Shown piece by piece: positions 1-64,000 of a stretch of 64,000 nucleotides of DNA (position 1 is the first letter of the stretch; each line of letters starts with the position of its first letter). Made by a program: the position numbers and the translations under genes. Origin of the DNA: Acidimicrobiales bacterium (GTDB taxonomy: Bacteria > Actinomycetota > Acidimicrobiia > Acidimicrobiales > SZUA-35); NCBI GenBank assembly GCA_020629155.1, contig JAHDDW010000001.1, positions 156,454 to 220,453 on the forward strand, given 5' to 3'. The notes beneath the pieces are model-generated. The model was not told where the DNA came from, ran no database searches, and saw only the letters and a list, made by a program, of their open reading frames with translations.

Positions 1-721
1 AGCGCTGGTCGCCGTATTGGCTATAGCCAAAATCGATCAGCAGCGTTTCTCCTGCATCATTTATAAAAACATTTTTGGGATGCGCATCAGGCATTGTGAG
101 GTGCTCAGCGTTAGCAACAAATGCTTCTTCAAGCGCTACATACTGGTTCTGCGTGTTTGGATAAGCCAGGCGAAGTTCTAGCCCTCTCTCATAGATAGAA
201 GCGAGGGTTGGTTCAACAATCGGCGCTTTGATCTCCCATGTTTTTGCCTCCCGTTGAAGGTGTGCAAGCATCGTCCCGAGCTGTGCTCCAGCGGTTACAT
301 TAAAAGCGGCATCATCGGCAAGAATCTGATTGACCTGCAAAGTATAGCCATCTTCACGCACGTCTCGCATAATCGAGGTTGAGCAGTCAGCAAGGAAGTC
401 AACTAGGGTCGGCACTCGAATGTGAGCATGTCCTTGCAAGTTCGTGAGAACTTCAACATCAAGTTGTATACTGTCTGCACCAAGCAGAAGTTCTGTCGGG
501 TCAAACGGCGCAAGATCCTCGGTGTGTTTCACAACCACTTTCTCGCCAGCAAGTGTTGCGGCATAGGCTTGCGAGGCGAACCCACCTTTCAACATTTCAC
601 CGAGCGTAACGTCATGACCTCTGCGCTTCAGTTCTTTTTCTAGCGTGGCCTTATCTGCTAAGGCGCTAGGTTTCGTAAATTTTTTCTGGGTTTTCTCGAC
701 AGCTACAGGGTTAACAAACAT
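1..721 (-). CDS. Phosphotransferase/kinase-like protein (APH family-like), 3' end beyond window
   Basis: Reverse-strand frame opens at ATG (rc of cat 719-721), MFVNPVAVEKTQKKFTK..., with a catalytic-loop-like motif MPDAHPKNVFINDAGETLLIDFGYSQYG; no stop before window edge, so absent from ORF track. Confidence 0.7.
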   Translation of the reverse strand, partial: MFVNPVAVEKTQKKFTKPSALADKATLEKELKRRGHDVTLGEMLKGGFASQAYAATLAGEKVVVKHTEDLAPFDPTELLLGADSIQLDVEVLTNLQGHAHIRVPTLVDFLADCSTSIMRDVREDGYTLQVNQILADDAAFNVTAGAQLGTMLAHLQREAKTWEIKAPIVEPTLASIYERGLELRLAYPNTQNQYVALEEAFVANAEHLTMPDAHPKNVFINDAGETLLIDFGYSQYGDQR

Positions 722-850
722 AGTTCAGCTTATAACGCAGCAAGCGATTCTGCCGTTTAAACTAGACTGCTTGAATCGAAAACTCATAAGCTACTTCGCC
801 TACAGCAAAATTTCTAATGGTTTTTGCTTTTCCTACCGATACTTGACAAT

Positions 851-1018
851 ATGATACGCAGAATCTTTCAATCAGAAACTGAACAAGGGGCTAGCCTTGT
901 TGAGTACACCCTTCTGATAGGACTTATCGCCCTCGTCTGCATCGGTGCCGTCACTGCGCTTGGAAACCAGGCTGACGAACCTTTCAAAGCTGTTACTAGC
1001 AGCCTTGCTGTACCTTAA
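851..1018 (+). CDS. Flp/Fap-type pilin
   Basis: MIRRIFQSETEQGASLVEYTLLIGLIALVCIGAVTALG: class III prepilin motif (G|ASLVEYxLLIxLIAL); internal ATG of ORF 824-1018. Confidence 0.8.
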   Translation: MIRRIFQSETEQGASLVEYTLLIGLIALVCIGAVTALGNQADEPFKAVTSSLAVP

Positions 1019-1023
1019 ACAGC

Positions 1024-2811
1024 CTAGTCGTCGAGCCGCAACGCGCGGATAAATGTATCCGGCGGAATCTCGACCCGACCAATGCTTTTCATCTTCTTTT
1101 TACCCTCTTTTTGCTTCTTTAAAAGCTTGTTTTTGCGAGTGACGTCACCACCATAGAGTTTCGCCGTTACGTCTTTACGGAACGCTCGCACTGTCTCACG
1201 TGCAATTATCTTGCCGCCAATAGCCGCCTGGATAGGCACTTCAAACTGCTGTCGAGGGATGATGCTCTGCAATTTTTCTGCGGTGCGTCGTCCATAGTCA
1301 TAGGAGCTGTCACGATGCACAACAGTAGAGAAGGCATCGACTTGCTCGCTGTTAAACAAAATGTCTACACGAACCAGATCGCCTGGTTCATAGCCTGCTG
1401 CTTCATAATCTAAGCTGGCATAGCCTTGACTGCGACTTTTCAGTTGATCGAAAAAATCGACAACAACTTCAGAAAGCGGCATGCGATAGACCAGCTCAAC
1501 ACGATCAGGTGAAAGATATTCCATCTTTTCCATATGGCCGCGCCGTGTCTGACAAAGCTCCATTAAGGTGCCTGTATATTCCGCAGGCGTAATCATCGAC
1601 GCTTTCAGATACGGCTCACGAATTTCTGTCCAATCACCAGAAGCTGGCAACGACGAAGGATTGTCGATCACCCGCTCTTCTCCCCCGTTCATCGTGATCT
1701 GGTATTCGACAGATGGGCTCGTGGCAATAAGGTTTAAGTCAAACTCACGCTGCAATCGTTCACGCACAATTTCCATGTGCAACAAGCCAAGGAAACCACA
1801 GCGAAACCCAAACCCTAACGCAGTCGACGTTTCAGGTTCGAAGGTGAACGAGCCGTCGTCTAGCCGCAACTTGTCGAGAGCGTCACGGAAATCTTCATAG
1901 TCATCGCCATCGACTGGATACAGCCCGCAAAATACCATCGGTTGCGGCTCACGATAGCCATCTAGCACTTCTTCAGCAGCGTTAGCTGCTGTGGTGATCG
2001 TCTCACCCGAGCGAGCTTCACGAACATCTTTAATCCCTGCGATAAGATAGCCAACTTCGCCTGGACCAAGCGAATCGACAGGTGTGTTATCTGGCGTGCG
2101 AACGCCTACTTCATCGGCTTCATGCGTCGAGCCTGCTTGCATAAATTTGAGCTTGTCACGGCTATCTAACGAGCCATTCATTACACGGACGCTTGAAACC
2201 ACACCACGATAAGTGTCGAAATGGCTATCAAAAATTAACGCCTGTAATGGTTTCTCGGCATCACCTTCAGGCGGTGGCACTCGCTCGATAATAGCTTCAA
2301 GCAGTGCTTCAACACCTAAGCCTGTTTTTGCTGAAATGCGCAAAATATCTTCAGCTGGAGTGCCTAAAATCTGTTCCATCTCAGCGCCGTGTTTATCTGG
2401 GTCAGCCGCTGGCAAATCAAGCTTGTTGAGCACTGGCACTATCTCTAAATCGTTTTCTAACGCAAGGTAGGTGTTTGCGAGCGTTTGGGCTTCCATCCCC
2501 TGTGCTGCGTCGACGACAAGCACAACCCCTTCACACGCTGCCAACGATCGGCTGACTTCATAGCCAAAGTCGACGTGGCCTGGCGTATCGATCAGGTTGA
2601 TGGTGTAACCTTTCCATTCAAGTTTGACGCTCTGCAACTTAATAGTGATGCCTCGTTCGCGCTCTAAATCCATCGTGTCGAGATATTGTGAACGCATCTC
2701 TCTTGCCTCGACAGCGCCACAAAGTTCGAGCATACGATCAGCTAGAGTTGATTTGCCGTGATCAATATGGGCGATAATGGCGATATTGCGTATTTTTGAA
2801 ATTTCAGACAT
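1024..2811 (-). CDS. lepA: Elongation factor 4 (LepA)
   Basis: [21 protein letters not shown] GTPase motifs, full-length 595 aa LepA architecture. Confidence 0.97.
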
Positions 2812-2850
2812 GGCACCTTCATGCTTGCTAGACCTTCGTAAGCAACCTGC

Positions 2851-3052
2851 TTAAGGCTATCTCTCATTTATTCGTTTCTGATCAAATAGCTAGTATCTGT
2901 GCAAGCAACTAGCGTTGAGACTAGATGGGCATCTCTTAAAATTGTAGATACCCACTGCATTTCCGCTCCGCTCGGGCCATTCCATGGAGGTTGTAGCGGT
3001 TCTCTGGTAAAACGATTTGATGCAAAAACGAATAAATGAGAGATAGCCTTAA
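2851..3052. repeat. MITE-like element copy 1 with 27-bp perfect terminal inverted repeats
   Basis: ttaaggctatctctcatttattcgttt (2851-2877) is the exact reverse complement of 3026-3052; internal core shared with 11.1 kb and 54.7 kb copies. Confidence 0.8.
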
Positions 3053-3170
3053 TAAAGATGCCCCAAAGGTTGGGCTTGTCGATATATGCGCTATGATTTT
3101 ATGTCGGACTAGTATTGCTTGATACCTCAAGCCGTGCCTGTTATACACACTTACGATCGAGGAATTTCCT

Positions 3171-3422
3171 GTGGCGAACATTAAAAGCCAAATTAAACGA
3201 AATAAGCAAAACGAGAAGCGTCGCCTACGCAATCAAGCGACACGTTCAGAGATAAACACACTTAAAAAAGCTGCTGTTGCAGCTGCTGGCAGCGACCAGC
3301 AAGATGATTCTCTTAAAGCTGCACTCAAGAAGATTGATAAAGCTGCTGCTAAAGGCGTTATGCACAAAAACAAAGCTGCTCGCCAAAAAAGCCGTCTTGT
3401 TAAACAAGTAACTGCTAAATAA
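3171..3422 (+). CDS. rpsT: 30S ribosomal protein S20
   Basis: GTG start; MANIKSQIKRNKQNEKRRLRNQATRSEINTLKKA...HKNKAARQKSRLVKQV. Confidence 0.97.
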   Translation: MANIKSQIKRNKQNEKRRLRNQATRSEINTLKKAAVAAAGSDQQDDSLKAALKKIDKAAAKGVMHKNKAARQKSRLVKQVTAK

Positions 3423-3483
3423 GGCATCGGTCCAATTCTTCGATGCTGCGTTCGCACGTAGTGTGACTACCATTTTGCCAACA

Positions 3484-4476
3484 CTACCGTGATAAGCGGG
3501 CTAGTCTGGCTACTAAGACCTCGATGATAGCATCGGGGTCTATTGCTGTTTTCCCTCGAATGCCCAGATCTGCTTCGGCGAGCAACGCAAAAACTTGACT
3601 CAGTTTCGCTATGCCCAGCTTCTTACTGACGTTTAGGGCTTTACGAGCTGGAAATGGCGAGCCGCCGATAATTGCCGCGGCCTCTTTATCATTTCGCGCA
3701 CTAGAACCCTGAAGCGCTAAGGCTTTTTGATAGTGATTATGCAGCGTCGCCATTATTTGCAAGCTATGACGGCTGCCGCCTCGCAACATACGGTGCAGCT
3801 TTTCTAACGATAAACCGATATCGCCAGAATCTATTGCATCGGTCAATTCCCAAGGCGGCACATCAGATGCTTGCCCCAGAAACGGTTCGACATCTGACGC
3901 TTTGACATGTGCGGTCCCAAATGTCGCATAAAGCGTTTCAAGCAATGTGTTCAGCTGGCCAACATCGTCACCTATTGCATCAGCTATTTTGTTTTTAGTT
4001 TGACGGTCAAGTTGTACGTCAGCCATGGCAAGTTGTTCTTCAACAAGGGCTTTACGGGCTTTGCCTTTTGGGGCAGCGTCGATAACATTTGCGCCCAGGT
4101 TAGCAAGGGCATCTTTTAGCGCTTTCGGCACGGCGCTTAGACGGCTAGAGGAAGATGCTTTCTCCCACACAAGCACAAGGCCAACGTTTTGGAGATCATC
4201 AAGGATTGCGATAAGTGGTGCAACGTCAGCTTTTTTAGAAAACAAAGCTAGATGTCTAGCAACAACCACTCGCCTATCGGTAAGGAACGGCGGCGTTAAG
4301 GCAGCATTGACAAGCTGCACCATTTCAAGGCGGCCTTCCTCGTCGAAATAGTTTGCTTGTGTTAGCTCTTCCAGCATGAGCGATTTGTCGCCGTCGCCAA
4401 CCAAAAGGTCTGTTTGCCGTACAACCTCTTGTGCAACAAGGGCTTCATCATCGCCTTTAATAAAAACAACTGTCAT
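3484..4476 (-). CDS. holA: DNA polymerase III delta subunit
   Basis: 330 aa HolA-like protein next to rpsT and comEC/comEA, a common gene order. Confidence 0.88.
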   Translation of the reverse strand: MTVVFIKGDDEALVAQEVVRQTDLLVGDGDKSLMLEELTQANYFDEEGRLEMVQLVNAALTPPFLTDRRVVVARHLALFSKKADVAPLIAILDDLQNVGLVLVWEKASSSSRLSAVPKALKDALANLGANVIDAAPKGKARKALVEEQLAMADVQLDRQTKNKIADAIGDDVGQLNTLLETLYATFGTAHVKASDVEPFLGQASDVPPWELTDAIDSGDIGLSLEKLHRMLRGGSRHSLQIMATLHNHYQKALALQGSSARNDKEAAAIIGGSPFPARKALNVSKKLGIAKLSQVFALLAEADLGIRGKTAIDPDAIIEVLVARLARLSR

Positions 4477-4949
4477 CAGTTGGCCAGTCTATGTGCAGAA
4501 TCTAGCTGCGCCATCATATGTCTCACACGATTTGCTGTTTTAGGTGATGCTGTCCTCAAAAAATGTGTGCCTTTGTTGATAGCCGCTGTTTGCTGTGCGA
4601 CAAGTCTTGCTAAGGGTATAGACGGGTCTCGCTGGTCTTTGGGAAGGTCATGCAACGCGGTTTCTTCAAAGGAAGCAAGCGATAGAGTGTCGCTCCAGTG
4701 ACCTAGCCGCCTGATTGTGGAGACAGCAGAATCATAGACAAGATCGACCTGGTAATCGGCGACGACCTGTTCTGCCTTAGCAATAGTGCTCGCATCAACT
4801 GACAGCGCAACTTCTGCCTCTTGGATTTGCGTAAGAAGCTGCTCTCGTCCAGCTGCGCTGAGGAAGCTGTTTAGTTCAACATAATCAGCGTGTTGCCAGC
4901 CTTCTGGCAGCATTTGCGCGAAGCTATACGCAATTATTTTTGTAACCAT
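4476..4949 (-). CDS. Hypothetical protein, 1-bp overlap with holA
   Basis: 157 aa ORF on same strand, adjoining holA. Confidence 0.65.
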   Translation of the reverse strand: MVTKIIAYSFAQMLPEGWQHADYVELNSFLSAAGREQLLTQIQEAEVALSVDASTIAKAEQVVADYQVDLVYDSAVSTIRRLGHWSDTLSLASFEETALHDLPKDQRDPSIPLARLVAQQTAAINKGTHFLRTASPKTANRVRHMMAQLDSAHRLAN

Positions 4950-5005
4950 AGCGCGAAGGATATCTACATCGGCACGAAAAACTAAGGCACGTCTATTCAG
5001 GATGT

Positions 5006-5119
5006 ATGTTACAACCTGATCCCTTTTATATAGTTGAAGAAATTGAACTAACTGATGTCATCATCACTTTCTATGATGAACAATTGGAAGATCCAGAAGA
5101 CCCAACACCAGATAGATAA
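5006..5119 (+). CDS. Candidate acidic small protein (37 aa)
   Basis: ATG...TAA: MLQPDPFYIVEEIELTDVIITFYDEQLEDPEDPTPDR; below ORF-track length cutoff. Confidence 0.3.
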   Translation: MLQPDPFYIVEEIELTDVIITFYDEQLEDPEDPTPDR

Positions 5120-5121
5120 CT

Positions 5122-6984
5122 TCATCGGACTAGAGCAAGTCGTTTCTCTTCTGAGTTTATTTGTAATTGACCAACACTCGATTTGATTGTCTGAGTTGAC
5201 AGGACTCTCTGCGCGCCTTTGATCTTATGATTTGATGGCGCCCAAATAGCGCGCACATGTGTTGTTGCTTGAAGTCTCGCAATATGTTCACTCATTTGCC
5301 GTGTTCCAGTTTCCACGACGACAAGATCTATCTGATCAAGCTGTGTGAAGCGATCAATATCGCTTCTGTTAGCATCCGCGCTGATCCATAAGACTGAAAT
5401 GGATTCACTATCGCCAGGTATCCAAAGCACCGAACTTTCTTCTTGCGAAAAAACAGCAGCTGTCGGTGACCAGATTGAAAATCCTACGACTGCTAAAATT
5501 GCCATGCAGCTGAAGACACGTCGTATTGTTCCGTGCCTCTTAAGCAAAATCCAAGCAAGACTGGCCCCACAGATAACCACTAACGCTAAGCCACCAAGCA
5601 TCGGCGCTTGGAATTGTGCAAGGTGCTTAGCGGCTGATGCGATCCACCAAAGCAACGCCCGTACTGGCAGCTGCACGAAAAAACCTAGCCACGATAGCCA
5701 TGACGGCAATAACCCTGCAATAACTCCAACAGAGGAACCCCATATCATGACATAACCTGCCGCCCAGCCAACAAACAAGTTAGCTGCCACAGAAATTGAT
5801 GGAATAGGACCGAACCCAAGCAAAAGCGGCGCGACAAAAAGTTGCGCCGAGATAGTAACTATGACCGACTCGACTATTGCAGATCTTCTAGCTACAGCGA
5901 TCCGCTCCATTAACACTGGAGCAAGCACAATAATGCCAAGTGAAGCTGCTACCGATAGCCGAAAACCTAACGACAGTGTCAGAAAAGGGTCGACCAGCAC
6001 TAATCCTGTTACCGACAAAAGCAATACACGCAGCCCTGTTGTTTGCGCACCTTGCAGCCGCCCCCAAGCCACAACGACCGCGACACCTACTGCTCTGATC
6101 ACTGACGGCTCAAACCTAGTAACAATGCCAAACCCTGCAAGCAAAAAGATGACGCATAGGAATCTCAAATGCAGAGGCAACCGTTGCAACAATGGAGCAG
6201 CAAGCGCTAACAGCAGTACCACATTTTGCCCTGACACGGCAAGCAGGTGTGTTATGCCTGTGGCTCGAAAATGCGCTTGCTGCACTTCGCTTTGAAACCT
6301 GTCATCGCCGATGACTAAACCCATGTAAAGAGACTTTTCTCCCTCACTCATGAACGCACCTTTATCGATAGCGTCACGAAAAAATTCGGGCACGGCACGC
6401 AATCCACTAGCCTTTTCCACAGAGGTTACAGAAGTTAGTGTCATCCGCCCGACAAGATGGTTCGATTTATACCAGCTGCGTATTGAACCGCTTGTCTCTG
6501 CATCAAAAAGACGTTTAATCGAACCTTTCACCCTCATTGTATCGCCAGCGGCTAGGTCATCATTTCGTGGAAGCAACGCGAACGGCACATCGATAACAAC
6601 ACGTTTACCGCTTTCTATTCTGCCTACAAATTGAGCCTGACCGTAGCGTTGCGGCTCTGGGTCGTCGACTAACACAACCTTGCCTTCATAGCGCTGGGTT
6701 TCAAGCATCACATAGGCCTGTTCAGCTCGGACGCCAAGACTACTTGCCAACAACGCCACTGAGACAATGAACAAAACTGGTTTTTCTAACCACCAACTCA
6801 TCATGCAACAACTGACACAAACCCATAAAGACAAAGCAATAAAAGGGTGCGAAACACAAAACCATGTGACAACCGCAAGCATGACCACATGGAGTTCGGT
6901 AAAAATTCGAGCATCTCCGCTTCTTGAAGACCCTCTACTTCTGCGTCTCTCGGTGAACTGCCACAGCGATGTTACCATGTGCAC
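5122..6984 (-). CDS. comEC: ComEC/Rec2 family DNA-uptake channel
   Basis: FRATGITHLLAVSGQNVVLLL ComEC signature, polytopic; next to comEA. Confidence 0.92.
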   Translation of the reverse strand: MHMVTSLWQFTERRRSRGSSRSGDARIFTELHVVMLAVVTWFCVSHPFIALSLWVCVSCCMMSWWLEKPVLFIVSVALLASSLGVRAEQAYVMLETQRYEGKVVLVDDPEPQRYGQAQFVGRIESGKRVVIDVPFALLPRNDDLAAGDTMRVKGSIKRLFDAETSGSIRSWYKSNHLVGRMTLTSVTSVEKASGLRAVPEFFRDAIDKGAFMSEGEKSLYMGLVIGDDRFQSEVQQAHFRATGITHLLAVSGQNVVLLLALAAPLLQRLPLHLRFLCVIFLLAGFGIVTRFEPSVIRAVGVAVVVAWGRLQGAQTTGLRVLLLSVTGLVLVDPFLTLSLGFRLSVAASLGIIVLAPVLMERIAVARRSAIVESVIVTISAQLFVAPLLLGFGPIPSISVAANLFVGWAAGYVMIWGSSVGVIAGLLPSWLSWLGFFVQLPVRALLWWIASAAKHLAQFQAPMLGGLALVVICGASLAWILLKRHGTIRRVFSCMAILAVVGFSIWSPTAAVFSQEESSVLWIPGDSESISVLWISADANRSDIDRFTQLDQIDLVVVETGTRQMSEHIARLQATTHVRAIWAPSNHKIKGAQRVLSTQTIKSSVGQLQINSEEKRLALVR

Positions 6985-7003
6985 AACAGTTGACTACGAT
7001 AGT

Positions 7004-7810
7004 TCATAGACGAATCGAGTCACGCATTTTTTCAAGCTTTGCTGGGCCTATCCCAGGAACATCAAGCAACTGTTCGACCGTGCTAAACTCGCCGTTTTCT
7101 GTGCGATAGTCGACAATAGCTTGTGACATAGCTGGCCCAATACCAGGTAAAGCTTCTAACTGCTGCGCAGTAGCGGAATTTATCGCAATGGGTGTTTCAC
7201 CAGCTAAAGGCGCTGCTTGCTGCACAAAGCTTGCAGGTATTTCTTCACCCACTTTAGGAACATACAGCTGCGAACCATCAACCACTTGTGCCGCTAAATT
7301 CAACTGGTTTTTATCGGCATCATCTGTGAAACCGCCAGCAAGCCGCACGACGTCAAGAACGATTGCGTCACTTGTCGTTTCAATCACACCAGACGTTTGA
7401 ACAGCACCTACGATATGTACCCGAACGGTTGCAGGCAATGACGTTGTATCAACAGCAGTTGCTACTTGCGCTTGTGGAATCAGCTCTTCTATCGGCACCT
7501 TTGCTGGCGCGTTTTGTGTTGTCATCCACCATAATCCAGCCACAACGACTGCTAGAGCAAACAGCAACAATAGCTTAGGTGCAAGCGTTATGTTTTCAAG
7601 ACGCAACAGCGCTTCGTCCAACCACTGTTGCACACTAAAAGGACGAACAGCAGAATCAGTTTTTGGCTGGTCTTGAGACGTTTCCTCTTTGGGCAGCTCC
7701 TTTTTTTCTGCATCCCACACCAGAGCAGGGAATTCACTAGTGATTTCTGAGCTGCCAAAATGTTTTGCTTTGCCTGTCACAGGTTTTTGCACTACGCCAT
7801 ATTTCTCCAC
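7004..7810 (-). CDS. comEA: ComEA-like protein (SLBB + helix-hairpin-helix)
   Basis: SLBB-like VHIVGAVQTSGV... and C-terminal NSATAQQLEALPGIGPAMSQAIVDYR...LLDVPGIGPAKLEKMR. Confidence 0.92.
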   Translation of the reverse strand: MEKYGVVQKPVTGKAKHFGSSEITSEFPALVWDAEKKELPKEETSQDQPKTDSAVRPFSVQQWLDEALLRLENITLAPKLLLLFALAVVVAGLWWMTTQNAPAKVPIEELIPQAQVATAVDTTSLPATVRVHIVGAVQTSGVIETTSDAIVLDVVRLAGGFTDDADKNQLNLAAQVVDGSQLYVPKVGEEIPASFVQQAAPLAGETPIAINSATAQQLEALPGIGPAMSQAIVDYRTENGEFSTVEQLLDVPGIGPAKLEKMRDSIRL

Positions 7811-7916
7811 ACACCTTTTATAACAAAAAAGTATTCAAAATACACTAAAATACCACAAAATAAATTTTACTTAGATTTTAAACACTTTTTTCCTTTAAAT
7901 ACTCAAATATCAGTTT

Positions 7917-8573
7917 TTAAGCAACTGTCACAAGATTATATTCATAAGCAGTAATTACTAGTTGCACGCGGTCTCGCGCTTCTAGTTTCATGCGTAGGTT
8001 TGAGATATGAGATTTTACCGTAGAAAGACTGATCACAAGATGACTCGCAATTTCGCGGTTTGTAAGTCCTCTCCCGACGAGTGTAAGAACTTCAACCTCA
8101 CGATTAGTCAACTGTTCATCATAGCGAACCCTCACTGTTGGTGTTGCCAAATAATGTTTGATCAACTTTTTTACAAGTTTAGGAGAAAGCAATGATTGAC
8201 CTTCGAAAACTTGTCTAATCGCGTAAAGAAGCTGCTTAGGCGTTGAGTCTTTAAGCAAAAATCCGCTAGCTCCAGAACATAGCGCTTTATAAATATATTC
8301 ATCGGAATCGAACATCGTAAGAATAAGCACTTTTGTCTTCTCTAGCGCTGGATCCTCACAGATATACTGCGTTGCCGTTAGCCCATCAACCTCTGGCATT
8401 CTTATATCCATAAGAACAACATCTGGCTTTGAACACCTTGCGACTTCTAGCACTTCTTTACCATTACTAGCCTCGCCAACAACTTCGAAATCATCTTCAA
8501 CGTCAAACAAGCTTGCTAAGCTAGATCGCAGAATCGTTTGATCATCAGCAATAAGAACTTTAATAGGACTCAA
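7917..8573 (-). CDS. LuxR/NarL-type response regulator
   Basis: Receiver domain VLIADDQTILRSSLASL... and HTH LTNREVEVLTLVGRGLTNREIASHLVIS. Confidence 0.93.
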   Translation of the reverse strand: MSPIKVLIADDQTILRSSLASLFDVEDDFEVVGEASNGKEVLEVARCSKPDVVLMDIRMPEVDGLTATQYICEDPALEKTKVLILTMFDSDEYIYKALCSGASGFLLKDSTPKQLLYAIRQVFEGQSLLSPKLVKKLIKHYLATPTVRVRYDEQLTNREVEVLTLVGRGLTNREIASHLVISLSTVKSHISNLRMKLEARDRVQLVITAYEYNLVTVA

Positions 8574-9412
8574 GACACCTCTACCTTTGTTTCTTGAAGT
8601 TCAGCTCGAACTACAAAACCGTTATCTTTTTTTGCCCCGTAGCTTAACGAGCCTTGCATAGCAGTAACACGTTCTTGCAGACCACGCAAACCTTGCCCTG
8701 TGCCAGTTTTTGGCAGCCAACCAGGCACTGGCCCTTCATCAACTATTTCCACAATAACTTTATTATCGTCAAACACACAGCGAGCATGCACAACTGTAGC
8801 GCCAGCATAACGTGCAACATTTAGAAAGGCTTCTTGCAGTATCTGAAACACTAATAAACCCATTCCTTGCGACATTTTTTCACTATTTTCTTCATGATAA
8901 TAGACAGTCAAACCTTTTGATTCGGCTTCTGCTATGAGTTCAGGAATATTTGCAAGGTTTGGCAAAGGGCTCTGGGGAAGGCTTTCGTTATTTCGTAATA
9001 GAATCAACATTCGACGCAACTCCAAAGTTGCTTGTCTGCTAATATTTTCTATATCGTCTAAAGCAGCCAGTGATTCACTAGGTTTTGCTGCATCAAGCCG
9101 CCGAGCAACAGCCGCTCGCACTGTTATATTTCCAAGTCCATGCGAAACCAGATCATGAAGATCTCTTGCCAAAGTTTGGCGCACAGCGATCGCTGCTTTG
9201 TCAGCAGCCTGCTGTGTTAGCGCTGCTTCGTAAGCCTTTCTATCTGCTCGACTTTGAAGAATCGCTAACACTGCTAGAAGAAGAGCTATCGCTGAACCTA
9301 GCACTGCAAAAAGCAGAGTATCAGCCCTAGAAATTCCAACAGTAGACAACACAAGGATAAGCACGATAAGTGCTGTAACTAGAGCAATCCAACTAGTTGA
9401 TCTACGCTTCAT
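8570..9412 (-). CDS. Sensor histidine kinase (HisKA_3 type)
   Basis: ARDLHDLVSHGLGNITVRA H-box; 4-bp overlap with response regulator. Confidence 0.9.
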   Translation of the reverse strand: MKRRSTSWIALVTALIVLILVLSTVGISRADTLLFAVLGSAIALLLAVLAILQSRADRKAYEAALTQQAADKAAIAVRQTLARDLHDLVSHGLGNITVRAAVARRLDAAKPSESLAALDDIENISRQATLELRRMLILLRNNESLPQSPLPNLANIPELIAEAESKGLTVYYHEENSEKMSQGMGLLVFQILQEAFLNVARYAGATVVHARCVFDDNKVIVEIVDEGPVPGWLPKTGTGQGLRGLQERVTAMQGSLSYGAKKDNGFVVRAELQETKVEVS

Positions 9413-9581
9413 ACCGCAGATATTCTAACAACGTATCCACTAGCTAGGAACGCAGCATCTAAACCTGTTTGGCTAGCTGCACTAAACATTCATCGGTACG
9501 ACATCCTGCAGGACTAGAACAAGCCCAAAGATCATCCTCGAGACCTTTGTTGAAAATCATTCCCTCAAGAAGAATAGATCT

Positions 9582-10298
9582 ATGATCAAAGTTCATCAGG
9601 TAACAAAACGTTACCAAAAGACGGTTCTACAAAACTTTTCTGTCAATATTCCAAAAGGACAAATTACAGGATTTATAGGTCCAAATGGTGCCGGAAAATC
9701 AACCTTAATGCGCATTATGCTTGGTTTATCTACTCCTGATAGCGGCACCATAACTTTCGATGGAATCTCTTATAAAAAACTGGATTGCCCAATGCGCACC
9801 GTGGGCGCTCTTTTGGAAAAGGCTAAACCTCACAAGGAGTTGACCGTTAAAGCTCACCTTAGCTGGCTGGCAAAGGTAAATGATATAGCCATTTCTCGGG
9901 TATCGGAAGTTCTTCAAATTGTGGGGATGGAGAAGTCATTGCACGATAAAGTAGGGACGCTATCGTTTGGCATGAATCAACGTTTAGGACTAGCTGCCGC
10001 CTTACTAGGTAAACCAGATTTCCTTATTCTAGATGAACCTGTGAATGGTCTTGACCCACAAGGTGTTCGTTGGATCCGCACATTCCTTCGCGAATTCGTA
10101 GATACAGACGGAACCGTGTTTATGTCTAGCCATCTTATGACAGAGATGGCTTCTACAGCAGACCATCTCGTGGCCATCAACAGGGGAACTCTTTTAACAG
10201 CTACGAGTATGTCTACCTTTATTGAAACATATAGTCATGGCCAGTTAACTTTAGAAGATGCATACCTTACCTTATTGAAAGACGAAAGCGAAGCATGA
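9582..10298 (+). CDS. ABC transporter ATP-binding protein
   Basis: GPNGAGKSTLMRIML Walker A, LSFGMNQRLGLA signature, LILDEPVNGLDP Walker B. Confidence 0.93.
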   Translation: MIKVHQVTKRYQKTVLQNFSVNIPKGQITGFIGPNGAGKSTLMRIMLGLSTPDSGTITFDGISYKKLDCPMRTVGALLEKAKPHKELTVKAHLSWLAKVNDIAISRVSEVLQIVGMEKSLHDKVGTLSFGMNQRLGLAAALLGKPDFLILDEPVNGLDPQGVRWIRTFLREFVDTDGTVFMSSHLMTEMASTADHLVAINRGTLLTATSMSTFIETYSHGQLTLEDAYLTLLKDESEA

Positions 10299-11062
10299 AC
10301 TATCGACCATTCTACCGATCGTGCAAAGCTGAATATATCAAACTTACGTCCTTATTTTCTCTTCGTCTAACGCTTGCTCTTTTTGTTACGGGAACAGTTG
10401 GATTAGCATTATTGGCTGGCTGGTCTTTGAAAGGAGCTCTCGATGCAGGTGAACCCCTTGTTCTTGAAGATCCCTACCCTCCAGCACAAGCAGGTCTTGA
10501 TATTCTCCAATATGGCATTATTCCCTTAATGGTCTTCGCTGTCCGTAGCATCACCATCGAATATAGCTCTGGCATGGCTCGATTATCAGCACTTGCTTAT
10601 CCTTCACGTTCAATACATCTTGCAGCAAAGGCAACTGTTGTGACCCTTTTGGTTATAACAATTTCTGTTCCTACAGTAACTAGTGGGTACCTTGTCAACT
10701 CATGGATGCTCGGTTCTTATGGAGAACCTGTTACTTCAGCAGTTATCATCGCGATGATTGGAGCCGTAATGTATTTACTTTTAATGAGCCTGCTAGCTTT
10801 TTTTATTGCAGCTATTACAAGAAGTACTATAGTTCCTTTGGCTACTCTCATAACGATGCTTCTTGCTGGCTCACAAATTCTATCGCTTATCACAAGCGCA
10901 GAAATAGCTCGCTTTACACCCGATCGGGCTGGTGTAATGCTATTTAGGATTGCTCCCGCATCAGGAGAGCCAAATGCTTGGACAAGTTTTCTTATCATAC
11001 TTTTATGGACAATCACTGCTTCGCTAGGGTCATTTATATCTGTTAATCGCCGCGATGTCTAA
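10295..11062 (+). CDS. ABC transporter permease (ABC-2-like)
   Basis: Polytopic 255 aa, 4-bp overlap with the ATPase gene. Confidence 0.82.
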   Translation: MNYRPFYRSCKAEYIKLTSLFSLRLTLALFVTGTVGLALLAGWSLKGALDAGEPLVLEDPYPPAQAGLDILQYGIIPLMVFAVRSITIEYSSGMARLSALAYPSRSIHLAAKATVVTLLVITISVPTVTSGYLVNSWMLGSYGEPVTSAVIIAMIGAVMYLLLMSLLAFFIAAITRSTIVPLATLITMLLAGSQILSLITSAEIARFTPDRAGVMLFRIAPASGEPNAWTSFLIILLWTITASLGSFISVNRRDV

Positions 11063-11122
11063 ATCAAGTAGCGTAGAATATAGTGCTACAACTATGACCA
11101 TGGCAGAACGTACCTATTTCTG

Positions 11123-11246
11123 ACTATCTCTAAAAATAACTTTTGTTTATTTCTTACTTGCACAAGCACACGTGAGAACCTCCATGGAATGGACCGAGCT
11201 GAGCGGAAATGCAGTAGGCATCTACCAATTTTTAGAGGTGCCTTCT
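11123..11246. repeat. MITE-like element copy 2
   Basis: actatctctaaaaata...aacctccatggaatggaccgagctgagcggaaatgcagtaggcatctaccaatttttagaggtgcc; shares core with copies 1 and 3. Confidence 0.65.
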
Positions 11247-11303
11247 ACTTGTCTGTCTCAGCTTTTATTTCACTTTATGACCGCCTGCCAGTAGGCTACA
11301 GCA

Positions 11304-13802
11304 ATGCTCGCAGATGAACTCGCCAACCTTGACCCAAACCCTGATAGCGATCTACTGCTTGATATTTTTCTAGCCTATTGCAGCGAACAGGGCATCGAAA
11401 TGTATGAGTCGCAAGAAGAAGCGGTGCTAGAACTTTTCGCTGGCAGTAACGTTATTTTGAACACACCGACAGGTTCAGGCAAGTCGCTTGTGGCTCTCGC
11501 TGCTCACTTCGCCGCGCTTGCACAGAATAAACGAAGCGTCTACACCGCACCGATCAAAGCGCTTGTTTCTGAAAAGTTTTTTGCGCTCTGTCAGACTCTA
11601 GGCACAGATAACGTTGGCATGATCACAGGCGACGCTAGCGTCAACCCAGACGCTCCTGTCATCTGCTGCACTGCCGAAATTCTCGCCAACTGGGTGCTTC
11701 GCGAAGGCGCAGCTACTCCTGTTGACACGGTGATCAGCGACGAGTTTCACTTCTATGGCGACCCGCAACGTGGCTGGGCATGGCAAGTGCCGCTGCTTGA
11801 GCTGAGCGACACACAGTTTTTGCTTATGTCGGCCACACTCGGCGACCCAGACTTTTTCGAGACAAAGCTACAACGCCTGACGAAAGCCCCAACAACAATT
11901 GTATCGTCGACACAACGCCCTGTGCCTCTGGCGTTTGAATATCGCCGCACAACACTACACCAGTCGATTACTGACCTGCTTGAAAAAGATTTAGCGCCGA
12001 TTTATCTTGTCCATTTCACGCAACGTGAAGCGACTGAAGCAGCGCAAAACTATTTATCGCTTGACCCGCTATCGAAGGATGAGAAAAAACAGATCAAGCA
12101 AGCAATCGCAAACTTCAAGTTTGACTCACCTATTGGTAAAGATATCCGCCGCTACATAAGTGGCGGTGTTGGTGTACACCACGCTGGCCTGCTCCCTAAA
12201 TATCGTCTTTTGATCGAGAAACTTGCGTCACAAGGGCTACTCAAAATTATTTGTGGCACTGACACCCTCGGCGTTGGCGTGAACGTGCCGATCCGTTCGG
12301 TTCTTTTCACCCAGCTTTGCAAGTTTGATGGGGTGAGCACTCGCCTGTTGAAGAACCGTGAGTTTCAGCAGATCGCAGGTCGAGCGGGGCGTAAAGGATT
12401 CGATGACCAAGGCTATGTCTGGGCGCAAGACCCGCCACACAATATAGAAAATCAGCAAGCGCAACAAAAAGCGTTGAACGACCCCAAAAAGAAGAAAAAA
12501 CTTGTAAAGAAAAAGCCGCCCGAACGTGGCTATACCCATTGGGGCGAAGAAACGTTTACCAAAATGTCGACTGGCGCACCTGAAACACTGCGAGCGTCAT
12601 TTGATGTGACCCATCAGATGGTGCTATCTGTGCTGGCTCGTCCAGGTGACGGCTGCCACGAACTCAAAACGCTGCTTAACCAAGTACATACGACACACAA
12701 ACAGCGTCGGCGCTATCAAAAAAAGGCGATTGCCATTTATCGGTCGCTGCGAGACGCTGAGTTGGTGACGCGCCTAGACGCACCGAATGAGCAAGGCGCA
12801 TTGTTTGAAGTTGCTGTCGATCTGCAAGACGAATTTGCGCTCCACCAACCGTTGTCATTGTGGGCGTTAGAAGCAATCGAACTTGAACTTGACCGTGAAG
12901 CTAGCGACTATCCGCTGCTTCTTCTCAGCGTTATCGAAGCAACGCTAGAGACACCACGAGTTATAACCGCAGCCCAGCTTAACGTTGTCAAAAACGAGTT
13001 GATGGCTGACTTAAAAGCTCGTGGCATCGAATATGAAGAACGCATGGAAAAACTTGCCGAGGCTACCTACCCCCAACCGAACAAAGAATGGATTTATACA
13101 AGCTTTGACGCGTTCCGCGCAAAGAATCCTTGGGCCAACTCACACACGGTAACGCCGAAAGGTATTATTCGCCAAATGCTTGAGAAAGCTATGGACTTCA
13201 ACACCTATGTGCTACATCTTGGCCTGAAACGATCCGAAGGTGTCGTACTTCGCTACCTTTCCGATGCATATAAAGCACTTGTGCAAAACGTTCCTTCCGA
13301 CCTGCGAGGCGATGAGATCGGCGACGTGATCGAATGGCTTAAACTGTTGATCCGTCAAACCGATTCGAGTTTGATCGATGAATGGGAGAAGCTAACAAAC
13401 CCAGACGAAACAGAAGAAACCGCAGAAAAAGTTGCCGCACCCAAAGTGCTTGCGTTTACTGAAAACACCCGTGCGTTTAGCGTAATGGTGCGTAACCAAA
13501 TGTTTGCATGGCTAGAAGCTATCGCTAAGCAAAACTATGCTTCTGTCCCAGTCGACAATTTACGCGAGACTATGGGGCCATACTGGGAGATACACGAGTT
13601 TATAGCAATAGACGCCGATGCTCGATCGGCAAACTATTTTGACTATAAAGCTACTGACGGCATAGCAACGCAGCACATTGTCGACCCAGAAAACAGCGGC
13701 GTCTGGAAAATACAAGCTACCGTCGATATCGAAGCTTCTAATGAACAAGAAAAAGCTGTGTTTGAAGAACTTACGGTTGTGAACTTAGAAGCTAGCCGCT
13801 AG
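11304..13802 (+). CDS. DEAD/DEAH-box RNA helicase (DUF3516-type)
   Basis: NTPTGSGKSLVALAAHFAA, ISDEFHFYGDPQRGWAWQ, LMSATLGD, QIAGRAGRKGFD motifs. Confidence 0.9.
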   Translation: MLADELANLDPNPDSDLLLDIFLAYCSEQGIEMYESQEEAVLELFAGSNVILNTPTGSGKSLVALAAHFAALAQNKRSVYTAPIKALVSEKFFALCQTLGTDNVGMITGDASVNPDAPVICCTAEILANWVLREGAATPVDTVISDEFHFYGDPQRGWAWQVPLLELSDTQFLLMSATLGDPDFFETKLQRLTKAPTTIVSSTQRPVPLAFEYRRTTLHQSITDLLEKDLAPIYLVHFTQREATEAAQNYLSLDPLSKDEKKQIKQAIANFKFDSPIGKDIRRYISGGVGVHHAGLLPKYRLLIEKLASQGLLKIICGTDTLGVGVNVPIRSVLFTQLCKFDGVSTRLLKNREFQQIAGRAGRKGFDDQGYVWAQDPPHNIENQQAQQKALNDPKKKKKLVKKKPPERGYTHWGEETFTKMSTGAPETLRASFDVTHQMVLSVLARPGDGCHELKTLLNQVHTTHKQRRRYQKKAIAIYRSLRDAELVTRLDAPNEQGALFEVAVDLQDEFALHQPLSLWALEAIELELDREASDYPLLLLSVIEATLETPRVITAAQLNVVKNELMADLKARGIEYEERMEKLAEATYPQPNKEWIYTSFDAFRAKNPWANSHTVTPKGIIRQMLEKAMDFNTYVLHLGLKRSEGVVLRYLSDAYKALVQNVPSDLRGDEIGDVIEWLKLLIRQTDSSLIDEWEKLTNPDETEETAEKVAAPKVLAFTENTRAFSVMVRNQMFAWLEAIAKQNYASVPVDNLRETMGPYWEIHEFIAIDADARSANYFDYKATDGIATQHIVDPENSGVWKIQATVDIEASNEQEKAVFEELTVVNLEASR

Positions 13803-13869
13803 GAAGCTGAACGAACGAAACCTGAGATTTACCCGCTAAACAAACCAAAGACTACACCCCATCGCCAGC

Positions 13870-13906
13870 GTTCCAATCCTCGCCTGGGAGTTACCCCAGG
13901 CGTTAC
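13870..13906 (-). CRISPR. Leader-distal CRISPR repeat separated from the array by an IS insertion
   Basis: Exact 37-bp repeat GTTCCAATCCTCGCCTGGGAGTTACCCCAGGCGTTAC. Confidence 0.95.
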
Positions 13907-13935
13907 TTCAGCTATACCTAATTTCTTCTCGGACC

Positions 13936-15367
13936 GAGTTATGATCGAATTTGGTGTATGGGTTGGTTAGCGGTGTGTCCGGTTGATTAAATATTATTCA
14001 CGAAAATTTCTATTTAATTGAACCTGGAGCACAACCACTATGAAAGATAATACTATCAAAATTGTTGATGAAGTAAATATTTTTGATGGGTCTTTTGATC
14101 CGTTGACTGAGTTGATTAGGAAAGGGGCCCGTGATTTGATTGCTGGTGCTGTCGAAGCAGAACTGCAAGTTTTGTTGGACGGGTTCAGTAATGTGAAGAC
14201 TTTGGATGGGCGTGCTGGTGTTGTGCGTAACGGCTTTCAGCCGACACGAGAAATTTTGACTTCTGTCGGGTCTGTGAAAGTGCGTATACCGAAAGTACGG
14301 TCACGCACAGGTGACCCGGTTACTTTCCGCAGTGTTCTTGTCCCGCCGTATCTGCGTAAAGCCCGCTCGTTGGAAGCTGCTATCCCTTGGCTGTATCTGA
14401 AAGGTGTTTCCTCCGGGGAGATGGGTGACGCTTTGAAAGTGTTAGTCGGTGATGAGGCTGCTGGATTATCGCCAGCTGTTGTATCACGACTCAAAACAAA
14501 ATGGGCTGGCGAGTACGACGTGTGGTGTAAACAAGACTTAACGAGTGACGAGTTTGTCTATATTTGGGTGGATGGGATCCACTCCGGACTACGCACACCG
14601 GCAGTCGATAGAATAGACGGGAACTCAGATAAGCTTTGCTGCCTCGTCGTCATAGGTGTCACCAGCGCAGGCGAAAAAAGGTTTCTTGCTGTCACCGATG
14701 GTGACCGTGAGTCGAAACAGTCATGGAAACAAGTTCTTGTTGATTTAAAGAGCCGTGGCATGAACGTTCCGAAGCTTGCTGTTGGTGATGGGGCTATGGG
14801 GTTTTGGGCAGCAGCCGACGAGATTATGCCTGAAATGAAACACCAGCGGTGTTGGGTTCACAAAACATGCAACATCATGAATTATCTACCGAAAAGCTTG
14901 GAAGGTAAAGCCAAAGTAATGTTGAAAGAAATCTATATGTCTCCCACGGTTGATCACGCTGACAAAGCTTTTGAACAGTTCGTTAAAACGTTTGAGGCGA
15001 AATATCCGAAAGCGATAGTATGTCTTCAAAAAGACAGGGATGAACTGTTAGCATTCTATAGTTTCCCGGCTCAGCACTGGCAATCTATACGAACCACGAA
15101 CCCTATCGAATCAAGTTTCGCGACTATTAGGCACCGCACGAAACGTTCTAAAGGATGTCTATCGAAATCTACGATGTTGCACATGATCTACAAACTCGCA
15201 ATGACAGCCGAAAACAATTGGAACCGTTTGAAAGGATTCAACCAGCTACCAGAAGTCGCGAAAGGAGTAACATTTATCAACGGGGAACACCCAAACCAGC
15301 AACAAGAAACAATGATCAACCAGACAGCTGCCTAAACACTCTCATACACCAGATTTGACAATAGCTC
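13936..15367 (+). mobile_element. IS256-family insertion sequence (1432 bp) with 8-bp TSD ctcggacc
   Basis: ctcggacc at 13928-13935 and 15368-15375; imperfect TIRs gagttatgatcgaatttggtgtatgggttgg / rc gagctattgtcaaatctggtgtatgagagtg; contains a transposase. Confidence 0.92.
14040..15335 (+). CDS. IS256-family (mutator-type) transposase
   Basis: 431 aa; YIWVDGIHSGLR, GDGAMGFWAAADEIMPEMKHQRCWVHKTCNIMNYLPK, TTNPIESSFATIRHRTKRSKGCLS. Confidence 0.95.
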   Translation: MKDNTIKIVDEVNIFDGSFDPLTELIRKGARDLIAGAVEAELQVLLDGFSNVKTLDGRAGVVRNGFQPTREILTSVGSVKVRIPKVRSRTGDPVTFRSVLVPPYLRKARSLEAAIPWLYLKGVSSGEMGDALKVLVGDEAAGLSPAVVSRLKTKWAGEYDVWCKQDLTSDEFVYIWVDGIHSGLRTPAVDRIDGNSDKLCCLVVIGVTSAGEKRFLAVTDGDRESKQSWKQVLVDLKSRGMNVPKLAVGDGAMGFWAAADEIMPEMKHQRCWVHKTCNIMNYLPKSLEGKAKVMLKEIYMSPTVDHADKAFEQFVKTFEAKYPKAIVCLQKDRDELLAFYSFPAQHWQSIRTTNPIESSFATIRHRTKRSKGCLSKSTMLHMIYKLAMTAENNWNRLKGFNQLPEVAKGVTFINGEHPNQQQETMINQTAA

Positions 15368-15382
15368 CTCGGACCTCAAGAG

Positions 15383-18300
15383 GTTCCAATCCTCGCCTGG
15401 GAGTTACCCCAGGCGTTACGTTCGAACTCGACTGGTGATAGATAGCCGAGCGATGTTCCAATCCTCGCCTGGGAGTTACCCCAGGCGTTACCGAAGTGGC
15501 CAGCGTAACCCGTATAGCTCAATGGGTTCCAATCCTCGCCTGGGAGTTACCCCAGGCGTTACACTGTTTTTATGGGTGAGGGTGCTGGCTCTGCGTTGTT
15601 CCAATCCTCGCCTGGGAGTTACCCCAGGCGTTACCACCGTAAAGAGGTCGCCCGTGCGGCTCTTGAACATGTTCCAATCCTCGCCTGGGAGTTACCCCAG
15701 GCGTTACTAGCACTCGATTCCAAACCAAAGGACAGCGTAAACAGTTCCAATCCTCGCCTGGGAGTTACCCCAGGCGTTACCGTGGCCAGCGTGCAAAGGT
15801 CGAGACCCCACAAGATGGGTTCCAATCCTCGCCTGGGAGTTACCCCAGGCGTTACTGTTAGGCGGCTGACCACCACAAAGTATTGTGGTGTTCCAATCCT
15901 CGCCTGGGAGTTACCCCAGGCGTTACTCACACTCACAAATGCGCTGAGTCTGAAGTCAAGTTCCAATCCTCGCCTGGGAGTTACCCCAGGCGTTACCGAA
16001 GTGGCCAGCGTAACCCGTATAGCTCAATGGGTTCCAATCCTCGCCTGGGAGTTACCCCAGGCGTTACACTGTTTTTATGGGTGAGGGTGCTGGCTCTGCG
16101 TTGTTCCAATCCTCGCCTGGGAGTTACCCCAGGCGTTACCGTTCGAACTCGACTGGTGATAGATAGCCGAGCGATGTTCCAATCCTCGCCTGGGAGTTAC
16201 CCCAGGCGTTACTAGATCCTATTCTGGTCTGAATCGTGGTCATGGTCTGTTCCAATCCTCGCCTGGGAGTTACCCCAGGCGTTACTGAGACCACCGCCAA
16301 CAGACCTAACACCACAAGCAGTTCCAATCCTCGCCTGGGAGTTACCCCAGGCGTTACCTTACTCCAAGGCTGAACTGTTTCTGATACAAAACAGTTCCAA
16401 TCCTCGCCTGGGAGTTACCCCAGGCGTTACTGCCGTCTTGTTTGATTATAGAACTCGATGTAGTCGTTCCAATCCTCGCCTGGGAGTTACCCCAGGCGTT
16501 ACAAGACTTAGAGGCGTTAAGTGACGAAGCGTCAATCAAGTTCCAATCCTCGCCTGGGAGTTACCCCAGGCGTTACCCAGAGTTGCGGCGTAGAGCCGCC
16601 AACGGTGAGAAGTTCCAATCCTCGCCTGGGAGTTACCCCAGGCGTTACGAGTTTTGATCTTGTATCCGTAGTTCATGGCAACTTGTTCCAATCCTCGCCT
16701 GGGAGTTACCCCAGGCGTTACTTAGAGTTATCAACTGATCAGGAGCTTTCAGATCGTGTTCCAATCCTCGCCTGGGAGTTACCCCAGGCGTTACAGGAAG
16801 CTGCCCAAAATTTACAACTACGAAAAAAAGTTCCAATCCTCGCCTGGGAGTTACCCCAGGCGTTACACAATAAGCACGGCATAATAATGTCGCTGTTTGG
16901 TGTTCCAATCCTCGCCTGGGAGTTACCCCAGGCGTTACCTTCTCGCACTTCCTCACTGAAACCATCAGATACAGTTCCAATCCTCGCCTGGGAGTTACCC
17001 CAGGCGTTACCATATCAGAATTAAAGCTGGCGCTGGCAAACCAGTTGTTCCAATCCTCGCCTGGGAGTTACCCCAGGCGTTACTGTTAGGCGGCTGACCA
17101 CCACAAAGTATTGTGGTGTTCCAATCCTCGCCTGGGAGTTACCCCAGGCGTTACAGTACGAAATCAAGGCAAGCTTGATTTCCGTGGAGGTTCCAATCCT
17201 CGCCTGGGAGTTACCCCAGGCGTTACCAGCAACAGCAAACAAGACAACAACAACAAACGGCAGTTCCAATCCTCGCCTGGGAGTTACCCCAGGCGTTACG
17301 GTTTGCCTGGTTGGGAATATGCGCTTGAGAAAAGGTTCCAATCCTCGCCTGGGAGTTACCCCAGGCGTTACAGAGCAGACCGATAACTAGTCCTTTGCTG
17401 AGGTCTGTTCCAATCCTCGCCTGGGAGTTACCCCAGGCGTTACTAGAGTTCGATGACCTGTTTATAGCCCATGAAATAGTTCCAATCCTCGCCTGGGAGT
17501 TACCCCAGGCGTTACCTTTCGTAGAGGATCTAGACGCTGCGCAGGGGTCCAAGTTCCAATCCTCGCCTGGGAGTTACCCCAGGCGTTACCTCACATGTGT
17601 CGGTTGAGGGTGAGGATGAGAATGGGTTCCAATCCTCGCCTGGGAGTTACCCCAGGCGTTACTTGAGCGGTGACAGTGTGAGGGATCGAGAGGTACGGGT
17701 TCCAATCCTCGCCTGGGAGTTACCCCAGGCGTTACTCAAATTCGTCTTGTGCGATTTCCTCCAAGTCAGCGTTCCAATCCTCGCCTGGGAGTTACCCCAG
17801 GCGTTACCCGGATGAGGATGCTCATGTATTTCAGACGAATCGAAGTTCCAATCCTCGCCTGGGAGTTACCCCAGGCGTTACATAGAGTTCGATGACCTGT
17901 TTATAGCCCATGAAATAGTTCCAATCCTCGCCTGGGAGTTACCCCAGGCGTTACCTTTCTCATCTATCTTTCTTGGTTTCGTATCTCTTGTTCCAATCCT
18001 CGCCTGGGAGTTACCCCAGGCGTTACTCAAATTCGTCTTGTGCGATTTCCTCCAAGTCAGCGTTCCAATCCTCGCCTGGGAGTTACCCCAGGCGTTACTG
18101 GCCAGCGTGCAAAGGTCGAGACCCCACAAGATGGGTTCCAATCCTCGCCTGGGAGTTACCCCAGGCGTTACCAGAACGATCACCAGACGATCAAGCCACG
18201 ACAGAGTTCCAATCCTCGCCTGGGAGTTACCCCAGGCGTTACCGGGTATTTGCGTGCAGTGCAGCCGCCTTTAGATGGTTCCAATCCTCGCCTGGGAGTT

Positions 18301-18823
18301 ACCCCAGGCGTTACGCAAAGGGTTCGGCGAGTATATAACGAAACTCGGTTTAGTTCCAATCCTCGCCTGGGAGTTACCCCAGGCGTTACATTATCGCTTG
18401 TACAGTTGATGGCGTGGAAGAAAGTTCCAATCCTCGCCTGGGAGTTACCCCAGGCGTTACAAACAAGTTTACTTGTATGGTTTGGGTATGACTAAGTTCC
18501 AATCCTCGCCTGGGAGTTACCCCAGGCGTTACAACAGAGTTGCGGCGTAGAGCCGCCAACGGTGAGAAGTTCCAATCCTCGCCTGGGAGTTACCCCAGGC
18601 GTTACAGATAGACCATAGGAACCTACCCGAAAACCATGCAGTTCCAATCCTCGCCTGGGAGTTACCCCAGGCGTTACGGTCCAGCCCTGCCCGAAAAAAT
18701 CTTTGTGATCACTGTTCCAATCCTCGCCTGGGAGTTACCCCAGGCGTTACTTGTCACACCCAGTTTGTAGACTCGGGGCGCAACAAGTTCCAATCCTCGC
18801 CTGGGAGTTACCCCAGGCGTTAC
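15383..18823 (-). CRISPR. Main CRISPR array: 48 repeats of 37 bp here (49 with the isolated copy), spacers 33-38 bp
   Basis: Repeat on predicted crRNA strand: GTAACGCCTGGGGTAACTCCCAGGCGAGGATTGGAAC, stem CGCCTGGG/CCCAGGCG, 3' end ATTGGAAC; counted by eye. Confidence 0.98.
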
Positions 18824-18955
18824 CCTGACTGAACAGGAATTATTCATTTCATCTTCGCTGGACTATTCATCTCAACCTTTAAGATTTGTTTTGCAGCGGA
18901 TTTTTGGGGCGGAAGAATAACCATTTATACGAGCACTCTAGGACCGCCCAGTTTT
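18824..18955 (-). promoter_or_regulatory. Putative CRISPR leader between cas2 and array
   Basis: 132-bp non-coding, AT-rich segment on the cas2-proximal side; orientation inferred from cas order and repeat 3' end. Confidence 0.6.
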
Positions 18956-19246
18956 CTATATAACCAAAGCATCTTTTGGTCCAAAGTCTGGTTTGTTACC
19001 TAGCTTGACAACATACGCATCAAACGGCTCACGCAATCTATACATAGCGACCTGATCTACAGTTGCATCTATAGCTGCCTCCAGACGATGACGAAAAACC
19101 ATCATTTCAGAGGCATCCACTTTGCATTCAAAAACTGAATTCTGAACCCGGAAACCGTACGTTTCACAGACCTTTGCCACCTTTCTCAATCTTTTCTCTC
19201 CCTCTTTAGAAGTCGTTTCGATATCATAAGTAACTAGAATTTCCAT
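18956..19246 (-). CDS. cas2: CRISPR-associated endonuclease Cas2
   Basis: Internal start: MEILVTYDIETTSKEGEKRLRKVAKVCETYGFRVQNSVFEC. Confidence 0.95.
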   Translation of the reverse strand: MEILVTYDIETTSKEGEKRLRKVAKVCETYGFRVQNSVFECKVDASEMMVFRHRLEAAIDATVDQVAMYRLREPFDAYVVKLGNKPDFGPKDALVI

Positions 19247-20271
19247 TATCTCCCAACCGCTCGAAATGGAATATATTGTTGCATATCTTTGCGCAAATGT
19301 CTTGCTAACAACGCAGCCTGCTGTTGCGCAACAAATGCCCTGGGGCTCCGACAGTCCAAATTCTGACATTCGACTTCAGCACTCATAAATGAATCAAGAG
19401 CGCTAAAAAGAACTTTCCTTCCTTCATCTTTGAGCTCAACTGCACCACCTGGTCGAAAATCAAAATGCTTCAATTGAACCTGTTTCCGGTTGATGATATT
19501 TACAACAAAACGGTCAACAAATGGTGCTCGAAACTCTTCTAGCAAATCTAACGCAAGTGATTGTCTTCCTGGTCGTACATCGTGTAAAAAACCAAGCTGA
19601 GGATCCAACCCGACGGCTTCGCACGCAGCAACACATTTGATCCTCATTATGCCATAGCAGAAAGAAAGCAAAGCATTTGTAGGGTCAAGCGGCGGCCTGC
19701 GGGTCCGTAATGAAAAATTAAACTCCTCAGGAACTAGCAGTGCAGAAAGGTGCTTAAAGTAGAGACGAGCTGACTGCCCCTCAATCCCTCTCAATGTATT
19801 CAAATCTTCCACTTCTTTCACATTGCGTGCGTAGACTGTCAGCTGTTTAGCAGCTTCTCGCAAGCTACTAGCTATCTCACTTCGATCCTTTGCTGCGTCG
19901 TCTAACAAACCACGAGAGTTAAGAATTTTTACAGCCACAATATTTTTAGAGACGGCCAGCTTTATCGCTTTATCTTGCGCAGACTCATACTGAGCTTGAC
20001 GCAAGAGAACGTTGCCAGAAACACCGCTTTGGACCCTACCTACAAACCGACCAGCACGAGTAAACCAGACAATAGAAGGCCCTTCTAAAGCAGAACGATG
20101 GATTAACGAAGTTGTTGTTCCAATAGAACCATAGAGATGAATGGCTTCAATCTGTTGAAGCGGTAAACGATGCAGAAGTTTCCCTTCTTGTTTAGCGACG
20201 ACCGAACCGCCTTCAAGTTTCAATTGGATACCCTGCGTCGAAACATGCAGAACTTTACGGACAATCCTCAT
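19246..20271 (-). CDS. cas1: CRISPR-associated endonuclease Cas1 (I-C)
   Basis: Internal start overlapping cas4 stop: MRIVRKVLHVSTQGIQLKLEGG...SFCYGIMRIKCVAACEAVGLDPQLGFLHDVRPGRQSLALDLLEEFR. Confidence 0.96.
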   Translation of the reverse strand: MRIVRKVLHVSTQGIQLKLEGGSVVAKQEGKLLHRLPLQQIEAIHLYGSIGTTTSLIHRSALEGPSIVWFTRAGRFVGRVQSGVSGNVLLRQAQYESAQDKAIKLAVSKNIVAVKILNSRGLLDDAAKDRSEIASSLREAAKQLTVYARNVKEVEDLNTLRGIEGQSARLYFKHLSALLVPEEFNFSLRTRRPPLDPTNALLSFCYGIMRIKCVAACEAVGLDPQLGFLHDVRPGRQSLALDLLEEFRAPFVDRFVVNIINRKQVQLKHFDFRPGGAVELKDEGRKVLFSALDSFMSAEVECQNLDCRSPRAFVAQQQAALLARHLRKDMQQYIPFRAVGR

Positions 20272-20888
20272 ATGGCATTCCAAACCGAACTTATTTTGCC
20301 TCCGACTTTTTGCCGATTCTGAGACAACTGTGGCATGCACGTTCTAGCTAACGAACATCTATCGCAACGCTTGTCATTAACAGGCGCAGGTAAAAACTCT
20401 GAAGCATGCAAGCGACGTACTTTATCAATCATTTCCTGCAATTCTGATCGCAAACCGCTATCAAAGTTCACTTTCTGCCGCTTCTTTGTCTTCGCTAAAT
20501 AGAGAAACCCAAATGAGATCTCAACAGCAAACATTTCTTCCAAACAGACTGCTTGGCCCATAAGTTGCAGCTCAGCAGAGCGGATCTTTAAACGACTTGA
20601 TTTATACTCGACAGGCAAAGGCGGCTTGTCTTTGTGGAACTCGACCGCATCTGCTATTCCATACAAGCCAAGAGTATCAGACCAAACCGGCAACGACCGC
20701 TCTACCCGAACTAAACCCCGAGTTTCAGAAAAACCTGAATCAACCCTTTGATGAACTAAATGTCCAGCGGTTGTTTCTACATTGTCCGAAAAAGTTGATT
20801 CCATAGAAATTAGCCCCCACTGGCGGGGGCAGTACGACACATGTTCAATCTCAGAAAGCCGAACCTGTCTATTGCTTTTATCTGTCAT
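20268..20888 (-). CDS. cas4: CRISPR-associated exonuclease Cas4
   Basis: EIEHVSYCPRQWGLI...PVEYKSSR...CDRCSLARTCMP Fe-S cysteines. Confidence 0.93.
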   Translation of the reverse strand: MTDKSNRQVRLSEIEHVSYCPRQWGLISMESTFSDNVETTAGHLVHQRVDSGFSETRGLVRVERSLPVWSDTLGLYGIADAVEFHKDKPPLPVEYKSSRLKIRSAELQLMGQAVCLEEMFAVEISFGFLYLAKTKKRQKVNFDSGLRSELQEMIDKVRRLHASEFLPAPVNDKRCDRCSLARTCMPQLSQNRQKVGGKISSVWNAI

Positions 20889-21811
20889 TCCAGAATCTTG
20901 ACATCGCCGTCGACACCCAGAAAAGTGTGTGTAACATCAGCAGGTAGTTTCGTCCGATCAACCGTCACTTCATAGTCGCCATATGTTCGTGGAGGTTCAA
21001 CAACCGCTTTTGTTTCGACAGCGGAAAATAGCTTATCGGCATGGACTGAACCGAACGCATCGCTGTGAGAAAAAACGTGTATGCCGCGACAACCTGTAAC
21101 GCCACGACTCGCCGAGCGATCAAGTGACCACATGCGCTGCAATGTATCCCACCACAAGGCCAGGTCTTCACCGTTAAAGCCAGTTCTTCGAGCTAGCGAC
21201 GGTACGAAAAAACCAGGCGTGCGAAACAAAGCGTAAGGAACGAGGCTTTTGGAACCCATTTCACGGTTTTTGCCACCTTCCCCGCTCTCCATTTTTTCTA
21301 ACTCTTTCTCATCGGTAACAGCGACACGGGTAATCGTCAGATCTGAGATGAATAGTGGATCAACGCTTTTCGACAAACCAAGTTGAATAGGGCCTCTGAT
21401 TTGACCAGCAGGATTATCCCCAGTGGAAAGCACACCACCAAAGGTGCGGATATCCCACCACTTTTCGCAAAGCAGACTGCCAACTTTGTCTTGATCGGCT
21501 TTTGACCTTTTTTTGCTCGGTTTCATTTTAAGCTCAACAGAGGCTTCACGCAACGCAGCATTGAGCGCTACGCCTTCTGAAACATGGATCCCGTAACCAT
21601 CTTCGCCCTGCTTAAGCTCGGCAACAAAATTGCGAGCTTTGCGCTTAATCGCTGCGTCAGTCACCCAACCTTGCGATGTTTCTATATCAACCCGTGGCGC
21701 ATTACCATTATCTGGATCGCCATTGGGGTTGCCTCCTGTCACGTCATAAAGCATGACAAAATCATGCCGAAGTGTAGGATCAAGATGTCTAGTCATTGTT
21801 GGTACCTCCAT
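20885..21811 (-). CDS. cas7: Type I-C Cas7 (Csd2); likely start a few codons in
   Basis: HDFVMLYDVTGGNPNGDPDNGNAPRVD Csd2 signature. Confidence 0.95.
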   Translation of the reverse strand: MEVPTMTRHLDPTLRHDFVMLYDVTGGNPNGDPDNGNAPRVDIETSQGWVTDAAIKRKARNFVAELKQGEDGYGIHVSEGVALNAALREASVELKMKPSKKRSKADQDKVGSLLCEKWWDIRTFGGVLSTGDNPAGQIRGPIQLGLSKSVDPLFISDLTITRVAVTDEKELEKMESGEGGKNREMGSKSLVPYALFRTPGFFVPSLARRTGFNGEDLALWWDTLQRMWSLDRSASRGVTGCRGIHVFSHSDAFGSVHADKLFSAVETKAVVEPPRTYGDYEVTVDRTKLPADVTHTFLGVDGDVKILE

Positions 21812-23576
21812 TAGTTGTAGATTCTTCTAATTCTTGTTCAGATTTTTCTTTAGTAAAACGCATATGACGGTTGCTCCAGAAACCCAAGCTAAACTCTGCC
21901 TGGCCGCGAAGATCTAAGTGTTCAGGGAAAACCGATAGTTCTGCAATTTCATGTTGTAACGCAGCTAAACGTTTGGAAATATTGACAGCAAGACCTGGCT
22001 TTTCTCTCTTAACTTTCGCAAGATGAGCCGAAGCTTTTTTCATCACCCCAGGGAATGTCCTTCCTGGCGAAACACTCGCTGAGGCAAAAAACTTCTCACC
22101 CACTGTTCGGTTAACATTGCCCAGCGCATGGTACTGCAAACGGTCAAACTCATCAAGCAACTCCCCACAAATAAATGCTGGTGTTCTCTCCATAGTTTCC
22201 TTTCCAATTGGTTTTTCTATAAGTAACGAGATAAGCACGGCACGTGCATCAGACATACCTTCAACTCTTGCGCGACGTAATGTTGGGCCTAGATGGCTTA
22301 ACGGAAGCGGCTTGCCGAAAAGAGCATGCTGTAACAAATCGTTCATCAACTTTTTTTGTGATGCAAGATCTTTCCTTCCGCCAGATTTGGGGGGCGAAGC
22401 TGCTCCAGCAAGTGCGTAAATCCCGTAGTAACGCACACCGTTTTTATTCACGACTTTTGTTTTTTCAAACCATTCACGTAAACGCTGTTCGACCTCACCG
22501 ATAGTCGAAACATCTGATGAGCGCAAAATAACTCGCCCTGTGCCGCGTGGTTCTAACATCACGCCGTGAAACTTGTCAGTTGCTTTTACTTTTGATTTAG
22601 CGCCACCCCACATTGATGAATTAAGCATTTCTTTGACTCGTGCTGCATCAGGCTCAGGCAGTGCATTTATACCAAAGGTCTCAACGCCGACATGTTCCTT
22701 CGCCCACCAAACAAACGTAGCGTCATCTATTCGTACCGTATTTTTAGGGTTACGAAGAAGCCAACCAAGTGTATGCTGGCTTTTCCCAGCCACTTCAGCT
22801 GACACTCTCGCACCAGAAGCTTGCACCGCATTATAACGAAGTAACGAATCTTCATTTGCTGACACCAGCGGAGCGCTCGTGCCACCAATTGGAATGCTAG
22901 GGAATAGCCGAGCGAGCGGCAGCTCTTCACCTAGCACCTGGCAGACTCCCACATCGCCACTTTCATTTTCTCGTCGTTTTTTAGCCCAAAAATCGCCTAT
23001 CGATGCTGGAGCTGAGGCATCGAAAAGGTCTACGCCGTCAACATTGAAAGCGCAGAAAAAATTAGCAAGCTCCTTCTGTTTTTTTGCTGGATTAGTAGAG
23101 AAATCATACAAATCAGGATAATTTTCTTTCAGTACCTGAGCAACGTTTTCTTTCTCTTCTACAAACAAAAGCACGCTCTGCACAAGCTCTTTCGCTCTTT
23201 CCTCTTGTGAGCCGTCAATAAACTCTTGCAATAAAGCTACATATTGTGCATAACTTTCAGCAGCACGTTTTTCGCTTTTCTCTTTACCAGGCTCAGTAGC
23301 AAAACCAGCAACATAGGTAAGCTTGTCAGTTATAAAAAGCGCTTTAACGCCAGAAGTTCTTTTCGGGTCTTCAGCCTGAACTCGTGGGGCACCTGCTTTA
23401 AATTCTTTGCTTCGGGTATCAATAACGTTCAAGCAATTGCCATTGAGGTCTAGCCGAAATACAAACGGAATTGGTTTGAAAACCATTCCATAAGGGGGAA
23501 ACGGCCTATACTCATCTGCGCTGAACTCTTCGCGTAGCGGTTCATACAATGAATGCAATTCGGCCAGAAGCGTCAT
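21789..23576 (-). CDS. cas8c: Type I-C Cas8c (Csd1)
   Basis: 595 aa between cas5 and cas7; Csd1-like N terminus and C-terminal half. Confidence 0.92.
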   Translation of the reverse strand: MTLLAELHSLYEPLREEFSADEYRPFPPYGMVFKPIPFVFRLDLNGNCLNVIDTRSKEFKAGAPRVQAEDPKRTSGVKALFITDKLTYVAGFATEPGKEKSEKRAAESYAQYVALLQEFIDGSQEERAKELVQSVLLFVEEKENVAQVLKENYPDLYDFSTNPAKKQKELANFFCAFNVDGVDLFDASAPASIGDFWAKKRRENESGDVGVCQVLGEELPLARLFPSIPIGGTSAPLVSANEDSLLRYNAVQASGARVSAEVAGKSQHTLGWLLRNPKNTVRIDDATFVWWAKEHVGVETFGINALPEPDAARVKEMLNSSMWGGAKSKVKATDKFHGVMLEPRGTGRVILRSSDVSTIGEVEQRLREWFEKTKVVNKNGVRYYGIYALAGAASPPKSGGRKDLASQKKLMNDLLQHALFGKPLPLSHLGPTLRRARVEGMSDARAVLISLLIEKPIGKETMERTPAFICGELLDEFDRLQYHALGNVNRTVGEKFFASASVSPGRTFPGVMKKASAHLAKVKREKPGLAVNISKRLAALQHEIAELSVFPEHLDLRGQAEFSLGFWSNRHMRFTKEKSEQELEESTTNGGTNND

Positions 23577-24274
23577 AATACAACCTTCATATCTGTCATT
23601 TCCCCTGCTGTTATAGGAGGAACTTCTAAAATCCCTTCCGTAATAGTCGCTTCAAACCATGTTGGGTTTATAACGCTAGGATTCTCTCTATGCTCGCTGC
23701 CTCCTTGCGTACGCACATATTTTTTATAGCCAAGATCAAGCGGCATCGAGCCAATAGGCAACGTAACCGATGTATCAATCTTGTCTTCTTCAGAAGACTC
23801 AGCAAAAAAGCCTGTGTATTCTCTAAGACCAAGATATGGCGGTGTAAAAAACGCACCTTTTTTAACTCGACGTTTAAACTGCTCTGAATATTTTTTGACA
23901 GGATCAGTTGCGTGCTGACGAAGCTCAATCTGCGAGGTTACAAGGTAGGCGACATCTCGAAGCATGAGACTGTGCCGCTGCACACGCTGATCGACAGCAG
24001 AAATACCTTTTAAAGATCCATCTGATTTCTGGCTCGACGCACGAGCTGTCACCTCATTACGAGACATTGACAACCACGACGGCTGCTTCAGTAACCCGAT
24101 TTGTTTGATACGCCAATCAAATTCTGGCTTCCAAAATATCGCAGACAAAAACCCAACGGCAGCAGGTGGTGTGATGCAAGGATATGACACCCGTTCAGTC
24201 GCATATTCAGGACGAGTAAAACACGCCAGATCACCCCAAATTTTGATAGTTAACTCCTCACTTTGCTTCCCCAT
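23573..24274 (-). CDS. cas5: Type I-C Cas5
   Basis: IKIWGDLACFTRPEYATERVSYPCITPPAAVGFLSAIFWKPEF. Confidence 0.94.
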   Translation of the reverse strand: MGKQSEELTIKIWGDLACFTRPEYATERVSYPCITPPAAVGFLSAIFWKPEFDWRIKQIGLLKQPSWLSMSRNEVTARASSQKSDGSLKGISAVDQRVQRHSLMLRDVAYLVTSQIELRQHATDPVKKYSEQFKRRVKKGAFFTPPYLGLREYTGFFAESSEEDKIDTSVTLPIGSMPLDLGYKKYVRTQGGSEHRENPSVINPTWFEATITEGILEVPPITAGEMTDMKVVL

Positions 24275-24371
24275 CTTTTCCTTTCTCTGGCAGACAAGCA
24301 GACATTAACACACGGGTGTGACATAAAAAGAAACTGCTTTTAATTTGATTTACTTTGCAATTACGCTCGTT

Positions 24372-26621
24372 TCACCAGCTGTGTGATTTGGCCTCAAAGA
24401 TTAGACCTAGAGTGTCGTCGTATTCGCCTACCCATACGTGCATGCCAACGGCTACCCTATGCTCCTGAATCAAGCCAGCTGCCAATGCATCATCAAAGTC
24501 TTTTTGTCTCAGCGAAACCAACCACGGCTGCAATTTTCGAGCAACTTCTCGGAAAATTTTCGTGCCGCTATCTACCAGGGCAAGTAATGTATCAAGCGTT
24601 TCTGTGTCGCCATAACGCACAATCACCGACACTGTTTCGTCCGCAATGAGTTTATATTTTTCGGCTACCTCTTTAAAACTCAAATGTTTCCGAGAATCGC
24701 TGACACCTTTTGCGTCAAGTTGCGTTTTGAAAGCCACAACAAGTTGATCATAAAAGTTCTCTATCCCCTCAGGCGAAGTGACAGCAACACCTTTGTTTAG
24801 AAGCTTTCGCGTCTCATCTGTCGCTTTCTTATACATTCCAGGCGGTGTTCTCCCATCAGCGGGATCAAACACATGCAAGATAGCTTCTTCTTGAGCGTTT
24901 CCATGACGATTGATACGGCCTTCGACCTGTGCAATAGAAGTAGCTGGCCCAAGCGCTCGAAACCCTACAGGAAACGAAATATCAACGCCAGCTTCGACGA
25001 CTTGAGTAGAAACCAACACGACAGGTTCGCCTGCGTCTAAGCGTCGACGTACTTCTTTTAACACCACACCACGATGAGCGGCACATAATCGAGTCGATAA
25101 ATGCAGCAACGCCGAAGCATCATCCATGGACTGGGTTAAGGCAACTGCATCTTTTATTGTGTTCACCACAACAAGCGCCTGCCCAGCTTTCTTTGCAGCC
25201 GCTTCAGTAACGATACTCGCCATTTCTTCCCAGCTACGAGGCTCACCATCCCAGGCTACTTTGACACGATTAAACTGCGAAAACCAATGCTCAGTATTGT
25301 CTAGAAGCTCAACGGGTTTCGCCTGTTTCAAAGAAGGCAGTTTCTGCACTGGCGGCTGTGTCGCCGTCATCAACACCACGCTTGAACCAGCAAATTCACA
25401 AAGATCTCGCAGCATCAAACATGTTGGGTCGAGCAGCTCCCATGGAATCGACTGCACCTCATCTATTAATACAACAGCCTCTGCCAAACGATGCACCGTG
25501 CGACATTTCCCAGGCCGGTTAGAGAAAAGCGATTCCAGTAGCTGCACCGACGTTGTGACAATAACTGTTGCATCCCAATTCTGGCTTCTCAAACGCAAGC
25601 GCCACTCGTTCTGGGTGCCATGACCAACATTTGAGTGATGTTCAAGCACCACTTCTTCAGCATCGACCACGGCCGGATCAGCGAGAAGTTTGCGAAACAC
25701 CTCGGCATTCTGTTCAGTTATTGAAATAAACGGTACAGCCATAACGATTCGACGCAACCCGTGTTTGCGTCCATGCGCCAAAGCAAACCGAAGGCTTGCA
25801 ATTGTTTTACCTGCCCCTGTCGGAGCTGTCAAAGTAAATAACCCTGTACCGGTGTGAACTTTTTTGCAAACAGAAGCAGCAATAGCATTTCGAGACACTG
25901 TGACTCGGTCATGCTGTCGATCTTTAACAAGCTCGGAAAGATTACTTTCCAATCTTTCCGAAAGTTCACCCAGCGACACAAACCGATGAAGACGAGCAGC
26001 CGAACGCTGAGGGTCAAAATGTGATTCTGTATCGAGCGAGTCAGCATCGACAAGACATGAGAAAAGCAGCCGAATAAAGAAGTCTTGTCCGCACCGCGAT
26101 CTACTTCTTTGATTCGCCAAATTCTTCTTCCAGCTCTCAGGCCAAAAATCTGTGGAACCTGTGGAGAAAAAATTCCGGTTCTCACACGCTATTGACAATG
26201 CTTCCACAATCTCTTTCTTATCTTTAACAGCTGCAAGTTCCTCCAATTCCGCATAATTTGGGATACCTCCATGATGGCCTAAAATAGCTAAAGGCAAAGC
26301 GGCCTGACGAATAAAGCATTGTTTAACCCCTGCTTCTTTCTGCGACCAAAGCGCACCAGCTGTTTTATGGCCAACACGAAAATCTGCTTTTGCCCGTTCA
26401 GGATCATTCTCTGCTACTTGCAAATACTTTTGAAATTGCGGTGAAAGTTTTCCTAAATCATGCCACAAACCTGCTAACCCCGAAGCAGCGATTCCTATAC
26501 CTGCCTCTTCACCAAATTGCCCTGCTAGTTTTTCAACTTTGCTGAGATGATCAACGAGCAAGTGCCATTGGCCGAAACTATTCGGAGTATGCGCAACAGC
26601 TTTTTTTAAATCATTCGACAT
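24372..26621 (-). CDS. cas3: CRISPR-associated helicase/nuclease Cas3
   Basis: HD region GLWHDLGKLSPQFQKYL; helicase TAPTGAGKTIASLRFAL, LIDEVQSIP, STQVVEAGVDISFP. Confidence 0.95.
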   Translation of the reverse strand: MSNDLKKAVAHTPNSFGQWHLLVDHLSKVEKLAGQFGEEAGIGIAASGLAGLWHDLGKLSPQFQKYLQVAENDPERAKADFRVGHKTAGALWSQKEAGVKQCFIRQAALPLAILGHHGGIPNYAELEELAAVKDKKEIVEALSIACENRNFFSTGSTDFWPESWKKNLANQRSRSRCGQDFFIRLLFSCLVDADSLDTESHFDPQRSAARLHRFVSLGELSERLESNLSELVKDRQHDRVTVSRNAIAASVCKKVHTGTGLFTLTAPTGAGKTIASLRFALAHGRKHGLRRIVMAVPFISITEQNAEVFRKLLADPAVVDAEEVVLEHHSNVGHGTQNEWRLRLRSQNWDATVIVTTSVQLLESLFSNRPGKCRTVHRLAEAVVLIDEVQSIPWELLDPTCLMLRDLCEFAGSSVVLMTATQPPVQKLPSLKQAKPVELLDNTEHWFSQFNRVKVAWDGEPRSWEEMASIVTEAAAKKAGQALVVVNTIKDAVALTQSMDDASALLHLSTRLCAAHRGVVLKEVRRRLDAGEPVVLVSTQVVEAGVDISFPVGFRALGPATSIAQVEGRINRHGNAQEEAILHVFDPADGRTPPGMYKKATDETRKLLNKGVAVTSPEGIENFYDQLVVAFKTQLDAKGVSDSRKHLSFKEVAEKYKLIADETVSVIVRYGDTETLDTLLALVDSGTKIFREVARKLQPWLVSLRQKDFDDALAAGLIQEHRVAVGMHVWVGEYDDTLGLIFEAKSHSW

Positions 26622-26650
26622 GCGATCACACTAGTCGATTGATTCTGTCT

Positions 26651-27550
26651 TTATCTGTTACAGGCGTGGTCGACTCGTATGGATGAGGCGTTGGGTACTC
26701 CCCCAAATTTGTAATCGTTAACTGAGGCGCAACTGCCGACTTTGTTTGCTGCAATTGTTGGTCTTGCTGCGATTCCATCACAAGATCCTGCAAGAATCAT
26801 GCATTGAAATTCGTCTGATTTCATCATCACTTCATATTTAAGATGCTCTCGACCATCGGCTGCTATCACTGCTTTCTGTAACGCTATTTCGCTATCATTT
26901 ACCTGCCCAAGATCGTAGTAACGCAAATAACAGTTCCAATAGAGTGCCTTGATATATTGTTCATCGCTGCCTGTTTCAGGCGTGTCGTTACAATACACAT
27001 TGTAAGGCAGATTCACCACTTGCTTTTGCGGCGCAACAGTAGTTGGCTTTTGAGTTGTCACAGGTTTCACAGTTGTTACGGGCTTAGAAGTCGTCACCGG
27101 TTTTGAAGTGGTCCCAGGCCTCGAAGTAGCGACCGTCGCAGGCGCAGTCACAGATGTTTTTTTCGTGGTCTTAGAAGTTTCTTGCACTCCAGAAGGTTTT
27201 CTTGTTGTTGCAGGTTGAGAAGTTGAATCTCTTGGTTGTAACGTCTCTGATGTCTTATTCTGCTTTTCTTTAGAACCTTCACTTGGCGATTCTTTATCGG
27301 AAGCAATTTCTCCTTCAGTTCCGAATGTCGAAGCAGACCCAGTCTTCTCTGTTTCAGAATCTTCGCCATCTTCAGGCAGGAAAATATCGGGCGAAACTTT
27401 ATCGCCGAATGAATAGCCATCGGCTTCTACCATTGTTCGGCTCTGCAAACCTTCTTCAGTCGTAGCACGCGTCATCAACACAGCTCCAAGAATGATTAAA
27501 ACTCCCAGCACGCATTTCAAGGCCACATCTTCATGATAAGTGACCATCAT
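26651..27550 (-). CDS. Membrane-anchored Thr/Pro-rich protein of unknown function, just upstream of cas3
   Basis: N-terminal hydrophobic segment, TTSKPVTTSKPVTTVKPVTTQKPTT low-complexity linker, Cys-containing C-terminal domain. Confidence 0.6.
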   Translation of the reverse strand: MMVTYHEDVALKCVLGVLIILGAVLMTRATTEEGLQSRTMVEADGYSFGDKVSPDIFLPEDGEDSETEKTGSASTFGTEGEIASDKESPSEGSKEKQNKTSETLQPRDSTSQPATTRKPSGVQETSKTTKKTSVTAPATVATSRPGTTSKPVTTSKPVTTVKPVTTQKPTTVAPQKQVVNLPYNVYCNDTPETGSDEQYIKALYWNCYLRYYDLGQVNDSEIALQKAVIAADGREHLKYEVMMKSDEFQCMILAGSCDGIAARPTIAANKVGSCASVNDYKFGGVPNASSIRVDHACNR

Positions 27551-27680
27551 CCAACAATCAACAACACAAGGGTGCAGACTACACCAGAATAAACCTATTT
27601 TCTTCTAACTGACAATTATTTTTATGAAAAACGCAGAACTATCAACGCACATTTGAAGAATGTCAACAATAAATCGAGCG

Positions 27681-28295
27681 CTACAAGCTTTCAAACGTTT
27701 GTTTTTCTCGCAAGCGCGACGATTCCGACCTAACAAATTCTTGATCAAGTTTTTTGGCCATTGGGATCTCCGCAAGCAGAGACACACCTGATGAGCTGAG
27801 GATAATATCTTTTGTTGTGTCGACACATTCGCCGACGAAAACTATTCCAGCGATGTCGACCATACGAGATTTGAGCACATCGAGGGTCAGCAAGGTATGG
27901 TTAATCGACCCAAGATAGTAGTTTGCGACGACGACAACAGGCAAACCAAATTTCTCCAACAAATCTATGTTTAGATGTGTCTCGTTGAGCGGCACCATAC
28001 TGCCGCCAGCCAATTCCACTATAAGCCGTTCTGCCTCTGGCAATACAATTCTGTCTATGTCTATTGCCACATCGTCGATAGACGCTGCTGCATGCGGCGA
28101 CATAGGCTGACTCAAGGTGTAAGTTTCTGGAAAGACGGTCGCTTGAGGCACAAGTTTTTTAATCGTGTCACTATCTGTTGGCTCTAGACCAGCTTGAACA
28201 GGCTTCCAGTAGCTCGCTTGCAACGCTTCACACAAAACAGCTGAAACAACTGTTTTTCCTACATCAGTGCCAATACCTGCAACTACATACTTCAT
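27681..28295 (-). CDS. bioD: Dethiobiotin synthetase
   Basis: VAGIGTDVGKTVVSAVLCEAL...YWKPVQAG; near bioF/bioB. Confidence 0.92.
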   Translation of the reverse strand: MKYVVAGIGTDVGKTVVSAVLCEALQASYWKPVQAGLEPTDSDTIKKLVPQATVFPETYTLSQPMSPHAAASIDDVAIDIDRIVLPEAERLIVELAGGSMVPLNETHLNIDLLEKFGLPVVVVANYYLGSINHTLLTLDVLKSRMVDIAGIVFVGECVDTTKDIILSSSGVSLLAEIPMAKKLDQEFVRSESSRLREKQTFESL

Positions 28296-28312
28296 AGAAC
28301 TAAATCTATCAT

Positions 28313-28480
28313 CTAGAGCAGAGGCATATCGCCTTGATCAGTTTGATGCCAGAACTTGTTTCTTAGCAACTCGATATCGTCGCTACTCATTTCCCAACCG
28401 AGAGCTCCAAGATTTTCTTTTAATTGTTCAGCGCTGGTTGTTTTGAACAAAATGACGACGTTGATTTGACTGATCACCAG
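28313..28480 (-). pseudogene. C-terminal remnant of an aldo/keto reductase
   Basis: Reverse frame LVISQINVVILFKTTSAEQLKENLGALGWEMSSDDIELLRNKFWHQTDQGDMPLL*; resembles AKR C terminus; stop codon just upstream. Confidence 0.6.
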
Positions 28481-28505
28481 TGATCGAGGTCTACACTAAC
28501 CAACC

Positions 28506-28772
28506 ATGCTGAATAAATTCCGAAGACGATGGTTCTTAAAGAAGCCAGATACCACGACACAATTTGTTTTGAAGACAAAGCAAGTTGGAACTATCTTGCA
28601 AAATAGCAACTACCAAATAAGCAAAGATCCTGAGTTTGAACAAATAGCTACTCTGCTACGTCAGGGGAAAGACATTCTTGCCGCCAAGACCTATCGTGAA
28701 CAAACTGGCTCCAGTCTTCTTGAAGCTAAGCAAACAATAGACTTTCTCAAGGTAGAACTCGACCTGGATTAA
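28506..28772 (+). CDS. Small protein with L7/L12 C-terminal-like domain
   Basis: FEQIATLLRQGKDILAAKTYREQTGSSLLEAKQTIDFLKVEL. Confidence 0.6.
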   Translation: MLNKFRRRWFLKKPDTTTQFVLKTKQVGTILQNSNYQISKDPEFEQIATLLRQGKDILAAKTYREQTGSSLLEAKQTIDFLKVELDLD

Positions 28773-29943
28773 TGGAAGCTATAGAACTCTGCGTTTGCAC
28801 AAAGTTGGCGCAGGTTTTTAGGGTTACATCAATCTCATTTTTTGTGTTAAACGCGTGCAAACAGAAACGGATTCGTTCGCTTCCTTTGGCGACCGTTGGA
28901 CTAAGGATTGCTTTTGCGAGCACCCCCGCATTGCGCAGCTCGGTTTCTAACTTTTTCGCTACGTGGTTTCCTGGCACAATCATTGCCTGAATTGCTGTTT
29001 CACTGACTAAAAAATGTGGCCGCAAACTAGTGTTTTTCACCACAGCTTCGGTGAAGTAGCCTATGTTTTGAGATAGCTGTTTACGTTCGACTTCTGCGCC
29101 TATCATCCGTTGATGCGCCAACGATATTTCTTGCACCGCAGCTGGTGTTGGCCCTGTCGAATAGATAAACGGCCGACAAAAGTTGATAAGAAACTGCTTC
29201 AGAACCTGATCACCTGCGATCACGGCTCCATGTAAACCAGGCGCTTTCCCAAAGGTATAGACGCAAGCAAAAACTTTTTCTTGCAAACCCAAAGAAGCAA
29301 CAAGCCCCTCTCCCCTGACGCCGATAACACCGATGCTATGCGCCTCGTCAACAATCAGATGCACGCTATAACGGTCGCAAAGGTCAGCCAGCTCTTGCAA
29401 TGGAGCACAATCGCCATCCATCGAAAAAATCGCTTCGGTTACCACGAAGACATTGCCGCTATGCCCAGCCTTGCCATCAGAGATAGATCGAAGTTTTTCT
29501 TCCAAATCAGCCATGTCATTATGTTTGAACCGTCTGCGCTTCGCGAAAGAAAGCTGTGCCCCATCGATAAGCGAAGCATGACAATACTCATCTAGCAGCA
29601 AAATATCGCCTCGCTTCGCGATGCATGAAAGCAACCCAACGTTAGCGATATAGCCGCTAGGAAATAGCAAACCAGCTTCAAAACCATGAAACTGGGCGAT
29701 CGATGTCTCACACGCTTCGATATCCGCCGAATTTCCTGACAAGAGCCGAGACCCACTTGAACCAATTCGATGACCAAGATTTGTCGATGCGTCAAAGACC
29801 AACGGCTTTCTTGCTAACCCCAAATAATCATTTGAATAAAAATCTATATGATCAGCACTATATGGTTCTGCAAGGCTACGAAGCATACCATCGGTTTCAC
29901 GCTTGCCAAGCTGACGAGCCAGCCAACCGCTAGACGCAGGCAT
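28747..29943 (-). CDS. bioF: 8-amino-7-oxononanoate synthase
   Basis: IDFYSNDYLGLARKP...GSSGSRLLSGN...DEAHSIGVIGVRGEG...TFGKAPGLHGAV. Confidence 0.93.
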   Translation of the reverse strand: MPASSGWLARQLGKRETDGMLRSLAEPYSADHIDFYSNDYLGLARKPLVFDASTNLGHRIGSSGSRLLSGNSADIEACETSIAQFHGFEAGLLFPSGYIANVGLLSCIAKRGDILLLDEYCHASLIDGAQLSFAKRRRFKHNDMADLEEKLRSISDGKAGHSGNVFVVTEAIFSMDGDCAPLQELADLCDRYSVHLIVDEAHSIGVIGVRGEGLVASLGLQEKVFACVYTFGKAPGLHGAVIAGDQVLKQFLINFCRPFIYSTGPTPAAVQEISLAHQRMIGAEVERKQLSQNIGYFTEAVVKNTSLRPHFLVSETAIQAMIVPGNHVAKKLETELRNAGVLAKAILSPTVAKGSERIRFCLHAFNTKNEIDVTLKTCANFVQTQSSIASINPGRVLP

Positions 29944-30937
29944 TGGCCAAATCTACCGGGACTTCTGTAGGTTCTGCTTCTTTGGGACGCAGACCAAGCA
30001 GCTCAAACAGCGCTTTGTCGTCGCCATAGTCTGGGTTTGGTGTGGTCAACAATTTGTCGCCAGCAAAAATAGAGTTCGCGCCAGCGAGGAAGCATAACGC
30101 CTGATCTGTCGCAGACATGTCATTTCGCCCAGCCGATAAACGCACCACGGTTTTGGGCAGCAGAACCCGAACGGTGGCGATCATACGCAACATATCCCAG
30201 ATAGCAACAGGTTTTTGGTCTTCTAACGGTGTTCCCTCGACTGCGACAAGAGCATTTATAGGCACTGATTCTGGCGGCTCTTCAAGGTTGCAAAGCGTTG
30301 CGATTAAACCAATTCTGTCGTCATCGGTTTCACCCATGCCAATAATGCCGCCGCTACAGACGGTGACACCTGTTTTTCGAACGTGCGCTAGCGTGTCGAG
30401 GCGATCTTGATAGTTGCGAGTAGAAATAATCTCGTCGTAATAGTCGCTTGAGGTATCAAGATTATGGTTATACGCATAGAGGCCAGCGTCAGCGAGTTTT
30501 TGTGCTTGTGTTTCGCTCAACATACCAAGCGTGCAGCACACCTCTAGACCAAGGCTGTTCACTTCGGTCACCATTTCTAAGACACGATCAAAGTCTTTAT
30601 TGTCTTTCACCTCACGCCAGGCGGCGCCTATGCATAGCCGTGACGAGCCAGCGGCTTTCGCTTCACGAGCTTTAGCCATCACCTGGTCAAGCTCCATCAG
30701 CTTGTGAACATCAACATCGGTCTGATAGCGGGCAGCTTGCGGACAATAGGCGCAATCTTCTGGGCACGCACCTGTTTTGATCGAAATGAGCGTGCTGACT
30801 TGCACTTCGCTCGGATCGTTATGTTTGCGGTGAACTGTTGCGGCTTCAAAAAGCAAATCCAGAAGAGGCGTATGGTAAAGAGCAGCAACATCTTGCAGCG
30901 AAACGTTTATCGACATGGTATCCACCATAGCGACCAT
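29930..30937 (-). CDS. bioB: Biotin synthase (start inside ORF 29930-30991)
   Basis: KTGACPEDCAYCPQAARYQTDV radical SAM CxxxCxxC; overlaps bioF. Confidence 0.95.
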   Translation of the reverse strand: MVAMVDTMSINVSLQDVAALYHTPLLDLLFEAATVHRKHNDPSEVQVSTLISIKTGACPEDCAYCPQAARYQTDVDVHKLMELDQVMAKAREAKAAGSSRLCIGAAWREVKDNKDFDRVLEMVTEVNSLGLEVCCTLGMLSETQAQKLADAGLYAYNHNLDTSSDYYDEIISTRNYQDRLDTLAHVRKTGVTVCSGGIIGMGETDDDRIGLIATLCNLEEPPESVPINALVAVEGTPLEDQKPVAIWDMLRMIATVRVLLPKTVVRLSAGRNDMSATDQALCFLAGANSIFAGDKLLTTPNPDYGDDKALFELLGLRPKEAEPTEVPVDLANACV

Positions 30938-31070
30938 GCAGCCTGCTCGACACTGTGACAGATGAAGCGAAGTCATAGAAGTGCACGCCACCCAAACACA
31001 AGGTAGTTAAAATTAGAACTAGTTGTTATGCTTGTGGAGTCCCGCCAGAGACGATCAATCGAAAGAAGAC

Positions 31071-31592
31071 ATGAAAAAATCTCTCCCTCTGGCGATTTTG
31101 TTCGCATTGTGTGCGGCCGCTTGCAGCAGCGGTCAAGAAAGTACAGCCTCTACAACTACAAACTCCGAGCAAACAACGACCGCTGTGACCATTAGCGATC
31201 AAACAGCGCCAACAGTGCCACTTGACGAATTTGTTTCGCCTACAACCGGAAATCTAGAAACCCATGCAGCTGTCGATGTGCTCGCCAAGCAACTGGTCGA
31301 AGCTTGGTGGTACCCGACAACACCGACGACCTATAGCCAACTCGCAGACGATTTAGAAACTAAGGGCTTAATCACCACAGACCTTGCAACACAATGGCGC
31401 ACACAAGGATCACAAACAATAACGCCAGCACCAGAAACCACAGAAATCATCAAGATGTGGACAGTACGAGCAGCTGAAGATAACGCGACGTTTCAAATCT
31501 CTGCACTCACCGAAGGGGCAACAGAGGAAACGCTAACATTTATTGAATTTGTGCAAATAGATGACTCATGGAAAGCGAGCGAAATAGCATGA
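31071..31592 (+). CDS. Putative lipoprotein
   Basis: Internal start MKKSLPLAILFALCAAACSSGQES (lipobox). Confidence 0.7.
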   Translation: MKKSLPLAILFALCAAACSSGQESTASTTTNSEQTTTAVTISDQTAPTVPLDEFVSPTTGNLETHAAVDVLAKQLVEAWWYPTTPTTYSQLADDLETKGLITTDLATQWRTQGSQTITPAPETTEIIKMWTVRAAEDNATFQISALTEGATEETLTFIEFVQIDDSWKASEIA

Positions 31593-32608
31593 AAAAAATC
31601 GTTCAGCTTATTACCGCAGCCGCTCTGATCGCTGCAAGCGTCGTCATAGCAAACCCACCGCAAGCATCAGCACACACCCCAAGTTGTGGAGATCATCGCA
31701 ACACAAATCAAAGTTTTGCGCTCAATAGAAGACAAAGTTTAACAGGCGAACAAGTCGGCAATGCACGGCTCATCATGGGTATCGCCAAAGAACGAGGCTT
31801 AACAAAACAGGCGGCACAAGTTGCCATTACCGCTTCAATCCAAGCTTCTTCGCTCCGTAATTCGCCTGGAAATACCAACGGGCTTTTCCAACAAAGCAAA
31901 CGCTATTACCCTGGCGTCGATGTTTCGTCTCCTCGCAGCGCAACAAACGCCTTTTTTGATCGCCTCACTCGTGTGCCTCGCTGGCAGTCACGGTCCTTAT
32001 CGCAAGCTGCTCAATCGGTGCAGTTCGCCCGATCAGCTAACTCATTCACAAAGGGCGAGCCACTCGCCAAAGCAATCACTGACAAATGGTGGAACAACAG
32101 CGCCAACCCAACGACATGCCCAACAGACGGTGCAAGCAGATCAACCCAGACGCAGCAAACCAGTACCCAATCACAGAAATCGACGACCCAACGACAGGTT
32201 ACTAAGCCACCTATTCTAAAAATTAGAAACACTCGACGGGTTTCTGTTAACGGCATTGTGGTTGACAGATCTATCGGAACAAACTTGCAGAATCTTCTCG
32301 TCGCAGCGAAACGCGACGGTCTTAACCTGTCAGGTTTCGGCTGGCGCGATCCGGCAAGACAAATTGCTTTGCGCAAACAGAACTGCGGCACAAGCAATTA
32401 TTCCATTTATAGAAAATCACCAAGCTTATGCAGCCCACCAACGGCTAGACCTGGAACATCAAATCATGAAAAAGGTTTAGCGGTAGATTTCAGAAACTGT
32501 AGCACTCGCGCGACCCGATGCTACAAATGGCTTAATAGAAACGCCGCAAAGTTTGGTTTGAGAAACTTGCCATCCGAGCCATGGCACTGGAGCACAAACG
32601 GCCGCTAA
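31589..32608 (+). CDS. Secreted D-Ala-D-Ala carboxypeptidase-like protein (peptidase M15/VanY)
   Basis: Signal peptide; C terminus SGFGWRDPARQIALR...GTSNHEKGLAVDFRN...SEPWHWS. Confidence 0.88.
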   Translation: MKKIVQLITAAALIAASVVIANPPQASAHTPSCGDHRNTNQSFALNRRQSLTGEQVGNARLIMGIAKERGLTKQAAQVAITASIQASSLRNSPGNTNGLFQQSKRYYPGVDVSSPRSATNAFFDRLTRVPRWQSRSLSQAAQSVQFARSANSFTKGEPLAKAITDKWWNNSANPTTCPTDGASRSTQTQQTSTQSQKSTTQRQVTKPPILKIRNTRRVSVNGIVVDRSIGTNLQNLLVAAKRDGLNLSGFGWRDPARQIALRKQNCGTSNYSIYRKSPSLCSPPTARPGTSNHEKGLAVDFRNCSTRATRCYKWLNRNAAKFGLRNLPSEPWHWSTNGR

Positions 32609-32719
32609 ACATAGCGCCATAGACGCACCACGTAGTAGAATCTACTCCTAATGAGTTACAGCTGGGACGCCTTATCAAAGCAAGAAGTAACGTTCTTGTT
32701 TTCCTCCGTGCCTTTGGAA

Positions 32720-32911
32720 GGATGCACTCTTTGAGTCGAACGGTTGCCACTACTTGATGCCAGAAATACAGATGCTTTTCAAAAGCAAAAACATACGACC
32801 TAAAGACCAGCAAGACGCAGCATTTGTTCTCCCCAAACTCAATCTACGGCAAAGCACATGGCTCAAAAAATATTTACCGAAGGACCACCTTTGGCATACA
32901 TTATTTTGAAA
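32720..32911 (+). pseudogene. C-terminal remnant of an aminoglycoside adenylyltransferase-like nucleotidyltransferase
   Basis: LWKDALFESNGCHYLMPEIQMLFKSKNIRPKDQQDAAFVLPKLNLRQSTWLKKYLPKDHLWHTLF*; no intact N-terminal domain upstream. Confidence 0.55.
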
Positions 32912-33033
32912 CTACCCTTAAACAGGATTATTTTTAAAATCGATGGGTTTGTTGACAACACTTTAAACCTTGTTCTAAGTGATGGCCCCACTTGTGTTCA
33001 GCGCATTCTTTAGTAGCTAAATATGATAGTATT

Positions 33034-33330
33034 CTACGGCATTGGAAGAATCTTAATGTTTCTCAGTTCAATAATTTCTTGACGATTGAGCCTTGCTTCG
33101 ATAGCGAACAAGGCTGGAATAGATTTAAATTGCCCCAGCACAACTCGTATACGTGGATCATCTGAATTAGGTTTTTCTAAAGCATCCCACTGATGAGAAA
33201 ACTCTTTCCTTACTTCTTCAAGAATTCCAAGAAACTCTGCTTCGACCTCAATCGAACCTGCGACTTCTTCCAATGCGAAACTCAATCTGTTGTAAAGAAT
33301 TGGGTTTATTCTCGTAGCCCGCCTGCTCAC
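33034..33330 (-). CDS. Hypothetical protein
   Basis: 98 aa ORF, 4-bp overlap with next gene. Confidence 0.5.
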   Translation of the reverse strand: MSRRATRINPILYNRLSFALEEVAGSIEVEAEFLGILEEVRKEFSHQWDALEKPNSDDPRIRVVLGQFKSIPALFAIEARLNRQEIIELRNIKILPMP

Positions 33331-33578
33331 TGCTTGCGAAGTTCTAAGTCATCCTTGAGCATTGAGTCCATTGCATTTCTCAAAACATCTTGCACAGAAG
33401 CAGACTCAGCATCTAAATCTCGAATGAATCTCACACCATTCCTATGCATTCCTGAGCCGATTGCTTTACCGTACTCTGCATCAACGTTTTTTTTCAACTC
33501 ATTCACTTCTTTTTTGAGAGCATCAACTTCTGACTTTGATGCCAAACCGAGCAAACTCAAGGCATTCATACTAGCCAC
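33327..33578 (-). CDS. Hypothetical small coiled-coil protein
   Basis: MASMNALSLLGLASKSEVDALKKEVNELKKNVDAEYGKAIG... Confidence 0.55.
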   Translation of the reverse strand: MASMNALSLLGLASKSEVDALKKEVNELKKNVDAEYGKAIGSGMHRNGVRFIRDLDAESASVQDVLRNAMDSMLKDDLELRKQ

Positions 33579-33766
33579 TCCTTAACAAATCAGACTTCAT
33601 AGTACGATTCTAACACATACAACCTGCAGAACATTCTCCTCATTTATTCACCTTTCGAGATGCCTTCCTACGCTGTATACATATTACCCCTTACATTACA
33701 TGTCGCCAAAATCATGCAACAAGCGAATGACACTAAATAATTAGTATCATTCAAAATCAATAACCT

Positions 33767-33824
33767 CCTAAAATAACCCCCATCTTTTGGGTAGAAGCTC
33801 CCAAAACAACCCCCCTATTTTGGG
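33767..33824. promoter_or_regulatory. Two-copy 25-bp dyad element upstream of DUF4143 ATPase 1
   Basis: CCTAAAATAACCCCCATCTTTTGGG (33767-33791) and CCCAAAACAACCCCCCTATTTTGGG (33800-33824), 33-bp period. Confidence 0.5.
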
Positions 33825-33870
33825 CAGTTAATGGTAGAATGTTTAAGAGTCCTGAACAGAAAGCACGACC

Positions 33871-35238
33871 ATGTACTTACTAAGGCAAGAAATCCAGACA
33901 TTGCTTGAATGGCATAGCAAGCAACGCAGAAAACCTCTACTCATTAGAGGAGCAAGACAGGTCGGGAAGACCACACTAATTAGAAATTTTACAGAGCACG
34001 CTAATTTAGATCTAATAGAAATTAATCTGGAACGCAACCCTAAGTATTTGAAAGTGTTTGAGACTTTTGATCCATCAGAAATAGTAAAAAATATCGAATT
34101 GCTATCTGGACGTTCCTTTACTATCGGGAAGCCATTGTTATTTATAGACGAAATTCAACAGTCTCCCAAGGCCATTCAAAGTCTCAGGTACTTCTATGAA
34201 GAAATGCCAGAACTTCCCATAGTCGCTGCTGGCTCCCTGCTGGAATTCACCCTTTCTACAGCAAATTTTTCTATGCCAGTAGGTCGAATTGAATACATGC
34301 ATATGGGACCGCTAGAGTTCTCTGACTACCTTTTGAGCCAAAACGAATCGGTCCTAGCTGACTATATCGAATCTGCTGACTTACCTGAGTTGCTTTCAAT
34401 AGCTGACCCTGTGCACAATACGTTACTTGACCATCTCAAAAACTACTTTTTTATTGGAGGAATGCCAGAAGCAGTCGCAGCTTTCTCTGAGGGAGCTGAG
34501 CCACAAGATATCACTGCAATCCACAACAGTATCCTTGCTACCTACAGAGACGACTTCGGCAAATACAATACAAGATTAGACCGCAACAAGATTACTCTGG
34601 CATTTCAGACGCTACCTAGCCTGGTAGGCGAGCAAATAAAATATTCACACATAAGCAACCAGTACAAATCATCGCAAGTGCATGAAGCCATAATGCAGTT
34701 AAGGATGGCTCGTGTGGTTCATCTTGTTAGACGATCAGCTAGCAACGGGGTTCCGCTTGCTGCAGAAGCTACAGAGAAGCGGTTTAAAACTGTTTTCATA
34801 GATATCGGTCTTGTTAACGCGACGTTAGGGCTACGTTCCTCCTCGTTTGAAGACAAAGACCTTACTGTCGTCAACAAAGGTGCCTTGGCCGAGCAATACA
34901 TAGGACAGCACCTTGCTTACATGCATGAATATTTTAGAGAGCCAGAGCTTTTTTATTGGGCTAGAGACGCTAAAGGGGCTTCATCTGAAGTTGATTTTGT
35001 TGTTAATTATGGCAGTCAAGTCATTCCCGTAGAGGTAAAGGCTGGCAAGTCTGGTTCTTTGAAGTCTCTTCACTGGATATTAGCGACGAAGAAGTTGCCT
35101 TTAGGGGTTAGGTTCGATGCCAATACACCTAGTTTCATGAAGACAGGATCTTTAGACGCTTCTGGCAAAAGAGTAGAATACGATTTACTTTCGTTGCCTC
35201 ATTACCTCGTTGGGCAGCTCCATCGCTTACTGAACTAA
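33871..35238 (+). CDS. AAA_14/DUF4143 ATPase, copy 1
   Basis: LLIRGARQVGKTTLIRNF, LLFIDEIQQSPKAI, C-terminal ELFYWARDAKGASSEVDFVV...VIPVEVKAGKSGSLKSL. Confidence 0.92.
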   Translation: MYLLRQEIQTLLEWHSKQRRKPLLIRGARQVGKTTLIRNFTEHANLDLIEINLERNPKYLKVFETFDPSEIVKNIELLSGRSFTIGKPLLFIDEIQQSPKAIQSLRYFYEEMPELPIVAAGSLLEFTLSTANFSMPVGRIEYMHMGPLEFSDYLLSQNESVLADYIESADLPELLSIADPVHNTLLDHLKNYFFIGGMPEAVAAFSEGAEPQDITAIHNSILATYRDDFGKYNTRLDRNKITLAFQTLPSLVGEQIKYSHISNQYKSSQVHEAIMQLRMARVVHLVRRSASNGVPLAAEATEKRFKTVFIDIGLVNATLGLRSSSFEDKDLTVVNKGALAEQYIGQHLAYMHEYFREPELFYWARDAKGASSEVDFVVNYGSQVIPVEVKAGKSGSLKSLHWILATKKLPLGVRFDANTPSFMKTGSLDASGKRVEYDLLSLPHYLVGQLHRLLN

Positions 35239-35294
35239 GCGCAAACTGGCTATTACCAGCTGTATAGCCTTAATTCTATACCTCAGATAAGCAT

Positions 35295-36773
35295 CTATAA
35301 TCGATTAAGACCAGCTAGTGCGCCTTCTAGAGAGCGGACTGCGACGCGAATCGCTGAAACCAAATCGTGGCTCACCAGCGGATTTTCTGCGAGGCGTCGC
35401 CACTTTGTCAACGCCGCACTTAGCTGAGCTGTTATCTGCTCGTCAGTAGCGTCTTGGTCAAGTTCAAGCCGCTGCCACAACTCAGTGCCTGATGAACCTA
35501 GCACCTGTTCTAGCGAACGCAAGTCTGCTTCTTTGCCTTGCAACCAGCCAGCACGCAACGCTGCAATAGCTGCAAGCTCGTTAAAAGGATGTGCATTGCT
35601 AACAATGCGCTCAGTCTCAGCCGAAAGCCAATCAACACCATCGATATGTGGGTTCTCGGCACAAAGCCGTTCGACGCAAAGCAACGCAGACCGAGCTTTA
35701 AGCACCTCAGCTCGACCAACAAACAACGTCTCTAACGCTTGCCGTAATGTTTCGACACCTGAACGCTCAGACAACGCCTGTGCCAAAGCCGAACTTGTCG
35801 ACACGCTTTGTGACCGCAACATCGCCAACGCTTGACGAATACCATACAGCCCAAAGCGATCCAACAACTCTTTACGCTCTAATGATGTAAGGGGCGTGCC
35901 TGGATCGGCTTCAACAAAACGGTCCACAGACAAAAGATGTGGTTCTAACTCACGTGTCGGCGTTTCAGCTAACGCTTGCAGCCAACCAAATTCGCGCTCG
36001 GTCATCGTCGCTGCCGTCTCGGCCAGCAAACCAGCAACAGGCAAAACAAGTTGCACAAGGCGGCGAAGTTTCTTATCATCGCCATAGCGTTTAGCAATCT
36101 TGCGAGCAGAAGCCATCGCGTCAACCCGGCCGCCTGCTATCTCATCGGCACGAGCCAAAATAGCGACCGCATTGACCGGGTTTGGCTGCGACGCAGCGTT
36201 GTCATGAAATGCTTCAAGCAAAGAAATATCTGACGCATGGATATGTTTCATCAGATACAGCACCGCATCAGCAGGCGTGTCAGTATCTTGCGGGTCGAGA
36301 AAGTCAAACGTTTTTTTCTCTAGCTGCGTCGACAACGTATCAACACCTGGCGTGTCGATAAGCGTGAGTCGAGCCAAACGTTTTGACGGCCACGTAACAA
36401 CTAGTTTGTCAACCTCGGTCGGCGTTCGGCCGCCTAAATCAATATCAATAGCGCTGTCTTCTCGGCTGAACAGCGCACGGACAGGTGCATCAGCTTTTTT
36501 TGCATACAAATCAACACCATACCCATCGCCGTTGCGATACCACGTCACCACCTTTGTGCATTCACTTGTATCTGTAGGGGCCAAACGATCGCCGACCAAC
36601 GCATTCAGCAGCGTCGATTTGCCGGCTTTCACCCTTCCAGCAATCGCGACACGCAACGGGCCATCGAAACGTTGCTGGGCAGCAACAACATCTCTACATG
36701 CTTGCGCACTAGAAGAAAAAACTTTTTCAGCTTCAGCAAGCAGCGCTTGCGTCTGTTCTATCAACTGGCTCAT
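35295..36773 (-). CDS. iniC: Dynamin-like GTPase, IniC-like
   Basis: VAIAGRVKAGKSTLLNALVGDRLAPTDTSECTKVVTWYRNG; follows IniA-like gene with 4-bp overlap. Confidence 0.72.
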   Translation of the reverse strand: MSQLIEQTQALLAEAEKVFSSSAQACRDVVAAQQRFDGPLRVAIAGRVKAGKSTLLNALVGDRLAPTDTSECTKVVTWYRNGDGYGVDLYAKKADAPVRALFSREDSAIDIDLGGRTPTEVDKLVVTWPSKRLARLTLIDTPGVDTLSTQLEKKTFDFLDPQDTDTPADAVLYLMKHIHASDISLLEAFHDNAASQPNPVNAVAILARADEIAGGRVDAMASARKIAKRYGDDKKLRRLVQLVLPVAGLLAETAATMTEREFGWLQALAETPTRELEPHLLSVDRFVEADPGTPLTSLERKELLDRFGLYGIRQALAMLRSQSVSTSSALAQALSERSGVETLRQALETLFVGRAEVLKARSALLCVERLCAENPHIDGVDWLSAETERIVSNAHPFNELAAIAALRAGWLQGKEADLRSLEQVLGSSGTELWQRLELDQDATDEQITAQLSAALTKWRRLAENPLVSHDLVSAIRVAVRSLEGALAGLNRL

Positions 36774-38578
36774 TGCGTAGCCGCCGATACTAACTTGCCA
36801 GCACGTGCGGCAAGCCCGTTCACACGGTTAATTTCTGCGCGCAAGTCTTTCCCACGAGCAGCTTTTTCTGACTCAGACTTTTTGACTGCTTCAGCTGCAC
36901 CTCGCAACGCTTCACTCGTTGATCGATTCAGCTCTTCAGCGCGGGCCGAATAATGATCACGTAGCTGACGTTGTACTTTCCGCAAGGTATCTCGACTGTC
37001 TTTATTGACTTGAAAACTTACCTCATCGCCATAACGGCGCATCGAGTTTTTTGCTTCACCGCGACGCTGCTTCAACGCACGTTCTTTCTCATCTTTTAAC
37101 GACTTACGACCCATCATTAAACCGATACCAGCAGCAATAGGCGCCAACGGCGGTACTGAAATCATCGAACCTAACATTGTGCACATCAACATGCCAGAAT
37201 ACGACCCTTTTAAGACAGTCATACCTTTCGCGGCTTTACTTGTTTCTTTCACGTCCAGCTCTAAACTTGTTTTGACTCGACCAAGTGCAGTATCTGCGGT
37301 GTAGATATCGATTTGATGCAACATGTCACCGCCATCAGTCATGAAATGATCACCCACTAACGCACTCAACTCATTTGAACGCATCGCCAAAAACCGATAG
37401 TTCGCAACCACATCATACGACACACGGTTAACAAGCCACGGCTCAAACTCATCCCACAACTCTAACGGGTCGCCAGATTCAATAGCTTCGTCAGCTTCTT
37501 TTGTTACTTGACGCATACGTTGGCGAAAATCATAATCAACGTCGCTGTTTAAATCGCCGATGCCGTCATTCAACGTTATATTCCAACGTGACACAGACGA
37601 ACGTAACCTTTCTGAACGTTCTTTCGCTGCTTCTAAATCACCGAGCAGCTGGCTGCTTTTCTCTGGAGACTCGACAGCTATGAGTTCGGCTTCAAGCTGC
37701 GAACGCAGCTGTTCGCACACAGACGATACTTCTTCAGCTGTTTTTACGCTCAACTGGCGATCATTTGTCTGCAAAAAATCATCTGTTAGCATGCGTACAA
37801 GTTGGCCACAGCCCGATTCTTCATTCATCGCTTTGTCTTTACGGCGAATAGCTTCGCTGCGCAGCTGAGAAGAAACAGCCAGAATCGGAGTTTCGATACC
37901 GACGCTTTGCAAATGTGCTGTGTTGCGCTTTATAACTTCTCGCCATGCTGGGTACAAGTCAATTTTTGTTGCGACACATACAATCGTCGAGCATAGCTCT
38001 TGCGCCTGCTTGAGGTAGTCAATTTCTGCTTGTGTAAATTCTTGCGAAACATCGCTGATGAATAACCCTGCATCGGCCATAGAAAGCGTCCCTAAACAAG
38101 CTGTTGCATGTGCAGAACCAAGACCGCCGACGCCAGGCGTGTCTACAACAACAATCCCTTTAGCAAGTAATTTGCGAGGCAGTTCGACCTCAACGCCTTT
38201 TATTTCTAGCTCACTGTCGTGACGGCGATGCGCGGTCACATAACCAGGAACATGCTGCCACTCGATAGGTTCTCTTTTCTGTTGAGAAGAATCCCCATCA
38301 GAGAGCAGCGCCCATGCTTTGTTTTGTTTGCCATAACGCACAATTGTCGGCACTGCTGTTGCGATATCATCATCGACAGAACAAGGAGCACCTCCGACAA
38401 GGGCATTCACCAACGAACTTTTGCCCTGCTTAAACTGCCCAAGAACTACGACGGTCATATCGGGCTGAGAAAGCCGTATTTGCAGCTTCTCTAGACGATC
38501 AGCCAGATCGCCTCGACCATACGCTTGCGCAGCTTTTATAGCTAGTTCTATTGTGGCTTTTCGTTCGCTTTGCATCAC
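36770..38578 (-). CDS. iniA: Dynamin-like GTPase, IniA-like
   Basis: VVVLGQFKQGKSSLVNALVGGAPCSVDDDIATAVPTIVRYG...VDTPGVGGLGSAHA. Confidence 0.75.
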   Translation of the reverse strand: MMQSERKATIELAIKAAQAYGRGDLADRLEKLQIRLSQPDMTVVVLGQFKQGKSSLVNALVGGAPCSVDDDIATAVPTIVRYGKQNKAWALLSDGDSSQQKREPIEWQHVPGYVTAHRRHDSELEIKGVEVELPRKLLAKGIVVVDTPGVGGLGSAHATACLGTLSMADAGLFISDVSQEFTQAEIDYLKQAQELCSTIVCVATKIDLYPAWREVIKRNTAHLQSVGIETPILAVSSQLRSEAIRRKDKAMNEESGCGQLVRMLTDDFLQTNDRQLSVKTAEEVSSVCEQLRSQLEAELIAVESPEKSSQLLGDLEAAKERSERLRSSVSRWNITLNDGIGDLNSDVDYDFRQRMRQVTKEADEAIESGDPLELWDEFEPWLVNRVSYDVVANYRFLAMRSNELSALVGDHFMTDGGDMLHQIDIYTADTALGRVKTSLELDVKETSKAAKGMTVLKGSYSGMLMCTMLGSMISVPPLAPIAAGIGLMMGRKSLKDEKERALKQRRGEAKNSMRRYGDEVSFQVNKDSRDTLRKVQRQLRDHYSARAEELNRSTSEALRGAAEAVKKSESEKAARGKDLRAEINRVNGLAARAGKLVSAATQ

Positions 38579-38731
38579 AGCTTTCTACCCTCATAGCGCT
38601 TTGGATGCCTTGGAACCAAAACACTCGCTCAATCCGCAAAACAACCAACAGAGCTACCCTAGTATCTGGCTACGTTGGCAGCAACACAGGCACTAACATG
38701 CCCTATAACTTTCATACATCAGGGCAATAAA

Positions 38732-38760
38732 AAACGGTCGAGCTTGTCGCTCGACCGTTT
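38732..38760. terminator. Strong 12-bp stem-loop
   Basis: AAACGGTCGAGC-TTGTC-GCTCGACCGTTT, preceded by an A-tract. Confidence 0.65.
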
Positions 38761-38903
38761 GGTCACCACCCTAAACTTTTCCACTGGCTAGTCTTGCCAG
38801 CGGGTATATATGAAATAATAAACCATGGCCAGTGCAGTGTCCAGACAACGGGAACATCTACCCATGTGGTTAAAATTTGGATTACTGACACTAATAATAT
38901 GAA

Positions 38904-39461
38904 ATGCTTGGCACAGCCATGCTAATGAAATATGATACGCACGTGGACGGCATGCATTCTGTAAAAAACGTGGTTACCAGCGATTCATCTCCCCTGCCAC
39001 ACAACACATCAGAGATAGATTTGACCGACTCAAAGTCTGTTTCAACGCCTCAACATGAACAGCTTGAACGCTATATTTCAGAGACCCTTGCTGCACACAC
39101 CGCCGTTGTTTTAGCAAAAACACAGGCCGCAGCGGCGCGAGCTGAAGCGAATTATCTCTCTAACCAGATGAAATCGCTCCATCGTCAACTCGAAACCGAA
39201 ACTATCCATAAGCAAGACACGACGCAGCGCCTGAGCGCTTCGCAAGAGAAAAATTATAAGCTCGACAAAGAGTTAGCTATCGAAAAAACTCGGTTGAGTG
39301 AAGTTATCAAACAAAATGACTATGTTCTGCGAGAACGAACAAACTTAGCGCATAAAGTTTCTGAGCTTGAAAAAGAACGAAACATTCTTTGGTCGTCAAT
39401 GGGTTGGTGGTCTCGACTCAAAGCAAAAAATAAGTTCACTAACGATACGCAGCGCCCGTAA
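38904..39461 (+). CDS. Hypothetical coiled-coil protein
   Basis: Continuous heptad-like region EANYLSNQMKSLHRQLETETIHKQDTTQRLSASQEKNYKLDKELAIEK. Confidence 0.6.
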   Translation: MLGTAMLMKYDTHVDGMHSVKNVVTSDSSPLPHNTSEIDLTDSKSVSTPQHEQLERYISETLAAHTAVVLAKTQAAAARAEANYLSNQMKSLHRQLETETIHKQDTTQRLSASQEKNYKLDKELAIEKTRLSEVIKQNDYVLRERTNLAHKVSELEKERNILWSSMGWWSRLKAKNKFTNDTQRP

Positions 39462-39474
39462 CTTTCAACAAGTT

Positions 39475-40518
39475 TTATCCATAGCTCAGCTCTTCTAAAA
39501 GTTCTTGCTGTGCTTTCGATGGCCGCCCAGCTAGACGGCTTTCAAAAAAACCTGTATCAGCGTGAACATTGGCGAAACTTTCAGCGAAGTCACCTGCCCC
39601 TGTCGAGAAATCAGTCGCCGCGTTTCCTGGCCACCATGGGGCCTTCCCTAGCCTTCTTGCCTCGACCCACCGTGCGCGATCTTTACTCGAATTATGTGTC
39701 ACATCGACGGCGTGGCCAATTTCGTGAGCGACTACGTGTTGAAGATTTACCTCAGTTTGCGTGGGACGGACATAAATAACAATTTTTTTCTGAGCGGTAT
39801 ATGTTAACCCAAGATAGCCCGCCCTTTCTGGGCGAAACTCGATCTTCCATTCAGGTAGACGCTCCTGCCATGGATAGGAGACATGCTGCAACGCTTGCAC
39901 ACCACGTTTTTGTTCCGCTGTCATCGGCGAGCTCAGCACAACATTATGTGTAGGAGAAATAGGGTCGTGAATCGGCGGCGTTGTTTTTGTCTGCGCAACA
40001 AATTCTTCCGATTCAGAGAAATGCAGCATCACATCTCCCCTGCTTGTGCCTGATGCCAAAATATTGTTCCAGTAGTGTTCACCAATTACATCTGGTTTTC
40101 GACGCAGCACGTTTTTATACATTCGCTCAACAAACTGACGGTTTGAAAGCACGCTATAGCGGGCGAGAAATTCATCGCTTGACGCAAAACTGTCTGAAAC
40201 GACGCTCAGGCTTTTGCCTTGTCGAAGCTGACGAAGCCAATAGTCAAAACCGTTTTGCTCTGGTTCACGATTGAAATAGGCGCGATACAGTCGTTTGATT
40301 TGCCCTTCTGCAACTTGATCACGGGTGTAGGCAAGCGATTCATCTGTTTGCGCTTCAATCACTATCCCATTTCGCACATTGTGAACATCTTCTTGTTGCG
40401 AGTCGCTTGTCTCCAACGCGCTGTGCCCTGCGGTTAAAAGCAACGTTGCCGTTAGGAGAAGACCGCCTAGCCGATTCCGAATAGAGCATTTCTGCGCATA
40501 ACCTTTTTTCATTTCCAC
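39475..40518 (-). CDS. Secreted DUF4214-type protein with a zinc metallopeptidase-like motif
   Basis: RLYRAYFNREPEQNGFDYWLRQLR...; HVVAHEIGHAVDVTH (HExxH). Confidence 0.78.
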   Translation of the reverse strand: MEMKKGYAQKCSIRNRLGGLLLTATLLLTAGHSALETSDSQQEDVHNVRNGIVIEAQTDESLAYTRDQVAEGQIKRLYRAYFNREPEQNGFDYWLRQLRQGKSLSVVSDSFASSDEFLARYSVLSNRQFVERMYKNVLRRKPDVIGEHYWNNILASGTSRGDVMLHFSESEEFVAQTKTTPPIHDPISPTHNVVLSSPMTAEQKRGVQALQHVSYPWQERLPEWKIEFRPERAGYLGLTYTAQKKIVIYVRPTQTEVNLQHVVAHEIGHAVDVTHNSSKDRARWVEARRLGKAPWWPGNAATDFSTGAGDFAESFANVHADTGFFESRLAGRPSKAQQELLEELSYG

Positions 40519-40770
40519 CTGCCTTGCAGCCGAAGATACAAGGAGGTCATGGGTTGTTGAGAGCAGCTAACCCGTTTCTAGAAGATCTGCTCACTTACGC
40601 AGTGCCACAGTAGGCCTTTCGACAGGGATATTCTCTTAATTATCATGCCGAGTTTTTTGAATAAGACGCATGCAAGCCTGTGTGCGACATACCAAGCGCA
40701 GCGGAACGACCAGCTAGACCCGCAATAAATGACATCGCCCTTACTGCGCCATTCACGCTATATTTAAACG

Positions 40771-41241
40771 GTGAGCACCAAGATAATCGCCAAAAATAAA
40801 ACTGCTCGACGCAACTATGAAATCCTCGAAACACACGAAGCAGGCGTAGTGCTCCGAGGCAACGAAGTTAAATCACTGCGCGAAGCTAAGGTTACCATCA
40901 AGGAGGCCTACGCTCGTTTTGAGAATGGCGAGCTTTGGATCCAAGGCTTGCACATCACTGCATATTCCAACATAAGCACGCACGTGCGATCCGATCCGAC
41001 AAGACGACGCAAACTTCTTATGCACCGCACCGAGCTAACACGGCTTTTCTCCAAGTCAGAACAAGGCCAGCTTACTATTGTGCCGCTGGCTCTCTATTTC
41101 AAAGACGGCAAAGTGAAAGTAGAAATCGGTTTAGCACGAGGTTTAAAAACCCATGATAAGCGACAACAGATCGCCAAAAAAGATGCCGACCGCCAAGCAA
41201 GGCGTGAAGTAGCTCGACATTCCAAAGGAAAATACGAGTAG
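40771..41241 (+). CDS. smpB: SsrA-binding protein
   Basis: GTG start; IIAKNKTARRNYEILETHEAGVVLRGNEVKSLREAKVTIKEAYARF. Confidence 0.97.
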   Translation: MSTKIIAKNKTARRNYEILETHEAGVVLRGNEVKSLREAKVTIKEAYARFENGELWIQGLHITAYSNISTHVRSDPTRRRKLLMHRTELTRLFSKSEQGQLTIVPLALYFKDGKVKVEIGLARGLKTHDKRQQIAKKDADRQARREVARHSKGKYE

Positions 41242-41310
41242 TCTGATATCTCCATCTATCGTATTGCTCTAGCTTCTTCACTAACTGGTTCTTGCTCTAC
41301 ACTAAATACC

Positions 41311-42030
41311 ATGGCGGCCACAACAAACCCAGACTTTAGCTGGACAGACCTTGGAACGAGCAAGGAAATAAGCCAGCTATCTGAATACCCTCAGGTCAAT
41401 GAAACGTTTATCGTAGTCGACCAAGGCGGAGAAGGAGTCTCCACAAGCAATTTTCTTTTCAGTTCAGGGTTTGAGGACTGCAGCGCTCAGGTAGTAATAA
41501 ATGTCAACGATGGATCTATGTTACTCAAACATATTGGCCCTAAAAGTGGCAGCCCAGAATCAAGCGAAGGTTTTGTTCCGCAAAGTCTTTATAAATATTT
41601 TCTTAATCATGCTGCAGCTTCCAACGCAACTGTACTTTCCTTGACCATTAAAGGCTCGAGGAGCAACCACACGCTGTACAAATACAGGCCTCGATTCGTC
41701 AGAGAAGAAATCCCATCAGAAGAAGTAAAAACAAAAATTACTGAGTTAGAAGAAATCAGAGTGGACACGGGAGAAGACCGAAGATGGGCTATTGCTGTCG
41801 ACCCACAAAAATCAATTGCGATTGTTATTTCTGAGGATCGTTTTGACAATAAAAGTTTTCACCGTTTCCAGCTTCCCCAGTACCACATCGGGGATAATTT
41901 GGCTGCCAAAATGCTTGAGGAAAAATCAGCAAATAAAAAAACACTAGATAAAGCAGTGCTTGACCTAGCTAGAATACCTTCAAATCCTACTGATCCTGAG
42001 ACTATTGAGGACCCAAGCCGCCATCCTTAA
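41311..42030 (+). CDS. Hypothetical protein
   Basis: 239 aa ORF between smpB and ssrA; overlaps next ORF. Confidence 0.65.
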   Translation: MAATTNPDFSWTDLGTSKEISQLSEYPQVNETFIVVDQGGEGVSTSNFLFSSGFEDCSAQVVINVNDGSMLLKHIGPKSGSPESSEGFVPQSLYKYFLNHAAASNATVLSLTIKGSRSNHTLYKYRPRFVREEIPSEEVKTKITELEEIRVDTGEDRRWAIAVDPQKSIAIVISEDRFDNKSFHRFQLPQYHIGDNLAAKMLEEKSANKKTLDKAVLDLARIPSNPTDPETIEDPSRHP

Positions 42031-42550
42031 CAATCAATATTTAATCAAAGACTTACACACAGAGCAGATAGACCAAATTACTAAGACCTGGACTGAAGGT
42101 TTTGCCAGGCACTTTCATTATTTAGCAATTCCAGAGCAAATATACCCCAATCAACGACTCTCTGAGAGTGACACTACAGCAGCGATTCAATCACTCGATA
42201 TATTATTAGATCTCAGAGCTTTACATCTCCATGGCAGTATTGGGCCGATACAAAAAGCTGACTGTTCAGATGAAGTTTTAGCTCAGATAATCAACATGCT
42301 AAAACGCAAACCTCCTAAAGTCATTTATGAAGTCTCAGAACTAGTTCTTAACTATCATAAAAAACTTTTTGATGAGATAGACCCAGATTCATTCACAACT
42401 ACCGACCGCATAATTAATACTGCGAAGAAAGAAGCCCTCTTCCAATCAGTCGAACGTTTACAACAAGCTGCTACTACTATTGCTAATGGATTTAGCAATA
42501 GTAGTAGCACTGGCACGATCTACTCTGGAAGCCAACAAGTTACTCAATAA
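42005..42550 (+). CDS. Hypothetical protein
   Basis: 181 aa; start overlaps 3' end of preceding CDS; contains a hairpin near its 3' end. Confidence 0.6.
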   Translation: MRTQAAILNNQYLIKDLHTEQIDQITKTWTEGFARHFHYLAIPEQIYPNQRLSESDTTAAIQSLDILLDLRALHLHGSIGPIQKADCSDEVLAQIINMLKRKPPKVIYEVSELVLNYHKKLFDEIDPDSFTTTDRIINTAKKEALFQSVERLQQAATTIANGFSNSSSTGTIYSGSQQVTQ

Positions 42551-42691
42551 AATTTGGCAATCAAATCGCTTACCCACCCAGGCAAACCCTAAATTAGCTC
42601 GACGCTACAATCGTTAAACTGTTACACTCTCCTATAGGGATCTCTGTATCTCTTGTAGACGCTTTTTGAAAAATCACATGTCTTACAACTA

Positions 42692-43078
42692 GGGGCTGAC
42701 CGGTTTCGACGTTGAGACGAGAAGTTGTGTATGCGACTTGAGTTTCTCAGACTCATTAAACGGGGAATATAAGAAGTGACGCTAAAAAAGCTGACTTCGC
42801 TCTTGCAGCCTAATCGTAGATTAACTGTTAGAGGATGATTGCGAGCCGTAAGGCCACGCGGGGTCTGGTCACTGCAACCCAGCAACAGAAGCAGAGGCAG
42901 ACAGCGGGAAAGACTGCTGACAGTTGGCAAAGACCACTGACATTTGGGAAAGACCAAGCGGGCGAGCTTCGGCTCAGCTGACCCAGCAGACAGGTAACCG
43001 TAAACTTACACCTTGGGAATAGTCGTAGCGTGGACAATGACTGCTTAGCGGACGGGGGTTCGATTCCCCCCAGCTCCA
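42692..43078 (+). ncRNA. ssrA: tmRNA; predicted tag AKKADFALAA
   Basis: 5' GGGGCTGACCGGTTTCGACG, tag frame GCTAAAAAAGCTGACTTCGCTCTTGCAGCCTAA, 3' GGGGGTTCGATTCCCCCCAGCTCCA; terminal CCA not encoded. Confidence 0.95.
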
Positions 43079-43110
43079 CTTTCATAGTATTTTCTGAATT
43101 TTGTGTTTTT

Positions 43111-43174
43111 AGGGGGGTGTTTTGACAATATTTTTGTTTTTTTAGGGGGGTGTTTTGACAATATTTTTGTTTTT
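43111..43174. promoter_or_regulatory. Two-copy direct repeat upstream of DUF4143 ATPase 2
   Basis: aggggggtgttttgacaatatttttgttttt at 43111 and 43144, 33-bp period. Confidence 0.6.
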
Positions 43175-43184
43175 ATGGTACTAT
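43155..43184 (+). promoter_or_regulatory. Sigma-70-like promoter, possibly leaderless
   Basis: TTGACA (43155-43160), 18-bp spacer, TACTAT (43179-43184), ATG at 43192. Confidence 0.55.
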
Positions 43185-43191
43185 TTGGACT

Positions 43192-44559
43192 ATGTGGCGT
43201 AAACAAGAGGAATATGTAGAAAAGTGGTTCAAAAGTGACAGAAGGAAACCCTTGGTGATTCGCGGTGCTCGCCAGGTTGGCAAGTCAACACTCGTCAGAA
43301 ATTTTGCCCGAAACAACAACCTTGTGCTTCATGAAATAAATGTTGAACAACATTTGCAACTTGCGTCTGTATTTAGCAGCAAAAACGTAGAGGCGATTTT
43401 GGAAGAGCTAGAGTTCTTAGGCGATGCAGGTCCTCTAAACAAGAAGAGTCTTGTGTTCATAGATGAAATTCAAGCTATTCCAGAGGCTATCGCTGCGTTA
43501 CGATATCTCTATGAAGAGCGGCCTGACGTGGCAGTTATCGCAGCGGGTTCGCTGCTTGAAGTGACGTTACGTCGATCTCAAATATCTATGCCTGTAGGGC
43601 GAGTAGAGTTTCTCTATCTGGGACCGATGACGTTTCAAGAAACTTGTGAAGCCTATGGCCAAACGGTTCTTCGTCAAAAGTTGCAAACAATGACACAAAC
43701 CAAATCGTTAGCCGTGTCGATGCATGAAGCACTGTTGCATTTGCAGCGGACCTACTTGGTTGTCGGCGGAATGCCTGAAGCAGTCAACGTCTACAGCCAA
43801 ACCAAAAGTTTGGCCGAGGTGCAAGACATCCACCGTTCGATTCTCGATACCTATAAACATGATTTTGCTAAGTACGGTTCTGGCGTTGATCTGCCACGGT
43901 TACACAAAGTTATGGGGCACCTGCCAGCATCAGTTGGTGAGAAAGTCAAATATTCTGCGATCGACCCACAAGAGCGGTCGGTTGATCTTAGAAAAGCTAT
44001 GGATTTGCTTACGCTTTCTCAAGTGATGACTCGTGTGCATCGCAGCAAGGCGTCGGGTTTTCCGCTAAAAGCTTCGACTGATTTTAAGGTCTTTAAAAAC
44101 TATTTCCTTGATTGTGGTCTTCTCGCAACGCAGTTAGGCGTTGGCCCTATTTCAAAAGAAAAGTTACTTCAACGACGCTTTATTAACGAAGGTGCCCTTG
44201 CTGAACAATTTGCAGCACAGCATTTGTTGTATTTTTACGGTCCTCGTCATGAGCCAGAATTGTTTTATTGGCTACGTGAAGGGAGAAGCGGCAACGCAGA
44301 AGTAGACTTTTTAGTGCAGATAGAAGACAACGTGGTTCCTGTTGAGGTGAAAGCTGGAAGAAGCGGGTCGTTAAAGTCATTGCAGCAGTTCGTGGCCACG
44401 AAAAAACCAGGCATCGCCCTAAGGTTTGACACTAACCCTTTATCCAAGATGACAATGAGTCATATCATTAGCGGCGTAACGGCCTCAGCGACACTGCTAT
44501 CGCTACCGCTCTATGCTGTTGAAGAGCTTACACGGCTCTTTCGTGAAGAGAACGAGTAA
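43192..44559 (+). CDS. AAA_14/DUF4143 ATPase, copy 2
   Basis: LVIRGARQVGKSTLVRNF, LVFIDEIQAIPEAI, NAEVDFLVQIEDNVVPVEVKAGRSGSLKSL; same length (455 aa) as copy 1. Confidence 0.92.
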   Translation: MWRKQEEYVEKWFKSDRRKPLVIRGARQVGKSTLVRNFARNNNLVLHEINVEQHLQLASVFSSKNVEAILEELEFLGDAGPLNKKSLVFIDEIQAIPEAIAALRYLYEERPDVAVIAAGSLLEVTLRRSQISMPVGRVEFLYLGPMTFQETCEAYGQTVLRQKLQTMTQTKSLAVSMHEALLHLQRTYLVVGGMPEAVNVYSQTKSLAEVQDIHRSILDTYKHDFAKYGSGVDLPRLHKVMGHLPASVGEKVKYSAIDPQERSVDLRKAMDLLTLSQVMTRVHRSKASGFPLKASTDFKVFKNYFLDCGLLATQLGVGPISKEKLLQRRFINEGALAEQFAAQHLLYFYGPRHEPELFYWLREGRSGNAEVDFLVQIEDNVVPVEVKAGRSGSLKSLQQFVATKKPGIALRFDTNPLSKMTMSHIISGVTASATLLSLPLYAVEELTRLFREENE

Positions 44560-44762
44560 GCAGGCAACGATGACACAATGGTTCGACCAGACTGCTAGAT
44601 GACTGATTCCATGGACACGTCGAACTTAAAATATTTTACACACAAGTAGCGCTATCGCATTTACTCTACCCTGATTCAAGGGTGGCCACTTTCGTGGGAA
44701 TGACGACCTGAATAGGCTTGGAATCAATCATCTAAGAGTTGCGAACACTTTTTTCAAAGCAT

Positions 44763-44778
44763 AGAATCATTCTCATTA
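44763..44778 (+). promoter_or_regulatory. Zur/Fur-box-like palindrome
   Basis: AGAATCATTCTCATTA with perfect AGAATcATTCT dyad, directly before the putative zrgA start. Confidence 0.5.
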
Positions 44779-45407
44779 TGGACAATTTATCGAAAATTTT
44801 TGTACTCGTTTTTGCTTTCCTAGGCACAATTGGCATAGCAGCTTGTGGCTCAGAGAGCGATCCTGCTGCTAGTTCGGTTAGTTCAGCAAGCACTGTAGAG
44901 AGTGTCACCACGCAAGATAGTGACGGTGATAAGGAAAAAGAAGATGATCACGATGATGATAAAAAAAGCGGACTTAGCGCTCATGAACACGGAGCTGCCG
45001 AGCTGACCGTCGCATGGACTGAAGACAGCGTCGTTATTGACTTGATCAGCCCAACCCAAAACATTTTCGGTTTCGAAAATGAAGCTACCACCGAAGAAGA
45101 AAAAACTGTTGTCGAAGATCGCACAAAAGCGTTGACCGCTCCAGGCATTGTAGCCATTAATGACGAAGCAGGTTGCGAACTCGATGGTGACGCTTCCACT
45201 GAACTGGAATATGAAGGAAGCCACGCCGAGATAACAGCCTCTTGGGAATACACTTGCGACAACCCAGATGAAATTAGCCAGCTTGAAACCGCTGAGCTCT
45301 TCAACGAATTTCCGAAACTTGAAGATCTCGATGTGCAATGGGCATCCGAAGCAGGACAGTCGTCAGCAGAACTTACACCTGATTCGACACGTCTTGCTCT
45401 AAGCTGA
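44778..45407 (+). CDS. ZrgA-like (DUF2796) zinc-associated lipoprotein
   Basis: Lipobox IGIAACGSES; Asp/His-rich EKEDDHDDDKK; GLSAHEHGAAELTVAWTEDSVVIDLISPTQNIFGFENEA. Confidence 0.82.
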   Translation: MDNLSKIFVLVFAFLGTIGIAACGSESDPAASSVSSASTVESVTTQDSDGDKEKEDDHDDDKKSGLSAHEHGAAELTVAWTEDSVVIDLISPTQNIFGFENEATTEEEKTVVEDRTKALTAPGIVAINDEAGCELDGDASTELEYEGSHAEITASWEYTCDNPDEISQLETAELFNEFPKLEDLDVQWASEAGQSSAELTPDSTRLALS

Positions 45408-45411
45408 GTAC

Positions 45412-46131
45412 GTGACCGTTTCTGATCCTGCTGTTATCGATCTAGACCACGTTACCTTTCGCTGGCCAGGTCAAGAAACCGATACGGTCGCGATCGAAGA
45501 GTTACAGCTGCAATCAGGTGAGCATTTGTTTGTTCGCGGGCCGAGCGGCAGCGGCAAAACAACCTTTTTGAACTTGTTGGCAGGTATCAATCTGCCGACA
45601 GGTGGCAAAATCCGTCTGTTGGGAACCGACCTTGCTTCGTTGTCGCCCAGCAAACGGGACCGATTTAGGGCAGACCATATCGGCGTTGTTTTTCAGCAGT
45701 TCAACCTGCTGCCGTATCTCACGATGCTAGAGAACGTTACGCTTTCATGCGCATTCTCTCCACGCAAAAAGGCTCACGCCGTCAAATCTTGTGACATCGC
45801 CGCTAGTGCACGCCATCTTTTGCGATCATTGAACCTGGCTGATGAGCTACACAACGCATCGGTGAGTAAATTAAGCGTCGGACAGCAACAACGTGTTGCT
45901 GTTGCGCGAGCGCTTATCGGCGGTCCTGAAATTCTTATTGCCGACGAACCAACATCAGCACTCGATGCTGACAACCGAGATCGATTTCTTGATCTACTGT
46001 TTCAAGAAGTTGAAGCCAAAAGTTGCACCCTTGTCTTTGTCAGTCACGACCAACAACTTGCAAAGCGATTCACACGCTCTATCGAACTGACCGAAGCTAG
46101 CAGCGATCGCACATCAGGAGGCGAGCAATGA
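45412..46131 (+). CDS. ABC transporter ATP-binding protein (LolD/MacB-like)
   Basis: VRGPSGSGKTTFLNLLAG, LSVGQQQRVAVARAL, LIADEPTSALD. Confidence 0.93.
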   Translation: MTVSDPAVIDLDHVTFRWPGQETDTVAIEELQLQSGEHLFVRGPSGSGKTTFLNLLAGINLPTGGKIRLLGTDLASLSPSKRDRFRADHIGVVFQQFNLLPYLTMLENVTLSCAFSPRKKAHAVKSCDIAASARHLLRSLNLADELHNASVSKLSVGQQQRVAVARALIGGPEILIADEPTSALDADNRDRFLDLLFQEVEAKSCTLVFVSHDQQLAKRFTRSIELTEASSDRTSGGEQ

Positions 46132-47384
46132 CACTGCTGCGACTAGCGTTAAAAAGCGCACGATTTCGGCGTGTCAGCCTGCTGTTGACAGTTCTCTCTA
46201 TTGCAATTAGTGTGACGCTGCTTCTGGGGGTCGACAAAACAAATAAGGAAGCAAAAAGCAGCTTACTTAACACCGTTTCTGAAACTGACCTTATTGTCGG
46301 TGCGAGAAGCGGACCAACAAATCTATTGCTTTACAGCGTTTTTCGTGTTGGTAATGCAACAAACAATGTCAGCTGGGAAACCTATGAAGAATTAGCAGCA
46401 ATGGAAGAAATCGCCTGGACGGTGCCGATTTCGCTCGGAGATTCGCATCGCGGTTTTCGTGTTATGGGCACAACAGGCGACTACTTTGAGCATTACCGTT
46501 ACGGTGATAAACAGCCGCTCACCCTGAAAAATGGCAAACAGTTCGATGAGGTGTATGACACAGTGCTTGGAGCCGACGTCGCTCGTAGCCTTGGCTACAG
46601 CGTTGGCGACAAAATTGTTTTGTCACACGGCTTAGTCTCAGCCGATTTCGCCGATCACAAAGACAAACCTTTTACGGTCGTTGGTATTTTAGAAAAAACT
46701 GGAACCCCAGTAGATCGCACTGTGCATGTCAGCCTTGCAGGCATTGAAGCTATTCACATCGATTGGCAAGGTGGTGCACGATCGGCGGTGCAACTTGATG
46801 CGCAGCAGGCGCTGCAATTCGACCTCACCCCAACATCGATCACTGCGTTTATGGTCGGACTGGAAAATAAAGCCTTTACCTTTCGCGTGCAACGCGAAAT
46901 CAACGAGTATAACGACGAACCAATGTCGGCTATTATCCCTGGCGCAACGTTGGCCGAGTTCTGGCGAACAATTTCGACTATCGAACAAATCTTGTTTGTA
47001 ATCTCAGGTTTCGTGCTCGTTGCTGGGCTTCTTGGCATGTTAACCACGATTCTCTCGACGTTGAACGAACGGCGCCGAGAAATTGCCGTGTTACGAGCGA
47101 TTGGTGCACGAGCAATCCACGTGGTATTGTTGATCTTGTTGGAGATACTACTTGTAGTATTTGCTGGCTGCGTAGCGGGAGTAGCAATGTTATATGGCTT
47201 GTTAGCTGTTGGACGACCAATCATAGCTGATCGTTTTGGTGTGAACCTAGCATATTCTTGGCTTGACCAGACCCAGCTGACCATACTAGTTAGTGTCATT
47301 CTCGGCGCTGTTCTGGTAGGTTTAATACCAGCATTTATTGCATACCGCAGGTCCTTGCAGGACGGACTGGCCCTAAAGGTGTAG
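46128..47384 (+). CDS. ABC transporter permease (FtsX-like)
   Basis: FtsX-like C-terminal domain ILSTLNERRREIAVLRAIGARA; 4-bp overlap with ATPase. Confidence 0.9.
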   Translation: MTLLRLALKSARFRRVSLLLTVLSIAISVTLLLGVDKTNKEAKSSLLNTVSETDLIVGARSGPTNLLLYSVFRVGNATNNVSWETYEELAAMEEIAWTVPISLGDSHRGFRVMGTTGDYFEHYRYGDKQPLTLKNGKQFDEVYDTVLGADVARSLGYSVGDKIVLSHGLVSADFADHKDKPFTVVGILEKTGTPVDRTVHVSLAGIEAIHIDWQGGARSAVQLDAQQALQFDLTPTSITAFMVGLENKAFTFRVQREINEYNDEPMSAIIPGATLAEFWRTISTIEQILFVISGFVLVAGLLGMLTTILSTLNERRREIAVLRAIGARAIHVVLLILLEILLVVFAGCVAGVAMLYGLLAVGRPIIADRFGVNLAYSWLDQTQLTILVSVILGAVLVGLIPAFIAYRRSLQDGLALKV

Positions 47385-47391
47385 ACGCTTT

Positions 47392-48099
47392 ATGACGATA
47401 CCAAACTCAGTGAACTATGAGAAACCACAGAACATCCGCTCGAAGTGCAAACTAACAATAGCGGCACTACTGGCGTTGTGCCTTACCGCTGCTAGCTGTG
47501 GTATTAGTGATGCAAAAACTGCAGAAGGAACTACACTGGGGGCGCAAAATGCTCCTGAACATGGCGATTCTATAGATGCATGGCTTGATCCTGATGCAAC
47601 GTCTAAACCAGTAGAGGTTCCAGCTGGCCACGAGCTATTTGAATGGGAAGATTTAACACCGCCTGGGTCTTCTGGCGAAGCTATCTATAACCGCTATGAG
47701 GAACGACTAGCTGCCGTTGAAATTGGCTCTCCAGAATCTAATGCGCTCTATGCAGAAATGCAGGCTGAGGCAGACAGCGAAGGTGAGGCAATCAATACTG
47801 AACTTGATGGCAAAAAAATCCATATGGGTGGTTTTGTCACGCCGTTGAGTTATGACGATGACGTTGTTACCGAATTTCTACTTGTTCCCTATTTCGGTGC
47901 CTGCATACACGTGCCAGCACCACCGCCTAACCAAACCATAATGGTTAAACTCGCCGAAGGCGAATCAATGTCGATTGAAGATACCTGGGGCGCAGTTTGG
48001 ATCACAGGCACACTCACCGCAACGTCAGCGACCACGGACTTAGCAGAAGCTGGCTACACAATAACTGGAGCTACAAGCACGATTAGCGAAGGTTATTAG
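47392..48099 (+). CDS. DUF3299-like lipoprotein
   Basis: GKKIHMGGFVTPLSYDDDVVTEFLLVPYFGACIHVPAPPPNQTIMV. Confidence 0.85.
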   Translation: MTIPNSVNYEKPQNIRSKCKLTIAALLALCLTAASCGISDAKTAEGTTLGAQNAPEHGDSIDAWLDPDATSKPVEVPAGHELFEWEDLTPPGSSGEAIYNRYEERLAAVEIGSPESNALYAEMQAEADSEGEAINTELDGKKIHMGGFVTPLSYDDDVVTEFLLVPYFGACIHVPAPPPNQTIMVKLAEGESMSIEDTWGAVWITGTLTATSATTDLAEAGYTITGATSTISEGY

Positions 48100-48183
48100 G
48101 TCCTGTCAAAGCTCTTTTGAAACTTATACAAGCTAGTGCCAGCTGCGCTAACCATATCAGAAAGTAGCTGTTAGTCTATTGCT

Positions 48184-48861
48184 ATGGACGCAACTTCTGG
48201 TGTGAAAGAATACGATCTCTATCTTTGGGACTTTGACGGCACGCTTGTCGATAGCCATAGCGCTGTTTGCGCTAACATGACTCGCGCGATTGAAGGCATG
48301 TTTGGCGAAGCAGTTGACAGTGAACGGGTTACAAAACTAGTTACACAAGGTTTGTCTCTTGAAGAAACGCTTCAGGCGGCCAGTGACCGCACCTATACGC
48401 CTGATGAGCTGACATCGCTTGCGAAAACCTATCGTGCCACCTACTCAGATACTGCTGAAGATATTGTCGACGTTTTTCCTGGAGCCGCACAAACTGTTGA
48501 ATCATTAGCAGCCAAAGGCAAGACTCAAGTAATCGTCACGCAGAAAACATCGCATCTTGTCACGCCCACGTTGAAGAAATTTCAGCTTGAAGCATATTTT
48601 CCTACTATCTTTGGTGTCACTCCTGAGCGGCCACCTAAGCCCGATGCTGCACTTTATGTGAAACATATAGCACCGCTCTTCCCAGAAGTCGGAGCCGAAA
48701 GAACTGTAATGATCGGTGACAGCAAATCAGACGCGCGCTTTGCGCACAACGCTGGACTCGACTTTGCATGGGCAAGCTGGGGATCGCATGGCAACACAGA
48801 CGAGCAACAAGAACTCGCAACACATGTTCTGACTTCGCCGCAAGAGATCGCGAACTTCTAA
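48184..48861 (+). CDS. HAD-superfamily phosphatase
   Basis: LYLWDFDGTLVDSHSAV...VMIGDSKSDARFAHNAGLDFAWASWG. Confidence 0.9.
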   Translation: MDATSGVKEYDLYLWDFDGTLVDSHSAVCANMTRAIEGMFGEAVDSERVTKLVTQGLSLEETLQAASDRTYTPDELTSLAKTYRATYSDTAEDIVDVFPGAAQTVESLAAKGKTQVIVTQKTSHLVTPTLKKFQLEAYFPTIFGVTPERPPKPDAALYVKHIAPLFPEVGAERTVMIGDSKSDARFAHNAGLDFAWASWGSHGNTDEQQELATHVLTSPQEIANF

Positions 48862-48960
48862 TGAAACAACGCATTGCGATTGTTATGGATGAAACCGAGA
48901 ATTTTTTGAACGGCATACGGCCAAGTATCGCTCTGGCATCAAGTGTGTCGGTGACGGGTT

Positions 48961-49020
48961 GTCATTCCCACGAAAGCAGGAATCTCTGTTGGACAAGATC
49001 CCCGATTTCTCGGGGATGAC
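48961..49020. repeat. REP/palindromic-type intergenic repeat
   Basis: GTCATTCCCACGAAAGCAGGAATCT...GATCCCCGATTTCTCGGGGATGAC; related half-unit at 44689-44704. Confidence 0.65.
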
Positions 49021-49190
49021 CAAACCAGCGGCCAAGCGAACAACCCCAAACTAACACAAAGCCAGAAAAGAGCCTACAAACAAGATAAGGGTTAACAGGA
49101 AACTTCTGAAACCTTGTAAACGTTTTGCTTCACCGCTGCGTGTGTATCTATGTGAAGGCGATGACAACACATCTGACAGGTGAACCGGCG

Positions 49191-49739
49191 ATGGGGTTCG
49201 CAGCGAAGGGAGATACCCTCAGTGCTGTGAACTTTTATCAAACGTTCGAGGCACTTTTCGTGGCCGAATACTCAAAAATGGTGGCTTTAGCGGCTGCTGT
49301 TTCAGGTGATCGTTCACAAGCAGAAGATATAGCGCAAGAAGCTTTTAGCAAACTCAACAAAAACTGGGATCAGGTTAGCCGTTATGAGAAACCTGGAGCC
49401 TGGATGCGAAGAGTCACTATCAATCTTGCGTTATCAAAGAAGCGCAAATTGAAGGCTGAAAGCAAAGCACTTCTTGGTTTGCAGTCAGATGCTGCAAGAC
49501 AAGGTTCGCAAAGCACCTTTGTATCGCGTAAACGCGATGATCAACATGTGTGGGCAGTAGTCAAAAAACTTCCCAAAATGCAACGATCAGTTATAGCGCT
49601 GCATTATTTGGAAGATTTGTCTTTAAAAGATATCGCTTCTGTCCTAGAAATTTCGCCGTCAACTGCAAGAGTTCATCTGCACAGGGCTCGTCAATCGCTT
49701 CACATTCAACTAGCCAAAGCTACGGAAAGTGCAACATGA
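49191..49739 (+). CDS. ECF-type RNA polymerase sigma factor (start uncertain, 49125 or 49191)
   Basis: EDIAQEAFSKLNKNWDQV; LPKMQRSVIALHYLEDLSLKDIASVLEISPSTARVHLHRARQSL. Confidence 0.88.
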   Translation: MGFAAKGDTLSAVNFYQTFEALFVAEYSKMVALAAAVSGDRSQAEDIAQEAFSKLNKNWDQVSRYEKPGAWMRRVTINLALSKKRKLKAESKALLGLQSDAARQGSQSTFVSRKRDDQHVWAVVKKLPKMQRSVIALHYLEDLSLKDIASVLEISPSTARVHLHRARQSLHIQLAKATESAT

Positions 49740-51175
49740 CTGAACACAACGATAAAGATAACAAGATCGTTCGTTCTACTTTCGATACTTTGCGTAGCGA
49801 TAGCGAAGGAGTGGACACGATGAAAGCTTTACGAAACGTACGAGATGGTGCTGTCAGCAAGCAACGTTGGCTCAGACCAGCAATTGGCGTTGCTTCAGTT
49901 GCTATCATCGGTGCGGTGGGAGCGCTTACCTATCAACTCTCTCAAGACGACTCTTCGACTAGGACCAATTCTGCTAGCCAGGCAACAGATGAACGGCCAG
50001 CATCAATTGATGTGAGCACGTGTGTAAACAATGCCCAGGTGACAATCGAAGGCGCGCAAGACCGTAAAGCTGCCGATCTGATCCCTAGAGAATGGGAGGG
50101 GCAAGGCTCAGTCGCAGGAACGGTGAAGACAAAAGATGGAGTCACAACATTTAACGCTGACGGATACAGCTTGGCTCTTCACGAGCCAGATGATTTTGTG
50201 ACGTTGGAATGCACAATCTGGACAGGAGACGAGCCGGCTCCATCGACAGCCAGGGCAAGCGACAGCGCAGAGAACACAATCGGCGAAGAAACTTCTTCGG
50301 CAACAGATGTCGACAGCGAAAAAGAGCCTGTTTCTCCTTCAACATCATTTGCAGATCTTCCATGCGGCGACCAACGACGAGAAGAAGGCACAGCAGCCAA
50401 CAGCGTCGATCATATTTTCTCTATCGAAAACCTAACCTCCGCGACATGTCGACGCACCGTTGTGACCTTTGGCAAAGCTGGTTCTTCTGGCGAGGCGGGT
50501 TCAGTTCAACCAGGGCTGCTAAACGCCGTTGCTGATGAAGGCGAAGCTCTCCGCTTTGACTTGCCAAGAACATGGCGAGTTGACGATGGCAGCCTTTTCG
50601 AGGTCTACGACAATTTCGATAGGTTCTCCGCAACAGGCAACGGCTTTGTCGCTGTTATCGCAGACGGTGCACGCAACCCGTATCTTTATGTTGACCAAGG
50701 GAATGTTTCAACTACGACCTATGCCGTGCTAGCTAACCCTGCCCGTCTTATTATTGATACAAGAATCTCAGCTGCAACGGCGAGGCCTAGCACCTCTGGC
50801 GGGGTCTACGTCCAAAAACTTAGCACTGGCGAAGAAATTGGCGACTGCTGTGCGGTCATAAACGGTTTCGCCGCCCAGTTCGAAGGTGTAGGCATCGTCG
50901 AGCTTCGTAAAGATGAACCAGGTGCTGGTATCGGCGAAGGTGAACTTGTTGAGGCAGACTGGTATGGTAAATCGCTGACCTCGGCACAGAAACCTGTCGA
51001 GAACGTTTCCTCTGTCAGCTATATGGCAGGCGCCAACTGGCTATGGGCTCCGTTCTCGCTTGAAGTAGACAACATCCCTGCTGATGACTATAAGTTTGTC
51101 TTTGTTAACGATGCACTAGAGCGAACCGAGTTACAGCCTGGCGACATCCATGAAGTCAAATTTACTGTGGGTTAA
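49736..51175 (+). CDS. Membrane-anchored protein following the sigma factor; possible anti-sigma
   Basis: ATGA overlap with sigma gene; single TM WLRPAIGVASVAIIGAVGALTYQL. Confidence 0.7.
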   Translation: MTEHNDKDNKIVRSTFDTLRSDSEGVDTMKALRNVRDGAVSKQRWLRPAIGVASVAIIGAVGALTYQLSQDDSSTRTNSASQATDERPASIDVSTCVNNAQVTIEGAQDRKAADLIPREWEGQGSVAGTVKTKDGVTTFNADGYSLALHEPDDFVTLECTIWTGDEPAPSTARASDSAENTIGEETSSATDVDSEKEPVSPSTSFADLPCGDQRREEGTAANSVDHIFSIENLTSATCRRTVVTFGKAGSSGEAGSVQPGLLNAVADEGEALRFDLPRTWRVDDGSLFEVYDNFDRFSATGNGFVAVIADGARNPYLYVDQGNVSTTTYAVLANPARLIIDTRISAATARPSTSGGVYVQKLSTGEEIGDCCAVINGFAAQFEGVGIVELRKDEPGAGIGEGELVEADWYGKSLTSAQKPVENVSSVSYMAGANWLWAPFSLEVDNIPADDYKFVFVNDALERTELQPGDIHEVKFTVG

Positions 51176-51403
51176 CTGCTGAATAACCCTACGCCATTAT
51201 TCGATATTAAAAGATTTTAAGCGGACTGGAAATCATCAGCTGATAGTTTTGATTTCTCGACAGTGAATCTTTTAATGCAATACTTCTGAATAGTCGAGAT
51301 ATTGCCAAAGAATCGAAAGTTGGAACGCCTCTCCTGATGTTCCCGTAACAGTTTAGGGGTTTCCCCTATACAGGAAAAGCTGGTTTAGCCTATATTTATA
51401 TAT

Positions 51404-51997
51404 ATGAGTTTACGCGATGTTATCGATGCCGAATTGAAGCGCACAGGCGAGTCTTCTTTGGCAAGCGCGTTAGAAACAGCTGGTTTCGCTGATGTTGACG
51501 CAACATTGGTGAATGAAGCACTGCTTCATTATGCACAAAGCGCACCACTTGAACAAGCTGACAGTTTAGAACAGCTTGTTACTAACTATCATCGGCAAAG
51601 TGTTGGCATCGCTCACCAAGATACAGCTTTTGCTGATGACCCATTCAATCTCGACGCTCCGCTTAACCAATGGCTATCCGAAGAAGACCCAGCAGTGCTT
51701 GACAATCTCGATGAGTACGACATAACCGAGCTAGATCTTGAAACCACAAGCATGACACATAGCGATCTTGCAAACGCTACAGAAACCATAGAATTTGGTT
51801 CAGGAGCTGAGACAGCTGCTACAGGCGAGCTATCTGAGCCTGACGTTAACTTGCACTTTGAGGTCACGCCAGCATGGGATGCTGACGTTACAGAACCTAC
51901 CCTGATTCCAGAAACCATTACAGAAAACGCCGTTGTTGCATTCGCTGATGTCGACAGTGACGACGCCTCAGATCTTGATGACATAGACTTTGACTAA
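51404..51997 (+). CDS. Hypothetical acidic protein
   Basis: 197 aa, overlaps the following methyltransferase gene. Confidence 0.65.
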   Translation: MSLRDVIDAELKRTGESSLASALETAGFADVDATLVNEALLHYAQSAPLEQADSLEQLVTNYHRQSVGIAHQDTAFADDPFNLDAPLNQWLSEEDPAVLDNLDEYDITELDLETTSMTHSDLANATETIEFGSGAETAATGELSEPDVNLHFEVTPAWDADVTEPTLIPETITENAVVAFADVDSDDASDLDDIDFD

Positions 51998-53036
51998 ACT
52001 CGCTGCTTCGCCTCAACCACATTGTCCAGTGCAAGAAACCTGTGGCGGCTGTCCTTTGCTGCATATACCCAGAGAAACTGAGCTTGAACACAAGCGTAGT
52101 CAAATCGAAACAGCTTTTCGCCAAGTAGGTAGTGGCGTAGCAGTCGATTCGCCAGTGTACGCACCAAATCGCAGCGGCTATCGCAACCGCCATAGAATGG
52201 CTGTCACCGATGGTATCGTCCACTTTTTTAACCAGGTGAAAGCTGGAGGTTGTCTCACGCTGCGACCAGCACTTTGGAACGCTTTGCAACATATCCAATC
52301 TGTCAGCAAAGCTGACACTACTCTCTTTACAAACGTAGATCATCTTGAGGTTCGGGTCAGTGATGAACCCACAAGTGTCGGGCTGCGTCTTACTATCAAC
52401 TCGAAACATTCGAAGCCTCACAGCTGGGAATCGCTTCGAATAGCGCTAGGTGACACGTGGCGAATCGCAACACATGACGAAGATACACAACCGACGCTTC
52501 GTTATGATCTAGGCAATGGAGTCACCAGTGACGTGCCTCTTAACTCATTTGTTCAAATTAATTCGGCTGTCAACAGGCTTTTACTACACCATGTTGTCGA
52601 GACAGCGCAGCAACATAACCTTCAAACCTTTCTAGACCTTTACGCCGGCGCTGGCAATGTAAGTCTGCCGTTACTTGCTCTTGGCATGTCTGGCACAGCA
52701 ATAGAACGAAGTAACTCTGCCATCAATGCTTTAGCACAACACCAATTGACACAGAAGCTAGAGGTCTTTTCTGGCGATGTGCACAACTCATTGCAACAGC
52801 TACAACCAGTAGATCTTGTTGTATGCAATCCGCCGAGAAGTGGCATCAAACAAGGCTACGGCAGCATTGCCTCGTTAGCTTCAAAGATAGTGCTACTCGT
52901 CAGTTGCAACCCAGAGACGTTAGCGGCAGACAGTACCCATCTACTCCCCTACGGGTTCTCGCTAGAACAGCTCACACCTTTTGATATGTTCCCAGGCACA
53001 AACCATGTCGAAACAGTTGCCGTACTTACCCGCTAG
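51990..53036 (+). CDS. TrmA/RlmD-family RNA (uracil-5-)-methyltransferase
   Basis: CPVQETCGGCPLLHIP Fe-S motif; FLDLYAGAGNVSLPLL; VVCNPPRSG; LVSCNPETLAAD. Confidence 0.88.
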   Translation: MTKLAASPQPHCPVQETCGGCPLLHIPRETELEHKRSQIETAFRQVGSGVAVDSPVYAPNRSGYRNRHRMAVTDGIVHFFNQVKAGGCLTLRPALWNALQHIQSVSKADTTLFTNVDHLEVRVSDEPTSVGLRLTINSKHSKPHSWESLRIALGDTWRIATHDEDTQPTLRYDLGNGVTSDVPLNSFVQINSAVNRLLLHHVVETAQQHNLQTFLDLYAGAGNVSLPLLALGMSGTAIERSNSAINALAQHQLTQKLEVFSGDVHNSLQQLQPVDLVVCNPPRSGIKQGYGSIASLASKIVLLVSCNPETLAADSTHLLPYGFSLEQLTPFDMFPGTNHVETVAVLTR

Positions 53037-54592
53037 CCGTCTCTTTCAACAGTAAAGCGAGAGATATTGCGTAGCGCAGGGTCAAATGTTATACCAATAA
53101 GAAAAATATGTGAATCGGCTTCTCGATATTTGGCTGCATAGTTTCGATCTTTAATTTGTTGCAGCGCAGGATCTTCTTCAGAAGCTGGATGAGCACTATT
53201 TTTGATTGTTTTAAACTCAAAGATATAAACCAATGTTCGCCCTGACGTTGTGTACTTCAACGCCAGGTCAATCTTTCCAGAGTTTGTTGTTTCTTCAACG
53301 TGAGTCTCAAACCCCAGAGAAGAAAGAAAAGCGTATGTGACGCTGGCATAGTAACCCTCATACTCGGCTATAGTATTTTTTCGATAGTTGTCGAAAGGTA
53401 TCGAAGCGAAAAAAGACCTCAATGCTTGTTCAAGTCTTTCTGGTTCTCCTGACGTTATAGCGTTAATCGCCGGCCGTGTCTGAGGTTTTTGATCCGTTAA
53501 ATAGTTCCTAAGAAGCATCTCTGTGAAACTTGACTTGACTTCAATATTTGGATAGTTAAGTACATATAAAGGTTTCGGCGACGTTGGGTCTATATGATCG
53601 ATCGTAAGATAACCAGTTTGGAAAAGTAGTGTTTCTATTTCAATATTGTCAATATCGAAACTTGAAAGCAACGCATCGCTTGCTTCTAAATTCTCAAAAT
53701 TGGGGATGTGATAGGTATTGCGTTTGAGCACTTCTACAAGAAAAGTGGGCGTGCCTGTCTCGAACCAATACGGACGATACTGATGTTGTTTATCAATGAA
53801 AAGCAACACGTCAAAAGGGTTATAAACTTTTTCTCCTCCCCAGCTATACCCGTTATACCAACGTCTCATTTTCTCTCTATCAACGTTGACAAGATACTCC
53901 GCAAAAGAATCATCGAGCTCTTGTTCGGTATAGCCACATACAGCGGAGTAGCGTGAATCAATTGTGATGTCGTTAAGATTGTTGAGTCCACTAAAGATGG
54001 ATACTTTTGAGAACTTGCTGATGCCTGTCAAGAAAGCAAACTCGATGAGGTTACCATTTGCTTTGATAACTGAATAGAGTTCTCGAAGTGTATCACGCAC
54101 GTTGCTGCGGTCAGGGCTTTGTATGTTGTCAAGTAGAGGCTTATCATATTCGTCAACGATAATCACGACTTTTTTTTGAAAGTGAGCATGCACTTTTTTG
54201 ATCAGCGACCCAAAAAGCGCAACCACTTCACCTTGAGATTCTATTTCAATACCAAGCCGCTCGGCATTTGCTTGGAGAGCGGTACCGATTGCATGCGTTG
54301 TTTGGTTTCCGCTAAAAGTTCCTTCTGTGAAGTCTATTTTTATGACAGGAAAGCATTCTTCCCATTCCCAATCGTCATGAATGTGGAGCCCCTGGAAAAG
54401 CTTCTGGTTTCCTTCATAGAGCTCTTTGATAGTGTCGGCAAGTAGCGATTTTCCAAATCTTCGAGGGCGCGATAAGAAATAAAATTTTCCAGACTCAACA
54501 AGCGACTGAATATAACGGGTTTTATCGATATAAAGATACTGATCATCACGAATTTCAGCAAAGCTGGCTATTCCGATTGGAAGTTTCTTCAT
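53033..54592 (-). CDS. AAA-ATPase-like/PD-(D/E)XK nuclease-like protein
   Basis: FLSRPRRFGKSLLADTIKELYEG; VVIIVDEYDKPL; C-terminal KIDLALKYTTSGRTLVYIFEFKTIK. Confidence 0.9.
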   Translation of the reverse strand: MKKLPIGIASFAEIRDDQYLYIDKTRYIQSLVESGKFYFLSRPRRFGKSLLADTIKELYEGNQKLFQGLHIHDDWEWEECFPVIKIDFTEGTFSGNQTTHAIGTALQANAERLGIEIESQGEVVALFGSLIKKVHAHFQKKVVIIVDEYDKPLLDNIQSPDRSNVRDTLRELYSVIKANGNLIEFAFLTGISKFSKVSIFSGLNNLNDITIDSRYSAVCGYTEQELDDSFAEYLVNVDREKMRRWYNGYSWGGEKVYNPFDVLLFIDKQHQYRPYWFETGTPTFLVEVLKRNTYHIPNFENLEASDALLSSFDIDNIEIETLLFQTGYLTIDHIDPTSPKPLYVLNYPNIEVKSSFTEMLLRNYLTDQKPQTRPAINAITSGEPERLEQALRSFFASIPFDNYRKNTIAEYEGYYASVTYAFLSSLGFETHVEETTNSGKIDLALKYTTSGRTLVYIFEFKTIKNSAHPASEEDPALQQIKDRNYAAKYREADSHIFLIGITFDPALRNISRFTVERDG

Positions 54593-54633
54593 GAGCAGAT
54601 CCTATCATGCCAACATTCCACTTTAGGTATCTA

Positions 54634-54721
54634 TAGGGCATCTCGGGCCTTTCCATGGAGGTTTTCATGTGCTCGTACAAGCAAGCAACAAACAAAAGTT
54701 TATTTTTAGAGATAGCCCAAG
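54634..54721. repeat. MITE-like element copy 3 (opposite orientation to copy 2)
   Basis: gcatctcgggcctttccatggaggtttt...aagcaacaaacaaaagtttatttttagagatagccc. Confidence 0.6.
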
Positions 54722-54790
54722 CCACAAACCTACTCGCCTAATAAGCCATTCTACCTATCGACTCGCACGAATTTCTCTCACCGCTTACTC

Positions 54791-56719
54791 TTGCAGCGTG
54801 TCACGGGTGTGGAGACATGGAACGTTTGGAGCATTGTGAGAAATAGCAGTAGAAAAATTTTAGCGCTTGTCAGTCTTCTAGCGTTTACCTTCAGCCTTAT
54901 CTATACAACCCCTGCAGTTGCAGAGATCAGCCCCGAAGGTGAAAGCACCTGGGGTGTCTATGGACTTGCTACTGGCACCCAGTCAGACGCGATTGCTAGT
55001 CATGTGATGGCGATTGAGCAAATCGGCAACCGCATCTATGTCGGAGGCAAATTTTTAGAAGCTCGCGCAAACAAAAACTCACCAGGTGTTTCACAGCCTT
55101 TCTTGGCAGCATTTGACGCAACAACAGGCAACTTCATTTCAAGCTTTACTCCGCAAATCGAAAAGCCCGTCTATGCGCTCCAAGCTTCCCCAGATGGCAG
55201 CAAACTTTTTGTTGGTGGCGAGTTCCGAACAATCAACGGCGACACGCAAGCGCATGGACTTGCAGCGCTTGACCCTATAACAGGAGCAGTCGACACCACG
55301 TGGCGCAGCAAAGCAAGCAACACAAACGGCGCGCGAGGTGTCGTTAACGAATTGACCGTGCACGGCGATCACCTGTATGTTGCTGGCCGTTTCACTCACC
55401 TTGGCGGCGTATCACGCCCGAAACATGCCACTATCGGCGCTGGCAAAGTCGCGCTAGCCGACGGATCAGCCGACACAAGCTTTAGTGTAAACACCTCCGG
55501 CGGCTCTGTTTGGGGTATCGCGGTGGCACCAGATGGCTCAAAAATTTATCTCGCTGGTCGACACAGCGCCGTTGATGGCAACACTGCTGGCGGTTTCTAT
55601 TCAGTCCTCAATACCGATGGGTCGCTCAACACAGCGTTAAGCAAGTACCAAGGCAATAGTGGCCCTAGCAGAGTCTATGGGCAAGATGTTGCCGCTGTTG
55701 GAGACCTGGTTTTCTGGGGTGGCAGCGAGCACATCATCTATGTGTTTGATGCAAACACAGGCAACCTTGTTAGAAACCATTCGACTGACAAAGGCGGCGA
55801 CTATCAAGATATTGAAGTTGTTGGCGACCGTGTCTATGCGTCATGTCATTGCTATACAAACCATTGGGCCGATTTTAACTATTGGGCAGCTGGCAGACCC
55901 AAAACACCTCCAGCAGGTATAGCCATAACCCCTATTAAATATGTTGCAGCCTATTCAGCTAACGATGGGTCACACATCGATACATTTGTCTTGAACACAA
56001 GCGCGACGCAAGCTGGTGTTTGGGCTATCCACGGCGCTAGCGACGGCTGTTTGTGGGTCGGCGGCGATTTAAGTTCGATGACAACCGTTGCTGGCAATCA
56101 GCGAGCGCTCGGTGGTTTCGGCAAATTCTGCGAAGGTGCAGCAGGCGGCGGCGACACACAAGCGCCAGCGACACCAGGCGAGTTAACGCAAACTCGACAA
56201 GAGGCAGCAAAAATAGTTATCCGCTGGAAAAAGCCATTTGATAATGTTGGGGTCACAAGTTACGAGATCTCTCGTGACGGTGTTGTCATCGGCACAAAAG
56301 AATCAAACTCTGGAACACTTTGGTACGTCGATAGCGGCCTTGTAAGAAACACAACCTATAGCTACAGCGTCGTTGCTATCGACGCTGCTGGGAACCGTAG
56401 CGCTGCCGCAACGCTTGACGCGTCAACGGTTCTTGCCCCAGCTGAACCTATGATCGACACGCCCGAAGGTTTACGTTCAACGAATCAGACACGAGAGCGG
56501 ATCGTCTTGAACTGGCAACGGGTCACAAACGCAACAAGCTATATCATTCAGAAAGATGAAGGCGCTGGGTTCGTGACTATCGGCACGAAGACAAGCCGCT
56601 GGTATACCGACAAACCTCTCAGTCCAGCGACAACCGCCTCATATCGTGTGCTTGCCCAAGACGCAGACGGTAACGTGTCAGAGCCGTCAGCTGCGATTGC
56701 TGTTAGCACTTTGCCATAG
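54791..56719 (+). CDS. Secreted beta-propeller-like protein with two fibronectin type III domains
   Basis: Signal peptide; repeated GNRIYVGGKF/SKLFVGGEF/DHLYVAGRF blades; PGELTQTRQEAAKIVIRWKKPFDNVGVTSYEISRDG. Confidence 0.85.
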   Translation: MQRVTGVETWNVWSIVRNSSRKILALVSLLAFTFSLIYTTPAVAEISPEGESTWGVYGLATGTQSDAIASHVMAIEQIGNRIYVGGKFLEARANKNSPGVSQPFLAAFDATTGNFISSFTPQIEKPVYALQASPDGSKLFVGGEFRTINGDTQAHGLAALDPITGAVDTTWRSKASNTNGARGVVNELTVHGDHLYVAGRFTHLGGVSRPKHATIGAGKVALADGSADTSFSVNTSGGSVWGIAVAPDGSKIYLAGRHSAVDGNTAGGFYSVLNTDGSLNTALSKYQGNSGPSRVYGQDVAAVGDLVFWGGSEHIIYVFDANTGNLVRNHSTDKGGDYQDIEVVGDRVYASCHCYTNHWADFNYWAAGRPKTPPAGIAITPIKYVAAYSANDGSHIDTFVLNTSATQAGVWAIHGASDGCLWVGGDLSSMTTVAGNQRALGGFGKFCEGAAGGGDTQAPATPGELTQTRQEAAKIVIRWKKPFDNVGVTSYEISRDGVVIGTKESNSGTLWYVDSGLVRNTTYSYSVVAIDAAGNRSAAATLDASTVLAPAEPMIDTPEGLRSTNQTRERIVLNWQRVTNATSYIIQKDEGAGFVTIGTKTSRWYTDKPLSPATTASYRVLAQDADGNVSEPSAAIAVSTLP

Positions 56720-56771
56720 AACAAACCCTGGCGAAGGTTCTGCATAAAAAGGTTGTTCTATACTGGTCGTT

Positions 56772-58034
56772 ATGCACCAGTTAATGCACACTAGCACTTC
56801 AGTAACAAGAATACGCATTCTTCTTGGACTGGCTGGGGCCATAGCGATAGCTCTCGTAATTCTTTTGTTAGTTACTTCTCTAAACTCTGAAAAGACAACC
56901 CGCGATAGTCAGCAACCGCCCAACAAGGCGACAACGCTTGCTCTTAGCCCAGTTTCTTCACCTGCTGTCACATCGACTCAAGATGAAAATACAGAGGCTA
57001 CGAAAGCGGAAGCTAACCAGCGCTCTAGCGGCAACTTCTATGTTGTCGGCAGTGATATCGTCGATCCAGATGGCAATATTTTCTACCCCATTGGGGCAAA
57101 TGCGGCTGTCAGCACACGTGATGAGAAATTTGTCTTTGAGCTTCACGGAAGCATCACCGACCATGTCGGTACCGTTAAAGCTTGGAATTGGAATACCATT
57201 AGAGTTACTCTTGTCTGCGAGGGTAACCAAGAGATGGCTCTTGAACGTCTCAAAGAAGAACTGCCCAAACTAACATCACAGAAGATTGTTGCGATGGTCG
57301 AATGCCATGATGCAACAGGTACTGGGCCAATTCCTGCCGATAAAGAAGCTGCCATCCGACAATTCTGGATGAAATTTGCCGAGATATTTAAAGACAATCC
57401 ATATGTCTGGTTCAACTTTTATAACGAGCCTTATCGTGGCCCAGCAGACGCTGCTTACACACAAATCCATCAGTCATACACCGACGCCGTGCGGGAAATG
57501 GGGGCAGAGAATATCGTTGTTGTTGATTTGCCTGGTTATGGACAAGATCTAAGCTCTATCGCTGACGGAGATTTAGGAACGTCGCTTAAAGGTGACCGAT
57601 GCAACATGATATTTTCGTGGCATGACTATGGCGCACATATTCCAGGAGCTGGAAATGATGGGCTGAGAGCCACATTCCAGAAAGTTCGGGCGAAAGATCT
57701 CGCCCTTCTAGTCGGCGAGTTTGGCGTTCCTGTCAATAACGAAGCGGGGCACAATACTGCTGGGCCACTTGGGAATAATATTCGTGGAGCTGATCGATCT
57801 ATCGCTGTCGGCCCGTCTCAAGGAGTCGGTTTGTTATGGTGGCACGCCACTGGCGATTCTGGCAAGCATTTGATCTATGCACTAACAGACGACAGCGGCC
57901 CACTTTGGGATCGTGAACCTGGCGAAGGGCTAAGCGAGTTCGGCAAAAAGTTTTGGGACGCGTCACAAGCTGTTGATCACAACCGACCGTACACAGGCGA
58001 GGTAACAGCCAGCAACTGCCCAAGCGCAAGTTAG
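56772..58034 (+). CDS. GH5-type glycoside hydrolase (cellulase-like)
   Basis: N-terminal TM; NPYVWFNFYNEPYRGP; LLVGEFGVPVNNEAG. Confidence 0.85.
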   Translation: MHQLMHTSTSVTRIRILLGLAGAIAIALVILLLVTSLNSEKTTRDSQQPPNKATTLALSPVSSPAVTSTQDENTEATKAEANQRSSGNFYVVGSDIVDPDGNIFYPIGANAAVSTRDEKFVFELHGSITDHVGTVKAWNWNTIRVTLVCEGNQEMALERLKEELPKLTSQKIVAMVECHDATGTGPIPADKEAAIRQFWMKFAEIFKDNPYVWFNFYNEPYRGPADAAYTQIHQSYTDAVREMGAENIVVVDLPGYGQDLSSIADGDLGTSLKGDRCNMIFSWHDYGAHIPGAGNDGLRATFQKVRAKDLALLVGEFGVPVNNEAGHNTAGPLGNNIRGADRSIAVGPSQGVGLLWWHATGDSGKHLIYALTDDSGPLWDREPGEGLSEFGKKFWDASQAVDHNRPYTGEVTASNCPSAS

Positions 58035-58044
58035 TATACCTCCT

Positions 58045-58683
58045 ATGAAATTCTATGTTTTCGGCGACAGCATCACGCAGGGTTTTTGGGACGAAACAGG
58101 CGGCTGGCTAACTCGGGTTACTTCGCATTTCGTTAAGGAAGCTGCTGAACGCAACTTTGCTGACCCGTTCCATTCATTTTTCAATCTGGGTGTTTCAGGT
58201 AATTCCACAGCTGATCTTCTCGCACGGTTCGATCAAGAAATTACAGTTCGACGCGATGATAGAGAATGTGTTGTTGTCTTATTTATAGGAACAAACGACT
58301 CTATCAGCGCAGAAAACAAGCACGAAGAATTATCGGCCGAACAATTTCAGCAAAACTATACGATGCTGATCGAGAAAGCAAAAAAGTACACCGACAATGT
58401 TGTTTTACTAGGGCTTCCTCCTTGCATACAAAGCAGAGTAGACCCTATCCCCTGGTTTCTCGGACATTCTTACACTAACGATCGCATTAAACAATTTGAT
58501 CAGATCATCGCTTCACTTGCAAATGATTACTCGCTCAATTATGTGCAGTTATTTGAACTGCTGGCACAGGCTCAGAATTCTGAAGAGTTATTCCCAGATG
58601 GGATTCACCCTAACACAAAAGGTCATGCTCTCATCGCTGAGCTCGTATTGCCTGTGTTGCAGGAACTCTCAAAGCAGCAGTAG
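58045..58683 (+). CDS. SGNH/GDSL hydrolase
   Basis: FGDSITQGFWDETGGW; FIGTNDS; FPDGIHPNTKGH. Confidence 0.9.
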   Translation: MKFYVFGDSITQGFWDETGGWLTRVTSHFVKEAAERNFADPFHSFFNLGVSGNSTADLLARFDQEITVRRDDRECVVVLFIGTNDSISAENKHEELSAEQFQQNYTMLIEKAKKYTDNVVLLGLPPCIQSRVDPIPWFLGHSYTNDRIKQFDQIIASLANDYSLNYVQLFELLAQAQNSEELFPDGIHPNTKGHALIAELVLPVLQELSKQQ

Positions 58684-58719
58684 TGAACCAGCGTTTAGAT
58701 TCCGAGATACACTAGACAC

Positions 58720-59307
58720 ATGAAAAATGCTTTACTTTTCCACGGTAGAGCTGACGCAGAGGAATACTACTCAGAACATCCTTCAGCAAGTAATAGCCAT
58801 TGGTTTCCTTGGCTTGCGAATGAACTTTTACGCCTAGACATTCACGCTGTGACGCCTGAAGTTTTTCAAGTGCATACCCCCACATACGAAAAGTATCTAA
58901 CCGAGCTTGAACGTTTTGACATCTCTACAGAAACAATACTTGTAGGGCACAGCACTGGAGCAGGCTTTCTTGTCCGCTGGCTAAGCGAAAACCCACACAT
59001 CGAGGTTAATCGTGTAGCGCTTGTAGCGCCCTGGCTCGGTGAGCCACTAGAGGGTAAACCACTAAGGGCAGAAGAGAAAAACATGTTCGATTTTTCGATC
59101 GATCCAGCGTTTGGCAAACGCTGTGAAACGTTAACTATTTTTAGCTCTACTAACGATATGCAAGGAATTCAAGATTCTGTCGCAAAACTCACTTCTAGTT
59201 TAGAACAAAACACTTTCTCGCTTATAGAAAAACAGAATATGGGCCATTTCTGCAGCGAGGACAGCGTTGATACTTTTCCTGAGTTATTACATACGCTAGT
59301 CAAGTAG
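58720..59307 (+). CDS. RBBP9/YdeN-like alpha/beta hydrolase
   Basis: ILVGHSTGAGFLVRWLSEN; MGHFCSED. Confidence 0.85.
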   Translation: MKNALLFHGRADAEEYYSEHPSASNSHWFPWLANELLRLDIHAVTPEVFQVHTPTYEKYLTELERFDISTETILVGHSTGAGFLVRWLSENPHIEVNRVALVAPWLGEPLEGKPLRAEEKNMFDFSIDPAFGKRCETLTIFSSTNDMQGIQDSVAKLTSSLEQNTFSLIEKQNMGHFCSEDSVDTFPELLHTLVK

Positions 59308-59426
59308 ACTCTTTTTGCGAAACAGCTTCGTGTGCCCCCCTTAGGAGAGTTCCCCAAGGAAGTCGGCGAAAAATGCATGGGGCTCTCGTTTCGGCTAAGC
59401 TACTTGCAATTCGATCGGAGATTTCT

Positions 59427-60098
59427 GTGAAACGTATTGTAGTAGTAGTGTTAGCAGCAGCTGTCGTTGCTGTCGGCGGAGTTTTCTTGTGGTTTAATGT
59501 GATTCGTGGAGACGCTCCTGAAGAGTTTGAACTCACTAAATCTGAGGGAACAGTTTCGGGCGAGACTATAGAAGATGTCAACGGCGTGTGGATAATCGCA
59601 CCAGAGTCAGAAGCAGGGTATCGAGTTGTTGAAGACCTTAGCGGCATCCAAAATTTTGAGGCTGTTGGACGCACAAGTCAGATCACAGGGTCACTAACCG
59701 TCGAAGAAGGCACTGTTGCTGAAGCGACCTTTGAGGTAGACGTCGCATCTATCACAAGCGATGACGGTAAACGTGATAACAAATTTAAAGGCGACATTAT
59801 GGACGCAGACACCTTTCCTACAGCGTCTTTTGTGCTAAATGAGCCGTTAACCTTCGGCACACTTGAACAGTCAGGCACTGCTAGCGAAACAACCGCCAAA
59901 GGGGACCTTACCTTAAAAGATGTAACGAAATCAGTTAGTTCTGATCTGACGTTTCAAGTTATCGGTGATCAAATTGAAGTGGTTGGCTCTATCCCCGTCG
60001 CCTATAGCGACTTTGGCATCGATAACCCAACAAACCCATTCGTGACGGTTAGAGATGAAGGCATGGTCGAGTTTAAACTGCGATTCGAGAAACAGTAA
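59427..60098 (+). CDS. YceI-family protein
   Basis: GTG start in ORF 59373-60098; TM segment; IKSDD-type core ASITSDDGKRDNKFKGDIMDADTFPTASF. Confidence 0.85.
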   Translation: MKRIVVVVLAAAVVAVGGVFLWFNVIRGDAPEEFELTKSEGTVSGETIEDVNGVWIIAPESEAGYRVVEDLSGIQNFEAVGRTSQITGSLTVEEGTVAEATFEVDVASITSDDGKRDNKFKGDIMDADTFPTASFVLNEPLTFGTLEQSGTASETTAKGDLTLKDVTKSVSSDLTFQVIGDQIEVVGSIPVAYSDFGIDNPTNPFVTVRDEGMVEFKLRFEKQ

Positions 60099-60262
60099 CC
60101 ACTTCTGGAGACTCTATAGGTTTGCTTTCTAGGCTGACGCTTTGGACAATCCGAGCAAACCAGAAATGTTGAAGGCATCCACAAGTACTAGAGATCCCTT
60201 TCATAACATTCTTCTAACAAACTGGCAGTACAAATAGAGCAGATGGCTACACACTGTGTTAC

Positions 60263-61381
60263 GTGAGCCTTCATCGATTAACTCAACAACTGGAGAATCT
60301 CTTGAAAAAATTTACTGCCCAAAAATCTAGCATCGTTACAGCCACATCATTTGTAGCAGCGTTTGTCTTGCTTGCGTCTGCTTGCTCCTCAGCCGTTGAC
60401 ATAAGCGAGACAGATACTAGCGAATCGTCGACACAGGTAGATGCATTACCATCAGATGATGCTACTTCTGCAAGTGGAAACCCACGTGCTGGAGGCCCTC
60501 CAGCTAATGACATTGTAGAAGACACAACCGTAGACTCATCAGCTATTGACCCGTCAAAGGTGGGTTCACTTACTGATTCTTCTTTCCTAACAGATTATGA
60601 ACTCATCGACGAAAACACAAACAGTAGTGTGCAGGTTTCTTTGTCCGAAGACGCACGCGTGATGGAAGCAAACGGGCTGCCCAATCATGCAACAGGTGAC
60701 TTTCCTAACGCAGGCAACCCCAATACAATCTCTGCGCAAGAAATCTCTGCAAGCTTTCCGTTAGAACCAACCTATACAGGGGCGCAAACGTTTGCCCGAG
60801 AACCTGGTGTGAGTATTAACGGCGTGAAATTCGAACCAGAAACAGCCGAACGAGCAACGTGCGATAACAACATTGTCTACAGCATCGAAGCGAAACAAGA
60901 CACCGTCGATTTAGGTCTTGACTTTAATAACGCGCATGTGCAACCAACAGGCGCTTACCATTACCATGGCGTATCAGACAGTCTTGTTGAAACATTAGAT
61001 AGCGACCAAGCTGTTGTTCACGTCGGCTTCGCCCACGATGGCTACATGATCTACTACTCCCCTAGTGGTCAATACAAGCCAAGCTGGAGAATCAAGACAG
61101 AAGATAGAGAAGGCACAAACTGTACCTATACTGCTGGTCGAAGCGGAGAAGAAACCACTTTTGCAGGGCCAACACCAGATGGCACCTTTGTTGAGGATCA
61201 CGAGTTTGTGCAAGGCGAAGGCGATCTTGATGCTTGCAACGGTATCGAAATTGACGGCGAATACGCTTACTTTTTGACTGATGAGTATCCATACATTCCG
61301 CGATGTCTAAATGGCGAGTTTGCATCACAAGGCGGCGGACAAGGTGGACCTGGCGACAGGCAAGCTCCACCGCAGCAGTAG
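60263..61381 (+). CDS. YHYH-domain lipoprotein
   Basis: AYHYHGVSDSL; lipobox LLASACSS. Confidence 0.85.
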   Translation: MSLHRLTQQLENLLKKFTAQKSSIVTATSFVAAFVLLASACSSAVDISETDTSESSTQVDALPSDDATSASGNPRAGGPPANDIVEDTTVDSSAIDPSKVGSLTDSSFLTDYELIDENTNSSVQVSLSEDARVMEANGLPNHATGDFPNAGNPNTISAQEISASFPLEPTYTGAQTFAREPGVSINGVKFEPETAERATCDNNIVYSIEAKQDTVDLGLDFNNAHVQPTGAYHYHGVSDSLVETLDSDQAVVHVGFAHDGYMIYYSPSGQYKPSWRIKTEDREGTNCTYTAGRSGEETTFAGPTPDGTFVEDHEFVQGEGDLDACNGIEIDGEYAYFLTDEYPYIPRCLNGEFASQGGGQGGPGDRQAPPQQ

Positions 61382-61424
61382 TTACCACTAAAGGCTTGAC
61401 GTTTATAGAAAAGACAATACGAAC

Positions 61425-61452
61425 GTGGCAGACCAGTTATCTGGTCTGCCAC
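61425..61452. terminator. 12-bp perfect hairpin between convergent genes
   Basis: GTGGCAGACCAG-TTAT-CTGGTCTGCCAC. Confidence 0.75.
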
Positions 61453-61460
61453 ATAGTCGT

Positions 61461-64000
61461 TTATGTATATGACTTAGTTTTGCGAATCGCTAGGGCTCCA
61501 AGAGCTACCAGTAGTAGAGCAATTGCAGCTAACATTATTGCACTAGATCCTGTGAACGCTATTTGCAAATGATCTAAGATGCCATCTCCATTAGCATCTT
61601 TTGCTTCTTGCGCATCTGGAATGCCGTCTCCATCAGAATCTACATCAAGATAGTCAGGGATTCCATCGCCATCTGTGTCGATATTTTTCTCTTGAGAATC
61701 TGGGAGACCATCGCCGTCAGAATCGTTTTCTACCTGCGCATCATCAGCGTCTTGCGGAGGTAGCACCCCAGGAATTGGCGCACCAGTTTCGTCTGCTGGT
61801 GTGCCTGTGACTCCAGCGTTGTTTATGTAAACCCCTGACAGCGTGCTAACAGATAGTTCAGTTACACAAGTCACTGTCTCGCCTGGCGCTAGCGGACCAG
61901 CCAACTCAGCGCATGTTGTGCTATCAGTTGTTACATCGTCGCTCGGATCACTTGGCGTGCCGGCATCATCGACAATCACAATATCGGTGAGATATGTGCC
62001 ACCAGTGTTTGTTACGACATAGGTGAATGGGATAAGCCCTTCTTTGCCTATGTACAGTTCACCGTCTGGGGCGTCGCCTGCTGTTTTGACGATGTCAATA
62101 CCTGGGATAAGCGTCTTAGCTATATCGCCATCGTATGGATCTTCAAAGAGTGGCTCGCCAGGACCATAGGTCGGGTTGCCGTCCTCATCAAGCGCAGGAT
62201 TACCATCCTCATCCAAAATAGGATCACCCTGTGTTGTATATTCCTCACCATTCTCATCAGTCGGAGAACCAGTCGCACCAGCGCTGTTAACATGGTCAGT
62301 GTCTGTAACCATAATCTCTACAACACACGTTACACTGTCGCCTGGCGCTATCGGCCCAGCCAGACCAGCACACTCAGCAGAAGAAATAACCACATCGTCA
62401 GTTGTATCATCAGAAGTGCCAGCATCATCGACGATCGCAACACCCGTTAGATACGTGCCGCCTGTGTTCGTTACGACAAAGGTAAATGGCACCATACCAG
62501 GTTCTGAAATTGTGTAGTCATCGCCATCGGCTGCTGTTCCAGCTGTCTTCACAAGATCGATACCTGGTGGCAACACAACATCTGATGGATCTTCATCAGT
62601 TGGGTCTTCGAGGTCGTATGGTTCACCAGGTTCATAGGTTGGGTTACCGTCCTCATCAAGTACAGGATTACCATCCTCATCCAAAATAGGATCACCTTGC
62701 GAAACATACGGGTCACCGTTTTCATCAGTCGGAGAACCAGACGTACCAGCAGTGTTTGTGTACGGGCTGTTTTCAAGATCAACCAACAATTCTATTTCAC
62801 ATGTCACACTGTCGCCTGGGGCTATAGGGCCAGCCAAACCAGCACATGTTGTGCTATCAACGAGAACATCATCGCTCGTGTCACCAGGCGTACCAGCATC
62901 ATCAATAATTGTTGCATTTGTGAGATGTGTACCACCTGTGTTTGTCACGACAAAGGTAAATGGCACCATGCCCGATTCAGGGTTAACATATATTGCACCA
63001 TCGGCTGCGTCGCCTGCCGTCTTCACGATGGAAATACCTGGGTAAAGTGTTTCAGCATCGTCGTCATCTGTTGGATCTTCAAACAGCGGTTCGCCAGGAC
63101 CATAGGTTGGGTTGCCGTCCTCATCAAGTACAGGATTACCATCTTCATCCAAAATAGGATCACCTTGCGAAACATACGGATCACCATTCTCATCAGTCGG
63201 AGAACCAGTCGCACCAGCGCTGTTAACATGGTCAGTGTCTGTAACCATAATCTCTACAACACACGCTACACTGTCGCCTGGCGCTATAGGACCAGCCAGG
63301 CCAGCACATTCAGAGGCAGTGATAATCACATCATCTAGTGGATCGTCAGGGGTGCCAGCATCATCGATAATCATCACGTCTGTTAGGTAAGTACCACCGT
63401 CATTTTCAACGACAAAGGTGAACGGGACAAGACCTGGACCATTGATAACAAACGGTGTTCCATCTGCTGCTGTTCCAGCTGTCTTCGTTAGTTTAATGCT
63501 AGGAGGAACCACAACATCGGAAGGATCGTCATCAGTTGGATCTTCAAGATCAAACGGCTCACCATCTTCATAGGTTGGGTTACCATCCTCATCAAGCACA
63601 GGATTACCATCCTCATCCAAAATAGGATCACCCTGCGAAACATACGAATCACCATTCTCATCAGTCGGAGAACCAGTCGCACCAGCAGTGTTTGTGTACG
63701 GACTATTCGCTGTTGTCACATCAAGATCCAACGTACACGTAACCGTCGCACCAGGCGCTAGCGGTCCAGCCAAACCAGCACACTCAGCAGACGTTAACGT
63801 CACGTCATCTGACGTATCACCAGGCGTACCAGCATCATCAGTAATCGTCATACCAGTCAAATACGTACCACCAGTGTTAATAACATCAAAGGTAAACGTC
63901 ACTGTACCTTCAGGGTCGTTGACATAAATCTCACCATCAGCTGCATCGCCTGCGGTTTTCACTATTTTGATACCAGGTGTCAAGACAATAGCATCGTCAT
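61461..64000 (-). CDS. Large DUF11-repeat surface protein with TSP3-like repeats and C-terminal anchor, 5' end beyond window
   Basis: Repeated PTDENGDPYVSQGDPILDEDGNPVLDEDGNPTY...IVKTAGDAADG units; DSDGDGLPDSQ...DTDGDGIPDYLDVDSDGDGIPD; IAFTGSS + TM + basic tail; frame stays open to the edge. Confidence 0.9.
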   Translation of the reverse strand, partial: DDAIVLTPGIKIVKTAGDAADGEIYVNDPEGTVTFTFDVINTGGTYLTGMTITDDAGTPGDTSDDVTLTSAECAGLAGPLAPGATVTCTLDLDVTTANSPYTNTAGATGSPTDENGDSYVSQGDPILDEDGNPVLDEDGNPTYEDGEPFDLEDPTDDDPSDVVVPPSIKLTKTAGTAADGTPFVINGPGLVPFTFVVENDGGTYLTDVMIIDDAGTPDDPLDDVIITASECAGLAGPIAPGDSVACVVEIMVTDTDHVNSAGATGSPTDENGDPYVSQGDPILDEDGNPVLDEDGNPTYGPGEPLFEDPTDDDDAETLYPGISIVKTAGDAADGAIYVNPESGMVPFTFVVTNTGGTHLTNATIIDDAGTPGDTSDDVLVDSTTCAGLAGPIAPGDSVTCEIELLVDLENSPYTNTAGTSGSPTDENGDPYVSQGDPILDEDGNPVLDEDGNPTYEPGEPYDLEDPTDEDPSDVVLPPGIDLVKTAGTAADGDDYTISEPGMVPFTFVVTNTGGTYLTGVAIVDDAGTSDDTTDDVVISSAECAGLAGPIAPGDSVTCVVEIMVTDTDHVNSAGATGSPTDENGEEYTTQGDPILDEDGNPALDEDGNPTYGPGEPLFEDPYDGDIAKTLIPGIDIVKTAGDAPDGELYIGKEGLIPFTYVVTNTGGTYLTDIVIVDDAGTPSDPSDDVTTDSTTCAELAGPLAPGETVTCVTELSVSTLSGVYINNAGVTGTPADETGAPIPGVLPPQDADDAQVENDSDGDGLPDSQEKNIDTDGDGIPDYLDVDSDGDGIPDAQEAKDANGDGILDHLQIAFTGSSAIMLAAIALLLVALGALAIRKTKSYT

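Follow-up and report, generated by a model that had tools for sequence, protein, structure and literature searches.

Length-variant duplicate spacers suggest repeated capture of the same protospacers in a type I-C CRISPR array of an Acidimicrobiales bacterium

The window (the whole stretch of 64,000 nucleotides analysed here) carries a type I-C CRISPR-Cas system, made up of an array and, to its right, a cas operon. The operon (18956..26621, minus strand) reads from left to right cas2, cas1, cas4, cas7c, cas8c, cas5c and cas3 according to its NCBIfam matches, with cas8c (Csd1) above its curated cut-off (TIGR01863, 233.5 bits against 218.65), cas5c and cas7c likewise above theirs (TIGR01876 and TIGR02589), and the Cas4 and Cas2 models also matched above cut-off. 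The best match of Cas1 is to the I-C model, yet it scores 360.7 against that model's cut-off of 385, lying above the cut-off for cas1 in general, and no cas6 was found among the seven operon genes. An earlier note on this DNA had claimed type I-C, and the cas8c, cas5c and cas7c matches, together with cas4-cas1-cas2 and the TTC PAM described below, bear this out. Similar to other type I-C systems, the locus has the full gene set in the canonical order cas3-cas5c-cas8c-cas7c-cas4-cas1-cas2-array, a 5'-TTC PAM, the repeat end ATTGGAAC and spacers mostly of 34-37 nt; it differs in its 37-bp repeat, a length found in a subset of surveyed I-C repeats, for which 32-33 bp is common. Directly upstream of cas3 lies a 299-aa open frame (26651-27550 of the window) that has no NCBIfam or Pfam match.

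The array itself (13870..18823, minus strand) consists of 49 identical 37-bp repeats, all exact in the organism's own genome (crRNA sense GTAACGCCTGGGGTAACTCCCAGGCGAGGATTGGAAC), and 48 spacers, which measure 33-38 nt and in most cases 35 or 36. It begins at 13870, to the left of the 15420 given previously, because an IS256-family element sits in the oldest spacer (TTCAGCTATACCTAATTTCTTCTCGGACCTCAAGAG, 13907..15382), which it splits; the element has terminal inverted repeats, and its target duplication (CTCGGACC) is 8 bp long. The element's transposase lies at 14040..15335 on the plus strand (NF033543, E 5e-90), and the insertion at 13907-15382 leaves both flanking repeats undamaged. Since the cas operon is transcribed from cas3 towards the array, the leader is placed at 18824..18955 (minus strand), between cas2 and the newest repeat, with the newest spacers on the right and the crRNA strand being the minus strand, so that the crRNA direction claimed earlier agrees with the position and strand of both operon and leader. 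No sigma-70 consensus was found in the leader, and its repeat-adjacent end reads GG.

Eight spacers, here called A to H, are present twice, as had been claimed, and they comprise four exact pairs (B, C, D and F) and four variant pairs (A, E, G and H). Giving the older copy first, and with all copies on the minus strand, the variant pairs are A at 15420..15454 (35 nt) and 16140..16175 (A', 36 nt, with one extra PAM-distal base), E at 15781..15818 (38 nt) and 18099..18134 (36 nt, two PAM-distal bases shorter), G at 16577..16611 (35 nt, crRNA-sense end ..CTCTGG) and 18533..18568 (36 nt, crRNA-sense end ..CTCTGTT, with one terminal substitution between the copies), and H at 17444..17478 (35 nt) and 17882..17917 (36 nt). 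The exact pairs are B at 15492-15525 and 15997-16030, C at 15563-15597 and 16068-16102, D at 15856..15889 (34 nt) and 17084..17117, and F at 17736..17770 (35 nt) and 18027..18061. In all eight pairs the right-hand end (plus orientation) is identical and there are no internal base differences, and in A, E, G and H the left-hand end differs, solely in the 1-2 outermost nt on the PAM-distal side. For these four pairs the coordinates, lengths and sequences in the earlier note proved exact, as did its fixed right end and ragged left end, including the substitution in G. The chance of a shared core of at least 34 nt among the 1128 spacer pairs is negligible. Absent from that note is the finding that B and C adjoin in the same order in both copies, such that the older block of B, C and the repeat between them (15492..15597, minus strand) recurs exactly and in unchanged order at 15997..16102 (minus strand).

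This density of duplicates sets the array far apart from the arrays with which we compared it. The comparison set comprised 30 further arrays with 1036 spacers and 34,515 pairs, the majority belonging to I-C loci that lie either in genomes of the same phylum or on plasmids; two of the arrays (from G306) were chosen for repeat similarity. Non-adjacent near-identical pairs number 8 of 1128 here and 7 of 34,515 in the 30 arrays, an excess of about 35 times, or 26 times without B and C (Fisher p 5e-9, where p values are descriptive since pairs within an array are not independent). None of the 30 arrays has more than two duplicate pairs. A search for exact repeats in a collection of genome contigs and in 41 genomes, relatives included, returned no sister array with this repeat, and a cas1 search of that contig collection gave no match.

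Three distinct spacers (27, 48 and A) have protospacers that we judged genuine, and in all three TTC stands directly 5' in crRNA sense, at the fixed end, which bears out the claim that the fixed end is the 5', PAM-proximal one. Spacer 27 (17227..17262, minus strand) has an exact protospacer, and the newest spacer, 48 (18751..18786, minus strand), has one that differs at 4 positions without gaps (97% identity in the local BLAST alignment), both with a TTC PAM and both on the same 5780-bp contig (C70, L035) of a genome from the same genus (G001). This contig encodes a serine resolvase, after which comes a 215-aa protein without a Pfam match; phage structural genes were not found across its 5780 bp, and it is more likely a plasmid than a phage. 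The 215-aa protein has four relatives in the array's own genome, at 44-53% identity. Spacer A, with 3 mismatches, matches an IS3-family transposase that is present in three copies in a genome from the same family (G052), and this target is a diverged relative rather than the source. The extra base of the longer A copy is G in crRNA sense, and G occupies position 36 in all three G052 copies, whereas the IS3 copies of Streptomyces, the sole matches among plasmids, have A there; in the proposed check of the extra PAM-distal bases against the target, applicable to pair A, the longer copy thus agrees with the diverged relatives in G052 and disagrees with those in Streptomyces. Among annotated phages we found no protospacer for any spacer of the array, and for B to H none in annotated phages or plasmids.

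Spacer 16 (16431..16465, minus strand) falls in the same IS3 transposase gene as A, with 6 mismatches in L036 and a matching protein motif. Its site ends 3 nt before that of A, those 3 nt being the TTC PAM of A, and its own upstream bases in this diverged target are GCC, not TTC. Counting A twice and spacer 16 once, this gene (L036 1579-1652, G052 contig C48) accounts for three captures in about 75 bp. For spacer 19 the organism's own genome contains a similar sequence in a HigB/Gp49-like toxin gene, with 6 mismatches and without a TTC, possibly a self-match that has decayed or else a relative of the true target; the gene (L012 1464-1999, G000 contig C58) adjoins a helix-turn-helix gene. The TTC PAM expected to be common to all targets thus holds for those of 27, 48 and A, but not for the diverged ones of 16 and 19. 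A match of spacer 5 in G264 (87% over 38 nt) consists partly of repeat and has no TTC, and we took it as chance.

Taken together, these observations make it very probable, in our judgement, that this type I-C array captured the same protospacers on more than one occasion, with A, E, G and H re-acquired, B-C more likely recombined, and D and F explicable either way. At each uptake Cas4-Cas1-Cas2 would place one fragment end at the TTC PAM while the PAM-distal end would be trimmed imprecisely, and therefore repeat captures of one protospacer would share their 5' end in crRNA sense and lie 0-2 nt apart at the 3' end. In the type I-C system of Bacillus halodurans, Cas4-Cas1-Cas2 cuts precisely at the PAM and leaves the other end seemingly unprocessed (PMC6519985), which predicts just such spacers with a fixed 5' and a variable 3' end; that work is in vitro biochemistry, whereas we observe natural repeat captures in one array, where Cas4 presumably sets the fixed end as well. 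The mechanism is thus already known, and it is the density of re-acquisition that is unusual. The lengths are also in keeping with it. Random draws from the single-copy spacers differ by 0 in 30%, by 1 in 45% and by 2 in 18% of cases, and the differences in our pairs (0, 0, 0, 0, 1, 1, 1 and 2) fit such random pairs; eight independent re-acquisitions would give about 2.4 pairs of equal length, we see four (probability of at least four of eight, 0.23), and so on length alone all eight could be re-acquisitions.

The earlier note had extended re-acquisition to the duplicates as a whole, and this part we follow for A, E, G and H, whose ragged distal ends make independent re-acquisition much the best explanation, but not for all eight, as the exact pairs could equally come from recombination and B-C forms a repeated block. 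D and F are compatible with re-acquisition and equally with recombination. B-C is the only instance of exact, adjacent copies in the same order, the hallmark of block duplication (permutation p 0.048), and since identical spacer series are considered in a review unlikely to be acquired twice (PMC8047081), we regard it as probably recombined, likely as a block copy between repeats or sister arrays. The trio A, B and C also recurs within 3-unit windows, as B-C-A' (p 0.0017), and the change from A-B-C to B-C-A' fits either a second exposure at the same favoured sites or a crossover after which A was captured again. As a refinement of the re-acquisition reading, and one that does not exclude it, a single crossover between lineages that shared the old A-B-C end may have duplicated B-C, with the other pairs re-acquired: an unequal join of ..A B C 5 6 E D 9 with B C A' 13.. 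would account for the block and for A' outside it, and exact copies of B and C are what it would give. However, if A, B and C are the strongest sites, two exposures that each struck them would likewise yield A B C and B C A', and the search of genome contigs and 41 genomes found no sister array, so that we hold this crossover to be quite conceivable but lean slightly against it.

Duplicate spacers are normally attributed to recombination, and one might ask whether recombination or replication slippage, within or between arrays, produced all eight pairs, with later mutation causing the length differences. The side-by-side recurrence of B and C in unchanged order and the recurrence of the trio speak for this, as does the SpacerPlacer reconstruction, in which 86% of 805 duplication candidates were assigned to duplications and 1% (8) to reacquisitions (PMC11472070). 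Against it, four of the eight pairs differ, and do so solely at the PAM-distal junction, for which random placement would have a chance of about 1 in 100,000 (a hand estimate, (2/36)^4); the second copies of A and H are not part of any colinear block, A' following B-C instead of preceding it; and all 49 repeats are identical, so that the locus shows no mutational decay. We therefore consider it improbable that recombination made all the duplicates. The ragged ends could also stem from off-by-one integration at the leader-repeat junction, which would append the last leader base, G, and so create the extra G of A' and the terminal substitution of G from unchanged source DNA. Indeed the leader ends in GG beside the repeat, G is the last base both of A' and of the older G copy, and 16 of 47 spacers have a terminal G against 11.0 expected (p 0.065), but with the arrays pooled, the excess does not single out the leader base (permutation p 0.09), the next-to-last position is equally enriched, H (+T) and E (+CG) are left unexplained, and the relatives of A's target already have G at that position. 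We rejected this origin as unsupported and rate it as very unlikely. Least probable of all is an artefact of assembly or sequencing, even though the genome is a draft in 59 contigs, the B-C block with its repeats presents 180 identical bp and the A copies differ by one C in a CC run: random errors would not be confined to one spacer end in four pairs, the 49 repeats are all free of errors and a 564 kb contig runs through the array, a verdict reached from the pattern alone. Re-acquisition of A, E, G and H remains our preferred reading, in which a variant source or a terminal error has to be assumed for the substitution in G.

As to why so many re-acquisitions are found here, eight coincidences in 48 draws are what about 141 equally likely sites (72-327) would give. 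Dense sampling of a small target is not favoured as the cause, as partly overlapping spacers at neighbouring PAMs would be expected, yet there are none, the ends of distinct spacers having no stretch of 8 nt or more in common; in a simple model in which TTC is taken to occur once per 64 bases on each strand, a small dense target would give zero overlaps with a probability of 0.0005-0.01. The better reading is that particular PAM sites are preferred and were met repeatedly. Of the two causes offered previously, an acquisition hotspot therefore gains ground in the form of favoured PAM sites, and re-exposure to the same element would be needed as well, so that the same elements presumably returned.

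What makes the array of interest is this density of re-acquisition, combined with the use of the ragged end as a diagnostic. A duplicate with a fixed PAM end and a ragged far end is not a straight copy, and because the ragged end rules out straight copying, such duplicates offer a test, from sequence alone and in any assembled array, that separates re-acquisition from recombination, and also a record from nature of the strength with which acquisition prefers certain PAM sites. SpacerPlacer recognizes a similar class, a spacer acquired again after an earlier uptake, but assigns it by reconstruction over groups of related arrays and finds it to be rare (8 of 805), while our assignment comes from the ragged distal end inside a single array (PMC11472070). 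At present we can only speculate, and rather doubtfully, that ragged PAM-distal ends mark re-acquisition across ordinary assemblies, that re-capture at the same site in some arrays far exceeds the reported 1%, and that a few favoured sites supply much of long-term CRISPR memory. Three pairs that vary in length or at their ends were found in the comparison arrays. In one, spacers 8 and 11 of an array on an Acidisoma plasmid (L119), the copies are shifted by one base at both ends, and a fixed PAM end is accordingly not universal; the other two (L085 and L088) have a constant 5' end and a variable 3' end, like the variant pairs described here, which speaks for the same reading.
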